From an uncultured Candidatus Thioglobus sp. (GTDB lineage Bacteria > Pseudomonadota > Gammaproteobacteria > PS1 > Pseudothioglobaceae), in contig CAJJCX010000003.1 in the NCBI GenBank assembly GCA_905182815.1, positions 1 to 64,000 of the forward strand: DNA of 64,000 nucleotides. The letters are read 5' to 3'. The notes under the pieces are model-generated. The model made no database searches and had not been told where the DNA came from. It worked only from the letters and a program-made list of their open reading frames with translations. Below are positions 1 through 64,000 of the stretch, piece by piece. The position numbers were made by a program, and so were the translations under genes. Every line of letters begins with the position of its first letter. Positions within the stretch are counted from its first letter, which is position 1.

Positions 1-1323
1 AGAGCGTGCCCGTAAAGCGGGTGATTTTGACTCTAAAAAATCCACGATAACCATCGAAAATTCAACTGAGTTTTTAGGTTATGAGCAATTCAAAAATAGC
101 GCAATTATTAGCGCTATTATTAAAGACAATAAATCTGTAGATTCTCTCAATGAGGGTGAAGAGGCCATTGTGGTTATCGATAAAAGTAGCTTCTATGGCG
201 AATCTGGTGGTCAAAGTGGTGACCATGGGACTTTGTCAAAAAATGGTGCACAATTTAAAGTTACTGATACTCAAAAGCAGGCTTCAAATGCATTTGAACA
301 TCATGGCATCCAAGCAAAAGGCGCGCTCCAAGTTGGAGACGCAGTTGAAGCATCAATTGATCAAGATAGACGCAAGAAAATCATGAATAATCACTCAGCA
401 ACGCATCTTTTACATGAAGCTTTAAGGCAGGTTCTTGGTGATCAAGTAAACCAAAAAGGCTCTCTGGTTGAATCTGAAAAGCTACGATTTGATTTCTCAC
501 ATGATGAGGTCGTATCAAGAGCTAATTTAGACAAAGTTGAGGTGATAGTTAATCAGCAAATTTTAGGCAACACACAAGTGATAACTGAAGAGACTGATAT
601 CAAGACCGCCAAGAAGAAAGGCGCAATGGCTCTCTTTGGTGAAAAATATGGGGATATGGTTAGAGTTCTTTCAATGGGGGATGATAATTTTTCTGTTGAG
701 CTTTGTGGGGGCACCCATGTTCAAAGGCTAGGAGATATTGGTAGGTTTAAAGTTATTTCTGAGAGCGGCATTGCTGCAGGAGTTAGAAGAATAGAGGCAG
801 TTACAGGGATTGACGCTTATCAGCTTGATAAAAAAAATGAAAATACTCTTAGTATGATTGCAAGTCTTACAAAATCAAGTAATTCAATGGCTTTAGATAA
901 AGTAAAGCAGTTAATTAGTAATCAAAAAAACCTTGAGAAGCAGATAGCAGTTTTTCAGAAACAATTAGCAAGTGATCAAGGTGACTCACTTTTATCCAAA
1001 GCTACAGAAGTTAAAGGTGTTAAGATTTTAGCGACTGAAGTGAAAGGCGTTCCTGCAAAAGATTTAAGAGATTTGGCAGATAAACTAAAAGATAAGCTTG
1101 GCTCAGCTATAGTTGTATTGGCAGTTGTTTCTGACAAAAAAGTGTCTCTTGTTGCAGCGGTTACAAAAAACCTGACGGATAAATACCAAGCGGGTAATAT
1201 TTTGAACCATGTTGCTACTCAGGTTGGTGGAAAGGTGGGGGCCGAGCGGATATGGCTCAAGGCGGCGGCACAGAGCCTGAAAAATTGCCAATGGCATTAA
1301 GTTCAATTAAAGATTTACTCTAA
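1..1323 (+). CDS. alaS: Alanyl-tRNA synthetase, C-terminal half (partial, one frame break)
   Basis: AlaRS charges tRNA-Ala with alanine and hydrolyses mischarged Ser- and Gly-tRNA-Ala in the cytoplasm. The reading frame is open at base 2, so only about the last 440 of some 870 residues are present; the catalytic N-terminus lies upstream. The FYGESGGQ segment (near 190-215), the editing-site HSATHLLH motif (near 390-420) and CGGTH (near 703-717) are the conserved editing-domain and zinc-site signatures. The C-Ala domain follows. Near 1233-1242 one G seems missing from a G-rich run: the raw frame stops at 1300, while the neighbouring frame gives the expected [12 protein letters not shown] tail and ends in ALSSIKDLL at 1323. 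Identity is very secure. Confidence 0.95.
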
Positions 1324-1366
1324 GCGGATTAATTAAGCCAAACATAATGCTAGATATAATTTTTTT

Positions 1367-2245
1367 ATGATTTGGAAACAAATATCTTTTGAAGTTAAAA
1401 AATCTGAAACAGATCTTGTTTCAGAGGTTTTGATGGGTTTGGGAAGTGTATCAATAACCTACTCTGACGCTCTTGATGATGCAATTTATGAGCCTCCAGT
1501 TGGGCAAACGCCTTTGTGGGATAACGTTAAAGTAAATGCTTTATTTTCTTCAGAGGTAAATCAAAAATCTATTGAAACTTCAATTTCAGACATCTGTAAT
1601 ATTGTTGTTATAGATACTGTAACGCTTAAAGATAGAGTTTGGGAAGAGGAGTGCCAAAAAGATTTTCCTTCAATGCGCTTTGGTAAAAGACTTTGGGTTT
1701 GCCCTTCATGGGATACTGAATCTATCCTTTCAAATGACTCTATTGTAATTCATATGGATCCAGGGCTGGCTTTTGGAACTGGAACACATCAAACAACCAG
1801 TCTATGCCTCGAATACTTAGATTCAAATCCACCAAAAAATCTTCATGTTATTGATTTTGGTTGCGGTACTGGAATATTGGCAATAGCAGCTGCAAAGTTC
1901 GGTGCTAAAAGTGTTATCGCTATTGATAATGACCCTCAAGCGGTACTTTCAAGCAAAGAAAATGTAGCTAAAAATAAGTGTGAAAATACAATTACAACAA
2001 TTCATTCAATAAACCAGGGGAGTGATAGGAAATGTGATTTATTAATAGCTAATATTTTGGCCAATCCATTGGTTGAGTTGGAGCCATTATTTTCAGATTT
2101 AGTTCATACTAATGGAATGCTTCTACTATCTGGAATTTTAAAAGAACAAGTTGATAGGGTGGTTAAATGCTATTCAATCAATTTTTCTAATATTGAAGTT
2201 GCCAATAAGGGTGAATGGTTTAGAATTTCCGGAAAAAGAAAATAA
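1367..2245 (+). CDS. prmA: Ribosomal protein L11 methyltransferase
   Basis: PrmA uses S-adenosylmethionine to trimethylate ribosomal protein L11. The 292-residue length is normal for the family. The N-terminal substrate-recognition domain occupies about the first 110 residues. The class-I methyltransferase domain carries the PrmA-specific DPGLAFGTGTH block, the SAM-binding VIDFGCGTG motif and the catalytic-region motif LLIANILANPL. It follows alaS by about 40 bases on the same strand and could be co-transcribed with it; it converges on thiS. The frame is intact. Confidence 0.95.
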   Translation: MIWKQISFEVKKSETDLVSEVLMGLGSVSITYSDALDDAIYEPPVGQTPLWDNVKVNALFSSEVNQKSIETSISDICNIVVIDTVTLKDRVWEEECQKDFPSMRFGKRLWVCPSWDTESILSNDSIVIHMDPGLAFGTGTHQTTSLCLEYLDSNPPKNLHVIDFGCGTGILAIAAAKFGAKSVIAIDNDPQAVLSSKENVAKNKCENTITTIHSINQGSDRKCDLLIANILANPLVELEPLFSDLVHTNGMLLLSGILKEQVDRVVKCYSINFSNIEVANKGEWFRISGKRK

Positions 2246-2273
2246 AAACCATCGTTAAATTTATCACGTCTGC

Positions 2274-2474
2274 CTAGCCACCACCAACTGCATTAATCAC
2301 TTCAACCTTGTCTAGGTCTTTAAGTAGAAAAGAAGAATGATTAGATTTTGGAATAATTGATTCATTGATTTCGATTGCAATTCGCTGATTTTGATAACCT
2401 AGATGAACAATTAGATCTTCAATATTTGAATCTTCAGGGAGTGATATTTTTTCACCGTTTACTAAAATTTCCAC
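2274..2474 (-). CDS. thiS: Thiamine biosynthesis sulfur carrier protein ThiS
   Basis: ThiS is a small beta-grasp protein whose C-terminal glycine is adenylated by ThiF and converted to a thiocarboxylate, the sulfur donor for the thiazole ring made by ThiG. The product is 66 residues, starts MEILVNGEK and ends in the required Gly-Gly (AVGGG). It stands alone on the reverse strand between prmA and carA. Its partner thiG is about 30 kb away in this window, which is unusual because thiS and thiG are often neighbours. Paralogues such as MoaD also end in GG, but the start and the IAIEIN segment fit ThiS best. Confidence 0.9.
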   Translation of the reverse strand: MEILVNGEKISLPEDSNIEDLIVHLGYQNQRIAIEINESIIPKSNHSSFLLKDLDKVEVINAVGGG

Positions 2475-2596
2475 AAATGCATTAAGTTGTTATAGGCAAG
2501 CTAATTATAACATTGGATTACAAAATTCAGGATAAGTTAAGCTTAAACACATGGTAAAATTTGCGAAGTTTTTTGACCCCTATTAGGAGTAAAGTT

Positions 2597-3718
2597 TTGC
2601 CTCAAACTGCCATATTAGCTCTCGAAGATGGTACTGTTTTCTGGGGAGAATCTATTGGATCTATTGGCGAAACAGTTGGCGAGGTGGTCTTTAATACTGC
2701 AATGACGGGGTATCAAGAAATACTCACTGACCCATCCTATAGTCAGCAAATCGTTGCGCTCACTTATCCTCATATCGGCAATACTGGAATAAATATAGTC
2801 GATGAAGAATCATCAAGCGTTTATGCCTCTGGTTTAATTATTAGAAACTTACCACTTGCTTATAGTAATTGGCGCTCTGAGATGAGTCTTGATAACTACC
2901 TATCGAGTAATAATATAGTTGCAATTTCAAACATTGATACAAGGGCTTTGACTCGCCACCTAAGAACACATGGCGCCCTTAAAGGCTGCATAATGGCCTC
3001 TAATAAAATAGATTCGAGTAAGGCCATTCAAAAAGCAAAAGATTTTTCTGGTCTTAAAAATATGGATTTGGCTAAAGTGGTATCCACTCCTAAAACTTAC
3101 TCCTTTAATCAAGGATCTTTCAACATAAAAAATTCTACTTTTAACAAGACATCTTCAAAATTTAAAGTTGCAGTCTATGACTATGGAGTCAAGAAAAATA
3201 TTTTAAGAATGTTGGTTGATAGAGGTTGTGAGCTTACAGTCTTTAATGCAAAGGCTCCTCTTGAGGACTTACTAGCAACAAATCCTGATGGTGTTTTTCT
3301 TTCAAATGGTCCTGGAGATCCTGAGCCATGCGATTATGCGATTACAAGTATTAAACAATTATTAGAAAAAAATATTCCAATTTTTGGAATATGCCTTGGT
3401 CACCAGCTCTTATCAATTGCGTCTGGGGCTAAAACAGAGAAAATGAAATTCGGTCATCATGGGGCAAACCATCCAGTCCAAGACCTTAAATCAAAAAAAG
3501 TGATGATCACCTCCCAAAATCATGGCTTTGCGGTTTCAGAAAAGGGCATTCCAGATAATATTGAAGTAAGTCATAGATCATTGTTTGATAAAAGCATTCA
3601 AGGCATTAAGGTAAAGAATAAGCCTGCCTATAGTTTTCAAGGTCATCCTGAAGCATCTCCTGGGCCCCATGACGTAAGTTACCTGTTTGATGAATTTATA
3701 GGACTTATGTCAAAATGA
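2597..3718 (+). CDS. carA: Carbamoyl-phosphate synthase small subunit
   Basis: CarA hydrolyses glutamine and channels ammonia to CarB for carbamoyl phosphate, which feeds arginine and pyrimidine synthesis. I choose the TTG at 2597 because AGGAG lies at 2585-2589, seven bases upstream, and because the family's conserved start ([14 protein letters not shown]) follows at once. An in-frame TTG at 2561 has no such site. The product is 373 residues. It has the N-terminal CPSase domain and then a class-I glutamine amidotransferase domain with nucleophile Cys in GICLGHQ and the His/Glu pair in GHPEASPGP. carB follows after 25 bases. Confidence 0.95.
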
Positions 3719-3743
3719 AATTAAATCTTACATTTGAATAAAC

Positions 3744-6700
3744 ATGCCAAAAAGACACGACATTAAAAGTATTTTAATTATTGGAGCAGGGCCAATTGTT
3801 ATTGGACAAGCTTGTGAGTTTGACTACTCTGGCGCACAAGCATGTAAGGCTCTTCGAGAAGAGGGATATCGAGTAATTTTGGTAAATTCAAATCCTGCAA
3901 CCATTATGACTGATCCTAAAATGGCTGACGCGACTTATATCGAGCCAATCGAGTGGAGGACAGTTGAAAAAATTATTGAAAAAGAAAAGCCTGATGCCTT
4001 GCTACCAACTATGGGTGGCCAGACAGCACTTAATTGCGCCCTAGATCTGGATCGTCATGGCGTATTAGAAAAGCATAATGTTGAGATGATTGGTGCAAAT
4101 AAAGAGGCCATTGATAAGGCAGAAGATAGAGAATTATTTCGCCAAGCCATGTTAAAAATTGGCCTTGATATGCCAAAGGCAGCCATTGCGCATACTATTG
4201 ATGAGGCTCTTAAAGTTCAAGAGCAAGTTGGCTATCCAACCATTATTAGGCCGTCATTTACAATGGGCGGGTCTGGTGGTGGAATTGCTTACAATAAAGA
4301 GCAATTTATAGAAATATGTCAGCGAGGACTTGATTTATCACCCACTAATGAACTCTTAATTGAAGAATCAATCTTAGGTTGGAAAGAGTTTGAAATGGAG
4401 GTTGTTAGAGATAGTAAGGATAACTGCATTATCATATGTGCTATTGAGAATTTTGACCCAATGGGAATCCATACAGGTGACTCAATCACAGTTGCTCCAG
4501 CTCAAACTTTGACTGATAAAGAATACCAAGTAATGCGAAACGCTTCACTTATGGTTCTTAGGGAAATTGGAGTCGATACAGGAGGCTCTAATGTTCAGTT
4601 TGCTGTCAATCCTGAGAATGGAAGGTTAACAATCATTGAGATGAACCCAAGAGTTTCAAGGTCATCAGCGCTTGCATCAAAGGCAACTGGATTTCCTATT
4701 GCAAAAGTAGCTGCTAAACTAGCAATTGGGTACACGCTGGATGAATTAGATAATGATATTACAGGCGGCAAAACACCAGCGTCATTTGAGCCATCTATTG
4801 ATTATGTTGTTACAAAAATCCCAAGATTTGCTTTTGAAAAATTTCCTCAAGCCGATGACCGGCTTACAACTCAAATGAAGTCTGTAGGCGAGGTGATGGC
4901 AATGGGCTCAACTTTTCAGGAGTCTTTTCAAAAAGCCATAAGAGGTCTTGAGACAGACAAATCAGGTTTAGACCCAATTGTAGATATTAATGCTGAAGAT
5001 GCTAAGGGAAAAATTAGAAGTGAGCTTTTGTCTGCTGGAGCAGATAGAATATTTTATTTAGCTGATGCATTTAGGATGGGTATGAGCTTAAAAGATGCAT
5101 TTGATCTTTCTAAAATTGACCCTTGGTTTTTATCCCAAGTAGAAGATCTTGTCCTATCAGAAAAAAGAATCGAAGGCTCTGATTTAGGCAAACTTAGCTC
5201 TGAAACAATATATAAATTAAAGCAAAAAGGTTTTTCGGATAAACGATTATCTGATCTCCTTCAATGCACTGAAGAAGTTTTTAGAGATAAAAGATTATCT
5301 TTAGATATCAAGCCAGTTTTTAAGAGAGTGGATAGTTGTGCTGCAGAGTTTGATACACAAACGGCTTATCTATATTCCACCTATCAGTCTGAGTGTGAGG
5401 CAAAGCCAACAAATAATAAAAAGATTATGATTTTAGGCGGCGGTCCAAATAGAATTGGACAAGGCATAGAGTTCGATTATTGCTGTGTTCATGCCTCCCT
5501 AGCCCTTCAAAAAGATGGATTTGAAACTATTATGGTTAACTGTAATCCTGAAACTGTATCTACGGATTATGATGTTTCGGATCGGTTATATTTCGAGCCA
5601 CTAACACTTGAAGACGTTTTGGCAGTAATAGACATTGAGAGAGCCCGAAGGTGTTATTGTTCATTATGGTGGACAAACGCCGCTCAAGCTTGCTGCAGCT
5701 CTGGAAAAAAGTGGGGCAAAAATTATAGGAACTAGCTCCAGACTCGATTGATCTGGCTGAAGATAGAGAGCGCTTTCAAAAAATGATTCAAAAACTTAAT
5801 CTTAAGCAGCCTGTAAATGGCACTGCTCGATCACAAGAAGAGGCGGTTAAGATTGCAGATTCTATTGGATTTCCTCTGGTTGTAAGGCCTTCATATGTTC
5901 TAGGTGGCCGCGCAATGGAGATTGTGTATAACAAGGAAAATTTAGAGCGTTATATGAAAACTGCAGTTCAGGTTTCTAACGACTCTCCAGTATTGCTAGA
6001 TTCATTTTTAGATCATGCAATCGAAGTTGATATTGATGTAATAAGTGACGGCAAAGATATTGTTATTGGCGGAATTATGGAGCATATTGAGCAGGCGGGA
6101 ATTCATTCTGGAGACTCTGCATGCTCATTACCGCCGCATTCACTTCCTGGAGACGTTCTTGATGAGATGAGAAGGCAAGTTAAGCTAATGGCTAAGGAGC
6201 TTAATGTAATTGGTTTAATGAATACTCAGCTTGCATATCAAGATGGTGAGATTTACGTAATTGAAGTAAACCCAAGAGCTTCTAGAACTGTTCCATTTGT
6301 TTCTAAAGCAACTGGCGCTCCAATTGCAAATATTGCGGCGCGCGTAATGGCTGGAATATCCTTGGAAGAGCAAAACTTTACATCAGAGATCATTCCCAAG
6401 CATTACTCAGTTAAAGAATCAGTTTTTCCATTTAATAAATTTCTAGGAGTCGATCCATTTTTAGGTCCAGAAATGAGATCAACTGGAGAAGTCATGGGAG
6501 TTGGTCCAGATTTCCCTTCAGCATTTGATAAAGCATTTCTTGCAGCGGGCGATATAATTCCTACTAGTGGCAAAGTGTTAGTAAGTCTTCGAACTTTAGA
6601 TAGGGACAGGCTTGTGGAGTTAGGTCAAAGACTAATCTAATCAAAATTTTGAAATTGTTGCAACACGCACAAATCAAGAAATTCTCAAACAAGCTGGCCT

Positions 6701-6956
6701 TGAATGTACAATGGTTAATAAAGTTTCAGAGGGTTCGCCGCACATTGTTGATGCGATTAAGAATGATGAAATCAGTTTAATTATTAATTCAACTGATGAC
6801 TCTCAAGGATTAGAAGATGCCTCAGTTATTCGTTGTCAAGCGTTGATTCATAAGATTCCATGTACGACAACAGTTGCAGCAGCTTTTGCTATGCTTGATG
6901 GTTTAATGTCTCCAAATAAACTTGAAGTTCGCTCTTTACAATCAATTCACAAATAA
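3744..6956 (+). CDS. carB: Carbamoyl-phosphate synthase large subunit (three frame breaks)
   Basis: CarB makes carbamoyl phosphate from bicarbonate, ammonia and two ATP. Two ATP-grasp halves are visible; the first has [19 protein letters not shown] and [12 protein letters not shown], and the second has [17 protein letters not shown] and [15 protein letters not shown]. An MGS-like C-terminal regulatory domain follows. The gene is split by three single-base shifts: near 5637-5643 in a GA run, one extra T at 5737, and near 6637 before [10 protein letters not shown]. Between 5644 and 5736 the shifted frame still reads [15 protein letters not shown]. Once repaired it is about 1069 residues, matching the usual 1070. 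All domains survive, so sequencing error is likelier than decay. Confidence 0.95.
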
Positions 6957-6961
6957 GTTTT

Positions 6962-7438
6962 ATGGATACAATACCTATAACAGTTAGTGGAGCAAAAGCT
7001 CTTGAAGTTGAGTTATTAAGACTTAAAGATGAAGAGCGCCCAAGAATAGTAAGTGACATTGCTACGGCCAGAGAGCATGGTGATTTAAAAGAGAATGCTG
7101 AATATCACGCTGCTAAAGAAGAGCAAGGCTTCATTGAAGGAAGAATTCAAGATATTGGATCTAAGTTATCTCGATTACAAGTCATAGATGTTAGGCAGCT
7201 TAACCAGGATGGCCGTTGTGTATTTGGAACCACGGTTAAACTTTTGAATCTTTCTGACGATACTGAAACTACTTATCAAATTGTTGGAGAAGACGAGGCT
7301 GATATTGAGCTTGGTAAAATTTCTTGTCATTCACCAATAGCTAATGCTCTATTGGGAAATGAAGAGGGCGATGAGGTCACTGTTAAGGCTCCTAAAGGTG
7401 ACATTCTTTATGAAATTCTTGAAGTTCTTTATATATAG
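6962..7438 (+). CDS. greA: Transcription elongation factor GreA
   Basis: GreA inserts its coiled coil into the RNA polymerase secondary channel and stimulates transcript cleavage to rescue backtracked complexes. The 158-residue product is the standard length. The N-terminal coiled coil carries the tip acidic residues Asp41 and Glu44 within [15 protein letters not shown], and a FKBP-like C-terminal domain follows. It starts five bases after the carB stop, so carA-carB-greA is a likely operon, as in many gammaproteobacteria. Confidence 0.96.
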
Positions 7439-7552
7439 TTTAATTCATCTTTTAGCTCTCTAGTTATTTCAGTTTTTTCCTCATATTTTTTTTTCAATTC
7501 TGTGTAGAATTGTTGTATTCTTTTATTTAATTACAATTAATGGAGTTATAAA

Positions 7553-8683
7553 ATGCCAGGTTTATTACCAAATATTGATCCTGATGGACTCTTAGAATAC
7601 TCAGTAGTCTATACGGATAGATCGCTTAATCACATGTCTAATTCATTCCAAAGCGTAATGAATGAGGTTTCTGCATCACTAAAGAAGGTCTACAGCGCTG
7701 AAGCAGTTGTTTTAGTTCCTGGCGGAGGCACCTATGCAATGGAAGCTGTAGCTCGACAATTTGCAACTGATAAAAGTTGTTTAGTTTTGAGAAACGGATG
7801 GTTTAGCTATCGCTGGTCACAGATTCTTGAAATGGGCGATATTCCTTCTGAGCAAGTAGTCTTAAAAGCTAGCAAAATCAGTGATGGATCTCAAGCTCCA
7901 TTTGCTCCTGTAGATGTTAATGAAGTTGTAAATCAAATTAAAAGTCAAAAACCAACTATGGTTTTTGCACCTCATGTAGAAACATCAGCCGGAATTATTC
8001 TTCCTGATGACTATATTCAAACTGTTGCAGAAGCGGTTCACTCAGTTGGTGGAATGTTTGTTCTAGACTGCATTGCTTCAGGCGCTATATGGATCGATAT
8101 GGAGAAACTTGGAGTTGATATTTTAGTGAGTGCCCCTCAAAAAGGTTGGAGTGCATCGCCATCATTTGGAATGGTAATGCTTTCATCAAATGCCTCTAAA
8201 AAGATACATGAGACACAAAGTACAAGCTACTCATGTGACCTTCTTAAGTGGCTTCAGATTATGCAGGCCTATGAAAATGGTGGGCATGCTTATCATGCGA
8301 CAATGCCTACAGATGCAATTAAGCACTTTCGAGATACCATTAATGAAACTGCTGAATTTGGTTTTGATAATGCGCGTCAAAAACAACAAGAGCTTGGAGA
8401 TAGAGTAAGAGGGCTACTAAGTAAATATAATTTTATTAGTGTTGCAGCTGATGGCTTTCTTGCTCCAGGAGTTGTTGTGAGTTATACCTCTGATAAAGAA
8501 ATACACAATGGTGCAAAATTTAAAGATATGGGCATGCAAATTGCAGCTGGCGTTCCTCTAAAGTGTGATGAAGGAGATGATTATCAAACATTCAGACTTG
8601 GTTTGTTTGGACTAGATAAACTTAAAGATGTTGATGCTGCTGTGGACAGGCTTGAGGTTGCCTTTAAACAATTAATGGCATAA
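7553..8683 (+). CDS. Class-V pyridoxal-phosphate aminotransferase (alanine-glyoxylate/serine-pyruvate type)
   Basis: This is a fold-type I, class-V PLP enzyme of 376 residues. GGGTYAME (57-64) is the cofactor phosphate-binding turn, Asp172 in VLDCIASGA pairs with the pyridine nitrogen, and Lys197 in SAPQKGWSASP is the Schiff-base lysine. The pattern resembles alanine-glyoxylate, serine-glyoxylate or 2-aminoethylphosphonate transaminases; the real donor and acceptor cannot be read from the sequence. TGGAG precedes the ATG. The stop overlaps the inferred start of a GNAT gene (TAATG at 8681-8685), and a second GNAT follows, so the three genes probably form an operon. Confidence 0.85.
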   Translation: MPGLLPNIDPDGLLEYSVVYTDRSLNHMSNSFQSVMNEVSASLKKVYSAEAVVLVPGGGTYAMEAVARQFATDKSCLVLRNGWFSYRWSQILEMGDIPSEQVVLKASKISDGSQAPFAPVDVNEVVNQIKSQKPTMVFAPHVETSAGIILPDDYIQTVAEAVHSVGGMFVLDCIASGAIWIDMEKLGVDILVSAPQKGWSASPSFGMVMLSSNASKKIHETQSTSYSCDLLKWLQIMQAYENGGHAYHATMPTDAIKHFRDTINETAEFGFDNARQKQQELGDRVRGLLSKYNFISVAADGFLAPGVVVSYTSDKEIHNGAKFKDMGMQIAAGVPLKCDEGDDYQTFRLGLFGLDKLKDVDAAVDRLEVAFKQLMA

Positions 8684-9128
8684 TGAGAGTAGAGAGTCTA
8701 AAAATAAATGATAAAGAAGCAATGGTGTGAACTTTATCAAGGTTATGCTGACTTTTATAAAATGCCAATGAATGATGATATTCTTGATACAGTCTGGTCA
8801 TGGATATTTGATGAAGAAAATAAGTTTTATGCTATTGGCGCTAGATCTTCTCAGGGAAATTTAGTTGGTTTTATGCATTTTAGAGAAATGCCATCTCCAT
8901 TAAGAGGCTCATTAATTGGTTTTTTAGATGACTTATATGTTCATCCAGATCACAGGGGGTCTGGCTGTAGTTCAGTCTTTATTTAAAGAACTTAAATCAC
9001 TTGCTGAAAAGAAAGATTGGCCGTATGTTAGGTGGATTACTGCAAGTGATAATCATAGGGCGCGAGCAGTTTATGATAAGATTTCAGGAACAATCGATTT
9101 TGTAACTTATCAAATGCAGTCAAAATAG
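8683..9128 (+). CDS. GNAT-family N-acetyltransferase (two frame breaks)
   Basis: A small acetyl-CoA-dependent acetyltransferase of about 148 residues. The core strands read FLDDLYVHPDHRGSG, the acetyl-CoA pyrophosphate loop, followed by VVQSLF and the ARAVYDK helix typical of GNAT motif A/B. A frame break near 8962-8966 separates GSG from VVQSLF. A second break near 8715-8722 is inferred because an upstream ATG at 8683 gives a typical GNAT N-terminus (MRVESLKINDKE) that joins QWCELYQGY after removing one base. Otherwise the start would be the ATG at 8708. The substrate is unknown. Confidence 0.8.
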
Positions 9129-9144
9129 TTTCAAGGACTTATTT

Positions 9145-9858
9145 ATGAAATTTGGTGAAATTGTAAATAATTTTTCAGAGCCTCCACATCCAAGAGGCAT
9201 CTCAATTGAAGGAAAATTGGTTAGTTTAAAGCCTTTGGTTGCAGACAAGTTTTCTAAAGAGCTTTTTTTGTCTAATGCATTAGATAAGGAGAATATTAAC
9301 TGGGCTTATCTTCCCTATGGACCCTTTAAAGCTGAGCCTGAATATCATAAATGGATAGAATCATTTGAAAAAAAAGACGATCCTGTCTTTTTTGCAATTA
9401 TTAGTAAAAAACTCAATAAAGCGATTGGTATTGCAAGTTATTTAAGAATTAATCCAGCTGATGGTTTAATTGAAGTGGGTCATATAAACTATTCCCCACT
9501 TCTTCAAAGAACGACTGAAGCAACTGAAGCAATGTTTTTAATGATGAAGTGGGCATTTGATAATGGCTATAGAAGATATGAGTGGAAGTGTAATGCTCTT
9601 AATCTAAGATCACGTAACTCAGCTCAAAGACTCGGTTTTTCATACGAAGGCGTTTTTAGGCAAATGGCTATCGTAAAGGGTCAAAATCGTGATACGGCTT
9701 GGTTTGCACTTATAGATAAGGATTGGGAAAAAGTTGAAGATTGCTTTAAGAAGTTCCTATCCAGTAGCAATTTTGATAAAGAAGGGCGGCCAATAGTCTC
9801 ACTTTCAGCTTTAACAAAGCCCCTGCTATACAAGTTAGACAATCTTGATTGCTCGTAA
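9145..9858 (+). CDS. RimJ/RimL-type GNAT acetyltransferase
   Basis: A 237-residue GNAT of the family that includes RimJ, RimL and YjgC-type proteins. The central region has GHINYSPLLQRTTEATEAM (acetyl-CoA binding helix start) and the C-terminal signature NLRSRNSAQRLGFSYEGVFRQ, which is diagnostic for this subfamily. It lies 17 bases after another GNAT and a class-V aminotransferase, so it may modify a product of that enzyme, but RimL-like proteins also act on peptides, amino acids and toxins. It converges on xerD, with only 16 bases between stops. The frame is intact. Confidence 0.85.
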   Translation: MKFGEIVNNFSEPPHPRGISIEGKLVSLKPLVADKFSKELFLSNALDKENINWAYLPYGPFKAEPEYHKWIESFEKKDDPVFFAIISKKLNKAIGIASYLRINPADGLIEVGHINYSPLLQRTTEATEAMFLMMKWAFDNGYRRYEWKCNALNLRSRNSAQRLGFSYEGVFRQMAIVKGQNRDTAWFALIDKDWEKVEDCFKKFLSSSNFDKEGRPIVSLSALTKPLLYKLDNLDCS

Positions 9859-9874
9859 ACTTTAGTCTAGTGTT

Positions 9875-10756
9875 TTATCCTCTTGGGTGATGCTTTTGAT
9901 GCTGCGCCTTAAGCTGTGCATTTTGAATATGTGTATAGAGTTGAGTGCTTGAAATATCGCTATGTCCAAGCATCAATTGAACAGAGCGAAGGTCAGCACC
10001 TTTTTGAACAAGGTGAGTGGCAAAGGCATGCCTTAGAGAGTGAGGCGAGAGTGGCTTATCTATTCCTGCTTTTGATGCATAATCTTTAATAATATAGAAG
10101 AAATTTTGTCGAGACATTGCCTTGCCTCTATTTGATAAAAAGTAGCTATCGCTCTGACCATTTTTTAATAGTGCTGGCCTTGAATTGAGCTCATATTTTG
10201 TTAAATAATCAATTGCAATTTCGCCCATTGGCAGTAATCTTTCTTTATTTCCTTTCCCATGAATGCGTATAAATTCATCTTTTAGATTAATGTTATGATA
10301 ACTTAAATTAATTAGCTCAGAGACGCGGAGCCCGCAAGAGTATAGCAATTCAAGCATTGCTCGATCCCTCTGACCAAATAATGATTTACTATTTGGCGCC
10401 TCTAGCAAGCGTTCAACTTCTTGAACATTTAAAAATATAGGTAATTTTTTTTCTAATTTTGGATAATCTAATTGTTCAGTTGGGTCAATTTTTAAGTTCT
10501 TTTTGTCAGATAAAAATTGATAGAAAGAATGAAGACAAGTTAGCATTCTAGATTGAGTTGAGGCACTTATATTTGAATCTTTTCTATATGAAAAATAATC
10601 TTGTATCTGTTTCTTGTCAACATCTATAAGCGAATTATTATTAAGCCACTTACTAAAAATTTTAAGATCAGAGCGATACGCACTTAAGGTATTTTTACTG
10701 GCGCCAGTTGTTAGCCAGTAGAAATCAATAAATTGGTCTATCAGATCACTATTCAT
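9875..10756 (-). CDS. xerD: Site-specific tyrosine recombinase XerD
   Basis: XerD works with XerC at dif to resolve chromosome dimers under FtsK control. The 293-residue product has the N-terminal SAM-like core-binding domain and a C-terminal catalytic domain with all active-site residues: Arg144 (CGLRVSEL), Lys168 (HGKGNKERL), His239 and Arg242 (SPHSLRHAF), His265 (LGHSDI) and Tyr274 (QLYTHI). XerD rather than XerC is favoured by the overall pattern, but the two are close. It lies downstream of rplS on the same strand, after a terminator. Confidence 0.9.
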   Translation of the reverse strand: MNSDLIDQFIDFYWLTTGASKNTLSAYRSDLKIFSKWLNNNSLIDVDKKQIQDYFSYRKDSNISASTQSRMLTCLHSFYQFLSDKKNLKIDPTEQLDYPKLEKKLPIFLNVQEVERLLEAPNSKSLFGQRDRAMLELLYSCGLRVSELINLSYHNINLKDEFIRIHGKGNKERLLPMGEIAIDYLTKYELNSRPALLKNGQSDSYFLSNRGKAMSRQNFFYIIKDYASKAGIDKPLSPHSLRHAFATHLVQKGADLRSVQLMLGHSDISSTQLYTHIQNAQLKAQHQKHHPRG

Positions 10757-10793
10757 TGGGGATTATTCTACGTGAGTATTTTGTAAATGGGGC

Positions 10794-10821
10794 AAAAAAA
10801 ATGCCAGTAAAACTGGCATTT
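10794..10821 (-). terminator. Rho-independent terminator of rplS
   Basis: Perfect 8-bp stem at 10801-10808 and 10812-10819 (ATGCCAGT/ACTGGCAT) with a 3-base loop, extended by A-T pairs. On the reverse strand it is followed by seven T (10794-10800). It sits 20 bases after the rplS stop and before xerD. Confidence 0.9.
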
Positions 10822-10839
10822 AGAACTTAAATAAAATGA

Positions 10840-11190
10840 TTATTTCTTTTTAAGTTTTTCTTTAATACGGGCAGCTTTACCTGTAAGTCCTCTAAGATAA
10901 TACAATTTTGCTTGGCGAACTTTACCACTTCGTTTAACTGTTACGCTATCAATCATAGTGGAATGAGTTTGAAAGACTCTTTCAACTCCTTCACCATGAG
11001 ATATTTTCCGGACAGTAAACGCAGAGCTTATACCACGGTTTTTTATTGCAATAACAACACCTTCAAAGGCCTGTAATCTCTCACGAGTTCCTTCTCGGAC
11101 CTTTACCTGAACTACTACAGTATCTCCTGAAGAAAATTCAGGAATGTCTGATCTTAGTTGCTCACTTTCGATTTGATCAATTAAATTCAC
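10840..11190 (-). CDS. rplS: 50S ribosomal protein L19
   Basis: L19 lies at the 30S-50S interface. The 116-residue product is of standard length, with conserved blocks [36 protein letters not shown] and the basic tail [17 protein letters not shown]. In most gammaproteobacteria it ends an rpsP-rimM-trmD-rplS operon. Here the neighbour upstream is the divergent gltD, 162 bases away, so it must have its own promoter in that gap. A strong terminator follows it. Confidence 0.97.
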
Positions 11191-11352
11191 GTTTCTACCT
11201 TTTAAGGGTTTCTGAAAAAGCCGTAATTATACATATTTTTTCTATCCTACACAAGAAGCTAAGGGGTATTAAATAGATATTAATCATATTATTTTTTAAA
11301 TGCTTTAACCATAATATGAGATAATTAAAATAATATTTTTAAAAAACAAATA

Positions 11353-12792
11353 ATGGGCAAAGTAACGGGATTTTTAGAGCTAGATAGGCAAGTTGAATCC
11401 TATCGTGAAGTAGAAATTCGTATAAAGGATTTTGGTGAGATATTTGCTGATACCCATAATTTAGATCAGCTTAAAGAGCAAGGGGCTCGTTGTATGGATT
11501 GCGGAGTTCCATTCTGCCAGTCTTCAAGTGGATGCCCAATAGATAATTTGATTCCTGAATGGAATGATCTTGTTTACAATAATGAATGGAAAGAGGCATT
11601 ACAGCGATTAGAAAAGACAAATAACTTTCCAGAGTTTACAGGAAGAGTTTGTCCTGCTCCTTGTGAGGGTTCATGTGTTCTTGGATTAAATAATCCAGCG
11701 GTTACAATCAAAAATATTGAGTTAGCTATAGTTGACAAAGGATTTGAAGAGGGTTGGATAAAGCCGAGACTAGTTAATACTCGAATTGAAAAAAAAGTTG
11801 CTCTAGTAGGGTCTGGGCCAGCAGGCTTAGCTGCTGCAGATGAGCTTAATCAAATAGGTTACTCTGTAACTGTTTATGAGCGAAGTGACCGAATTGGTGG
11901 CCTTCTAATGTATGGCATTCCTAATATGAAGCTAGGCAAAGATGTTGTTGATCGCCGCGTAGATTTATTAAGACAAGAGGGCGTTGAGTTTATTACTAAT
12001 ACTGATATTGGTAAAGATATTTCAACGAAAGATTTGAAAAAATCATTTGATGCTGTTGTTTTTACAACTGGCGCAACAAAGGCAAGAGACTTGCCAGCTG
12101 AAAATCGAAATGCTATTGGGATTTATCCTGCTATGGAGTACTTGACTTCCAATACTAAAAGTCTTTTGGATAATGGCTATGCAGACAACAGTAAGCTCTC
12201 TGCTAAAGGCAAAAATGTCATTGTAATTGGTGGTGGCGACACTGGAACTGACTGCATAGGCACCTCCCTAAGACAGGGCGCTAAATCTATAACCAATTTT
12301 GAATTAATGAGTCAGCCCCCAGAGGTTCGCTCTGAAACTAATCCTTGGCCAGAGTGGCCGGTAATTTTTCGTGTTGATTATGGGCATGAAGAATCTAATA
12401 AAGTTTTTGGTAAAGATCCAAGGCAATATCAACTTCTCACAAAGTCTTTCATTAAAGATAAGGATGGACATGTGAGTGGAATTAAAACAGTTAATGTTGA
12501 ACTTGTAGATGGTAAATTAAATGAAATTGATGGAACTGAAAAAACCTGGGATGCTGAGCTGGTTCTCCTGTCAATGGGCTTTCTTTCTCCCGAGCACTAT
12601 CTAAGTGAAGATGCAAATATTGATATTGATGAACGCGGAAATTATAAAGCTGAGCACGGTGAGTATACTACTTCCCAAAAAGGAATTTTCTCAGCTGGAG
12701 ACTGCCGAAGAGGTCAGTCACTAGTGGTTTGGGCAATCAATGAAGGCCGTGGCGTTGCAAATAGTGTAAATAATTTTCTAGTAAACTCTTAA
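11353..12792 (+). CDS. gltD: Glutamate synthase small subunit (GltD) or GltD-like NAD(P)H oxidoreductase
   Basis: GltD passes electrons from NADPH through FAD and Fe-S clusters to GltB for glutamate synthesis. The 479-residue product is of normal GltD length. The N-terminal Fe-S domain has cysteines in RCMDCGVPFC, GCPIDNLIPEW and GRVCPAPCEGSC. A FAD Rossmann motif (VGSGPAGLAAAD), an NADPH motif (VIGGGDTGTDC) and a C-terminal FAD motif (FSAGDCRRGQSLVVWAI) follow. No gltB lies nearby. Instead dsrC starts 16 bases downstream, with dsrM and dsrK following. DsrL of sulfur oxidisers is a GltD homologue, but it is longer, with a C-terminal ferredoxin part that is absent here. GltD is the safer name; a DsrL-like role is possible. 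Confidence 0.85.
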   Translation: MGKVTGFLELDRQVESYREVEIRIKDFGEIFADTHNLDQLKEQGARCMDCGVPFCQSSSGCPIDNLIPEWNDLVYNNEWKEALQRLEKTNNFPEFTGRVCPAPCEGSCVLGLNNPAVTIKNIELAIVDKGFEEGWIKPRLVNTRIEKKVALVGSGPAGLAAADELNQIGYSVTVYERSDRIGGLLMYGIPNMKLGKDVVDRRVDLLRQEGVEFITNTDIGKDISTKDLKKSFDAVVFTTGATKARDLPAENRNAIGIYPAMEYLTSNTKSLLDNGYADNSKLSAKGKNVIVIGGGDTGTDCIGTSLRQGAKSITNFELMSQPPEVRSETNPWPEWPVIFRVDYGHEESNKVFGKDPRQYQLLTKSFIKDKDGHVSGIKTVNVELVDGKLNEIDGTEKTWDAELVLLSMGFLSPEHYLSEDANIDIDERGNYKAEHGEYTTSQKGIFSAGDCRRGQSLVVWAINEGRGVANSVNNFLVNS

Positions 12793-12808
12793 AGGATTGA
12801 GAAATACT

Positions 12809-13132
12809 ATGGCTGAAATACTAGGCGCGGAAGTAGATGAAGAGGGTTACTTATTAAATGTTTCAGATTGGAGTGTTGAGATTGCAAATGCGATGTCTGA
12901 AGAGGATGGTATAAATCTCTCCACTGAGCATTGGGAGGTTATTAATTTTCTTCAGGCTTATTATAAAGAATATGAGTTTGCCCCTGCAGTAAGAGTTCTT
13001 ACAAAGGCAATAGCTAAAAAACTGGGTAATGACAAAGGAAATTCTCGTTACCTCTATTCGCTTTTTCCATATGGTCCTGCGAAGCAGGGATGTCGATTCG
13101 CTGGTCTCCCTAAACCAACAGGCTGTGTTTAG
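12809..13132 (+). CDS. dsrC: DsrC sulfur-carrier / DsrC-family protein with both redox cysteines
   Basis: DsrC carries sulfur as a trisulfide between its two C-terminal cysteines in dissimilatory sulfur metabolism and is re-reduced or oxidised by the DsrMK(JOP) membrane complex. The 107-residue product has HWEVINFLQAYY, APAVRVLTKAIAKKLG and the C-terminal arm GCRFAGLPKPTGCV. Cys95 and Cys106 are both present, 11 residues apart, as in true DsrC. TusE homologues keep only the last one. The ATG at 12809 is chosen since it begins MAEILGAEVDEEGYL; the in-frame TTG at 12797 lies too close to the AAGGA. It sits between gltD and dsrM. Confidence 0.93.
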   Translation: MAEILGAEVDEEGYLLNVSDWSVEIANAMSEEDGINLSTEHWEVINFLQAYYKEYEFAPAVRVLTKAIAKKLGNDKGNSRYLYSLFPYGPAKQGCRFAGLPKPTGCV

Positions 13133-13180
13133 CATGAAAAATTAATCTTGACTTTCATTTTGAGATAAAAAATAAGTCAT

Positions 13181-13939
13181 ATGTCATCAATCAGCATTTT
13201 TTTTACACTCTTTTTCTACTTTTCTGTATTAATCTTTATTACAGGACTTTCTTATAAGATTGTTCAATATTGGAATACCCCTGCACCGCTTAAAATACCT
13301 ATTGCGCCTGCTCCATTAACAAAATCTGGAGTATTTTTAAGACTTACTAAAGAAGTTTTTTTATTTGCAACTCTTTTTAAATCAAGTAAGTGGACTTGGC
13401 TTTTTGGTTGGAGTTTTCATCTTGCTCTAGTCCTTCTTTTTTTTCGTCATTTGGTTTATTTTTGGCCTGGTGAAATTCCATTAATATTACTTAAAACTGA
13501 ACCATTAAAATACGCTGCTTATCCGCTTATTTTTGGGTTACTTGGATTACTAGGTAGAAGGATTTTTGTGGATAGGGTTAGATATATTTCAGCGCCATCA
13601 GATTATCTTATGTTGCTATTAATAATTTTGATTGGTGCAAGTGGAATGGTAATGACCTTCGCAAATAATCATCCAAACATGCTCCTTGTGAAAAATTTTG
13701 CAGAAGGTTTAATTACTTTTAAGTGGTCTGAATTGCCATCAGAAGTAATTTTCTTAGTTCATATTTTTCCAGTGTTTTTTCTTATAGCTATTTTCCCAAT
13801 ATCAAAATTATTACATGGTCCAGGTATATTCTTTGCTCCAACGCTTAATCAAGTAGATGATGCACGTAAAAAGAGGCATATCTCCCAGTGGGCTATGCAA
13901 AAAGAAAAAAATACTAAAATTGATCTCGAGCACAACTAA
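13181..13939 (+). CDS. dsrM: DsrM-like membrane b-type cytochrome (NarI family)
   Basis: DsrM is the membrane haem-b subunit that exchanges electrons between the quinone pool and DsrK. The 252-residue product has about five membrane segments (near 4-29, 71-95, 112-130, 141-160 and 188-210) and histidines placed as NarI-type haem ligands (His80, His90, His194, His212). Naming rests on this topology and on its place between dsrC and dsrK. The frame is intact. No dsrJ, dsrO or dsrP follows, so a minimal DsrMK complex is implied. Confidence 0.85.
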   Translation: MSSISIFFTLFFYFSVLIFITGLSYKIVQYWNTPAPLKIPIAPAPLTKSGVFLRLTKEVFLFATLFKSSKWTWLFGWSFHLALVLLFFRHLVYFWPGEIPLILLKTEPLKYAAYPLIFGLLGLLGRRIFVDRVRYISAPSDYLMLLLIILIGASGMVMTFANNHPNMLLVKNFAEGLITFKWSELPSEVIFLVHIFPVFFLIAIFPISKLLHGPGIFFAPTLNQVDDARKKRHISQWAMQKEKNTKIDLEHN

Positions 13940-13957
13940 GGATAAAGGGAGCTAATT

Positions 13958-15490
13958 ATGTCTAAAAATAGTATCGAAAAACTTCCTACCTATCTTGCGA
14001 TTCCGCCATTAAAAAAAGACTCAATGGCTGGTAAAGGTCCTTTTAAGGCGAGTATAGATATTCAAAAAGACCTAGGATTTCCAGGCGAAAAAATAGATAA
14101 CTGGCAGCAAGTAGCAATCAATAAAATTGCGGAAACTAAATCCAAATATCGGTCTGTCCAAGTATTTTTGGATTCCTGCATGAAGTGTGGTGTTTGTACT
14201 GATAAGTGTCACTATTATTTAGGAACGGCTGACCCTAAAAATATGCCAGTTGCTAGGCAAGATTTATTTAGAAGCGTTTATAGGAGACACTTTACTTTTG
14301 CTGGGAAGTATTTTCCAAAACTAGTAGGTGCTAAAGAATTTGATGAGGATATGTTAGATGATTGGTATAACTATTTTCATCAGTGCTCGCAATGTCGAAG
14401 ATGTGCGGTATTCTGCCCAATTGGAATTGATACTGCTGAAATTTCAATGGCAGCTCGTGAAGTAATGAATGCAATTGGTGTGGGACAAAAATACCCGAAC
14501 CAAATTTTAGGAAAAATTAATAAAATTGGAAATAATTTAGGGATGCCAGAGCCAGCTCTTAGAGATACTTTAGCTGACCTAGAGGAGGAGATTGAAGAGG
14601 AGACTGGAGTAAGTGTTAAGTTGCCTCTTGATATTAAAAATTCTGAAGTTTTAATGGTCACTCCTTCAGCAGACTTCTTTGCTGAACCTCATATTGATGG
14701 GCTTATTGGCTATGCTAAAGTTTTTCATCAAAGCGGCGTAAGCTGGACATTAAGTTCTTATGCCTCTGAAGCTGCAAATTTTGGGATGTTTATTGGTAAC
14801 TATGATGTTATGAGGCAGGGAGCATTGCGAATTCGTAAGGCAGCACTTGACTTGAATGTTAAACGTGTTGTGGTTGGTGAGTGTGGACATGCATGGCGAG
14901 TAGCTTACAGTTTTTGGAATACCCTTACTGGCTTGGGTAGTGGAGGGAGTGATGAATATTCATTAAAACTTCAAAACCAATTAGATAGTAATTATCCTCA
15001 GCCACAACATATGATTGAATTTACGTATGATTTAATCCAAAGAGATAAATTATCATTTGACAAGTCCAAAAATGATCATCGAGTTGTAACTTTTCATGAC
15101 TCGTGTAATGTTGCGCGTGGAAGTAATATGGGCGATATTGAAAATGGCCAGTTTATTCTTCCAAGAGAGGTCATTAAGGCCGCATGTAATAACTTTTCAG
15201 ATATGCATAAATCCACAATAAAGTCTGCTACCTTTTGTTGTGGCGGCGGCGGCGGACTTCTTACCGATGATCTTATTGATTTAAGAATAAAGGGAGCAAA
15301 ACCAAGAATGCATGCCCTAAAGCAAAGTGAACAAGACAATGGCGTAAACACATTGGCTGCTATCTGCGCTATATGTAAATCACAGTTTTCTAAGGTACTG
15401 CCTAATTATGATTTTGATCCATACATGATTGTAAGTGTTCATCAATTAGTAAGTGATGCAATTATTTTAACTAAAGATTCAGAAACTTAA
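13958..15490 (+). CDS. dsrK: DsrK-like iron-sulfur heterodisulfide-reductase subunit
   Basis: DsrK is the cytoplasmic catalytic subunit thought to act on the DsrC disulfide/trisulfide and is related to HdrD. The 510-residue product has two ferredoxin-like 4Fe-4S sets: Cys74, 77, 80 and 84 (CMKCGVCTDKC) and Cys143, 146, 149 and 153 (CSQCRRCAVFC). C-terminal CCG-type motifs for the noncubane clusters are Cys383 (HDSCNVARG), Cys427-428 (FCCGGGGG) and Cys470/Cys473 (CAIC). It starts 18 bases after dsrM. It ends the same-strand run and converges on amiC, with a hairpin at the junction. Confidence 0.9.
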   Translation: MSKNSIEKLPTYLAIPPLKKDSMAGKGPFKASIDIQKDLGFPGEKIDNWQQVAINKIAETKSKYRSVQVFLDSCMKCGVCTDKCHYYLGTADPKNMPVARQDLFRSVYRRHFTFAGKYFPKLVGAKEFDEDMLDDWYNYFHQCSQCRRCAVFCPIGIDTAEISMAAREVMNAIGVGQKYPNQILGKINKIGNNLGMPEPALRDTLADLEEEIEEETGVSVKLPLDIKNSEVLMVTPSADFFAEPHIDGLIGYAKVFHQSGVSWTLSSYASEAANFGMFIGNYDVMRQGALRIRKAALDLNVKRVVVGECGHAWRVAYSFWNTLTGLGSGGSDEYSLKLQNQLDSNYPQPQHMIEFTYDLIQRDKLSFDKSKNDHRVVTFHDSCNVARGSNMGDIENGQFILPREVIKAACNNFSDMHKSTIKSATFCCGGGGGLLTDDLIDLRIKGAKPRMHALKQSEQDNGVNTLAAICAICKSQFSKVLPNYDFDPYMIVSVHQLVSDAIILTKDSET

Positions 15491-15522
15491 GCTAGAAGCT
15501 ATAAATAACTATTCTAGTTTTT
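15489..15522 (+). terminator. Probable terminator after dsrK
   Basis: Inverted repeat CTAGAA (15492-15497) and TTCTAG (15512-15517), extendable to about nine pairs with one G-T, is followed by TTTTT (15518-15522) on the forward strand. It overlaps the 3' end of the convergent amiC. The stem is AT-rich with a 14-base loop, so strength is uncertain. Confidence 0.45.
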
Positions 15523-16651
15523 GGTAGTAATTAAGTATTCCTTGATATATTGAGACCGCAATCTTTTGCTGCTGCTTGTTATTGGTTAAACGTTTCTCTT
15601 GAGTTGGGTTTGATATGAAGGCAGTTTCAACTAAAACTGAAGGTATGGCGGGAGATTTTAGAACTACAAAGTTAGCCTTTTGAGGTACTTTTTTATGGAT
15701 TGGCCCAATTTTTTCAAGTTCACCGATTATCTCCTTGGCAAGGTTAAATGATTGCATGTCTCGATCTTTTCTTGAAAAATCTGTCAAAATATTTTTCAAA
15801 AATTGATCATTATCAATTACAGTTTCAACGCCTCCAAACTGATCCACTAGATTTTGAGATTGTTCTAATTGTTTAGCTAGTTTGCTGTTATTTCCTTTCT
15901 CACTTAAGGTGTAGATAGAAGCACCTTTCGCAGTTGTACTTTCTACAGAATCTGCGTGAATAGAAATAAACATGGTAGCATTTTCTTTTTGCGCTATTGT
16001 TATTCTTTTAGTCAGCGGTATATAGTAGTCCCCACTCCTAGTCAGAACAGCTTTTAGATCGCTATTTTTATTAATAATTGCTACAAGTTTTTTGGCAATT
16101 GCTAAATTTACAGACTTTTCTTGTGATTTATTTTTACCAATAGCTCCTGAATCTTCACCGCCATGACCAGGATCAACTAAGATAATTTTTTGACTTATTT
16201 GAGCTGATTTTTCTATATTTTTTACTGCTTTTGTAACTTTTATGTCTTGTGTTTTTTCCTGAGACTCGAGGTCAATAATATCTACTACGAGTCGATGAAA
16301 CTTATATTTTGTGTTAGGCTTAAGGGTGAAGTGCTTTACTCTGAATTTTTTATTAATATGCACGATTAACTTAATAGTTTTTTTATCACGCTTTATAAGA
16401 ACTTTTTGTATCCTGTCATCCTTAAAAAAAATATTTGAAAAAGTTTCAGACAATACTTCAGCATCATCAAAACTGATAATCACTACCTTGTCAGTGTTGG
16501 TTATATTAAAGAGAGTGTCCTGCTCTTTATCAATAACAATTCGAGTTTGATCTGGCGCTGTCCAGTATCTAAAATCATAGAGTGTAGTCTTTTCTTCACT
16601 AAATGAAGAGGTAGCAAATACAGCAATAATCAAACTTATCCAATAGCGCAT
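15509..16651 (-). CDS. amiC: N-acetylmuramoyl-L-alanine amidase, AmiB/AmiC type
   Basis: A periplasmic zinc amidase that cleaves septal peptidoglycan during daughter-cell separation. The 380-residue product has a short signal peptide (about residues 1-18), an AMIN domain (about 20-130) for septal targeting and an Amidase_3 domain from about 155. Zinc and catalytic residues are visible: His163 (VDPGHGGEDSG), Glu178, His232 (SIHADS) and Glu342 (LVETAFISN). No LysM domain follows, so AmiC is slightly preferred over AmiB. Its start overlaps the end of tsaE by 16 bases, a common gammaproteobacterial pair. Confidence 0.9.
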   Translation of the reverse strand: MRYWISLIIAVFATSSFSEEKTTLYDFRYWTAPDQTRIVIDKEQDTLFNITNTDKVVIISFDDAEVLSETFSNIFFKDDRIQKVLIKRDKKTIKLIVHINKKFRVKHFTLKPNTKYKFHRLVVDIIDLESQEKTQDIKVTKAVKNIEKSAQISQKIILVDPGHGGEDSGAIGKNKSQEKSVNLAIAKKLVAIINKNSDLKAVLTRSGDYYIPLTKRITIAQKENATMFISIHADSVESTTAKGASIYTLSEKGNNSKLAKQLEQSQNLVDQFGGVETVIDNDQFLKNILTDFSRKDRDMQSFNLAKEIIGELEKIGPIHKKVPQKANFVVLKSPAIPSVLVETAFISNPTQEKRLTNNKQQQKIAVSIYQGILNYYQKLE

Positions 16652-17094
16652 TCTAAAATTAATTTTCCTATTTTAGTTTGAGACGTGATATTTACTGTTC
16701 TTATGTCGCCATTTCCACTAATATTGATAGATAAATCAGAGTGTGCAATAGCACCTTTGCCTAACTCTGGCCACTCGATCAGTTGAAGGCTTTTTGGTTT
16801 AAGGTATTCACGAATACCAATGTACTCTAATTCCTCAGGATCACTAAGTCGGTAGCAATCAAAATGGTGAATATCTATTGATTCATTTTGATAACTTTCA
16901 ACTAAAGTATAAGTGGGGCTTTTAACTTTATCAAACCCAAAGTGCCCAATAAAACTTTGCGCTAGCGTAGTTTTTCCAGCCCCAAGATCACCAATTAAGT
17001 ATATTACGCATGAGTTTTGTAAGTCAGAGCAGCATTGAGCAAGCTTTTTAGCAAGCTCTTGGGTTTCTTGAAGATTTTTAAGAACTAAATCCAA
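16636..17094 (-). CDS. tsaE: tRNA threonylcarbamoyladenosine synthesis ATPase TsaE
   Basis: TsaE is the small P-loop ATPase that works with TsaB and TsaD to make t6A37 in tRNAs. The 152-residue product has Walker A GDLGAGKTT (35-43), the family block SPTYTLVESYQ and HFDCYRL. It overlaps the end of the upstream antiporter gene by 10 bases and amiC by 16 bases, so the three are probably translated from one message. Confidence 0.95.
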   Translation of the reverse strand: MDLVLKNLQETQELAKKLAQCCSDLQNSCVIYLIGDLGAGKTTLAQSFIGHFGFDKVKSPTYTLVESYQNESIDIHHFDCYRLSDPEELEYIGIREYLKPKSLQLIEWPELGKGAIAHSDLSINISGNGDIRTVNITSQTKIGKLILECAIG

Positions 17095-18029
17095 AACAAT
17101 TGATACAAGTAAATAGCCAATGCAGTTAATAGAATGAAGCCACCAAAACGACTAATTTTAAGTCTCATCGAGAGAATGAGAACTAGAAGAGTAAACATTA
17201 GCATAAAGAAGAAGTCACGACTCATTACTTCTGTTGGAATTTGAAAAGGCAGAATTAAACCTGGAATTGCAAGGACTCCAAGAGTATTAAAAAGATTTGA
17301 TCCAATAATATTTCCAATAACCATTTGATGTTGCTTTTTCAATGCGCTACTTATAGAAACTGCAAGTTCAGGAAGGCTTGTTCCAAGCGCTACAACGGTT
17401 AGGCCAATAATTAGGTCACTAACACCAAAGGATAGAGCAAGACTAGTTCCGCCCCAGACTACAAGACGTGCACTAGAAACTAATATAATAAGAGACACAA
17501 TTAAGAGGAGCCAAGTTCTTCCCTTATCATTTTTCTGCGAGTTATTTTCGAGACTATCATTATCACTATCAGTTAGGTTATTTTTCTTAGATTCTCTAAA
17601 TACATTAATAAGGAATAGTGTTAATAAGGATATGAGTATCAAGCCATCGGTAAAACTTAAAAAACCGTCTAATAATAAAAAACCTACAATTAGAGTTGAT
17701 AAAAATAAGAATAACCATTCCTTTTTTAATACAGATTTTTCAACTGTAATTGGAAGGATAATTGCTGTAACTCCAAGAACTAAGCCTATATTTAAAATGT
17801 TTGAACCAAATGCATTTCCTATACTCATCTCAGGGTGACCATCATATGCTGCAAGGCCAGAGACTAACATTTCAGGAGCTGACGTGCCAAATCCAAAAAT
17901 GAGTAGGCCAATGACTAGAGGCGAGATGTTAAATATTCGTGCAATTTTGGCGCCATTATCAGTGAAAGTATCTGCGCTCCACATTAGTAAGATAAAGCCC
18001 GCTAGCAGAGATAAAATTGGTAGTAACAT
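17085..18029 (-). CDS. Calcium/sodium antiporter of the CaCA family (YrbG-like)
   Basis: An inner-membrane cation exchanger of 314 residues with about ten membrane segments. The two inverted alpha-repeats are clear: GFGTSAPEMLVSG with SIGNAFGSNILNIGLVLG in the first half, and ALGTSLPELAVSISSA with VIGNIIGSNLFNTLGV in the second. Both glutamates that bind the cation are present. A charged loop near residues 145-170 separates the halves. It is the first gene of the reverse-strand set with tsaE and amiC. Ion specificity (Ca/Na, Ca/H or K) is not readable from sequence. Confidence 0.88.
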   Translation of the reverse strand: MLLPILSLLAGFILLMWSADTFTDNGAKIARIFNISPLVIGLLIFGFGTSAPEMLVSGLAAYDGHPEMSIGNAFGSNILNIGLVLGVTAIILPITVEKSVLKKEWLFLFLSTLIVGFLLLDGFLSFTDGLILISLLTLFLINVFRESKKNNLTDSDNDSLENNSQKNDKGRTWLLLIVSLIILVSSARLVVWGGTSLALSFGVSDLIIGLTVVALGTSLPELAVSISSALKKQHQMVIGNIIGSNLFNTLGVLAIPGLILPFQIPTEVMSRDFFFMLMFTLLVLILSMRLKISRFGGFILLTALAIYLYQLFWI

Positions 18030-18070
18030 TTAGTTATATAGAATGATTATGGTGTCTATTATAAAGTTAT

Positions 18071-18141
18071 CTAAGTTAGAATTTAGAAAACAGAACTTCT
18101 AATTTAGTAATAATAGATTAATGTTTTTTAATAAACATTAA
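18071..18141. repeat. Two adjacent inverted repeats in the divergent antiporter/hemD gap
   Basis: First repeat: 18071-18081 pairs with 18097-18107 (11 pairs including one G-T, 15-base loop). Second repeat: 18118-18126 pairs with 18133-18141 (TTAATGTTT/AAACATTAA, nine perfect pairs, 6-base loop). Both lie in the 147-base gap between two divergent genes, so they could be operators or leader hairpins. Such AT-rich repeats also arise by chance. Confidence 0.4.
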
Positions 18142-18176
18142 AGACAATCTCAAAAGCATGTATTTATAATGAGTCA

Positions 18177-18896
18177 ATGATACTTATAACTCGACCATTA
18201 GCTCAGACTGCAAATCTTAAAATGCTTTTAGAAGCATCTGATATTGAGTATGCGTTTTTCCCCACTTTTGAAGTAAAAAAAATAAGATCTGAAGTTTTAA
18301 AGCAGCATTATGACGTCATTATTTTTATAAGTGTTAATGCGGTTAGCTTTGCTGAAGATTACTTTAATAAAATCTTTACTGGGGTACATAAGGTATTTGC
18401 AGTGGGCCCCATTACTGCTAAAAGATTAATTGATAAAGATATTAAAGTTGATTGTTTTCCTAAATTTAATGCTTCAAGTATGGAGTTATTGGCAATGCAA
18501 GAGTGCTCAGAGTTGATTGATAAGAGAATTCTAATTGTTAGAGGAAAGGGAGGGTCAGAAACTTTAAAGGATAATTTGGGAAAATTTAATCAGGTTGATT
18601 ATCTTGAAGTTTATGAGCGAGTGCCTTGTGAGTTTTCATCACTTCATGCTGAGTCGATTAAGGTATTTTTAGATTCTACAAATGGCGTGCTAATGGCAGG
18701 CAGTAATGAAAGCCTTTCCAACATTGTTCGCCTACTGAATTTTGATTCATCTGATACTTTTAATAAATTTAAGACTAGAAAACTTATTGTTTTTAGTCAA
18801 AAAATTAAGGTTCTGGCAGAGAGTCTAGGTTTTGAAAATATAAAAGTCACACTAAATCCTTCTGACCAAGATCTAATAAATGAATTAATAATTTAA
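18177..18896 (+). CDS. hemD: Uroporphyrinogen-III synthase
   Basis: HemD closes hydroxymethylbilane with inversion of ring D to give uroporphyrinogen III for haem and sirohaem. The 239-residue product has the family's diverged but recognisable layout: ILITRPLAQT at the start, VIIFISVNAV, VFAVGPITAKRL, ILIVRGKGG and DYLEVYERVPCE. It is not beside hemC, hemX or hemY; the next gene is a small unknown protein about 60 bases downstream. Sirohaem demand by sulfur enzymes would be consistent but is not shown here. Confidence 0.88.
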   Translation: MILITRPLAQTANLKMLLEASDIEYAFFPTFEVKKIRSEVLKQHYDVIIFISVNAVSFAEDYFNKIFTGVHKVFAVGPITAKRLIDKDIKVDCFPKFNASSMELLAMQECSELIDKRILIVRGKGGSETLKDNLGKFNQVDYLEVYERVPCEFSSLHAESIKVFLDSTNGVLMAGSNESLSNIVRLLNFDSSDTFNKFKTRKLIVFSQKIKVLAESLGFENIKVTLNPSDQDLINELII

Positions 18897-18956
18897 AAAA
18901 AACTCACAAGTAGAAAATGATTGGGTAACATACATTAAACTATATCGGGAGTTCAA

Positions 18957-19397
18957 GTGATTAGATTCGGTATTTCATGGGTAGCACGCTTACTAGGCGT
19001 CAGTGGTTTTACCGTCCAACAACCAACAACTCGTGGTTCCCTCCAAGATTTAAATATTTCTGAAAGGATTATTCCCTTTAATCCTAGCAATTTAGCTGTT
19101 CATGATTTTGATGATTCAGAAGCTACACGTCACTTAAGGCGCTTTCAAGATACTCAGGTCAAATTAAGTCATGGAGAGCAAGTTAGTGATGCCACTAATG
19201 ATCAAGATCTAGTATCTGTAATTGCTACTTTGAAATCAAAATTATATCAAGAGTCTATCAAAAGCAAGCATTACACGAATGCTTTTAATGAGTTAAATGA
19301 GAGGTTAGTCGAGTTAGAAAAAATCGTACAGCCTGGCAAGAAAACTGACTTTCAAAAGCTCCAGGGCTGGGTTCATTCCAAAAGACACTTCCATTAA
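18957..19397 (+). CDS. Hypothetical protein
   Basis: A 146-residue protein I do not recognise. It starts at GTG 18957, preceded by GGGAG a few bases upstream. The N-terminus (RFGISWVARLLGVSGF) is mildly hydrophobic and could be amphipathic. The middle is polar, and about residues 85-130 have a charged pattern (IATLKSKLYQES, LNERLVELEKI) suggesting a coiled coil. No cysteines or catalytic motifs stand out. It lies between hemD and infA; infA appears to have its own promoter. The frame is intact and codon use resembles its neighbours, so it is probably real. Confidence 0.65.
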   Translation: MIRFGISWVARLLGVSGFTVQQPTTRGSLQDLNISERIIPFNPSNLAVHDFDDSEATRHLRRFQDTQVKLSHGEQVSDATNDQDLVSVIATLKSKLYQESIKSKHYTNAFNELNERLVELEKIVQPGKKTDFQKLQGWVHSKRHFH

Positions 19398-19452
19398 TCT
19401 TTAATCTTTAGTTTTTATTACTATTGATGAGTCGCTCTCGAGTTGATTCATT

Positions 19453-19482
19453 TTGTAAAAATGAAAAGTAATTAGGTATAAT
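19453..19482 (+). promoter_or_regulatory. Probable sigma-70 promoter of infA
   Basis: TTGTAA at 19453-19458 and a perfect TATAAT at 19477-19482 with an 18-base spacer. The predicted start near 19489 leaves a leader of about 33 bases before the infA ATG. Confidence 0.5.
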
Positions 19483-19521
19483 GCTACTTGGTTTTTAAAT
19501 TAATATTCTTATTAAATAAAT

Positions 19522-19740
19522 ATGTCAAAAAGTGATTACATTGAGTTAGAAGGCGTCGTAAAAGAAAAATTACCTAATACAACTTTTAAAGTTGAATTAG
19601 AAAATGGACATAGCGTTCTTGCTCATATTTCTGGAAAGATTCGTAAGCACTACATACGCATACTACCTGGCGACAAGGTAACTGTTGAAATGACTCCTTA
19701 TGACCTAACTAAAGGAAGAATTACCTTCAGACACAAATAA
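19522..19740 (+). CDS. infA: Translation initiation factor IF-1
   Basis: IF-1 binds the ribosomal A site during initiation. The 72-residue OB-fold product is of standard length, with the conserved [21 protein letters not shown] start, [16 protein letters not shown] and the RITFRHK end. It has its own probable promoter upstream. tRNA-Leu(CAA) lies 110 bases downstream on the same strand. Confidence 0.97.
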
Positions 19741-19850
19741 ATGTTTTCTAACATTGAGGTTTTTGACTATATATAATCTCAATTTGATATGAATTTTATT
19801 AAAAAAATAGTTTCAGAAATTCTGAGATAATATTTTCAAGCCATAGATAA

Positions 19851-19937
19851 GCCAGTGTGGTGGAATTGGTAGACACGCCGGATTCAAAATCCGGTTCCTT
19901 CACGGGAGTGCCGGTTCGAGCCCGGCCACTGGTACCA
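19851..19937 (+). tRNA. tRNA-Leu (anticodon CAA)
   Basis: Acceptor stem GCCAGTG (19851-19857) pairs with CACTGGT (19927-19933, one G-T). The anticodon stem-loop CCGGA-TTCAAAA-TCCGG gives anticodon CAA, reading UUG. A long variable arm (TTCCTTCACGGGAGT) marks a class-II tRNA. The T-loop GGTTCGAGCC is present and the 3' CCA is encoded. GATAAT at 19826-19831 could be its -10 box. Confidence 0.96.
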
Positions 19938-19959
19938 AACTTGTTTAGGACTAAATAAA

Positions 19960-20193
19960 ATGGACAACAACTTTGTAAGTGAAGCGCTGAATTTAACCAT
20001 GTTTGGGATGGGATTCGTTTTTGTTTTTCTTGCTTTGATGGTTTTCGTCACAAATGTAATGTCCTTGCTTGTTGCAAAAATTCAACCCGCAACTAACGAT
20101 GCTTCAGCATTGGATTCTGATCCAATAATTGAGATTGATGAAAAAACAAGAGCAATTATTGAGGCAGCAATAAAAATGCATACACAGAGATAA
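19960..20193 (+). CDS. oadG: Oxaloacetate decarboxylase gamma subunit
   Basis: OadG is the small membrane subunit that joins OadA to OadB and assists decarboxylation. The 77-residue product has one N-terminal membrane helix (about residues 12-34) and a polar C-terminal tail. Recognition rests on size, topology and its place: the stop is four bases before oadA and oadB follows, the usual oadGAB order. Confidence 0.88.
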   Translation: MDNNFVSEALNLTMFGMGFVFVFLALMVFVTNVMSLLVAKIQPATNDASALDSDPIIEIDEKTRAIIEAAIKMHTQR

Positions 20194-20197
20194 CTAT

Positions 20198-21994
20198 ATG
20201 TCTAACAAAGAAAATAATAAACCAGTCCAAATAACTGAGCTAGTTCTTAGGGATGGACATCAATCGCTTTTTGCAACTAGAATGCGAATTGATGACATGC
20301 TTCCTATTGCAGAAAAATTAGACAAAATAGGTTATTGGTCAATGGAGTCTTGGGGTGGTGCTACTTTTGATGCTTGTATTCGTTTTCTTGGAGAAGATCC
20401 TTGGGAGAGAATACGTGAAATCAAAAAAGTTATGCCTAATACTCCTCAACAAATGCTCCTTAGGGCCCAAAATTTGTTGGGTTACCGTCACTATAGTGAC
20501 GATGTAGTTAGAAAATTTGTTGATCGATGCGCCGATAATGGTGTTGGTGTCTTAAGAATATTTGACGCGATGAATGATACGCGCAATCTTAAAACTGCCA
20601 TTGATCAAACAGTTAAAGTTGGCCAGCATGCTCAAGGCACGATTTCATATACAGTGAGTCCAGTCCATACAACTGAATTATGGATTGAGATGGCTAAAAA
20701 AATTGAAGATATGGGTGCACATTCATTGTGCATTAAGGATATGGCTGGCTTATTACAGCCTTATGTTGCATATGATTTAGTTAAAAAATTAAAAAAAGCG
20801 ATTGATATTCCTATTCAGCTGCATGCTCATGCAACTACTGGTCTCTCTACTGCTTGCATTATCAAAGCAGTTGAAGCTGGGATTGATCGAGTTGATACCT
20901 GTATTGGTTCGATGAGTATGACTTACAGCCATTCTGCAACTAACTCTGTTGTTTCTATTTTAGAGGCGAGCCCACGTAAAACTGGCCTAGACTTAAAAAA
21001 ACTTGAAGAAATTGATCAGTACTTTAAGCCAATCAGAGCTAAATATGCTAAGTTTGAGGGGTCACTTAAGGGTGTCGATTCAAGAATTCTTACATCTCAA
21101 GTTCCAGGCGGTATGCTGACTAATATGGAAAGCCAATTAAAAGAGCAAAATGCACTTGATAAAATGGACGAAGTTTTGTTGGAGATACCTCGAGTTCGAA
21201 AAGATTTAGGTTACATCCCTTTAGTAACTCCTACTTCTCAGATTGTAGGTACTCAATCCGTGCTCAATGTTCTAACTGGCGAGCGCTATAAAACTATTAC
21301 CAGAGAGTCAGCTGGAATACTTAAAGGTGAGTATGGTTCTGCTCCTGCCCCAGTAAACAAAGAACTTCAGGAGAGAGTCTTGGAGGGCGCAGAAGCAATT
21401 ACTTGTAGGCCTGCAGATAATATTGAGCCTGAGCTGGATGTTCTTGAATCTGAGTTTGATAAGCTTGTTTTAGAGAAGGGTATTAGAGTAGCAGATGAGA
21501 AAATTGATGATTTATTGACTTATGCTCTATTTCCTCAGGTGGGAATTAAGTTCTTAGAAAATAGAGATAATCCAGATTTCTTTGAGCCAGTTCCACAGGC
21601 GCCAATCAGTTCTTCAACTTCCGAGGAAGATGAAGGAATATATACTGTTTCATTTAAAGGGCAGTCTTACACAGTTAACGTTTCAGCAGGCGGCACGATA
21701 AAATCTGTGGGCACTTCCTCAGATACTTCAGAATTAAGTTCCGAAGACTCACAAGTCAGTTCAGAGCCTTTGGTGAATGGAAAAGAGGATATTTCAGCGC
21801 CACTATCGGGCACTATTTGGAAAATCTTAGTTAGTCCTAATCAGAATGTTAAAAAAGGTGATACTTTGCTTATTTTAGAGGCTATGAAGATGGAAACTGA
21901 GATCAAAGCAACACAATCTGGTGTCGTTTTAAATGTTGGCGTTAAAGAGGGTGATGCGGTAACTGTTGGTCAACTCCTTCTTTCTTTAGGTTAA
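20198..21994 (+). CDS. oadA: Oxaloacetate decarboxylase alpha subunit (biotin-dependent carboxyltransferase)
   Basis: OadA moves the carboxyl group of oxaloacetate to biotin; OadB then releases CO2 and exports Na+. The 598-residue product has a TIM-barrel carboxyltransferase domain from residue 1 ([16 protein letters not shown], with zinc-site His in LHAHATTG), a conserved carboxylase domain (about 320-470), a Ser/Glu-rich linker (about 475-525) and a biotinyl domain ending at the C-terminus, with biotin lysine Lys564 in LEAMKMETE. It is directly followed by oadB, which favours OadA over a pyruvate carboxylase subunit B. Confidence 0.93.
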
Positions 21995-21996
21995 CT

Positions 21997-23127
21997 ATGG
22001 AACAACTAAAGCTACTTTGGGTTAATACAGGCCTTTATCAGATGGATTGGGGCCAAGGTCTTATGCTTCTTGTGGGCATCCTGTTAATCTATCTAGCAAT
22101 TGTAAAAAAATTCGAACCTCTTTTACTTCTGCCTATTGGGTTTGGCGCTCTTTTAAGCAATATTCCAGGCGCTAATTTAGCTATTGATGGTGGAATTTTG
22201 CATCTATTCTACGTTGTTGGTATTGAGTCTGGCGCGTTTCCTTTGATCATTTTTATGGGTGTTGGCGCTTTAACAGATTTTGGCCCACTTCTTGCAAATC
22301 CTAAAACTCTTTTACTTGGAGCTGCTGCTCAGTTTGGAATTTTTGCGACACTTTTAGGGGCAGTAGGATTATCAGTAATTGGTGTATTTGACTTTAGCTT
22401 GAAGCAAGCTGCTGCAATTGGAATTATTGGGGGTGCTGATGGTCCAACATCTATTTATGTTGCTTCAATTCTTGCGCCAGAATTACTCGGAGCAATTGCT
22501 GTTGCTTCGTATTCATATATGGCATTAGTTCCTCTAATTCAACCGCCAATTATGAGAGCGATGACTACTGAAAAAGAAAGAAAAATTAAGATGGTTCAGT
22601 TACGTGAGGTCTCTAAGGTTGAAAAAATTATATTCCCAATTATTTTGTTATTACTTGTTGCTCTTCTTCTGCCTGCAGCAGCTCCTCTATTAGGTATGTT
22701 TGCTTTTGGTAATTTAATGAAAGAATCTGGAGTTGTTGATCGCTTGAGCGATACTACTCAGAATGCTTTGATTAATATAGTAACGATTTTTCTTGGCCTT
22801 GCAGTAGGGTCAAAACTTATGGCCGATAAGTTTCTTCAACTTGATACTTTAGGAATTTTATTGCTTGGCTTAGTTGCCTTCTCTATTGGCACTATGTGCG
22901 GACTTCTCATGGCGAAACTAATGAACGTATTTAGTAAAAATAAAATTAACCCATTAATTGGCTCTGCAGGAGTTTCAGCAGTTCCAATGGCTGCACGTGT
23001 CTCTAATAAAGTTGGCCTTGAAGCTGATTCAAATAATTTCCTTCTTATGCATGCAATGGGGCCTAATGTTGCAGGTGTTATAGGGTCAGCAATCGCTGCA
23101 GGCATAATGATTCAATTTCTAGGTTAG
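21997..23127 (+). CDS. oadB: Oxaloacetate decarboxylase beta subunit, sodium pump
   Basis: OadB is the integral membrane subunit that couples carboxybiotin decarboxylation to Na+ export. The 376-residue product has about nine membrane segments and the signature [13 protein letters not shown], whose Asp belongs to the Na+ site, plus [16 protein letters not shown] at the C-terminus. It starts two bases after oadA and converges on lolD. With OadG and OadA it would make a primary sodium pump that also turns oxaloacetate into pyruvate. Confidence 0.94.
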
Positions 23128-23176
23128 TAAAAAATTTAGAACCCTTACGTTTTTAACCCCATAAAACAAACTAGCT

Positions 23177-23852
23177 TTACGTTTCGTTTATTTCGCCATT
23201 GGTTAAGGTAAGCTTTCTACTCATTTTATTTGCAATAGACAGGTCATGAGTAACAATTAACAGTGCGGTAGTTTTATCTGTGTTTAGCTCTATGATAAGT
23301 TCTAAGACGTCCTTTGCATTTGCCGCATCTAGGTTACCTGTTGGCTCATCTGCCAAGAGACAAGTTGGCTCAGTTATCATAGCTCTTGCAATTGCAACCC
23401 TTTGCCTTTCTCCACCTGACAGCTCTGATGGCTTATGATTCAATCGATTTTCTAGCCCAACCTTTGTTAATATTTTTTTAGATTTTAAGAGTGCACCGCC
23501 TTTATCAACACCCATGATTAACAAAGGCAAGGCAACGTTATATAATGATGAAAAATCATTTAGTAAGTGATGAAATTGATAAACAAAGCCAAGATTTTTC
23601 GCTCGCAACTCTGTCCTATCTTTTTCGCTAATTTTTGAAATATTGGTATTAGCGATGAGCACATCACCTCAGTAGGAGTATCAAGGCCAGCCATTAAATT
23701 AAGTAGCGTTGATTTTCCACATCCTGATTGACCAATAATTGCAGTTGTTTCTCCAGACTTAATTTCAAAATTTAAATTTTTTAAAACAGATGTTTGATTT
23801 TGCCCTCATTATATGAAAAGCTAACAGAGCGACATTCAATTATATTACTCAT
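23177..23852 (-). CDS. lolD: Lipoprotein-releasing ABC transporter ATP-binding protein (two frame breaks)
   Basis: LolD powers release of outer-membrane lipoproteins to LolA. Repaired, the protein is about 225 residues starting [17 protein letters not shown] at 23852, with Walker [11 protein letters not shown]-loop FVYQFHHLL, signature [14 protein letters not shown] and Walker [13 protein letters not shown]. Two bases appear missing: one near 23798-23806 (after EG in the N-terminus) and one near 23666-23671, where GAGGGT would restore TEGDVLIA. The start overlaps the repaired end of lolC by 8 bases. Break sites fall in G-rich or A/T-rich runs, consistent with sequencing error. Confidence 0.9.
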
Positions 23853-25081
23853 GCCTTAAAACCTCTGAAATATTAACCTTTCCAGCACGTTTTGCTGGAT
23901 AAATAGCAGCAATAATTACTAATATAAAAGCTCCCAGAGACTATACTAACCACATCACTTAGTAGAATTTTTGATGGAAATCGGCTAATATAAAATAAAT
24001 CTTTAGGGAAAAATTGGAAGCCAATAATACTTTCAATTCCAGAAATTACAGACTCGATATTAAGAGCCAATAGTAACCCAAGAATTGTTCCTATAGTAAT
24101 ACCAATAAAACCAATACTGAGGCCTTGGTAGAAGAATATTCTAACAATTCTTTTTGGAGTCATTCCGATGGTTCTTAGAATTGCAATGTCAGACTTTTTG
24201 TCATTAACCACCATAACCATCATAGAGACTATATTAAAAGCAGCAATAGCAATTATCAAAGAAAGAATAATTGCAATCATTTGCTTTTCAAGATTTAAAG
24301 CTCTGATAAAGTTTCGTTGTTGTTGCATCCAATCAACCCCATAATAACCATTGCCGAGCGATTTAATTACACTATCTGTAATTTTATTAGCTTCAAATAA
24401 GTCGTCTACTTTAAGGCGAATTCCAGATACTTGATTTCCAAGAGCGAATAAATCTTGAGCGTCATAAAGGTGGATAAATGCAAGATTATTGTTGAAATCA
24501 TTTACGCCAGCATTAAATATACCGCTCACTGTATAAGCTTGTGACTGGGGGACTAGTTTACCAATTGAATTTCTAGAGGGAGCTATCAGAGTAAGCTTAT
24601 CTCCAATTCCTGTTCCCATAAGTGTTGCAAGGCCAACACCAATTAATATTGATGAATCGTCTTCATTAAGGCTAAGACTTCCATATTTAATATCATCTAA
24701 TAAGGCAGAGGTTGTTGATTCTAAATCTATAAGGATGCCTCTAACACTAATGCCTTGTGAGGCATTTTTTGAAGTCATTAAGGCAAAGTCTTCAACAAAA
24801 GGCGAGGATGCAATAATCTGGTCCTGTGTGTCAATTTTTTTTCTAAGATCTTGCCAATTATCGAGAGTATCATCAGTTTCTGTTATGTAGGAGTGAGAAA
24901 TCGTGTTTAAAACTCGATTTGTTAACTCTTCATGAAAGCCGTTCATTACTGACAAGACAGTAATAAGAGACATAACAGCTAGAACAAGACCAACCATAGA
25001 AACGCCAGAAATAAAAGAAACAAAGCCTTTTTTTCGATTGGATCTTAAATATTGGTTAGAAATATGAAATTCAACACTCAT
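23845..25081 (-). CDS. lolC: Lipoprotein-releasing ABC transporter permease LolC/LolE family (one frame break)
   Basis: The membrane subunit of the LolCDE complex extracts lipoproteins from the inner membrane. About 411 residues after repair. An N-terminal membrane helix (about 22-46) is followed by a periplasmic MacB-like domain (about 50-255) and three C-terminal membrane segments of the FtsX type. AILRTIGMTPKRI is the coupling-loop motif. A frame break near 23931-23945 hides the normal tail: the neighbouring frame gives GAFILVIIAAIYPAKRAGKV and ends SEVLRHE at 23845, overlapping lolD. Only one permease gene is present here, so the complex may use a homodimer as in LolF-type systems, or lolE lies elsewhere. 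Confidence 0.88.
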
Positions 25082-25116
25082 GGTCGGAATATTTTGTCAT
25101 AATTAATGTTTTAAAA

Positions 25117-26103
25117 GTGATTAAAATTATCAAAATGCTAAGTATTACAAGTTTTATCAATCACAGTAAGTTTGGCCTGGTTAATTTTTTGCTTTTGCCT
25201 TTTTCCGCTATTTTCTTCATTTTTAGTTATATACGTCTTTGTCTTTACAAAGTAAGGTTATTAAAAGTAAGCGTGTCATCAGTTCCAGTTATTGTTATAG
25301 GCAATATAACAGCAGGTGGAACTGGAAAGACGCCAATTGTAATTGCAGTCGCTAATTATTTTGCATCTCGCAATAAAATGGTAGGAGTTGTTTCCAGGGG
25401 CTATGGGGGAAAGTACGCTCAAGAATCATTAGAGGTTACTTCGACAAGTGATCCAATTGATTGCGGTGATGAGCCTTTGTTAATAAAGCAACAAACTGAA
25501 GCTTTTGTTGTAGTGGCTAAAAAAAGAAGCAATGCAGTAAAATTTTTAACTGAAAACTATTCAGTAGATTTAATTATTAGTGATGATGGTCTTCAGCATT
25601 ATGCTATGGGACGCGATATTGAAATCGCAGTTATAGATGGACACAATCGATTAGGAAATGGGTGGTTTCTTCCAGCAGGACCTCTAAGAGAATCAAAAAA
25701 AAGGCTCAAGTCAGTTGATTTTATTATCAATAATGGTTCGCATATGGAAGGAGAGATATCAAGCAAAATTGAAGCAAACTGTTATATTAATCTAGCTACC
25801 AATGAAAAAAAAGATCTTGATTTTTTTAAAAGTAAAAAATGCTTTGCTATCGCTGGAATTGGAAATCCAGATAATTTTTATTCATTGCTTGAGGAGCTTG
25901 GAGTTAATTTAATTACTAAAACATTTGCAGATCATCATAAATTTATTGAGAAGGATTTCGAATTTAAGGGTGATTATCCAATCTTAATGACAGCCAAGGA
26001 TTGTGTAAAATGTAAACAGTTTGCAACAAGCCAAATGTGGTATTTGTCTGTGGATGCAAAAATTAGTTCTGACTTTTATCAGCAACTCGAGTCTAAATTA
26101 TGA
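25117..26103 (+). CDS. lpxK: Tetraacyldisaccharide 4'-kinase
   Basis: LpxK phosphorylates the lipid A precursor disaccharide at the 4' position on the inner-membrane face. The 328-residue product begins at GTG 25117. A hydrophobic membrane-anchoring segment (about 22-40) precedes Walker A GNITAGGTGKT (62-72). SDDGLQHYAM (the family's catalytic Asp region) and LPAGPLRES follow. Its stop overlaps the ATG of the next gene (ATGA at 26100-26103), giving the classic lpxK-ycaR-kdsB order. Confidence 0.95.
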   Translation: MIKIIKMLSITSFINHSKFGLVNFLLLPFSAIFFIFSYIRLCLYKVRLLKVSVSSVPVIVIGNITAGGTGKTPIVIAVANYFASRNKMVGVVSRGYGGKYAQESLEVTSTSDPIDCGDEPLLIKQQTEAFVVVAKKRSNAVKFLTENYSVDLIISDDGLQHYAMGRDIEIAVIDGHNRLGNGWFLPAGPLRESKKRLKSVDFIINNGSHMEGEISSKIEANCYINLATNEKKDLDFFKSKKCFAIAGIGNPDNFYSLLEELGVNLITKTFADHHKFIEKDFEFKGDYPILMTAKDCVKCKQFATSQMWYLSVDAKISSDFYQQLESKL

Positions 26104-26270
26104 TTGACGAAAATTTATTAAAAATGTTAGTTTGCCCAGAAAGTAAAGCGCCTCTTAAGTTAGTTGGTGAAGAATTAGTGTGTGAAAAAAGTCAGTTAGC
26201 CTATCCTATTATTGATGGCATTCCAATTCTGCTTTTAGAAGAGGCTCGAAAAACTAATTCTGAAAAGTAA
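26100..26270 (+). CDS. ycaR: Trm112-family small protein YcaR
   Basis: A 56-residue protein of the UPF0434/Trm112 family. Residues 10-40 contain VCPESKAPL and a second Cys about 20 residues on, followed by the hallmark AYPIIDGIPILL and EEAR. It overlaps the lpxK stop by four bases (ATGA) and the kdsB start by one (TAATG), which strongly supports translation. YcaR function is not settled; it is almost always found between lpxK and kdsB. Confidence 0.93.
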   Translation: MIDENLLKMLVCPESKAPLKLVGEELVCEKSQLAYPIIDGIPILLLEEARKTNSEK

Positions 26271-27007
26271 TGGAATTTTCAGTAATTATTCCTGCTCGAT
26301 ATGCCTCAAGCCGTTTACCGGCAAAGCTACTAGAAAAAATAAATGGCAAAACACTTATTGAGCATACTTATTCAAATGCAGTTATGAGTTCTGCCAAACG
26401 TGTAATTATTGCAACGGATGATGAAAGAATAAGTAAGGTTGCTAAGGATTTTGGTGCCGAGGTTTGTATGACTGACTCAAGTCACACATCTGGTACTTCT
26501 CGCTTATCAGAGGCAGTCACCTCTCTAAATTTTAATGAGGATGAAGTGGTTGTTAATGTTCAGGGTGATGAGCCCATGATGAGTCCTAATGCAATAAATC
26601 AGGTTGCCTCTAACTTGATTAAAAGTGGAATGAGTGTTGCAACATTGTGCGAAAAAATTGAAAGTGAAGAATCTTACTTTGATCTAAATTGCGTTAAAGT
26701 CGTATATAATTCGCGCGGCAAAGCATTGTACTTCTCAAGATCACCGATTCCTGCTTTTAGGAATAGTAGTGAGATTAATTTGGATTTTTGTTTTCGCCAT
26801 GTTGGCTTATATGCATATCGAGTTAGTTTTTTAAAGCAATATTTGCAAATGGGTAAATCTGAGCTAGAACTAGCTGAGAAATTGGAGCAGTTAACTATAT
26901 TAAACCAAGGAATCGATATTAATGTTGATATTTCTTGCGCTCCAACTGGCTATGGTGTTGATACAGAATTTGATTTGAAAAAAGTTAAAGAGGAATTAAA
27001 AAAATGA
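26270..27007 (+). CDS. kdsB: 3-deoxy-manno-octulosonate cytidylyltransferase
   Basis: KdsB activates Kdo with CTP to CMP-Kdo for addition to lipid A. The 245-residue product has the nucleotidyltransferase start IIPARYASSRLPAKLL, VIIATDDERI, VVNVQGDEPMM, LYFSRSPIPAF and the C-terminal GYGVDTEFDL. It overlaps folD by four bases (ATGA), so lpxK-ycaR-kdsB-folD form one translationally coupled run. Confidence 0.96.
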   Translation: MEFSVIIPARYASSRLPAKLLEKINGKTLIEHTYSNAVMSSAKRVIIATDDERISKVAKDFGAEVCMTDSSHTSGTSRLSEAVTSLNFNEDEVVVNVQGDEPMMSPNAINQVASNLIKSGMSVATLCEKIESEESYFDLNCVKVVYNSRGKALYFSRSPIPAFRNSSEINLDFCFRHVGLYAYRVSFLKQYLQMGKSELELAEKLEQLTILNQGIDINVDISCAPTGYGVDTEFDLKKVKEELKK

Positions 27008-27837
27008 ATATTATTGATGGAAAAGAGATTGCAAAAAATCTGCGTTTAAAAATTGCTGAAGAAGTAAAAATGCTTGAACGACCTCCTGGTCTTGCTGTAA
27101 TTCTAGTAGGTGAAGACCCTGCCTCAGCAGTCTATGTAAGAAATAAAGAGCTAGCATGTAAGCAGGCAGGATTTTTTTCAGATAAGATTATTAAATCAGA
27201 GAATATCACAGAAGAACAGTTATTAGAAGAGGTGGAGAGACTTAACAATAATCCTTATATAGATGGCATTTTAGTGCAGCTTCCGTTGCCTAAACATATA
27301 GATGCAAATAAGGTTATTGAGCACATCTCACCATATAAGGATGTTGATGGATTCCACAGTGAAAATATTGGAAAGTTAATGCAGAATAAATCCCATTTAA
27401 GGCCATGCACTCCAAAGGGCGTTATGACTATGTTGGCATCAGTTGATTGTAAGGTGGAAGGTATGAATTGTGTAGTTATTGGTGCTTCAAATATTGTCGG
27501 TAGGCCAATGGCAATGGAGCTTCTAAATGCGCGAGGAACTGTAACTATTTGCAATAGTAAAACTAAAAATGTAGCTGAAAAAGTTAGGCAAGCTGACATT
27601 GTTGTTGTAGGTGTTGGAATTCCAGAAATGGTCAAAGGTGACTGGGTTAAAGATGGAGCTATCGTTATAGATATAGGTATTAATCGATTGGAAGATGGCT
27701 CTCTAGTTGGAGATGTAGACTTTGATGCAGTCAAAGATAAAGCTGGAGCTATAACGCCAGTTCCTGGTGGAGTTGGGCCAATGACTATTGCAACGCTTTT
27801 AGAAAACACATTGATAGCTTACAGGCAAAGTTTATGA
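27004..27837 (+). CDS. folD: Methylenetetrahydrofolate dehydrogenase / cyclohydrolase
   Basis: FolD interconverts 5,10-methylene-, methenyl- and 10-formyl-tetrahydrofolate with NADP. The 277-residue product shows DPASAVYVRNKELAC with the catalytic Tyr and Lys, DGILVQLPLP, VIGASNIVGRPMA (NADP binding) and ITPVPGGVGPMT. It starts inside the end of kdsB and overlaps the following glutaredoxin-like gene by four bases. Confidence 0.96.
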   Translation: MNIIDGKEIAKNLRLKIAEEVKMLERPPGLAVILVGEDPASAVYVRNKELACKQAGFFSDKIIKSENITEEQLLEEVERLNNNPYIDGILVQLPLPKHIDANKVIEHISPYKDVDGFHSENIGKLMQNKSHLRPCTPKGVMTMLASVDCKVEGMNCVVIGASNIVGRPMAMELLNARGTVTICNSKTKNVAEKVRQADIVVVGVGIPEMVKGDWVKDGAIVIDIGINRLEDGSLVGDVDFDAVKDKAGAITPVPGGVGPMTIATLLENTLIAYRQSL

Positions 27838-28205
27838 GATTTTTTCTAAGATTATTAAGAGAAGGCTCTGGCAGAGTATTGATATTAATTGACTGGTTAT
27901 TTAAGCCTTCAGTAGTAAAAAGAAATGATGAAGAGCAAGCTAAGGTTGATCAAGAAACAAAAATTCTAAAGCTTTATCAGTTCTATGCTTGCCCATTTTG
28001 CGTTAAGACTAGAAGAGCAATTAAACGTTTAAATCTTAAAGTTGAGACTCGTGATGCTCAAACTGCCGGGAAATTCAGAAAAGAGCTGGAAATAAGTGGT
28101 GGAAAGATTAAGGTTCCATGCTTAAAGCTAGAGGGTGCTGGTGAAGCTACTTGGATTTATGAATCGAATGATATTATTAAGTACCTGGATGAGCGCTTTT
28201 CATAA
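27834..28205 (+). CDS. Membrane-proximal glutaredoxin-like protein
   Basis: A 123-residue thioredoxin-fold protein. An N-terminal amphipathic or hydrophobic stretch (about 1-25, FFLRLLREGSGRVLILIDWL) probably attaches it to the membrane. It is followed by a glutaredoxin/GST-N domain with redox motif CPFC (Cys53 and Cys56), the cis-Pro region KVPCLKL and an ESNDIIKYL glutathione-binding helix. It is coupled to folD by a four-base overlap. It probably handles glutathione-dependent thiol chemistry; the partner is unknown. Confidence 0.8.
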   Translation: MRFFLRLLREGSGRVLILIDWLFKPSVVKRNDEEQAKVDQETKILKLYQFYACPFCVKTRRAIKRLNLKVETRDAQTAGKFRKELEISGGKIKVPCLKLEGAGEATWIYESNDIIKYLDERFS

Positions 28206-28226
28206 ACCATTTAATTTTTTATAAAA

Positions 28227-28604
28227 ATGCTTTATATTCGTGGCGGTAATAAAGAGCAAATAGTGCTTTCGCAGCAGTTATTTAGTTTCTGCAGTAACGG
28301 CTTGTTTCAAGCAAATAACATTCCAAATATTGATCTAACTATCCAAAAAGTAGATGATGCGCTTGCTTGGACAGACTATGAGGGCGATGGCAAGTTCTTT
28401 ATAGAAATTGAAGAATCATTAGATAGAAAAAAATTCATTATTACCCTGTGTCATGAAATGATACATGTGTGTCAATTTTTAGCAGGTGTTGAAGTCAGTG
28501 AGCTATCAGCATATCACTATGAAGAGGAGCTAGCAGAGCAGTTTTATCAAGAAGAGCTAGGCGGTAGTATTAATGGAAGTCTTTCAGATCTAAATGAGGA
28601 TTAA
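28227..28604 (+). CDS. Putative zinc-binding HExxH protein of unknown function
   Basis: A 125-residue acidic protein with the motif HEMIH at 76-80, preceded by a hydrophobic stretch (FIITLC), as in a zincin active-site helix. His97 and Glu99 to Glu101 downstream could supply a third ligand. It resembles the core of SprT-like or small gene-transfer-style metallopeptidases in size and motif only; no named family is certain. It follows the glutaredoxin gene by 21 bases and overlaps the end of the convergent purK by four bases. Confidence 0.65.
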   Translation: MLYIRGGNKEQIVLSQQLFSFCSNGLFQANNIPNIDLTIQKVDDALAWTDYEGDGKFFIEIEESLDRKKFIITLCHEMIHVCQFLAGVEVSELSAYHYEEELAEQFYQEELGGSINGSLSDLNED

Positions 28605-29686
28605 GGTAAATACTCTTTTAAGCTTTCTATCGTTTTATTTAATTCATCAATTGAGTTAGAAGTTAAAGTTATATGGCCTAACTTTCTTCCAGTTCGCTCT
28701 TCTTTATTATATAAATGAAGGTGAGCATTTTTAGTTTTAAGTACTTTTTGGATTGGTCCATGGACTCCAATTATATTGATCATAGCACTGAACTTTGACG
28801 TAATAGTTGTTTGCCCTAAGGGAGATTCAGTAATAGCTCTTATATGATTTTCAAATTGAGAGGTTTGTGCTCCTTCAATGGTCCAATGGCCAGAATTATG
28901 AACTCTTGGGGCTATCTCATTAACTAGAAGGTCATCAGATTCAAAGAGTTCAATGGTTAAAACTCCAACATGTTTAATTTCTTTAAGAATAGAGCTCATA
29001 TACTCTTCTGCTTTTTTTTGAAGAGACGCTGAGATATTTTGTGCAGGCGCTATAGTTAATCTTAGTATTCCCTCATGATGAGAATTTTCAACTAAAGGAT
29101 AATATTCAAGACTACCATCTATACCTCTAACTGCAATCAAAGATAGCTCTCGCTTAAAATTTATAAAGCCCTCAAGGATTGAGTCAGCACCAGCCATCTT
29201 TTCCCATGCTTCATGGATCTGGGTTTCAGATTTAATTAAAAACTGACCTTTACCATCATAGCCATCTGTTGCTGTTTTTAGTATGGAAGGGATTCCAATA
29301 TTCTTAATTGCACTTTTTAAATCATCAAGACTATTTACCATTTGATAGGGCGCACAAGGTATTTTTAATGCATCTAGAAGTGCTTTTTCTCTGCCGCGAT
29401 GTTGAGAAATATATAGAGATTTATCACTAGGAAAAACTTTGGTATTTTTACTAATTTCATTAACAATAGTTACGTCAGTATTTTCGCTTTCATAGGTCAC
29501 AATGTCCGAACTATCAGCAAAATTACTAACCATTTCTGGATTATTATTATGGATAAATGTTTTTCCAAGAAGTGAAGATGGGTCTTCTTCAGATAATGCT
29601 AAAAATCTCATTTGGTGACCTAACGGATAGGCCGATAGCGCAAGCATTCTCCCCAATTGACCAGCACCAAGAACCCCAATTTTCAT
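28601..29686 (-). CDS. purK: 5-(carboxyamino)imidazole ribonucleotide synthase
   Basis: PurK is an ATP-grasp enzyme that carboxylates AIR with bicarbonate in purine synthesis. The 361-residue product starts with IGVLGAGQLGRMLALSAYPLG. It shows TYESENTDV, ILKTATDGYDGKGQ, ILEGFINFKRELS and NEIAPRVHNSGHWTIEGA. It lies three bases downstream of purE, the usual purE-purK pair. Confidence 0.96.
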   Translation of the reverse strand: MKIGVLGAGQLGRMLALSAYPLGHQMRFLALSEEDPSSLLGKTFIHNNNPEMVSNFADSSDIVTYESENTDVTIVNEISKNTKVFPSDKSLYISQHRGREKALLDALKIPCAPYQMVNSLDDLKSAIKNIGIPSILKTATDGYDGKGQFLIKSETQIHEAWEKMAGADSILEGFINFKRELSLIAVRGIDGSLEYYPLVENSHHEGILRLTIAPAQNISASLQKKAEEYMSSILKEIKHVGVLTIELFESDDLLVNEIAPRVHNSGHWTIEGAQTSQFENHIRAITESPLGQTTITSKFSAMINIIGVHGPIQKVLKTKNAHLHLYNKEERTGRKLGHITLTSNSIDELNKTIESLKEYLP

Positions 29687-29689
29687 AAG

Positions 29690-30178
29690 TTATTTATCAG
29701 GATTAGGATTGTTGAGAACACTTTGAGTCTGCTCTAAACGAAATTTAGTAACCTTTTGTCTTACTTCTTCATTATGGTTACCAACGATCTGGGCTGCTAA
29801 AATTCCAGCATTTTTTGCGCCAGCTTCCCCTATGGCAAGCGTGCCCACAGGAATTCCACCAGGCATTTGAACAATTGACAGTAAAGAGTCGTGACCACTT
29901 AATGCCTTAGACTGAATTGGCACCCCTAAGACTGGAATAATTGTTTTTGAAGCAACCATTCCTGGTAAGTGGGCAGAGCCACCAGCACCAGCAATAATTA
30001 CTTCAAGGCCTCTTGCTTGAGCTGTTTCGGCATATTCAAACATTAAATCAGGAGTGCGATGGGCTGAGACAACCTTGACTTCATAAGGAACACTTAATTC
30101 TTCAAGCATCTCTGTGGCAATTTTCATTGTGGGCCAATCTGACTTTGATCCCATAATAACTCCAACTAGTGCACTCAT
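29690..30178 (-). CDS. purE: N5-CAIR mutase, PurE catalytic subunit
   Basis: PurE shifts the carboxyl group of N5-CAIR to give CAIR. The 162-residue product is of class-I length and has the signatures [32 protein letters not shown] and [13 protein letters not shown]. It heads the purE-purK pair. bioH ends about 85 bases upstream on the same strand. Confidence 0.97.
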
Positions 30179-30263
30179 TTTGATTTTGGTGAGGAAATTG
30201 CTTGAATTATACCAAAAACAAGATAGTTATTAGAATTGAAACTAATCTTGCAAGAGCTGGTGA

Positions 30264-30962
30264 TTAAAGTTTAAAGTCTTTATCAATAAAAGGAAGATGA
30301 CCAGAGCGAATAATAGAGGTTTGTGAGCCAACTGCCTCATACCATTCTTTAATTTTTACTGGGACTAGTGTATCAAGTGAGCCAAGGATAGTAGTTTTAG
30401 GTACTGCAATATCTTTATAAATATCTCGCAAGTCAGAATTAATAATTATTTCTAATCCAGTATTTAGCGCACTATGTGAGGCTGGATATTTTTGAATTGA
30501 TTTGTAAAGCTCTTGAAGTTGAGACTTGTCTTTGCTTTGAAGGCTTACGAAACGTTTGAGTGATTTAGTACTATCATTTTTTAAATTAATTGCAAATTGA
30601 TCAAATACCTCACTACTTATTCCATAATTCCAGTTTTCATTATTTATAAGACAGGGTGTTGCAGCAACTAGAATTAACTTGCTAATCTCAATTTGACTTG
30701 CAATATAGGTTGAAAGTAAGCCACCTAAAGACCAGCCAAGTAAGATAGATTGCTCTGGGATTATCTTAGTTAGTTCATTGCACCAGCTTTCAATATTTCC
30801 ATCTATATCTCTACTTCTTCCATGGCCAGGAAGGTCAATAACTGTTATACGATAGTTTGCCTTGTATTTATCTATCAAGCTTTGGAATATATCACTATTA
30901 AAGGCCCATCCATGTAATAAGACTAGACTTGGGCCATCGCCTACAGTTTTATGCCATAACAT
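30264..30962 (-). CDS. bioH: Pimeloyl-ACP methyl ester esterase BioH (possible C-terminal frame break)
   Basis: BioH is an alpha/beta hydrolase that frees pimeloyl-ACP for biotin synthesis. The 232-residue product has the oxyanion region LLHGWAFN, nucleophile Ser78 in LLGWSLGGL, and probable acid Asp197 and base His222 (SGHLPFID). It ends about 15 residues early for the family. In the next frame the DNA would continue [10 protein letters not shown] to a stop at 30242, a plausible BioH tail, so one more base error near 30270-30280 is possible. It overlaps the repaired end of bioF by 14 bases, which supports a biotin role over other hydrolases. Confidence 0.82.
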
Positions 30963-32059
30963 CTTTTACCTTTTTTAAAAGTGTTTCAATTTGATTTTCA
31001 CTATGACCCGCTGATAATGTAAATCGAAGTCGGGCGGTGTTAGGAGGAACTGTAGGAGGCCGAATAGCACTAACAAAAAAACCTTCATCAAATAGCTTGT
31101 TACTTAGCTTAAGAGCTGACACTACTTGAGCCTACAACAAGCGGTTGAATTGCACTATCAGAGTCTTCAAATTGAAGATCTAACTGCCTATAAATATTCT
31201 TAAAGTGATTAATATTAGCTAATAACTTATTTTTTTGTTCACCCTTTTTAATTAACTCTAGGCTCATAAGGCCTGCATGACAAAAACTAGGGGGGATGGC
31301 AGTAGTGTAGGTATATGGCCTTGATTTTTGCACTAAAAATTCTATAAAGTCATCGTCTCCAGCTACAAAGGCTCCCATAACACCAGCAGATTTTCCTAGC
31401 GTAGCCATGTAAATAGAATGCTTAGGGATTGTTGGGTTAAAAACGCCAAATCCATGAGCATCATCTTGCATTAATATTGCATCAGTTTGGTTTAGAATTT
31501 TATCAATTTCTGAAATATCTGCCTCATCTCCATCCATACTAAAAATATGATCAGTTACAACCAGACCAGGACCAGTTTGTTTTTGTAATTTTTTTTGAAG
31601 TGAGACAAGATTTTTATGGAGATACCTTTGAATTGGAAGGTCAATTAGTCTGGCGCCATCGATTAATGATGCATGATTTAATTTATCTTGAAGTGACCAT
31701 TTGATTTCATCCCTTAGAGCAGAAAATATTCCTAGATTTGCGCTATAGCCCGATGAAAAAAGCAGTGCTCTTTGCTGGCCAGTATGCTCAGCTAATGCTT
31801 CTTCAAATATATGATGTGATTTTGAGTGACCACTTACTAGATGAGACGCTCCTGATCCAACTCCATATAGCTTTACTCCTTCAATTAGTGCCTCTTTAAT
31901 TTTAGGATGATTGGCTAGAGATAGGTAATCATTTGAGCAAAAATTCACAATTTTCTTGCCATCAATTTCCATAATAGCGCCCTGGGCACTATTAGCAATT
32001 CTTCTTAAACGTAATAAGTGATTCTGCTCAATATCACTTATTTTTTTTGAGAAGTTCAT
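30949..32059 (-). CDS. bioF: 8-amino-7-oxononanoate synthase (one frame break)
   Basis: BioF condenses pimeloyl-ACP with alanine in biotin synthesis using PLP. Motifs: [28 protein letters not shown] and Schiff-base Lys223 in [14 protein letters not shown] one-base excess near 31116-31130 stops the raw frame after VVGSSS. The next frame continues [22 protein letters not shown]-type sequence with [13 protein letters not shown] to a stop at 30949, giving about 369 residues. It is followed by the overlapping bioH. No bioA, bioB, bioC or bioD is seen in the window. Confidence 0.92.
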
Positions 32060-32077
32060 TGCATTAACATCTTAAGG

Positions 32078-32860
32078 CTATATTAAATTTTCCATAGGTG
32101 ATGAAGCGCTTGCATAACTTTTCTTAATCATTCTGCCTGCAAGATAGGATTCACGCCCAGCTATAATAGCATGCTTCATTGCACTTGCCATTAGTATAGG
32201 GTTTTCTGCATTTGCAATTGCAGAATTCATAAGTACGCCGTCACACCCGAGTTCCATTGCTTCTGCGGCATCACTTGCGCAGCCAATCCCAGCATCAACT
32301 AAGACAGGAACATTGGCCTGGTCTTTAATTAGCTTAATATTAAAAGGATTAGCTATTCCCTGGCCTGATCCAATAAGAGAGGCTAGTGGCATAATTGCAC
32401 AGCAACCAATTTCTTCAAGTTCTTTAGCTACTATAGGATCATCCGAAGTATAAACCATGACATCAAAACCTTCTTTTATTAGTATTTTAGATGCTTCAAG
32501 AGTTTCAACAATATTAGGATAAAGTGTTTTTTCATCACCCAGAACCTCTAATTTAACGAGGTTATGCCCGTCTAACAATTCTCTTGCTAGAAGGAGAGTT
32601 CTAACTGCATCTTTTGCGTTGTAACAGCCTGCAGTATTTGGAAGAATAGTATATTTTTTAGGTGAGATAGCGTCAAGAAGACTTTCTTCGTTTGGATTTT
32701 GGCCAATATTTACGCGACGAATTGCCACAGTAATAATCTCTGAACCAGAGGCTTCAGTGGCTAACTTAGTTTCTTCTAGATCTTTATATTTTCCAGAACC
32801 AACAAGGAGTCTAGAGTTAAAAGTTCTGCCTGCTATAGTAAATGGAGTGTCTTTTTTCAT
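32078..32860 (-). CDS. thiG: Thiazole synthase
   Basis: ThiG builds the thiazole phosphate of thiamine from deoxyxylulose phosphate, dehydroglycine (or iminoglycine) and ThiS thiocarboxylate. The product is about 260 residues from the ATG at 32860 ([14 protein letters not shown]). In-frame TTG 32890 and ATG 32878 upstream are possible but lack clear ribosome sites. Motifs: [27 protein letters not shown] with the Schiff-base Lys, [12 protein letters not shown] and [18 protein letters not shown]. It is only 18 bases upstream of bioF on the same strand; thiS is about 30 kb away. Confidence 0.93.
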
Positions 32861-32937
32861 AGCGTTATAAGATACCATGTGATGCAACAAAAATTATTCT
32901 ATCGCATAGTATTCTTTTGAAGTTTCAAATGATTTAT

Positions 32938-33880
32938 TTATATAATTAAACCAGCTTTTTGTTGGATCTCATTTATAGCCTTCGTAACAATCTGAGAAAT
33001 TAAAAAATCAGACTTAGATTTTGATTCTGCAAGCGATACAAAGTCATCAATCATAAGTTTGTACTGATTACATGGTGGAAAGCTAACTTTAGTACCTTCC
33101 TGCAAACCTCCATTCGCCCAATAAGCATGAGTAATTTCAGGTGGGTTAACTGGAACGCTTAGTTTTGCCCAGCCACTTGATCCTAAAACCGTCAATGCTT
33201 GGCAAAGTGCTGCATTACCTGAAACAGTGAAGCTTAGTGTTTCGCCATTTGGCCATTGAAGTGTTGCATCAACTTGCTTCTCAATATCATAGTGATCACT
33301 CATTATTGCAGTTGCTGAAAGAACTTTAGGGGCGCCTGTAAATAGCATACATCCTGATAATATTGCATAACAACCAATGTCGTATAATGGGACCACCACC
33401 ATCTACTTTGCGATTTCGAATGTTGCCTTTAGGCTGGTCAGGATAGCTAAAAATAAAGTGAGATGACTGATGCTCTCCAATGTCAAGCTCTTTGAGCCAT
33501 GCCCATTGCGGGTGACTTCTTACCATGTAGGCTTCATAAAAAAAAGATTCACTACTTGCAGCTGCTGATTCTAATTCCTTTAATTCGTTCATATTAAGGG
33601 CAACTGGCTTTTCACAAAGAACATGCTTGCCTAATTTAAGTGCTTGAATAGAATAGGGCACATGCAGATGATTTGGGAGCGGGTTATAAATTGCATCTAT
33701 TGATGGCTCTGATAGAAGAGCATCATAGTCAGTCTCAATAGCATCTTTATAGATACTTGGTAATGGTACTTGACCAGGATTTCTTCTTCCAACATGGGTA
33801 ACTTCATGTCCTGCAGCTAATATTGCTGGAACAACATATTCGCGAGCAATTTTCGCTTCACCTAAAATTCCAAATTTCAT
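32938..33880 (-). CDS. Gfo/Idh/MocA-family NAD(P)-dependent oxidoreductase (one frame break)
   Basis: A sugar/polyol dehydrogenase-family protein of about 313 residues. It opens with a Rossmann start (KFGILGEAKIAREYVVPAI), then YNPLPNHLHVPYSIQALKLGKHVLCEKP, which holds the family Glu-Lys-Pro motif, and MVRSHPQW. One extra C near 33390-33395 breaks the frame after VDGGG. The next frame continues PLYDIGCYAILSGC, the usual Asp-x-Gly-x-Tyr catalytic region, to 32938. The substrate is unknown. It is divergent from upp, with 129 bases between starts. Confidence 0.82.
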
Positions 33881-34009
33881 TTAAACCCTTTATTTTTTTA
33901 ATGAAGAGATAATAATACTTGTTCTTTCTATATGATTTTTAGAAAAATATTACAAAACGTATTAAAGTGTAAAATTAGTTTTTTATAAGACTTTTTTGAA
34001 GGAATATCA

Positions 34010-34639
34010 ATGCCCCTAAATGCAATCAAACACCCTCTTTTAGCCCATAAAATCGCCTTACTTAGGCAAAATGGAATCAGTACAAAACATTTTCGTGAAC
34101 TAGCTAATGAAGTTGCAAGTCTATTGACGTATGAAGCTACTCGGAATTTACCACTCGAAGATCGTGAAATTAATGGCTGGCAAGGCGAGCCAATAAACAC
34201 TCAAATGTTATCTGGAAAAAAATTATCAATTGTTCCTATTTTGCGAGCTGGCTTGGGAATGCTTGATGGTGTATTGACTTTGGTGCCAAATGCTAAAGTT
34301 AGTGTCGTTGGTCTTTACAGAGATGAGAAAACTTTAAATCCGGTTGCATACTTTGATAAAGTTATTACAGATATTGATCAAAGAACTGCCTTAATTATTG
34401 ATCCTATGCTGGCAACTGGAGGAACCCTCCTTGCTACAATTGACCTTCTAAAGCAGAAGGGTTGCAAAAAAATTATTGGTTTATTTCTAGTTGCCTCTCC
34501 TGAAGGGTTAGAAAGGGTAACTAAACTTCATCCTGATGTAGATCTTTTTATAGCTGCAATAGATGACTCTTTGAATGAGCAGGGCTATATTCTTCCGGGA
34601 TTAGGTGATGCTGGTGATAAGATTTTTGGAACTAAGTAA
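34010..34639 (+). CDS. upp: Uracil phosphoribosyltransferase
   Basis: Upp salvages uracil to UMP using PRPP. The 209-residue product is of standard length with [13 protein letters not shown], the PRPP-binding [14 protein letters not shown] and the uracil-site [18 protein letters not shown] sits 7 bases before the ATG. A class-IV aminotransferase starts six bases after the stop, so the two are probably co-transcribed. Confidence 0.96.
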
Positions 34640-34645
34640 ATAATC

Positions 34646-35554
34646 TTGGAAGAAGATATTTTTCCAAAAGGAGCGGCCTGGATGAATGGTGAATTCATTC
34701 AACTATCTGAAGCTCGTATTCCAATTTTAGATTGGGGTTTTTTAAGGTCTGATGCAACTTATGATGTTGTTCATGTTTGGAAAGGTCGTTTTTTTCGCTT
34801 AGATAAGCATATTGACAGATTTTTTGAATCAACAGAAAAATTAAGAATGCCTTGTATAGTTAGCCGTGATGAGCTTAAAAAAATACTTGCTGGTTGTGTC
34901 CATCGATCTGGACTGGATGATGTCTATGTAGAAATGATTCAAACTAGAGGAATGTCCCCTAAATTTGACAGAGATCCACGCAAATCTAAGCCTCGGTTTA
35001 TTGCTTTTGCTGTTCCATTTGGCTGGATTCTGAAGCCCGAAGATTTTGAGAAAGGATTGGACGTTTTAGTAAGTGCTAGAAGGAGAATACCAACTAATTC
35101 TATTGATTCAAGAATTAAAAATTATCACTGGCTTGATTTGGTAAGTGGAATGTATGAAGCTTATGACTTAGATCATGACACGGTAATCCTTGTGGATGAA
35201 GAAAATAATATTTCAGAAGGGCCAGGCTTTAATATTTTTTGTGTAGATAAGGATGGGCTTCATTCCCCTAATCAGGGGGTTTTAGAAGGCATAACTAGGC
35301 AAACAGTTCTTGATTTAGCAAAAGAATTAGGCATTCCTTTTCAGTTAAGCTCAATATCATTAGAAAAGCTTCAAGATTCAAATGAAGTTTTTGCAACTTC
35401 AACAGCGGGTGGAATAATGCCAATTACAAGAATAAATAATAAATTAGTTGGCAAAGGTGTCCCTGGAAAAATTACCAGAATACTTCATCAGAGTTATTGG
35501 GACAAACATACTCACCCTGATTGGAGTCAGTCAGTTAGTGACTTTTTAGAGTAG
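34646..35554 (+). CDS. Class-IV PLP aminotransferase (branched-chain / D-amino-acid type)
   Basis: A fold-type IV PLP enzyme of 302 residues. DWGFLRSDATYDVVHVWKGRFF is the N-terminal signature, IKNYHWLDLV contains the probable Schiff-base Lys, and EGPGFNIF and TSTAGGIMPITRI bind cofactor phosphate. It resembles IlvE, Dat and PabC; which one cannot be decided. The TTG at 34646 is used because FPKGAAWMNGE before the ATG at 34682 looks conserved. However, an AAGGAG upstream of ATG 34682 could support a start there. Confidence 0.8.
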   Translation: MEEDIFPKGAAWMNGEFIQLSEARIPILDWGFLRSDATYDVVHVWKGRFFRLDKHIDRFFESTEKLRMPCIVSRDELKKILAGCVHRSGLDDVYVEMIQTRGMSPKFDRDPRKSKPRFIAFAVPFGWILKPEDFEKGLDVLVSARRRIPTNSIDSRIKNYHWLDLVSGMYEAYDLDHDTVILVDEENNISEGPGFNIFCVDKDGLHSPNQGVLEGITRQTVLDLAKELGIPFQLSSISLEKLQDSNEVFATSTAGGIMPITRINNKLVGKGVPGKITRILHQSYWDKHTHPDWSQSVSDFLE

Positions 35555-35575
35555 GGGCTAACAGAGCTTTGATGA

Positions 35576-37000
35576 TTAATCATCCACTTTTTTTAAAGAT
35601 TTAAACGCTTCAAGCGCATTCTGGCGAGATAATTTTAAATCTATAATAGGCTTTGGATAGTCTTTTCCAATAACAACTCCAGCCCTATCTAATTCTTCTT
35701 GGGGCGCTTCCCAAGGATTAAATAAGTATTTGTTTGGCAGCTCACTTATTTCAGGGATGTATTTACGAATATATTCCCCATCTGGATCAAACTTTTGCCC
35801 CTGAGTGACTGGGTTAAAAATTCTAAAGTAGGGCGCTGCATCTGCACCACAACCTGCAATCCATTGCCAGCTTGCACTATTACTAGCTAAATCTGCATCT
35901 ACTAAACAGTCCCAAAACCATCGCTCACCATGATGCCAGTGAAGTAGAAGATTTTTAACTAAAAATGAACCTACAACCATTCTTACACGGTTATGCATTG
36001 CACCAGTAATCCATAACTCCCTCATGCCTGCATCAACCATAGGTATTCCAGTTTGACCTTTTTGCCAAGCGATTAATTTTTTCTCATCTTTATCCCATGG
36101 GAATAGATCAAACTTGGATTGCAAATTCTTTTTAGGAAGTTCAGGATTAAAGTAGAGCTGCGTGTATGAAAATTCGCGCCAACCTAGCTCGCTACAGAAG
36201 TGGTCAATATTGGTATCATCGCCTTTTTTCTTTGCAGCATGCCAAGCTTGATTGGGAGAAATCTCACCAAAATGAAGATGGGGAGATAGCCTAGAGACAA
36301 AAGGTTTTGATGGAATATTTCGGCCTTCTTTATAATTTTCCACTCCATTATTTAGGAATTCGGTTAATCGGTTATTTGCTCCAAGCTCACCAATATTCCA
36401 AAATGATTTCATTTTAATATCCCATTTAGTGGATGGCAATAAAGATAAAGCATTGATATCTTTTAAACTATTGTTATCATTAAAAAGATCTAGATTTATT
36501 GGAGTAGAAATTGGCTTACGTGGCTCGTCAGATAAAAGACACCCTTTTCGAAAGTAGGGCGTAAAAACTTTATATGGAGTCCCGTCTCCTTTTTTTATTG
36601 TCCAGGGCTCCCAGAGTAATGAACCATTTAAAGTATTAACTTTAATTCCTTTAGACTCAAGTTCTTTTTTGATATGAGTATCACGATTGATGCGCCATGG
36701 CTCATAACAACGATTCCAAAATATCTCTTTAATATCTAATCGATCAATAATATCCAATATTACTGTAATGGGATCTCCCGAGTAAATTGATAAATTTTGA
36801 TCTAGGCTTTTGTTAAGAGAATTTAGAGAGTGATGCAGCCAAAATCGACTTGCTTCTCCCATCGCAAGTTCTTTTGAATTTATATCGTCCAGAATGTAGA
36901 TAGGAAGTATTGAACTATTTTTTGCTGCCTCAAATAGTGCAGGGTTGTCAGATAACCTTAGATCTTGGCGAAACCAATGGATAACTTTAGGTGTATTCAT
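35576..37000 (-). CDS. phrB: Deoxyribodipyrimidine photolyase
   Basis: A class-I CPD photolyase/cryptochrome-family flavoprotein that repairs pyrimidine dimers with blue light. The 474-residue product has an N-terminal antenna domain (IHWFRQDLRLSDNPAL) and a C-terminal FAD domain with SPHLHFGEISP, LGWREFSY, GMRELWITGAMHNRVRM and the Trp-rich WHHGERWFWD with DADLASNSASWQW. All are typical of bacterial CPD photolyases of gammaproteobacteria. It fits a surface-water lifestyle. It converges on the class-IV aminotransferase and lies downstream of tRNA-Ser. Confidence 0.94.
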   Translation of the reverse strand: MNTPKVIHWFRQDLRLSDNPALFEAAKNSSILPIYILDDINSKELAMGEASRFWLHHSLNSLNKSLDQNLSIYSGDPITVILDIIDRLDIKEIFWNRCYEPWRINRDTHIKKELESKGIKVNTLNGSLLWEPWTIKKGDGTPYKVFTPYFRKGCLLSDEPRKPISTPINLDLFNDNNSLKDINALSLLPSTKWDIKMKSFWNIGELGANNRLTEFLNNGVENYKEGRNIPSKPFVSRLSPHLHFGEISPNQAWHAAKKKGDDTNIDHFCSELGWREFSYTQLYFNPELPKKNLQSKFDLFPWDKDEKKLIAWQKGQTGIPMVDAGMRELWITGAMHNRVRMVVGSFLVKNLLLHWHHGERWFWDCLVDADLASNSASWQWIAGCGADAAPYFRIFNPVTQGQKFDPDGEYIRKYIPEISELPNKYLFNPWEAPQEELDRAGVVIGKDYPKPIIDLKLSRQNALEAFKSLKKVDD

Positions 37001-37016
37001 AGAGCATTCAATATTA

Positions 37017-37108
37017 TGGCGGAGAGAGAGGGATTCGAACCCTCGATAGGAGTTAAAGCCTATACTCCCTTAGCAGGGGAGCGCCTTCAGCCACTCGGCC
37101 ATCTCTCC
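37017..37108 (-). tRNA. tRNA-Ser (anticodon GCU)
   Basis: Reading the reverse strand, the acceptor stem GGAGAGA (37108-37102) pairs with TCTCTCC (37027-37021). The anticodon loop CTGCTAA gives GCU, decoding AGC and AGU. A long variable arm marks class II, and the T-loop GGTTCGAATCC is present. Discriminator G at 37020 and an encoded CCA at 37019-37017 complete it (92 bases). Confidence 0.96.
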
Positions 37109-37119
37109 GAAGAAGGAAT

Positions 37120-37125
37120 ATTATA
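37120..37125 (-). promoter_or_regulatory. Probable -10 box of tRNA-Ser
   Basis: A perfect TATAAT on the reverse strand, 11 bases upstream of the tRNA 5' end, at a spacing that would start transcription a few bases before the tRNA. No good -35 box is visible at 17 bases. Confidence 0.4.
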
Positions 37126-37174
37126 CTGGAATTATTTTAAATGAGTATTTTAGTAATAACGGTTTAATAAAATA

Positions 37175-37588
37175 TTATTCAAGGACCTCAAAATCATGAG
37201 TAATTTTTGCAGTTTTCCCTAGCATGATTGATGCAGAGCAATATTTTTCAGCTGAAAGTGTAATTGCTTTATCAACTTTTTTAGAGTCTAAGTCTTTTCC
37301 TTTAACAATAAATTGAATATGTATATCAGTAAAAACTTTTGGGTGCTCATTGGCTCTTTCAGCGCTAATCCTAGTTTCACAATGCGATAGGTCTTGACGC
37401 ATTTTTTGAAGCGTTGTAACGACATCAATCATAGTGCAGCCCGCCACTCCAAGCAGAAGCATTTCCATCGGTCTAACACCAAGATTTTCACCGCCAATCT
37501 CTATCGGACCATCCATCGTAATAGAGTGACCACTATGAGACTTACCAACCATTAACATGCCATCAACCCAATTTACAGAAAGATTCAT
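37175..37588 (-). CDS. OsmC/YhfA-family peroxiredoxin-like protein
   Basis: A 137-residue OsmC-fold protein. The two redox cysteines of the family are present in GVAGCTMIDV and EKYCSASIMLG, with an Arg/Glu-rich ISAERANEHP strand between. Family members reduce organic hydroperoxides or related substrates with thiols; the YhfA-type subgroup is less well understood. The ATG overlaps the trpC stop by four bases, so they are co-translated. Confidence 0.87.
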   Translation of the reverse strand: MNLSVNWVDGMLMVGKSHSGHSITMDGPIEIGGENLGVRPMEMLLLGVAGCTMIDVVTTLQKMRQDLSHCETRISAERANEHPKVFTDIHIQFIVKGKDLDSKKVDKAITLSAEKYCSASIMLGKTAKITHDFEVLE

Positions 37589-38385
37589 TCAAAAAACTCC
37601 TTAAGTTTTTGGCCAGGATTTGAGTGCTTCATAAATGCCTCGCCAATTAAAAAACCAAATACATCATTCTTGTGCATCAACTCAACATCAGCTTTAGATG
37701 CAATTCCTGACTCAGTTATCACAAGTTTATCACCGCTAATTTCACTAAGCAAGTCAATGGTGGTTTGAAGGCTAACTTCAAAGTTTCGAAGATTCCTATT
37801 ATTAATTCCAATCATTGGTAAATCTAATTTAAGCGCACGACGAAGTTCATTTAAATCATGAGTTTCAACTAATACATCCATATTGAGAGATAAAGCAAGG
37901 TCGCTTAAATATTTGATTTCATTATCTTCTAGACAAGACACAATTAGTAAAATACAATCTGCCCCCATCGCTCTTGATTCATAGACTTGATAGGGCTTAA
38001 TAATAAAATCTTTACGAATAACTGGTAATGAAACTGCAGCTCGCGCTTTTATCAAATATAAAGGATCACCTTGAAAAAAATCACGATCTGTTAATATAGA
38101 AAGGCAGCTTGCACCTCCATCTTCGTAGCTTTTTGCAATTTCGACAGGCTCAAAATTCTCTCTTAAAACGCCCTTGCTTGGAGAGGCTTTTTTAATTTCA
38201 GCAATTATTCCACTTTGACGCTCTTTTACTTTTTTGTTTAATGAGTTAAAGAAACCTCGGGGGGTATCTGCACTATTTGCTAGCTCAATCATTTTTTCAA
38301 TCGGAAGCCGCTTTGTTGACTCTGCTATTTCTTCTTGCTTTCGAGCAACAATTTTTTTAAGTATGTCGGGTGTTTTTTGTGCCAT
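37585..38385 (-). CDS. trpC: Indole-3-glycerol phosphate synthase
   Basis: TrpC closes the indole ring in tryptophan synthesis. The 266-residue TIM-barrel protein has VARKQEEIAE, GIIAEIKKASPSKGVL, ASCLSILTD, RKDFIIKPYQVYESRAMGAD, IGINNRNLRNFEVSL and ITESGI, with the conserved catalytic Lys and Glu residues. It lacks a fused TrpF domain. No other trp gene lies nearby; it is paired with an OsmC-like gene and divergent from kdsA. Confidence 0.95.
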   Translation of the reverse strand: MAQKTPDILKKIVARKQEEIAESTKRLPIEKMIELANSADTPRGFFNSLNKKVKERQSGIIAEIKKASPSKGVLRENFEPVEIAKSYEDGGASCLSILTDRDFFQGDPLYLIKARAAVSLPVIRKDFIIKPYQVYESRAMGADCILLIVSCLEDNEIKYLSDLALSLNMDVLVETHDLNELRRALKLDLPMIGINNRNLRNFEVSLQTTIDLLSEISGDKLVITESGIASKADVELMHKNDVFGFLIGEAFMKHSNPGQKLKEFFE

Positions 38386-38462
38386 GGTTTTAATGAATTT
38401 ATAACAATGCTTATTTTAAACGAATATAATTTACGTATATATTTAAGTAATGAGTGAAGTAC

Positions 38463-40026
<1,564 letters not shown>

Positions 40027-40035
40027 GAGTTATTA

Positions 40036-40335
40036 ATGTTGTATGCAATTATTTCTAAAGATGTAGAGGATAGTTTTAAAAAACGCATAGGCGCTAGACC
40101 TGATCATGTTGCTCGTTTAATTCAATTAAAAGATGAAGGACGCCTTATTTTGGCTGGACCTCATCCTGCTATCGACTCAATAGATCCAGGTGATGCAGGT
40201 TTTACAGGGTCACTTATTGTTGCTGAGTTTGAAAATCTTAAAGAGGCGCGCTCCTGGGCTGACGAAGATCCTTATGTTGCTGCCGGCGTATATTCAAGCG
40301 TTGTTGTTAAAAATTTCAATAAGGTTTTGCCTTAA
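40036..40335 (+). CDS. YciI-family protein
   Basis: A 99-residue ferredoxin-like-fold protein with [13 protein letters not shown] at the start, [21 protein letters not shown] with the conserved His, and [10 protein letters not shown] with [15 protein letters not shown]. Biochemical role is poorly known; structural work on the family points to a His-Asp catalytic site. An AGGAGT lies before the ATG. It closes the kdsA-dapB run; a 78-base gap separates it from livG. Confidence 0.88.
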
Positions 40336-40413
40336 ATGATTTCCATAGAGGAGTTTCTTTGCTGGATAATTTAGACTTTTTTGACAAATGCAGCTCAATC
40401 AAAAACTTAAATA

Positions 40414-41190
40414 ATGATTACAGTTAAAAATTTATCAAAACATTTTGGCGGAATCAAGGCAGTTGATGGTGTTGACTTGCATATTGAGCGAGGCTCGATA
40501 ACTGGTTTAGTGGGCCCAAATGGTGCTGGAAAAACCACAATGTTTAATTTGATTGCTGGACTTTATCAGCCTTCAGAGGGTGAAATAATTCTTGATGGTG
40601 AAGACGTAACAAGCTTAACTTCTCACCAACTTTTTCATAAAGGACTCTTAAGAACATTTCAAATAGCCCATGAGTTTCCAACCCTAAGTGTCTTGGAAAA
40701 CTTAATGATGGTGCCTGCAGATCAGTTAGGCGAAAGCTTGATGAATACTTGGTTAAAGCGCAAACAAATTCATGTTCAGGAGAGAGAGCTTCAAAAAAAA
40801 GCAGAAGAAGTTATCGATTTCCTGAGTATTAGCCACCTTAAGAATGAAAGAGCGGGTAATCTTTCTGGTGGACAGAAAAAATTGCTAGAGTTAGCTCGTA
40901 CTATGATGGTTGATGCTAAGGTTGTTCTTTTAGATGAGGTTGGAGCAGGCGTTAATCGAACACTCCTTAATCAGATTGGTGATGCCATATTAAGGCTTAA
41001 TTCAGAAAGAGGGTATACATTTTGCATGATTGAGCACGATATGGATTTTATTTCAAGGCTTTGTAATCCAGTAGTAGTTTTAGCTGAAGGTCGAATTTTG
41101 ACAAGCGGCACCCCTGATGAAATTAAAAGTAGTGATGCGGTTATTGAGGCCTATCTAGGTAAAGGAATTAAGACCGAGGCTACGAGTTAA
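40414..41190 (+). CDS. livG: Branched-chain amino-acid-type ABC transporter ATP-binding protein LivG
   Basis: One of the two ATPases of a HAAT-family importer. The 258-residue product has Walker A GPNGAGKTT (34-42), Q-loop region RTFQIAHEFPTLSVLEN, signature LSGGQKKLLELART, Walker B VVLLDEVGAGVN and H-loop CMIEHDMDFI. The Glu normally after the Walker B Asp is present. The stop overlaps the ATG of livF. It is the first gene of the livGFHM run. Confidence 0.93.
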   Translation: MITVKNLSKHFGGIKAVDGVDLHIERGSITGLVGPNGAGKTTMFNLIAGLYQPSEGEIILDGEDVTSLTSHQLFHKGLLRTFQIAHEFPTLSVLENLMMVPADQLGESLMNTWLKRKQIHVQERELQKKAEEVIDFLSISHLKNERAGNLSGGQKKLLELARTMMVDAKVVLLDEVGAGVNRTLLNQIGDAILRLNSERGYTFCMIEHDMDFISRLCNPVVVLAEGRILTSGTPDEIKSSDAVIEAYLGKGIKTEATS

Positions 41191-41894
41191 TGGCTTATCT
41201 TGAAGGTAAAAATTTAGTTGCATCATACGGAGTAGTTCCAATACTCCATGAATGCTCTGTTGAAGTTGAAAAAGGTGAGCTTGCAGTAATTGTTGGCCCA
41301 AATGGTGCAGGAAAGTCTACTGTAATGAGAGTATTGCTCGGGATGCTGGAGGCAACTTCAGGTTCAGTAACGCTAGATGGAAAAGATATTTCAATGCTTT
41401 CTACTCAGGACAGAATTAGCCATGGATTAGCATTTGTTCCTCAAACAAAAAATGTTTTCCCTTCAATGACAGTTGAAGAAAATCTTCAGATGGGTGGTTT
41501 TATTAGGCAAGATGACATCAATAAAACAATTGAAGAGGTCTACGCGCTTTTTCCAATTCTCTATGACAAACGCAAACAACTTGCAGAGCAGCTTTCTGGC
41601 GGCCAAAGGCAACAGGTTGCATTTGGAAGGGCTATGATGACGAAACCTTCAATTATGCTTTTAGACGAGCCAACAGCAGGAGTTTCACCAATAGTGATGG
41701 ATGAAATTTTTTCTAATATTTTGGACGTTAGAAATGCTGGTATGGCTGTTCTTATGGTTGAGCAAAATGCACAGCAAGCTCTTAACATAGCTGATAAGGG
41801 CTACGTTTTAGTATCTGGACGTAATGAGCATACTGGAACTGGTAAAGAGCTCATAAATAACCCTGAAGTTAGAAAAAAGTTTTTAGGAGGTTAG
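41190..41894 (+). CDS. livF: Branched-chain amino-acid-type ABC transporter ATP-binding protein LivF
   Basis: The second ATPase, 234 residues, with Walker A GPNGAGKST, FVPQTKNVFPSMTVEENL (Q-loop), signature LSGGQRQQVAFGRA, Walker B IMLLDEPTAGVSP and H-loop LMVEQNAQQAL. It overlaps livG by one base and is followed directly by livH, whose AGGAGG ribosome site lies in the livF end. Confidence 0.94.
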   Translation: MAYLEGKNLVASYGVVPILHECSVEVEKGELAVIVGPNGAGKSTVMRVLLGMLEATSGSVTLDGKDISMLSTQDRISHGLAFVPQTKNVFPSMTVEENLQMGGFIRQDDINKTIEEVYALFPILYDKRKQLAEQLSGGQRQQVAFGRAMMTKPSIMLLDEPTAGVSPIVMDEIFSNILDVRNAGMAVLMVEQNAQQALNIADKGYVLVSGRNEHTGTGKELINNPEVRKKFLGG

Positions 41895-42930
41895 ATGACG
41901 TCAGACTCAATTGATATTATTAATGCATTTGCCTTACTAACTAATTTTGTAATTCTTCCTGCATTATCTTATGGCTCACAATTAGCATTGGGAGCACTAG
42001 CTGTAACTTTAGTTTATTCAGTATTGAGGTTTTCTAATTTTGCTCAAGGCGATAGTATGGCGTTTGGGACAATGATTGTTATATTACTTACTGGTTTTAT
42101 GATTAGTAGAGGCTGGACAATTTCAGGAATTCCCACTGCTCTATTAGTAATCCCTATAGCTATAGTATTTACCTCAATGTACTTGCTTACAATGGATAGA
42201 CTGATTTATCGGCATTATCGAAAAATAAAAGCAAAATCAATTACGATCGTAATGTCTTCAATAGGAGTTATGTTTGTTACTGGGGGAATAGTTAGGTTCG
42301 TATTAGGCGCTACTGCGCAAAAATTTGAAGATGGTGAGAGGTTTATTTTTTCTGTTAGAGAGTTTAAGGCTTATACCGGCCTTGAGCAAGGAATTGCCTT
42401 CAAAACGTCTCAATTTTTAACTATTACCATCGCTTTTTTATTAGTTGCTTTTGTATTTTACTTTTTACAAAAAACTAAAACGGGTAAGGCTATGAGAGCT
42501 TATTCTGACAATAAAGAGTTAGCACTTCTTTCTGGTATTGATCCAGATAAGATGGTTCAAATAACTTGGCTATTAGTTGCAGCTCTTACTACAATTGCTG
42601 GCGCACTTTATGGACTAGATAAAGGCTTTCGCACCTCAACAATATCATTTATTACTCTTACCAATTTTTGCCTCTGTCATTGTAGGCGGTATTGGCTCTC
42701 CAATTGGGGCAATTGCAGGTGCTTTCTTAGTTGCATTTTCTGAAATACTCCTTACTTATGCCTACAAAAAGTTTTTAATATACTTATTACCACTATCGAT
42801 GCATCCTTCGTCTTTGGTTCAGCTTATTGGTACTGAGTATAAATATGCAATATCCTTTGTTATTTTGGTTATTGTTCTTTTAATAAAGCCTACTGGGTTA
42901 TTTAAAGGTAAGGTGATAGTCGATGAATAA
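41895..42930 (+). CDS. livH: Branched-chain amino-acid-type ABC permease LivH (one frame break)
   Basis: Inner-membrane permease with about eight membrane helices and about 344 residues after repair. Typical blocks are LALGALAVTLVYSVLRFSNF, MRAYSDNKELALLSGID and VGGIGSPIGAIAGAFLVAF. The last is visible only after removing one base near 42645-42662, where the raw frame loses the pattern at TLTNFCLCH. The repaired frame ends KVIVDE at 42930 and overlaps livM by 8 bases, as expected for these operons. Confidence 0.9.
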
Positions 42931-44295
42931 TCTAAATAATGTTTGGCAATCGTATAGAGCAATTATTACTTTCTCCCTTATGGGTTTTGTACTTTTATTT
43001 GTTGGTTTTAATCAGTCATGGGCACTTGTAATAGGCATTATTAACATGTCTTTGATTTCAGCTATTATGGCCTTAGGTGTAAATATCCAATGGGGTTATG
43101 CTGGATTATTTAATGTTGGAATTATGGGGTTTGCCGCCTTGGGAGGCGTTAGTGTTGTTTTAATTTCTCAGCAACCTGTTACTGAGGCGATAGATGCTGG
43201 TGGTATAAAGATGCTTCTTGCTTTGGCTCTAGGAGCTGCAACGATTGCCGCAGGAGTTTTATTAAATAGAAGGGGGTCAATAAATGGTTAATATCTTTAA
43301 TTGTAGTTATTGGTTATCTCTTTACAAGATATTATTTTTCTGAAGCTTCAGATTTAATTGAAAAGGTAGACCCTGCAATTACAGGCTATTTAGGTGGTTT
43401 TGGACTTCCTATAATGCTCTCTTGGATAGTGGGTGGCTTAGCTGCAGCTGGAGCCGCATGGTGGATTGGAAAAATTACCTTGAGCTTAAGGTCTGATTAT
43501 CTTGCGATAGCAACTCTTGGAATTTCTGAAATTATTATTTATGTCATCAAAAATGAAGACTGGTTTGTAAGGGGACTTAAGAATGTTTATGGACTTCAAA
43601 GACCTGTTCCTTATGAAGTTGATATGCAAAAATCAGAATGGCTTCAAAATATTGTTGCTTGGATTCATAAGTCAGAGTTGCAGTTTTTGTCTCAATCAGA
43701 GCAAATTGATAAGCTAGGTGACTATGTTCGAGAGGCATCGGTCGTATTTGTAAAGCTTAGTTATTCAGGTTTATTTCTTGTAATTTTAGTCGCCTTCATT
43801 GTTCTTTCTAATCTTGCTTTAAATTCTCCATGGGGCAGAAAAGTAAGAGCAATAAGGGATAATGAAGTGGCAGCCTCTGCGATGGGTAAAAATATTACGC
43901 GTCAACATTTACAAATTTTTGTTATTGGATCAGCAATTGTAGGTATCGCTGGTGCATTACTAGTTACCTATGATGGAATATTTATTCCTACTGCATATCA
44001 GCCCCTTCGATTTACTTTTTTGATTTGGGTGATGGTTATTGTTGGAGGTTCAGGTAATAATTTAGGGTCGGTTCTAGGGGCTTTTATTATGTGGTTTATT
44101 TGGATTCAGTCTGGTCCTATAGGCCTTTGGGTGGTTGAAATGCTTGGTAATTATGTTCAAGAAGGAAATACATCATTAGAGTTTATAGAAGATCGAGTTC
44201 ACTATCTAAGGCTTATCTTTATGGGCAGCATAATGCTCTTGATCATGAGATTTTCTCCTGGCGGAATTCTTCCAGAGAAAAATAAAGAACTGTAA
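42923..44295 (+). CDS. livM: Branched-chain amino-acid-type ABC permease LivM (one frame break)
   Basis: The second permease, about 457 residues after repair. The first part has SAIMALGVNIQWGYAGLFNVG, the LivM signature. A break near 43280-43290, where one base is missing, stops the raw frame at RRGSING. The next frame reads KWLISLIVVIGYLFTRYYFSEA and joins the second part with LSLRSDYLAIATLGISEI, RAIRDNEVAASAMGKN and VIVGGSGNNLGSVLGAF. It is long for LivM because of an insert around residues 205-275 containing polar sequence. A terminator follows it. Confidence 0.9.
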
Positions 44296-44316
44296 TATGT
44301 TCTTTAAATTGGGCTG

Positions 44317-44355
44317 AAATGAACTATTCTAGAAAGGTTTAGTTCATTTTTTTTT
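44317..44355 (+). terminator. Terminator between livM and livK
   Basis: Ten-base-pair perfect stem AAATGAACTA (44317-44326) and TAGTTCATTT (44340-44349), with a 13-base loop and a continuing T run to 44355. It lies 21 bases after the livM stop and would stop transcription before the binding-protein gene. Confidence 0.75.
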
Positions 44356-44472
44356 ATAATATTTTTAACACAAACTACAGGAAACTGTTTATCATTAAGG
44401 GGATTCCCATAAGAAATACGCTTTAATACTTTATTAGGTGTAGGGACTCTTTTTTATATTTTAGGAGACGAA

Positions 44473-45654
44473 ATGAAAGGTTATTTAAAAACAACAGCTG
44501 GATTTGTATTATCAGCTACGATGGCATCAGTATCACATGCTGATGTAACTATAGGAGAGCTACAGGGATTTACTGGACCGCTTGAATCAATGATTGGTGC
44601 GATGTCTGGTGGTGCAAACTTAGCAGTAACTGAGGCTAATGCTTCTGGTAACTACCTCCAAGGAACAATCAATGTTGTGCAGGGCGATTCAGTATGTATC
44701 GATCCAGCCGTTGCGATTGCTCAAGCAGAAAAAATGATTAATGATGATAATGTTATGGCTATTATGGGTCCTAACTGTTCAGGTAATACTGGTGCAGTTA
44801 TAACCAACGTGCTTGTACCTAATGGTATTGTTTCAATTTCACCATCAGCTACTTCACCTGCTTTAACTACTCTAGAAGACGGTGGATGGTTCTTTAGAAC
44901 TGCTCCTTCAGATGCTAGACAAGGTCCAGTACTTGCAAGTATTGCAATGTCAAGAGGACAAACTGATATGGCTGTAACTCACTCAAATAGTGACTATGGT
45001 AAAGGTTTGGCTGATGCATTTGTAACTGCTTATGAAGCTATGGGTGGAACAGTTACAGTTATGGCTGGACATGATGACGACAAGGCTGACTATTCAGCTG
45101 ATGTTGCTGCATTGTCTGCAGGTGGCTCAGCTACTTTAGCTATATTAGGTTATGCTGATACTGGTGGTAGAGGAATTATTGCTGCTTCTGAAGATACTGG
45201 TGCATTTTCTGACTATGTATTTGGTGATGGTATGATCAGTGCAGTAACTTCAGGCTGCTGTTGCAGATGGATCATGGGGTACTTTACCTTCTCCTGATGC
45301 AACTCTTGGTGCTAACTGGCTTGCAGTAGCTGCAGCTGGTGGTGTTGATGGTTCTGGTGTATATTCAGCTGAATCTTATGATGCTATGGCATTAATTATT
45401 CTTGCTTCACAGGCTGCAGGTTCATCAGATAGAGCAGCTATTCAAGCAGAAGTAATGGGTATTGCTAATGGTCCAGGTATGGAGTGTCATGCTGGTGACT
45501 TGGCTACTGCCTTAAATGGATTTCAGGCGGCTTAGTAGTTGACTATGTTGGTGCTACTGGTGTTGAATTTGACGCAGGTGGAACAGCTAATGGTTCATAT
45601 GCAGAGCGTGAAGTTATTGGTGGTGCATTTACTAACGTAAAGATCCATAAGTAA
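44473..45654 (+). CDS. livK: Branched-chain amino-acid-type ABC substrate-binding protein (two frame breaks)
   Basis: Periplasmic solute-binding protein (Peripla_BP_6 type), about 393 residues after repair. A Sec signal peptide (residues 1-23, ending SHA) precedes the first lobe (TIGELQGFTGPL, INDDNVMAIMGPNCSG, VSISPSATSPAL). Breaks lie near 45252-45258 (one extra base before AVADGSWGTLP) and near 45513-45523 (before GGLVVDYVGATGVEF). The end is VKIHK at 45654. TAGGAGA precedes the ATG. It has its own transcription unit between two terminators, suggesting higher expression than the permeases. The ligand (amino acids, amides or urea) is unknown. Confidence 0.9.
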
Positions 45655-45673
45655 TAAGCTTTAAATTTTGACT

Positions 45674-45703
45674 AAAAAGCCCGTCTTATGACGGGCTTTT
45701 TTT
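45674..45703 (+). terminator. Strong rho-independent terminator after livK
   Basis: Stem AAAAGCCCGTC / GACGGGCTTTT (45674-45685 with 45690-45701) with a four-base loop and a run of seven T. It lies 20 bases after the livK stop. Confidence 0.95.
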
Positions 45704-45732
45704 ATTTTTAAAATTTCTATCTAATTATGAAT

Positions 45733-45760
45733 TTACAACATTTTCTTAGACTGGTATTAT
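45733..45760 (+). promoter_or_regulatory. Probable promoter of the DUF4282 gene
   Basis: TTACAA at 45733-45738 and TATTAT at 45755-45760 with a 16-base spacer. TGG just before the -10 makes an extended -10 (TGnTATTAT). The gene starts at 45797. Confidence 0.45.
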
Positions 45761-45796
45761 ATTAACTTAGATTGAAGAAAAATAAGGGCAATCAAA

Positions 45797-46156
45797 ATGA
45801 ATAATAATGAGATCTTAGAAGGTATAAAAAAAGCTTTTAAACTTTCAGTAGATAAGCTAGATAACCATTACATGTTTTATCTAGATGAGATGGTGACTCC
45901 AAAGCTTATAACGCTTTTCTATTGGATACTGTTATTTGCCTTTATAACAAAAGGGCTTGGAGACATATTCCTTGAAGGTGATTTCTGGCGTGGTCTAGTC
46001 TGGGTAATTGGAGGCTCTTTAGCCTCTCGAGTAGCCTGTGAAATGGTTGTAATTCTATTTAGAATTAATGAAAACTTAAATGAAATTAATGAAAAAACTA
46101 GTGAGAATGACTCCCTAAGTAGCACTAGTTTTGAAAAAGATTACTACAAGCATTAA
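45797..46156 (+). CDS. DUF4282-like small membrane protein
   Basis: A 119-residue protein with two membrane segments (about 36-52 and 67-87) separated by a short acidic loop. It has a conserved-looking EMVTPKLITLFYWILL and a second helix leading into RVACEMVVILFRINENL, which fits the DUF4282 pattern. The C-terminus is polar with repeated Asn/Glu. Function is unknown. It sits alone between the livK terminator and a rarD-like gene. Confidence 0.75.
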   Translation: MNNNEILEGIKKAFKLSVDKLDNHYMFYLDEMVTPKLITLFYWILLFAFITKGLGDIFLEGDFWRGLVWVIGGSLASRVACEMVVILFRINENLNEINEKTSENDSLSSTSFEKDYYKH

Positions 46157-46218
46157 TAAAAATAACATTAGATTATTTAGTCTACAATAGGCGTTTTTCT
46201 TATGTAAGTTTTTGCTTT

Positions 46219-47079
46219 ATGAATAAAGGCATCCTGCTTGTCCTTTCAGGCTATCTGATGTGGGGAGCATTCCCTCTTTATTGGGCATTACTGAACCATG
46301 TTAACCCGTCTGAAGTTCTTATTCACAGGATCTTTGGTCAATTCCTGTTCTATTTATCTTGTCTACTTCAAGCCATCATGGCAGGCAAACTTTAAAGAAG
46401 CAATATCCTCTAAAAAAGAATTATTTTTCTTATTTTTAACTGCTATCCTCATCACCATTAATTGGGGAGGGTACATTCTTGCTGTAAATTTGGAGCGAGT
46501 TGTTGAGGCATCTATGGGCTACTTCTTAGCTCCAGTAATAAACATGATTGGTGGCTATATCTTTTTCCATGAAAGAATTTCTAGACTTAAGCAGTGGGCA
46601 GTATTTTTTGCAACAATAGGTGCGCTATATTATGTTTTTAGTGGTGACTCCTTCCCTTGGCTTGGTCTTCTTATTGGACTTACTTTCTCTTCGTATGGAA
46701 TTGCAAGAAAGGCAATGGTTACTTCAGCAGTTCCAGGGCTATATATTGAGACATTGCTTCTTTTGCCATTTATTTTTATATTTAGCTTATGGTTTTATGC
46801 AAATTATGATTTAGCTATTTTTAATATAAACTATCAACAGATATTTTATTAATTTTGGCAGGGATTGTTACTGTTGTTCCGTTAGCATTATTCACTGCAG
46901 GTACAAAATTGCTCCCAATGACAACCGTAGGTATATTATTCTTAATTACTCCTACGTTACAATTTTTAGTTGGCTATGTGTTGTATGATGAGCCTGTTAA
47001 TTTCAATCAATTACTTGGATTTATTGGTGTTTGGGTCGGACTTGTTATGTATAGTTATGCTCTTATAAAGGACAAATAG
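46219..47079 (+). CDS. rarD: RarD-type EamA permease (three frame breaks)
   Basis: A drug/metabolite transporter-superfamily protein, about 286 residues and ten membrane segments after repair. The start at 46219 reads MNKGILLVLSGYLMWGAFPLYW, which is diagnostic for RarD. SEVLIHRIFWSIPVLF follows after adding one base near 46335. A second shift near 46370 joins SWQANFKEA. A third near 46845 joins QQIFLLILAGIVTVVPLALF, then ITPTLQFLVGYVLYDEP and the end at 47079. The substrate is unknown; RarD is often linked to resistance phenotypes. Confidence 0.85.
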
Positions 47080-47123
47080 TTCACTCAAGAAAGCTTACTG
47101 AAGTCTCTTATGCGGAAAGTTTT

Positions 47124-47762
47124 ATGAAGAATACTAAAAATATGATTCCTACAATTTTTAAAACACTGCATGTGTCAAATCAAGATGAATTAGGGGAGCT
47201 TTATAAAAATTGGGATGAATACGAGAGTGACGTTATTCAATTAGCTGGTTACGTTGGTCATCTAATTACAACTGAGGCTCTGCTTAGGCACTTAAAGGAT
47301 AAGGAGGCCAAGATATTGGATGCAGGTTGCGGTACTGGACTGGTAGGTGATATTCTTTATAGCAAGGAATATAAAAACATAGTTGGTGTGGATTTTTCAA
47401 AGGAAATGCTCAATAGAGCGCTCAAAAAAAATGTTTATGAGTCTCTAAGTTTATGTGATTTAACTCAAAAGATAGAGTTTGAAGATAACTCTTTTGATGC
47501 TATTGTTTGTGCGGGTACTTTTACATGTGGTCATGTCGGGCCTGAAGCACTTAATGAAATGATAAGAATAACAAAAAATGATGGATACATAAGCTTTACA
47601 GTTCGAAAGCAAGAGTGGGAAGCATCGCCTTATGAAAAAATTATCAAAGAATTAGAACGCTCTAAGTTGTGGCAGCAGGTTGAGCGCTATACAGTCAAAG
47701 TACAACACTCAAGAGGGCGTAACTTGTCAATTATGCTTGTATCAAGTAACCAAATAAAATAA
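47124..47762 (+). CDS. Class-I SAM-dependent methyltransferase
   Basis: A 212-residue methyltransferase with SAM-binding motif I ILDAGCGTGLVG, motif II GVDFSKEML and a post-motif DNSFDAIVCAGTFT, then EALNEMIRITKNDGYI. The N-terminal YKNWDEYESDV is like Williams-Beuren/WBSCR27-type or UbiE-like methyltransferases. The substrate is unknown. It ends 2 bases before an EamA transporter and follows the RarD-like gene closely, so it may be in a small export-related operon. Confidence 0.82.
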   Translation: MKNTKNMIPTIFKTLHVSNQDELGELYKNWDEYESDVIQLAGYVGHLITTEALLRHLKDKEAKILDAGCGTGLVGDILYSKEYKNIVGVDFSKEMLNRALKKNVYESLSLCDLTQKIEFEDNSFDAIVCAGTFTCGHVGPEALNEMIRITKNDGYISFTVRKQEWEASPYEKIIKELERSKLWQQVERYTVKVQHSRGRNLSIMLVSSNQIK

Positions 47763-47763
47763 T

Positions 47764-48672
47764 ATGTTTTTAGGTTTTTCAAATCAAAATAAAGCGTACC
47801 TTTTTGCGGGCATTGCTATTTTTTTCTGGTCTACTGTTGCTACTGCTTTTAAGCTTGCTTTAGAACATTTAGAGCCTATTCAGTTGGTTTTTTATTCGAC
47901 ACTATTTTCAGTAATAGTGCTTTTTTTTATTGCCCTTATTCAAGGCAAGATTGGTTTAATTAAGAGTTTCTCGAAGCGTGCTCTGATGCAATGCGCTTTT
48001 CTTGGACTTTTAAACCCATGCCTTTATTACATAATTCTTTTTAAAGGTTATGATATTTTGCCTGCACAAGAGGCCATGGTGATCAACTTTAGCTGGCCAA
48101 TCATGATTGTTATTTTATCCATTCCAATTCTTAAGCAAAAAATTGATATTAAATCCTTCTTGTCAATTATTGTTTGTTATGTTGGAGTTGTTGTTATCGC
48201 TACAAAAGGTGATGTATTTTCAATGCAGTTTGAGAATTCTTTAGGGGTTGTTTACATTCTAATTACGACTGTTATATGGTCTTTATTTTGGCTTTTCAAC
48301 ACCAAAAATTCAAATGACTCTGTAGTGAGTTTATTTTTAATTTTTTTATTTAGTTTGCCCTATATTTTGATAATTACTTACTTTAGTGATTCATTTGTTA
48401 TCCCCTCATTAAAGGGCTTCATTGGCTCTGCATATATAGGGCTCTTTGAGATGGGGATTTCCGTAGTTCTTTGGCAGTCAGCTTTAAAAATCTCAACAAC
48501 TGTTTCAAGGGTTGCAAGTCTTGTTTTTATAACCCCTTTTTTATCTCTGTTAATTCTTCATTTTGTATTAAAAGAGGATATCTTGGCTTCAACTATTTTT
48601 GGAGTTATTCTTATTTGTTCAGGCCTAATATTACAAAAATACTTTACTAGAAAGAGTGTGGAAATTTCTTGA
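47764..48672 (+). CDS. EamA/DMT-family transporter
   Basis: A 302-residue inner-membrane protein with about ten helices in two EamA repeats. Typical motifs are AIFFWSTVATAFKLALEHLEP, the repeat end LPAQEAMVINFSWPIMIVIL and SRVASLVFITPFLSLLILHFVLKEDI. It probably exports amino acids or other small metabolites; the specific cargo is not readable. It starts 2 bases after a methyltransferase. Confidence 0.88.
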   Translation: MFLGFSNQNKAYLFAGIAIFFWSTVATAFKLALEHLEPIQLVFYSTLFSVIVLFFIALIQGKIGLIKSFSKRALMQCAFLGLLNPCLYYIILFKGYDILPAQEAMVINFSWPIMIVILSIPILKQKIDIKSFLSIIVCYVGVVVIATKGDVFSMQFENSLGVVYILITTVIWSLFWLFNTKNSNDSVVSLFLIFLFSLPYILIITYFSDSFVIPSLKGFIGSAYIGLFEMGISVVLWQSALKISTTVSRVASLVFITPFLSLLILHFVLKEDILASTIFGVILICSGLILQKYFTRKSVEIS

Positions 48673-48732
48673 TTCTAAGGTAGGGTTAATAATTTAATAT
48701 ATAATTCTTATTTTTCTGCTAAGGATGAAGAT

Positions 48733-49241
48733 ATGTCTTATCTTACTAAACTTAAAGGCTCTCCAGCATCAATTCCACCTAGGCCATCATTCAAAGAAAT
48801 GGGCTTTATTTCTTTAGGTGCTTTCCTAGCAGCATGTGTCATTGGATTCTTAGCGTATTACACTAATGAGCCCATTATTATGGGCTCATTTGGTGCATCA
48901 ATCTTTGTTTTATTTGTACTTCCTGATTCTCCATTTGCGCAGCCTCGAAATGTCATTGTTGGTCACTTTGTTACAACTCTTGTGGGGCTTATTTTTTACC
49001 ATCTTGTTAGTTCTGATTGGTGGAGTATGGCTTTAGCTTTGGCTTTTGCTATTGCATTAATGCAGTTTCTAAGAGTTCCTCATCCACCGGCAGGCTCTAA
49101 CCCGTTTATTGTTTTTTTGCTTGGCGCTAATTGGGATTATCTTGATGGATGCCAACCCTCATAGGCTCTGTATTAATCGTAATGGTAGCACTTCTTTATA
49201 ACAACTTATCTAAAAATAGAAGTTACCCTAAATACTGGTAA
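48733..49241 (+). CDS. HPP-family membrane protein (one frame break)
   Basis: About 169 residues with four membrane segments. It has the eponymous motif PHPPAGSNPFIVF and the family start SFGASIFVLFVLPDSPFAQPRN. A break near 49143-49149 ends the raw frame at DGCQPS. The next frame reads MPTLIGSVLIVMVALLYNNL and ends SYPKYW at 49241. HPP proteins are poorly characterised; some are linked to nitrite transport. GAAGAT precedes the ATG. Confidence 0.85.
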
Positions 49242-49273
49242 CAATTTTTTTAAATATTATTTTGAGTTAGTGT

Positions 49274-49854
49274 TTATATAATGTTACAAGCTTCCTCAAA
49301 ATCTAGTCGTGGTGCTCGGGGACGTAATTTTGACTCATCTCCATAACCAATTCCACAAATAAAAATAGCTTTATTCTTATTATCTGGGAAGAATTCCTGA
49401 TTTAGTGTCTCCTTGTTAAATCCAAGCATTGGACAGCAATCTAGACCTATAGAGCGAGCTGCAATAATAAAGTATGCGCCTTGGAGCGCTGAGTTAAATT
49501 CCGCAGTATTTTTTATTATTTTATCTTTGCCTTCGTAAAAAGATTTGGCATCATTATGTGGAGATAGGGTTGGTAGTGATTCATAAAATTTAGTGTCATA
49601 GCTAATGATTACTACAGATGGAGCTTCATAGTTTTGTCAATATTTCCCTCATCCAAGGACGGCTTGATTCTATTTTTTGCTTCAGCACTTTGGATAAATG
49701 TAAATCTTGCAGGACAGCAATTGCCAGAGGTTGGTGCAAATTTTAGTAAATCATAGATTTGATGAATTTGATCATTAGTAATATCTTTATTTAACCATCC
49801 CTTATGACTGCGTGCTGTTCTAAAGAGTGTGTCTAGAGTTTTAGTGGAGAGCAT
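49274..49854 (-). CDS. Nitroreductase-fold protein, RutE-like (one frame break)
   Basis: An FMN-dependent nitroreductase-family protein, about 193 residues after repair, near the RutE length of 196. The start has LFRTARSHKGWLNKDITNDQI, KFAPTSGNCCPARFTFIQS and EAKNRIKPSLDEGN. One base is missing near 49616-49630, after which APSVVIISYDTKFYESLP, LQGAYFIIAARSIGLDCCPM and LRPRAPRLDFEEACNII follow to 49274. RutE reduces malonic semialdehyde in uracil breakdown, but no other rut genes are present, so substrate is open. It is divergent from hinT. Confidence 0.83.
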
Positions 49855-49868
49855 ATAGCCTGACCTTA

Positions 49869-49889
49869 TTAATTATTAATTATTAATTA
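49869..49889. repeat. Short tandem repeat (TTAATTA) x3
   Basis: Three head-to-tail copies of a 7-base AT unit in the divergent gap between the nitroreductase and hinT starts. It may only be an AT-rich promoter-region artefact. Confidence 0.5.
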
Positions 49890-49946
49890 TATGTTCTTCT
49901 AGTGTATCTTTAATAATAGAATTTGAAAGATATAAAAAACTGAACT

Positions 49947-50285
49947 ATGAAAAATTGTATTTTTTGCTCAATTATTAAGGGCGATATACCCTGCTGAAAA
50001 ACTTTATGAAGATGACAAGTGTTGGCTTTTAAGGATGTAAATGCACAAGCTCCTGAGCATTTTTTAGTAATACCAAAAGAACATATTTCTACACCTAATG
50101 ATGCGACTGATGAGGCTCTGCTTGGCAAACTAAATACTACTGCAGTTATGATTGCTAAAGAGCGTGGATTTTCTGAAAGTGGTTATAGACTTGTTATGAA
50201 TTGTAATGGTGATGGCTGTCAAAGTGTATTTCATATACACCTTCATTGCTTGGGTGGACGTCAGTTGAATTGGCCACCAGGTTAG
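49947..50285 (+). CDS. hinT: HIT-family nucleotide-binding protein HinT (two frame breaks)
   Basis: HinT is a purine nucleoside phosphoramidase. Repaired, the product is about 112 residues starting MKNCIFCSIIKGDIPAEKL at 49947, then FKDVNAQAPEHFLVIPKEHIST, GFSESGYRLVMNCN and the catalytic His triad HIHLHCLGGR. Breaks: one extra C near 49989-49992 (after GDIP) and one missing T near 50021 (before LAFKD). Size and order match HinT. It precedes parC by about 110 bases. Confidence 0.9.
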
Positions 50286-50325
50286 GCCTTTTAAGGAAGA
50301 TAAATAATTAATCTTAAATGGGTTC

Positions 50326-50370
50326 AGAGTTGAATTAAAATAACGCCAACTCTAACTCTTTTTTGAGTTA
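50326..50370 (+). promoter_or_regulatory. Tandem hairpins ahead of parC
   Basis: AGAGTTG (50326-50332) pairs with CAACTCT (50347-50353). Immediately after, TAACTC (50353-50358) pairs with GAGTTA (50365-50370) around six T. These may be a weak terminator of hinT or a leader element of parC; 28 bases separate the second hairpin from the ATG. Confidence 0.35.
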
Positions 50371-50398
50371 AATTTTCGAAATATAAACTAAGGAAAGA

Positions 50399-52636
50399 AT
50401 GAGCCAAAACGGCATTGAGCGACAAAGCGTTGGAGAATATAGTGAACGCGCTTATCTTGATTACTCAATGTATGTCATACTCGATCGTGCGCTACCCTTT
50501 ATTGGAGATGGTTTAAAGCCAGTCCAAAGAAGAATCATTTATGCGATGAGTGAGCTCGGACTGAAATCGACTGCAAAATTTAAAAAATCTGCCAGAACTG
50601 TTGGTGACGTCTTAGGTAAATTTCATCCTCATGGTGATAGTGCTTGCTATGAAGCAATGGTTTTAATGGCGCAGCCTTTTTCTTATCGCTATCCATTTAT
50701 TGATGGACAGGGTAACTGGGGAGCTCCTGACGACCCTAAGTCTTTTGCAGCGATGCGTTATACCGAGTCTAAATTATCGCCTTATGCAGATTTACTTCTT
50801 GCTGAAATTAATAAAGGCACAGTAAGCTGGACTGATAATTTTGATGGCACGATTCAAGAGCCCCTTCAACTTCCTGCCCAGGTGCCAAATTTGCTGCTTA
50901 ATGGAACATCTGGAATTGCTGTTGGTATGGCAACTGACGTCCCGCCACACAATCTTCTGGAGGTTATAGCTGCGTGTATTCAGCTCCTAGAAAAACCTTC
51001 AACTGAGCTTGATGAGCTTATGCAGATTATTCCAGCTCCTGACTATCCAACGGATGCTTATATTGTTAGCTCAAAAGAAGACCTCCGCCAAATGTATGAA
51101 ACTGGAAATGGCTCAGTCAAAATGAGGGCTGGCTATATTAAAGAGGATGGAGAAATTGTTATTGAGTCTCTTCCCTACCAGACATCAGGAGCTAAGGTTA
51201 TCACTCAAATTGCTGCTCAGATGCGCAATAAAAAACTTCCATTGGTTGAGGATCTTCGCGATGAGTCAGACCATGAAAACCCAACTCGATTAGTAATTGT
51301 TCCAAGGTCTAATAGAGTCGATTGTGAGCAATTAATGCTTCATTTATTTGCAACTACAGATCTTGAGAAAAATTATCGAGTCAATATGAATGTTATTGGT
51401 TTAAATGGTAAGCCTCAAGTGAAGCCATTGATTCCTTTACTTAAAGAGTGGCTAGAATTTAGAATGCAGGTTGTTGTTAATAGACTCCAATCTCGATTGG
51501 ATAAAATTTTAGATCGGCTGCATATTCTTGATGGCTTACTAATAGCTTATCTTAATATTGATGAGGTTATTGCAATCATTCGCCGTGAAGAAAAACCCAA
51601 GCCTGTTTTAATTGAGCAATTCAAAATCAGTGAAATACAGGCCGAAGCGATATTAGAATTAAAGTTGCGTCACCTAGCTAAACTTGAAGAAGTTAAAATT
51701 AAAAGTGAAGCAGATGAGCTTGGAAAAGAGCGAAAGTCAATTGAACTTTTGCTTTCAAGTGAAACAAGGCTAAAGACTTATATCAAAAAAGAACTAAGAG
51801 TAATCCTTGAGGAGTTTGGAGATAAAAGACGCTGTCAAATTATTTCTGATGTCTCTTCTGCTCAGGCATTTAATGACCAAGACATGATTCCAGCTGAAAA
51901 TGTTACTGTCGTTCTAAGTGAAAAAGGCTGGGTTAAAGCAGCTAAAGGTCATGAAATTGATTCCTCTTCACTAAACTACAAGTCAGGAGACACATACTTA
52001 AAAGATGCCAAAGGTAGAAGTAATCAAATGGCATTTTTTATTGACTCTACAGGAAGGTCATATTCTATACTGGCCAACAGCCTTCCGAGTGCTAGGGGTC
52101 AGGGAGAGCCTCTAACTGGAAAATTAACGCCTCCATTAGGCGCTGAATTTATAGATGTAGTTATGGGAAAAGATGAGCAAGCTGTAATTCTCTCGTCAGA
52201 TGCTGGCTATGGTTTTGTATCAACCTTGGGTAATTTAAATTCAAAAACTAAATCTGGCAAACATCTGATTACATTATCAAAACAAGCAAGAGCAAATAGG
52301 CTTGCTATGGTTGAAGATGTTGATAATCATTATGTTGCAGTAGCTACTAATAGAGCTAGATTATTGATATTTCCAATATCTGAATTGCCACATCTTTCAA
52401 AAGGAAAGGGTAATAAGCTTATTCAGATTGCAAATAAGGACTTCATTGATCGAGAAGAGTTTGTTATTGGCGTTTGTGCTATTAAAGATAATCAAAAATT
52501 AAGAGTTCAATATGGAAAGAAACATAAAAAATACTCTTTTGAAGAGTTAGTTAATTTTGTAAGCCATCGCGCACGCAAAGGTTTAATTCTTCCAGGCGTT
52601 TTCAAAAAAGTTGATAGCATTGAAGCTGTAGATTAG
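50399..52636 (+). CDS. parC: DNA topoisomerase IV subunit A
   Basis: ParC, with ParE, decatenates daughter chromosomes. The 745-residue product has the N-terminal winged-helix/tower domain with [19 protein letters not shown]-like start, [13 protein letters not shown] (quinolone region) and catalytic Tyr121 in AAMRYTESK. The C-terminal part is short compared with GyrA and lacks the GyrA box (QRRGGKG), which separates it from gyrA 2.5 kb downstream. AAGGAAAGA precedes the ATG. parE is not in the window. Confidence 0.95.
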
Positions 52637-52705
52637 TTAGAGTTCAATATAGCTCAAAATGCTTTACACTTAGTATCTACCGGGTTAATTTCATAGTTCA
52701 TGAAG

Positions 52706-52734
52706 TTGGTAATTTACAATCAAATAGGTATAAT
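52706..52734 (+). promoter_or_regulatory. Probable sigma-70 promoter of queD-folE2-aroG
   Basis: TTGGTA at 52706-52711 and TATAAT at 52729-52734 with a 17-base spacer. The -10 is embedded in AGGTATAAT, the same as upstream of infA. queD starts at 52764. Confidence 0.55.
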
Positions 52735-52763
52735 CCGTATTTTTTTTATCAATTTTTCCGAAT

Positions 52764-53132
52764 ATGTTCGTCCTAAAAATTGTTACAGACTTTGCATCCG
52801 CCCATTCACTCAGAGATTATCCTGGTGATTGTGCAAGACTTCATGGCCATAACTGGCAAGTGGAAGTTTCTGTATGTTCACAAGTTCTTGATGATTCTGG
52901 TATTGCAATAGATTTTCGTGAAATTAAAAAACAAACGAAGTTGGTGGTTAAAAGGCTGGATCACCAATATTTAAATGAGATAAAGCCTTTTGATGTTCTA
53001 AACCCTACTGCTGAAAATATTGCTAAATATTTTTTTGATGAAATTGCCTTGTTAATTACCAATAAAGATGTCAAGGTTAAAGAAGTTATGATTTGGGAAA
53101 CACCTAGGTCTGCAGTTACTTATTCGGAATAA
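52764..53132 (+). CDS. queD: 6-carboxy-tetrahydropterin synthase QueD
   Basis: QueD converts dihydroneopterin triphosphate to 6-carboxytetrahydropterin for queuosine and related deazapurines. The 122-residue product has zinc ligands His14, His27 and His29 (in ARLHGHNW) and catalytic Cys23, with HQYLNEI and PTAENIAKYFF typical of the PTPS/QueD family. folE2, whose product is the substrate source, starts six bases after its stop. It is the likely operon head. Confidence 0.9.
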   Translation: MFVLKIVTDFASAHSLRDYPGDCARLHGHNWQVEVSVCSQVLDDSGIAIDFREIKKQTKLVVKRLDHQYLNEIKPFDVLNPTAENIAKYFFDEIALLITNKDVKVKEVMIWETPRSAVTYSE

Positions 53133-53138
53133 TAAATA

Positions 53139-53929
53139 ATGAAAAATACACTACTCCCTGATACTCAAAACATTAAAGATCTTCGTAATATTGTTATTAA
53201 TCAAGTTGGAATTAAAGATATTTTGCATCCAATTAGCTTTGTAAATAAAGCTAATGAGGTGCATCCATCAGTTGCTAATTTTACAATGACAGTAGGCTTC
53301 CAGAGAATGTAAAGGGAACTCATATGTCTAGATTTATTGAAATCTTAAATGCTAATGAATGCAGCTTTAGTGTTGAAAGTTTTATGGATCTTGTTCAAAC
53401 GGTTGCTGAAAAGCTTGATTCTACAAGTGCTCGTATCGTAGTGGATTTTCCATTTTTTCGAAAAAAATCAGCTCCATCTTCTGGTGTTCAAAGTTTACTT
53501 GATTATCAAGCAACCTTAATTGGTAATATTGTTGATGGTAAGGCAGATATGTCTGTGAAAGTTGTAGTTCCAGTTACTAGCTTATGTCCATGCTCTAAGA
53601 GTATTTCAGAGTATGGTGCTCATAATCAAAGATCCCACATAACTATCGAAGCAAAACCTTCTGAGGGATCAGTTGTTTTCTTAGAAGATTTAATTGATTT
53701 AGCTGAGCAAAAAGCATCAAGTGAGCTTTATGCGATACTTAAGCGTGATGATGAAAAAGTTGTTACTGAGAGGGCTTATGAAAATCCTGCTTTTGTTGAA
53801 GATATAGTTAGAGATATTGCTGTTGAATTAAATGCTGATGATAAAATTAATTACTACTCTTTAGAGTCAGAAAACTTTGAGTCAATCCACAATCACTCTG
53901 CATACGCTGTTATTACAAATCAAAAGTAA
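53139..53929 (+). CDS. folE2: GTP cyclohydrolase I type 2, FolE2 (one frame break)
   Basis: FolE2 makes dihydroneopterin triphosphate from GTP for folate and queuosine, using metals other than zinc. The start at 53139 reads [15 protein letters not shown] missing base near 53296-53302 breaks the frame after TVGF; the next frame continues [20 protein letters not shown], the FolE2 signature. The active site contains [19 protein letters not shown]. About 263 residues after repair. It lies in a queD-folE2-aroG run. Confidence 0.93.
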
Positions 53930-53934
53930 GGTTT

Positions 53935-54990
53935 ATGCATCATAATACTGATAATGTTCGAATTGTATCTAGTGCGCCGATGGTCTCGCCTAATGCTCTT
54001 ATAGAGAAATTACCTCTATCTGAAAAAGCTGCATCAGGAGTTGTAAGCTCTAGAAATGCTATCAAAAATATTCTATATGGCAATGATAACCGTCTTATGG
54101 TTCTTGTAGGCCCGTGCTCAATTCATGATACTAAGGCTGCAATGGAGTATGCAAATAACCTCCTTAAACTAAAAGAAGAGCTATCTGAAGATTTGTTGAT
54201 AGTTATGCGTGTGTATTTTGAAAAGCCAAGAACGACTGTTGGCTGGAAAGGTTTAATTAATGATCCATATCTAGATGAAAGTTTTGATATTGATAAAGGC
54301 CTTGAGACTGCGAGGAAACTTCTAGTCGATCTAGGTGAAATAAATATGCCAGTTGGTGTTGAGTACTTAGATGTGTTAACGCCGCAATACTTATCTGATT
54401 TGATTTCTTGGGGTGCTATAGGCGCTAGAACAACGGAGAGCCAATCTCATAGGGAGTTAGCATCAGCACTATCTTGCCCTGTTGGCTTTAAAAATGGTAC
54501 TGGTGGCTCTTTAGAAATTGCTTTTGATGCAATTCAGTCTGCCAATAGTCCTCATCATCTCTTGTCTGTGAACAAGGATGGCGGTATTAGCCACTTTACT
54601 TCTTTAGGCAATGATACGGCTCATATCATTCTTAGAGGCGGGAAAGATGGGCCAAATTATTCCAAAGAACATATTGAAAAAACCTGTGAGAAGCTCAAAG
54701 AAAAGGGATTAGTCTCTAAAGTTATGGTAGATTTCTCTCATGCAAACTCTGAGAAGCAGTTTAAAAATCAATTAAAAGTAGGTGCAAATATTGCAGCTCA
54801 GATTGAAGAGGGCTCAGAGTCAATCTTTGGCGTAATGATTGAATCTCATATCAATGAGGGGAATCAAAAAGTTGGACCATTGCCATCTTTAAAGTACGGT
54901 GTTAGTATCACTGATAGCTGTATTGGCTGGGACGATACAGAAACTCTTTTAAGAGATCTTGCAAAATCTATAAAAACTCGAAATTCTTAG
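53935..54990 (+). CDS. aroG: 3-deoxy-7-phosphoheptulonate synthase, class I
   Basis: DAHP synthase condenses phosphoenolpyruvate and erythrose-4-phosphate in the first shikimate step. The 351-residue product has the class-I signature VLVGPCSIHD, RVYFEKPRTTVGWKGLINDP, GARTTESQSHRELAS, GFKNGTGG, HIILRGGKDGPNY and VDFSHANSEK. Which of AroF, AroG or AroH feedback types it is cannot be told. It begins six bases after folE2. Confidence 0.93.
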   Translation: MHHNTDNVRIVSSAPMVSPNALIEKLPLSEKAASGVVSSRNAIKNILYGNDNRLMVLVGPCSIHDTKAAMEYANNLLKLKEELSEDLLIVMRVYFEKPRTTVGWKGLINDPYLDESFDIDKGLETARKLLVDLGEINMPVGVEYLDVLTPQYLSDLISWGAIGARTTESQSHRELASALSCPVGFKNGTGGSLEIAFDAIQSANSPHHLLSVNKDGGISHFTSLGNDTAHIILRGGKDGPNYSKEHIEKTCEKLKEKGLVSKVMVDFSHANSEKQFKNQLKVGANIAAQIEEGSESIFGVMIESHINEGNQKVGPLPSLKYGVSITDSCIGWDDTETLLRDLAKSIKTRNS

Positions 54991-55093
54991 GGATTTTTTG
55001 TAGTTTTTAGCCTTCAAAAAGACCCAAATTATTGGTGTGTTTTTACCTCATCTAGGGTACAATTAAATCTAGTTATTTTTATAGGTTTATTGT

Positions 55094-57758
55094 ATGTCTG
55101 ACGATATCGATTCTAAAGAAATTCTCGAGCAAAAGTTCCCAATAGTTACTATAGAAGACGAGATGCGTGACTCCTATCTGGAGTACGCAATGAGCGTAAT
55201 TGTGGGAAGGGCTTTGCCTGATGTTAGAGACGGCTTAAAGCCAGTTCATAGACGCGTTCTTTATGCCATGGAAGTGCTTGGTAATGATTACAATAAATCT
55301 TATAAAAAATCTGCCCGAATTGTGGGTGATGTGATTGGTAAGTATCACCCTCATGGTGACACAGCAGTTTATGACACTATCGTAAGAATGGCTCAGCCAT
55401 TTTCGATGAGATGTATCCTAGTAGATGGCCAAGGAAACTTTGGCTCGGTAGATGGAGACCGAGCAGCTGCTATGCGTTATACAGAAATACGCATGACAAA
55501 GCTTTCACATGAACTTTTAAGAGACCTAGATAAAGAAACAGTAGACTTTATTGATAACTATGATGGCTCTGAAAGTGAGCCTTCAGTATTGCCTACTCGA
55601 GTCCCTACTTTATTAGTGAATGGCTCTTCAGGTATTGCTGTGGGAATGGCCACAAATATTCCACCTCATAACCCAACTGAAGTTACTGAGGCTTGCCTGA
55701 GGTTTATTGATAATGAAGACATAACTATTGATGAGCTTTTAGAAATTATGCCTGGACCTGATTTTCCTACAGCTGGAATAATTAATGGCGCCTCTGGTAT
55801 TCGAGAAGCTTATGAGACTGGCAAGGGGAAGATTTATATGCGCTCAAGATCTCATGTTGAAGGCGAAGATAAATTAAGCATCGTTGTAACTGAGCTCCCG
55901 TATCAAGTTAATAAAGCAAGGCTCATTACTAAAATTGCAGAGCTTGTTAAAGATAAAAAGATTGATGGAATAACTGGTCTTAGAGATGAGTCAGATAAAG
56001 ATGGTATGCGAATGGTGGTTGAGCTTAGGAGGGGAGAAGTTCCTGAGGTGATGCTAAATAACTTATATAAGCTAACAGAAATGCAAACTGTTTTTGGTAT
56101 CAACATGGTTGCAATTGACCAAGGTATGCCAAAACTAATGAATCTAAAGTCTATCTTGAGTGCATTTATTGCGCATAGAAGAGAGATAGTAACTCGTCGC
56201 TCTATTTTTGAGCTTAATAAGGCAAAAGACCGAGCTCATTTATTGGAGGGCTTATCTGTCGCTCTTTTTAACATAGATGAGGTTATAGCGCTTATAAAGG
56301 CTGCACAGAATCCTAGTGAGGCAAAAGAAGGCTTAGTTGCAAGAGTCTGGAAGGGCTCTGTCATTCAAGAGCTTATTGGTGATAGAGACATGGCTCAGTT
56401 CAAACCGCAAGATTTAGGCGCTGATCTTGGCCTTCAAAAGAATGGGGATTATCAATTATCTGAAAAACAAGCGCAAGCTATTCTTGATTTAAGACTCCAT
56501 AGATTAACGGGTCTTGAAAAGGACAAAATATTTAATGAATTTAATGGATTACTTGAAGAAATCAAAAAGTTACTTGATATTCTTCAAAATCCAGACCAAT
56601 TAATGGATGTTATTCGTCAAGAAATTGCTGAAATTCGAGATAATTTTGGCGCTCCTCGAATTACTGAGATTATCGAAAATAAAATCGACCTTACACTTGA
56701 AGATTTAATTGCTCAAGAAGATAGAGTGGTAACTTTATCTCATGGAGGTTACGTTAAGGCACAATCGCTTAGTGATTATCAAGCGCAAAGAAGAGGTGGC
56801 AAGGGTAAAGCTGCCACTAAGATGAAAGATGAGGATTTTGTAGATCAGTTATTTGTAGCAAACTCCCATGACACGGTTTTATGCTTCTCATCTAGAGGAA
56901 GAGTTCACTGGCTTAAAGTTTATGAACTGCCAATGGCCTCAAGAATTTCTAGAGGAAAGCCAATTATTAACCTGCTTCCTTTAGAGAAGGATGAGTCGAT
57001 AAATGCAATATTGCCAGTCAAAGAGTTTACTGATGATCAGTTCGTGTTTATGGTTACCAGTTCAGGCACGTGTAAAAAAACATCACTTAAAAACTTTTCA
57101 CGTCCAAGAAATGGCGGAATTATTGCAATTGAGCTAAGAGATGATGACAAGTTAGTTGGTGTTGAAATTACTGCCGGCGAGCATGACATCTTACTTTTCT
57201 CTTCAGCAGGAAAATCTATCCGCTTTAAAGAGTCTGATGTCCGCTCAGTTGGCCGAACAGCCATAGGAGTTAGAGGAATTCGTTTAGCTGATAAAGATCA
57301 AGTGGTTTCCTTGATTGTTGCAGTGTCGGGTGATCCTATTCTTACAGCAACTGAAAAAGGTTATGGTAAGAGAACTCAATTAGATGAATATCGCTCCCAA
57401 GCAAGAGGTGGCTCAGGTGTTATCTCAATAAAAACATCAGACAGAAATGGTGAAGTAGTTGGTGCTATTCAGGTTACGGATGAAGATGAAATGATGCTAA
57501 TTTCCAATAAAGGTACTTTGGTTAGAGCGCGCGCAGTTGATGTTTCAATTATTGGAAGGAATACTCAGGGCGTTACTTTAATTAACATTGCTGATGATGA
57601 AAAATTAGTTTCAGTAGCTAAAATAGCTGAAACAGATGATGAAGAAGAGGGTCGAGAATCAATTAGAAGTGGACGGCGCTCCATTGATAGAAGGTGGAAA
57701 TCAAGAAGATGATGATGCTTCTCCTCTGGCAAGCGATGATACTCAAGAAGATGAGTAG
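55094..57758 (+). CDS. gyrA: DNA gyrase subunit A (one frame break at the C-terminus)
   Basis: GyrA, with GyrB, introduces negative supercoils. The N-terminus has [17 protein letters not shown], catalytic Tyr129 in [10 protein letters not shown] and [13 protein letters not shown], where Thr occupies the position of E. coli Ser83 (a natural variant also seen in Pseudomonas). The GyrA box QAQRRGGKG starts the beta-pinwheel. A one-base shift near 57648-57655 alters the end: the raw frame stops at 57712, while the other frame gives an acidic tail ([16 protein letters not shown]... DTQEDE) to 57758. About 887 residues after repair. A strong terminator follows. Confidence 0.93.
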
Positions 57759-57796
57759 ATAGAAAGCAGGGTTTATTTAAATACATTATGTGATTT

Positions 57797-57830
57797 TGAA
57801 ACAATAGTTCATTGTGAATTATTGTTTTTA
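57797..57830 (+). terminator. Terminator after gyrA
   Basis: A 13-pair stem (57799-57811 with 57815-57827, one G-T) with a 3-base loop. It is followed by a T run (57825-57829). It lies about 40 bases after the repaired gyrA stop. Confidence 0.75.
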
Positions 57831-57880
57831 ATTTTGATAAAAAAATAGAAAAAAACACCACCTTACTCGCTCTCTGTTGC

Positions 57881-57910
57881 TATAATTCGGTCAGAGTTTG
57901 AATTAATTCA
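57881..57910 (+). promoter_or_regulatory. Extended -10 promoter and palindrome upstream of the betaine-binding protein gene
   Basis: TGCTATAAT, with TATAAT at 57881-57886, is an extended -10 promoter. Immediately downstream, TGAATTAATTCA (57899-57910) is a perfect 12-base palindrome inside the predicted 5' leader and could be an operator. The gene starts at 57952 behind AGGAGA. Confidence 0.5.
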
Positions 57911-57951
57911 CTCTATTTATATATTTAAATCAATCCTTAGGAGAAACAAGT

Positions 57952-58950
57952 ATGAAAATTAAGTTTACCACTAAGCTATTTGGAGCTGTTGCTGGAGCAT
58001 TATTGCTTAGCACATCTGCAAATGCTGCATGTGGAAAAATAACAGTCGCAGACATGAATTGGGCATCAGCCTCTTTGATGGCTAATGTCGACAAAGCTAT
58101 GTTGGAAGCAATGGGCTGTGAAATTGAGCTAGTTGCTGGTTCTACAATGCCAACATTTACTTCAATGAATGAAACTGGTTCGCCAGACGTTGCTCCAGAA
58201 ATTTGGGCTAACGCAATGGCTGACCTAGTTGATAGTGCCGTTGGTGCAGGTCGTTTACATATTGGTAATATAGCTCCAATGTCAGGTCTTGGTGAAGGCT
58301 GGTGGGTTTTACCTGCAACGCTTGATGCTCACCCTGAGTTGACTTCAGCTGAAGCAATTCTAGCGCGTCCAGATTTATTCCCAGACAAAGAAGATCCTTC
58401 TATGGGTGCTTTCCATGGCTGTCCTGCAGGTTGGGGTTGTCAACTATCAAACCAAGCTCTTTATGACGCTTTTGATATGGAAGCTAAAGGTTGGAAACTA
58501 ATTGATCCAGGTTCAGCTGCTGGACTTGATGGTTCAATTGCAAAAGCATCAGAAAGTGGTGATAACTGGTTCGGTTACTACTGGAACCCAACATCATTAG
58601 TTGGTAAATATGACATGCAAGCTATCGATATGGGCTCTTATGCTGGTGATGATAACTGGGTGGGTTGTGTTGCTGTAGCTAGCACTGGTTGTGAGCCTTC
58701 ATCTTGGATTAATTCACGTGTTAATACACTGCTAAGTGACAACATGTATTACAACGGACCATCTGAAGCGATGAAGTATTTCACAGCTCGCACATGGCCT
58801 GGTTCTGTAATGAATCAAATGTTAGTCTGGATGGAAGACACTGGAGGCACAGGTGCAGACGCTTCTGTTGAATTCCTATCTTCACATGGAGACGTATGGA
58901 AGGCTTGGGTCAGTGCTGATGTTGCTGCCTCAGTAGAAGCTTCTCTATAA
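57952..58950 (+). CDS. Glycine betaine/proline ABC transporter substrate-binding protein
   Basis: A ProX/OpuAC-type periplasmic binding protein. The 332-residue product has a Sec signal peptide (about residues 1-25, ending ANA). It shows ITVADMNWASASLMANVDKAML, the aromatic WANAMADLV and WVLPATLDAHPEL regions and GYYWNPTSLVGKYDMQ. These supply the Trp/Tyr cage expected for quaternary amines. It precedes a permease (from 59194) and ATPase; a terminator directly after it suggests extra-high expression. The exact ligand (betaine, proline, choline or DMSP) is not determined. Confidence 0.88.
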   Translation: MKIKFTTKLFGAVAGALLLSTSANAACGKITVADMNWASASLMANVDKAMLEAMGCEIELVAGSTMPTFTSMNETGSPDVAPEIWANAMADLVDSAVGAGRLHIGNIAPMSGLGEGWWVLPATLDAHPELTSAEAILARPDLFPDKEDPSMGAFHGCPAGWGCQLSNQALYDAFDMEAKGWKLIDPGSAAGLDGSIAKASESGDNWFGYYWNPTSLVGKYDMQAIDMGSYAGDDNWVGCVAVASTGCEPSSWINSRVNTLLSDNMYYNGPSEAMKYFTARTWPGSVMNQMLVWMEDTGGTGADASVEFLSSHGDVWKAWVSADVAASVEASL

Positions 58951-59005
58951 AGTTTCTAAGAAATTAGTAAAACTATTAAGTTTCGCTAGTTTCAAATAAA
59001 TACAG

Positions 59006-59039
59006 ATTGCCCGTAGATTTTTAATTGCGGGCAATTTTT
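59006..59039 (+). terminator. Terminator after the betaine-binding protein gene
   Basis: Stem ATTGCCCG (59006-59013) and CGGGCAAT (59028-59035) around a 14-base loop, followed by TTTTA. It lies about 55 bases after the stop and before the permease. Confidence 0.75.
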
Positions 59040-59122
59040 ATGATTAAAGAGTAAACATTAGTCTTCAATCATAAAAATTATTTTTCTAGTGTCTCATTTT
59101 GTTTGACAGGTTTAATAAACAA

Positions 59123-59153
59123 TAAGTTCAAATTAAATGTCAATTTGAACTTA
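59123..59153. repeat. Perfect 12-bp inverted repeat upstream of the permease gene
   Basis: TAAGTTCAAATT (59123-59134) and AATTTGAACTTA (59142-59153) with a 7-base spacer, about 40 bases before the permease ATG. No T run follows on either strand, so it is not a simple terminator; an operator or mRNA hairpin is likely. TTGACA at 59103-59108 upstream could be a -35 box, but no matching -10 is clear. Confidence 0.65.
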
Positions 59154-59193
59154 AAAAATGTTTAAATTGTAAGAGTTTAAAAGGAGTTTTACC

Positions 59194-61363
59194 ATGGCGG
59201 CAGTTAGGCCAATTCCACAACAGTCAATAATAGAGTGTATTCCGCCAGCATCTGAAATAGCAGATCTGAGAATACTTGGTAAAGATTTAAACTTTATTCA
59301 AGCAATGACAAAAAGAGCTGATGACTTAACAACTCAGGCTCTTAGCGCTACAGATTATTCTCAGTTGGTTAAAATAACAGATAGCTTTTCAAAGCTGACT
59401 GATCGAGCGGAAGCTAAAACAAAAACGTTAAAAGAGTTAGCGAATGACTCAAACCCTTTAACTGAGGTTAATAATTCTGCAGAACTACTTGAAAAGGTTC
59501 AATTATTAGCTCAAGTCCTTGAGACTAAAACCCAGGAACTTTCTGGTCTCTACAGCTCAAATGAAAATTCATTATTAGAAAACTATGGTGGCTCTGTTAC
59601 TGAGCTTATTAATAGAGTTGACTCTATAAATAATCCTAATGAAGTTGTTTCTGTATTTCCTGAAATAGAGACTTTATTAAAAGCTATTAGTGAAAATGCG
59701 CAATATATAAATAATAATCCTAAGGCTCAAGAGTTACTAACTAAAGTTAAAGAACTTTCAAGTAGTTATTCTGATAAAGCAGATCAATATACTGATTCCT
59801 TTATGAGTGAGATGGGATCTCAAATTGCATTACTAAATCAAAAAATTACTGGTCTTAAAGGAAACATTGATTTCCTTAGCTCAAATTCTACTATTCAAAA
59901 TCATTTAGAACAGCTATCACAAATCCGAGAGCAAGTTAATGCTTCAGCCTCAATATATAAGAACTATCCTGGCGCTCGAGACATGATTTACAATTTAGAT
60001 ACGCTCAGTATTTCTACTCATGCAAAAGTCAAGGATATGTCTGAAAGTAATGAGATAGTTTCAGGCTTAATGCCATATATAAATGACCCTGAGGCCCTTT
60101 CTAGAGCAGTCAAAGAAGCTGCTATTAGAACTGATGTTTCAACTGTTGAAAATGTCTTAATGCCATTAGTTAATAAGGCAAATGAACTCAGTATAAAGGT
60201 CAATGAGTTGGCTGGTCTCTATGAGTCTGGCAATTACAGTGATATAAAAGTAAGAGCGGTAGCTAGTTTTGATAAAACTGTTGAAAGACTGGATAGGCAG
60301 TATATCTCCATACGATCAACTGACCCAGAGGCTTTGGCTGCAAATATAAGCGAGTATGCTAACGATGTTGGATCAAGTATTAACTCAATTCGCTCAGTTA
60401 ACCCGGAGTCTCAAATTCAACACTTTAGTAGCATGGCTTCTAGAGTTGGAGATTCAATAACTACGTCAGACTTTACCTTATTTGTAAATAATGTAATATC
60501 AATACCAGGGGACGTCATGATGAGTTCTCGTAACTGTGTTGATGCCGCCTTTAAAGACTTTACAAGAGAGTTTGGAAGTAATATTGAAGCATTCTTTGAT
60601 CCGTTAATGTTTTTTTTAGTTTGGTTGGAAAGATTATTATTATCAACGCCGTGGCCAGTTTTTCTGGGAGTGGCAGGAATTCTAGCATGGCTTGGTGCTC
60701 GAAGTATTAAGGTGTCAATTTCAGTAATGTTAGCATTCTTTGCAATTGGATTTCTAGATATGTGGGATCCTATGATATCAACTGTCACAATGATTTCAGC
60801 TGCGACACTTTTATGTTTGACGTTAGGAATGCCACTTGGTGTATGGATGTCAAAGTCTAATAGAGCACAATCCATAATAACCCCCGTATTAGATATTATG
60901 CAAACAATTCCACCTTTTGTGTATCTTATTCCTGTTGTTATGATGCTAGGTATTGGTAAGGTACCTGGATTAATTGCAGTTTGTATTTATGCTATGCCAC
61001 CTATTGTTCGATTAACAAATCTAGGTATACGATTGGTCGATAAGGAGGCTATGGAGGCTGCAGATGCTTTTGGTGCAACCTATACGCAGCGTTTATTTAT
61101 GGTGCAAATTCCGCTTGCTCTGCCAAATATTTTTGCTGGGATAAATCAGACTATTATGATGGCGCTAGCGATGGTTGTTATTGCTTCAATGATTGGAGTT
61201 GCAGGACTTGGACTTCCTGTACTTACAGGCTGTTCAAAATCAATATTTATCAATGGGTACGCTAAATGGACTTGCAATCGTTGCCTTAGCAGTTATATTC
61301 GATAGGGTTTCTCAAGCATTTGGTACTCGGATTCAAAAACACCGTTCTGGAGATGTTCTATGA
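59194..61363 (+). CDS. proW: Glycine betaine/proline ABC permease with long N-terminal extension (one frame break)
   Basis: About 722 residues after repair, twice the length of E. coli ProW (about 354). Residues about 30-440 are hydrophilic and predicted helical, with several repeats of a short unit: TKTQELSGLYSS (111-122), TKVKELSSSYSD (183-194) and IKVNELAGLYES (334-345). Membrane segments begin near 471, and the permease domain shows LTLGMPLGVWMS, IMQTIPPFVYLIP and the EAA-type EAADAFGATYTQRLFMVQIP. A shift near 61224 breaks the end; the other frame gives QAVQNQYLSMGTLNGLAIVA to 61363. It overlaps the ATPase gene by four bases (ATGA). Confidence 0.88.
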
Positions 61364-62394
61364 CACAGGATATAAAAATCAAAATTTCAAATTTAACTAA
61401 GATTTTTGGACCTAAGGCAGAGTCTGTTATAAAACATGTTGATAATGGAATGGGGAAAGATGATCTCCTTAAGGAGCATCAGCATGTTCTTGGATTGAGT
61501 AATATTAATCTTGATCTAGCAAACAAGAATATTGAAGTTATTATGGGCCTCTCTGGTTCTGGAAAATCCACACTTATTCGACATATTAATCGACTTATTG
61601 AGCCTACTGCTGGCTCAATCATGATTGGTGGTGAGGATGTGATTCAAATGCCAATGGAAAAACTTAGGCAATTTAGGCAACAAAAAACTGCAATGGTATT
61701 TCAAAGCTTTGCACTCCTTCCGCACAAAACAATTATGGATAATGTTTGTTTAGGTGTCCATTTGCAAGGAGTAAAGGGTGATGAAGCAGTTGCAAGAGCG
61801 AAGAAATGGATTGATCGAGTAGGTTTATCTGGATACGAAAATCGTTATCCGTCTCAGCTTTCAGGTGGAATGCAGCAGCGTGTTGGTTTGGCGAGAGCTT
61901 TAACGTGCGATACTGAAATTTTAATGATGGATGAGGCCTTTAGTGCGCTTGATCCACTCATACGAAGTGACATGCAAGATTTGTTACTGGAGCTCCAAAA
62001 AGAACTCCACAAGACTATTGTATTTATTACTCATGACCTTGAAGAGGCACTAAAGATTGGAGACCGTATTGCTATTCTTAATGGTGGCGAGCTGGTTCAG
62101 CATGGAACAACACAGGAAATTATAATGACTCCTGCTGATGATTATGTTAAGGACTTTGTCAAAAAAGTAAATCGCTCTCATGTCCTTCAAACAAAATCTG
62201 TAATGACTGATCAGAAGCCGGCAAAAGCTTCTTCAAGTATCGCTGTTAATGAGACGGATTCAGTGGACTCCGCTTTATGTGAGATGCTTCGTGAAAATGC
62301 TGATTGCTGCATAGTTCAAGACTCAGGTGGCTCAGTTGTAGGCTATTTAAATAAGAAAGATATAGCTGAAGTTGTTAAGCCATTAGAAGCTTAA
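61360..62394 (+). CDS. proV: Glycine betaine/proline ABC transporter ATP-binding protein
   Basis: A ProV-type ATPase of 344 residues. Walker A is GLSGSGKST, followed by Q-loop FQSFALLPHKT, signature LSGGMQQRVGLARA, Walker B ILMMDEAFSALDP and H-loop FITHDLEEAL. The C-terminus (about 270-340) holds a CBS-like domain (SSIAVNETDSVDSALCEML, VGYLNKKDIAEVV), which in homologues senses ionic strength. The ATG overlaps the permease stop. It converges on prfC, three bases apart. Confidence 0.93.
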   Translation: MTQDIKIKISNLTKIFGPKAESVIKHVDNGMGKDDLLKEHQHVLGLSNINLDLANKNIEVIMGLSGSGKSTLIRHINRLIEPTAGSIMIGGEDVIQMPMEKLRQFRQQKTAMVFQSFALLPHKTIMDNVCLGVHLQGVKGDEAVARAKKWIDRVGLSGYENRYPSQLSGGMQQRVGLARALTCDTEILMMDEAFSALDPLIRSDMQDLLLELQKELHKTIVFITHDLEEALKIGDRIAILNGGELVQHGTTQEIIMTPADDYVKDFVKKVNRSHVLQTKSVMTDQKPAKASSSIAVNETDSVDSALCEMLRENADCCIVQDSGGSVVGYLNKKDIAEVVKPLEA

Positions 62395-62397
62395 GAG

Positions 62398-63966
62398 TCA
62401 GTGCTCTCTTGTAGAGCTAAAGGTTAAGTCTGGGTGACGCTCGATTGTAAGCTGAAGATTTACCATGCTTGGGGCTAAATAAGAAAGCATTCCTGCGCTA
62501 TCAATTGCAACATTATTCCCAGCTTTTATTTTGAGCTGGTCGATATCTTTATCGAGGCCAGTAACCCATCTTGCTGTTGCTACATTTATCGTTTCGAATT
62601 GACAATCAACTCCGTACTCATATTTGAGTCTATGCGCAACGACGTCAAATTGCAGAATACCTACAGCCCCTAAAATTTGAGAGCTATTAGAAATTGGTCT
62701 GAATACCTGAGTTGCCCCTTCTTCTGAAAGCTGATCAAGCCCTTTTTGTAATGCCTTAGCTTTGAGAGGATCTTTGAGCTGTGCTCTTCTAAAAAGCTCT
62801 GGAGCAAAGTTAGGGATGCCTTGGAAGTTAATTTTCTCGCCTTGAGTGAATGTATCTCCAATACTTATCCCGCCGTGATTATGAATACCTATAACATCGC
62901 CAGCATAGGCCACTTCAGTTGAGCTTCTTTCACGAGACATAAAGGTTACAGCGTTTGCAATTTTTATCTGCTTACCTGTTGGAACTTGAAGGACCTTCAT
63001 CCCTTTTTGATATTCACCACTGACAATTCGCATAAATGCTAATCTGTCATGATGTTTGGGGTCCATATTTGCCTGAATTTTAAAGATAAATCCAGTCAGT
63101 TTTCCTTCTTCAGGAGATACATTTCTAGTATCACATTGTCTGCTTTGAGGTAAAGGGGCATATTTAATAAACCCATCTAGTAAGTTTTCGATACCAAAAT
63201 TGTTGATTGCTGATCCAAAAAATACGGGCGTCTGTTTACCCTCAAGAAAATCATTTAAATTGAAAGGGTTTGTTGTTCCGCTAATGAGTTCAATTTCTTC
63301 TCGGGCTTCTTTTGCAAAATCTTCACCCAGTATTTTATCTAATTCAGGATTATCAATTCCCTCGATAATTGTGTTGTCACCAATATTTGCATTTTTACCA
63401 CTTTCAAACAAATAAACTTTATTTTCAAGCAGGTGAAAAACTCCTTTAAAGCCCTTTCCCATTCCAATTGGCCATGTGATCGGCGAGCATTCGATATTTA
63501 GTACAGATTCAACTTCATCCAGAAGATCAATAGGTTCACGTCCTTCGCGGTCCATCTTATTGATAAAGGTTATGATTGGTGTATCACGAAGTCTGCATAC
63601 TTCCATTAATTTAATTGTTCTTTGCTCAACACCTTTGGCTACATCAATAACCATTAAAGCAGAGTCCACAGCAGTTAAAGTACGGTAAGTATCCTCAGAA
63701 AAGTCTTCGTGTCCAGGTGTATCTAGTAGATTGATAACGTGATTATCATAAGGGAACTGCATCACGGATGAAGTAATAGAGATGCCTCTTTCCTTCTCCA
63801 TTTCCATCCAGTCACTTGTAGCATGACTATCAGCTTTTCTTGCCTTTACGCTTCCAGCTGTTTTAATAGCTCCACCATAAAGGAGCAACTTTTCAGTAAC
63901 TGTAGTCTTGCCAGCATCGGGATGTGAAATGATCGCAAAAGTGCGACGTTTGGAGGTTTCAGACAT
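62398..63966 (-). CDS. prfC: Peptide chain release factor 3
   Basis: RF3 is the GTPase that recycles RF1 and RF2 after termination. The 522-residue product starts with [21 protein letters not shown] (P-loop, G1), then G2/G3 [15 protein letters not shown]4 [11 protein letters not shown] and [11 protein letters not shown] (G5). The C-terminus has the RF3-type [17 protein letters not shown] and ends STREH. The frame is intact. The last 34 bases of the window upstream of its start hold nothing I can name. Confidence 0.97.
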
Positions 63967-64000
63967 ATTGCCTAAGCCTTTGGTAAAGTTACGCCAGTTT

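Follow-up and report, generated by a model that had tools for sequence, protein, structure and literature searches.

Our results show that the long N-terminal arm of a ProW/ChoW-type permease encoded in the window (the whole stretch of 64,000 nucleotides analysed here) is a real, single-origin and lineage-specific accessory domain, carried by a known type of importer in the SUP05/Thioglobus group. About 440–450 hydrophilic residues precede the permease, none of their segments being hydrophobic enough to span a membrane, and matches to the ProW/ChoW models begin only at residue 462–467. The original prediction had described, from the letters of the DNA, a ProW-type permease with a helical N-terminal extension that contains internal repeats, with more than 400 hydrophilic residues in an unbroken frame and a permease domain starting only near residue 470; each of these points is supported, and the stretch is conserved over its whole length in relatives.

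The importer operon and its permease

The operon is read in the order binding protein, permease and ATPase, and comprises the following features (positions are those of the window):

57952-58950, + strand: substrate-binding protein gene, 332 aa, with a signal peptide (PF04069, E 2.9e-39; closest solved relative DmpX, PDB 7yle)
59194-61305, + strand: permease ORF including the N-terminal extension; 703 aa in this assembly, about 722 aa in the native frame
60577-60645, + strand: amphipathic helix before TM1, residues 462-484, assigned from its hydrophobic moment and from divergent variants
60649-61233, + strand: ProW/ChoW-type transmembrane core up to the frameshift, with the EAA loop at residues 618-629 (OpuA, PDB 7ahc, E 8.6e-51)
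61219-61226, + strand: one extra base relative to all relatives (frameshift)
61360-62394, + strand: ABC ATPase gene, 344 aa, ProV/ChoV type, with a partial CBS domain

The permease is thus flanked by an OpuAC binding protein and a ProV-type ATPase, an arrangement that is kept in relatives. The structure nearest to the binding protein is that of DmpX (7yle, E 6.6e-52), and PMC10030565 lists eight DMSP-pocket residues for RnDmpX, seven of which are identical in the window protein (Trp35, Thr64, Trp84, Glu113, Trp152, Tyr200 and Trp202), while Ala153 is replaced by Gly. Judged by its sequence, the operon looks like a DmpXWV importer of the DMSP/betaine type, and the similarity to 7yle together with the pocket residues makes a DMSP/betaine-type substrate likely. 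The same paper reports dmpX in Candidatus Thioglobus, and Thioglobus dmpX as abundant in polar waters. The permease core matches PF00528 (BPD_transp_1) at residues 545–678 with 74.7 bits (Pfam cut-off 26.4), and an intact relative, L002, does not reach the ProW/ChoW equivalog cut-offs (249.4 of 363 bits for TIGR03416 and 242.2 of 439 bits for NF008196).

In relatives the permease has about 722 aa and ends in ...AIVALAVIFDRVSQAFGTRIQKHRSGDVL, with a stop codon overlapping the start of the ATPase gene; the corresponding native stop in the window is at 61361–61363. The frame had been predicted to run to 61363, but in the window it stops at 61305: because of a single extra base at about 61222, the permease ends early, and 21 off-frame residues replace the last 40 native ones. 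The extra base is likely a sequencing or assembly error, since dsbB of the same genome (G000:C4:126261-126703) is also split into two frames. A second ProW-like permease of this genome (G000:C2:73999-74662) is split in the same way, and together with dsbB it suggests an indel-prone assembly.

Some side observations concern other genes. The C-terminal tail of gyrA (window 57600–57712) may be frameshifted too, and the alternative frame gives an acidic tail like that of the relatives. One carrier permease (L012 in G010, minus strand 1381–3480) lacks 22 residues of the transmembrane core and keeps the whole arm. Further oversized betaine-type permeases occur in the same genomes (L041, L042, L036 and L038), and have either 704–822 aa with two permease domains or 498–503 aa with an unrelated N-terminal part.

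Distribution and origin of the arm

A search with a profile of the extension (A2) covered 83 genomes from the family of the window and detected the arm in 24, which belong to two genera; its length is nearly constant. Of 369 genomes sampled from the class, the window's own alone had the arm, and 398 genomes of the phylum gave just two weak matches (G472 and G659), which were rejected as carriers, being unrelated NtrC-type regulators matched by chance. Each carrier genome holds a single match, with no stand-alone or paralogous copy, and the arm was not matched in phages, plasmids or viral contigs, which speaks against a phage or plasmid origin. Searches of Pfam, NCBIfam, PHROGs and PDB sequences identified no known domain in the arm, giving scattered weak matches to unrelated coiled-coil or helical families that differ from member to member. 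No match to the extension in the PDB sequence search was credible, and spectrin was absent among the 25 families listed, out of 36, when 13 extension sequences were scanned against Pfam with E values up to 0.1.

Permeases without the arm are ordinary chains of about 295–310 aa, found in the sister genera g278 and g280, in other Gammaproteobacteria and in Alphaproteobacteria, with a core identity of 54–70%; besides the sister genera, some 25 genomes have the permease at this ordinary size. Their start, for example MDFLGKFPAMSRGELRDFKKGIDGSFSEFT, aligns with residues 436–456 of the long form (VISIPGDVMMSSRNCVDAAFKDFT), which means that the arm came in before, or instead of, about the first 15 residues. 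Homologues lacking the extension and starting near residue 440, which the original prediction had raised as a sign against itself, are common, but they lie in other genera. Some close relatives of the carriers are devoid of the entire operon. In the tree of the permease core all the extended proteins fall into one clade (support 100/99, present in 100% of bootstrap trees), and the operon lies between gyrA and prfC in both carrier genera; one sister-genus operon stands beside another gene. The simplest reading of these sequences is that the arm was gained once, in the common ancestor of the two genera. One sister genus also holds DmpX-like binding proteins, in systems without the arm, whose N-termini resemble uncleaved membrane anchors rather than ordinary signal peptides (L100 703–1743, L102 778–1797 and L103 794–1813).

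Position and fold of the arm

The arm and its landmarks in the window are the following:

59194-60549, + strand: N-terminal extension, residues 1-452, all-helical, acidic (40 K+R, 60 D+E), of no known family
59206-59373, + strand: N-terminal end of the arm, residues 5-60, conserved (residues 1-60 hold 16 columns that are invariant in 24 sequences)
59236-59238, + strand: Cys15, invariant
60535-60537, + strand: Cys448, invariant (arm-less permeases have Thr, Ala, Ser or similar at this position)
59371-59619, + strand: 83-residue repeat unit 1, residues 60-142, boundaries approximate
59620-59868, + strand: 83-residue repeat unit 2, residues 143-225
59869-60117, + strand: 83-residue repeat unit 3, residues 226-308, clear only to about 285

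Downstream of the arm come the amphipathic segment (462–484) and then seven hydrophobic segments. With segment borders assigned by hand and the EAA loop (around 618–629) taken as cytoplasmic, the loops on the cytoplasmic side carry 1.9, 1.9, 5.0 and 4.0 K+R and those on the periplasmic side 0, 1.0 and 0. The 100-residue N-terminal tail of ProW is periplasmic, according to the title of Whitley 1994 in the reference list of PMC6110835; the original prediction had given E. coli ProW about 100 residues at this place, in agreement with that title. On account of the seven transmembrane helices, the positive-inside loops, the cytoplasmic EAA loop and the position of the ProW tail, the N-terminal arm is probably outside the inner membrane, in the periplasm. 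The caveat is that translocation was studied for the ProW tail, which is far shorter than a charged N-tail of 440 residues.

The arm carries no signal peptide, and its roughly 100 charged residues would be easier to retain inside the cell; moreover, in the window's own sequence residues 466–490 are fairly hydrophobic. These features would suit a cytoplasmic arm, with residues 462–484 as an additional transmembrane helix; the role of such an arm would be to sense ionic strength or to interact with the ATPase or with other cytoplasmic proteins. We consider this unlikely, although it is the strongest competitor. The segment is amphipathic, with D, E or N in divergent carriers (for instance FAWLDSFLNGFEGLLL), and the same segment precedes TM1 in the arm-less permeases. 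In addition, N-out is favoured by the distribution of positive charges over the loops and by the periplasmic ProW tail known from the title cited above, and a pair of invariant cysteines with no others beside them is typically found in an oxidising compartment.

These cysteines, C15 and C448, are the only two in the extension in all 24 sequences, and they are 433 or 434 residues apart in 23 of them. Cysteine makes up 1.1% of the window's large ORFs, and therefore about five would be expected in the extension. DsbA is encoded in 8 of 8 carriers and DsbB in 6 of 8. From this pattern in the sequences we read C15 and C448 as forming disulfides in the periplasm, within the chain or between two permease subunits. 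An intramolecular C15–C448 bond would need the arm to fold back, because a straight rod holds the two cysteines far apart.

What fold may the arm adopt? It had been predicted that the extension contains internal repeats, and the repeats are real, but the register proposed for them was wrong, the dominant unit having 83 residues. This repeat runs ungapped over about residues 95–285, with 95–147 equivalent to 178–230 and 142 onward equivalent to 225 onward, and a self-comparison of the profile scored 49, whereas 60 heptad-block shuffles reached at most 24. The 111/183 pair proposed earlier corresponds to a weaker offset of 72 residues, and the unit at 334 matches that at 111 at an offset of 223. 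AlphaFold models of the extension alone (13 sequences) had a mean pLDDT of 65 and a pTM of 0.45, and that of the full protein a pLDDT of 49. The predicted helices span residues 19–50, 55–83, 89–143, 148–172, 177–227, 231–255 and 261–285, of which 55–83, 89–143, 148–172 and 177–227 have pLDDT values mostly of 70–95; model support is better for residues 30–250 than for 290–375, and 309–375 fall under 50. Foldseek returned no match at E below 0.001. When 950 chains were re-aligned, the top four were spectrin-type repeats, with Z values of 11.1–12.8 over 244–262 residues and an rmsd of 15–19 Å, and such Z values lie within the range reached by unrelated helical models. Together with the repeat pattern, these matches are no more than suggestive of an arm built of spectrin-type three-helix bundles.

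Function, constraint and comparison with known systems

Our preferred explanation, to which as a whole we give slightly less than an even chance, is that of a periplasmic arm, an elongated three-helix array with disulfide-forming cysteines, that acts as a scaffold or tether. We propose that the ProW/ChoW-type permease of a DmpXWV-like importer gained, once, an N-terminal domain of about 440 residues, which would hang in the periplasm and fold as an elongated array of spectrin-like three-helix bundles. Its variable middle would be a spacer between the conserved distal N-terminal end and the conserved membrane-proximal end, and the two cysteines would be bonded to each other or across two permease subunits. 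The rod might then serve as a periplasmic scaffold or tether, keeping a partner at a fixed distance from the permease; this partner, at the conserved tip, could be the binding protein, which is the obvious candidate, or, as likely, an envelope component. If the arm is a three-helix array, its 420 residues would measure, by our own estimate, roughly 200 Å (420 x 1.5 Å / 3), which is about as much as the periplasm is wide. The more specific picture of a periplasm-spanning, disulfide-linked, spectrin-like array on the permease of an ABC importer, exported without a signal peptide, seems to us doubtful as a complete statement. Among the three functions offered by the original prediction, a coiled-coil sensor, an osmosensor or a docking platform for the binding protein, a coiled-coil-like periplasmic element fits best.

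The docking platform fares worse. There the arm would capture the binding protein and raise its local concentration at the permease, which would make sense for carriers, whose binding protein is predicted to be soluble and periplasmic (signal peptide, ANA-A cleavage), when some sister-genus binding proteins look membrane-anchored. Nevertheless, the binding proteins of systems with and without the arm show no insertion or surface change that goes with its presence, binding protein and arm are both strongly acidic (about -22 to -28 for the binding protein and about -20 to -30 for the arm), and membrane anchoring is inconsistent in the plain systems, L101 having an ordinary signal peptide. We regard docking as a quite unlikely function.

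The extension has a dN/dS of 0.07–0.15 in most close pairs and of 0.3–0.4 in two, and the core one of 0.01–0.09; by these ratios the extension is under purifying selection. Its length up to the membrane-proximal helix is 451–453 residues in 23 of the 24 sequences, one of these being a contig-cut chain of 442 that is missing its first ten residues, and 460 in G019, whose sequences lie on two contig ends and were joined for alignment. Invariant columns cluster in residues 1–60 and 441–480, and there are none in 121–200. One could still suppose that the arm is a tolerated, largely non-functional insertion drifting under weak constraint, as it occurs in two genera only and changes far more quickly than the core (between the two genera, 39% of its residues are identical, versus 84% in the core), with a variable middle (residues 110–290) that is only 23–31% identical. 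This is improbable, given that dN/dS is well below 1, that length is held within 1–2 residues in 23 of 24 sequences and both cysteines in all of them, and that the arm is retained in streamlined genomes of about 1.3–1.8 Mb.

The start of the long form is marked by the following site:

59182-59186, + strand: ribosome-binding site AGGAG for the long form; GGAG or AGGA at the same, constant distance from the long start in 20 of the 22 relatives with readable upstream DNA

An assembly chimera or a wrong start, with the true permease beginning near residue 442, is hardly credible: the window assembly does have a frameshift, and the invariant Met442/Met443 sits where arm-less permeases begin, yet no conserved ribosome-binding site is present there, for which reason an internal start at Met442 was rejected, whereas that at residue 1 is conserved, the extension is under purifying selection and misassembly is excluded, an identical arrangement in one open frame being shared by 24 genomes from two genera.

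Importers of this ABC class are important routes of osmolyte and DMSP uptake in the sea, and that an arm was gained once, has a strictly conserved length and persists in small genomes suggests a mode of importer organisation in the periplasm that has gone unrecognised. The arm is also a natural test case for the length of N-tail that can be exported when no signal peptide is present. Closely related systems of both kinds, armed and arm-less, occur within one family and allow a direct comparison. If the proposed fold is true, a spectrin-like array would be a new accessory module of ABC importers; in the open literature we found no paper that links a periplasmic ABC permease to domains of the spectrin type.

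The best structural matches of the arm model are spectrin repeats (3edv, 1u4q) and plectin (5j1i), whose linked three-helix bundles show a pattern of short and long helices like the one predicted for the arm. In spectrin arrays a long helix is common to neighbouring bundles, and the arm model similarly alternates helices of about 25 and about 53 residues. However, spectrin repeats have a period of about 106 residues and the arm one of 83, no sequence relationship to spectrin was detected, and the arm is bacterial and presumably periplasmic. The closest solved permease core is that of Lactococcus lactis OpuA (PDB 7ahc, E 8.6e-51), which also has an accessory extracellular domain fused to its permease chain; in OpuA this is a C-terminal substrate-binding domain, whereas in the window permease it is an N-terminal helical repeat array. 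With E. coli ProW, the core aligns to the ProW model over residues 467–712 of the intact relative; ProW, however, has before TM1 a periplasmic tail of about 100 residues, as worded in the title cited in PMC6110835, and the window-type arm has about 440, bears repeats and contains two invariant cysteines. Finally, the DMSP importer DmpXWV of Ruegeria/Roseovarius and SAR11 (PMC10030565) has the same gene order of binding protein, permease and ATPase, and an N-terminal extension on its permease is not described in the available part of that paper; the DmpXWV-type permeases in the genomes we examined have about 295 aa and no arm, in contrast to the permease of the window.
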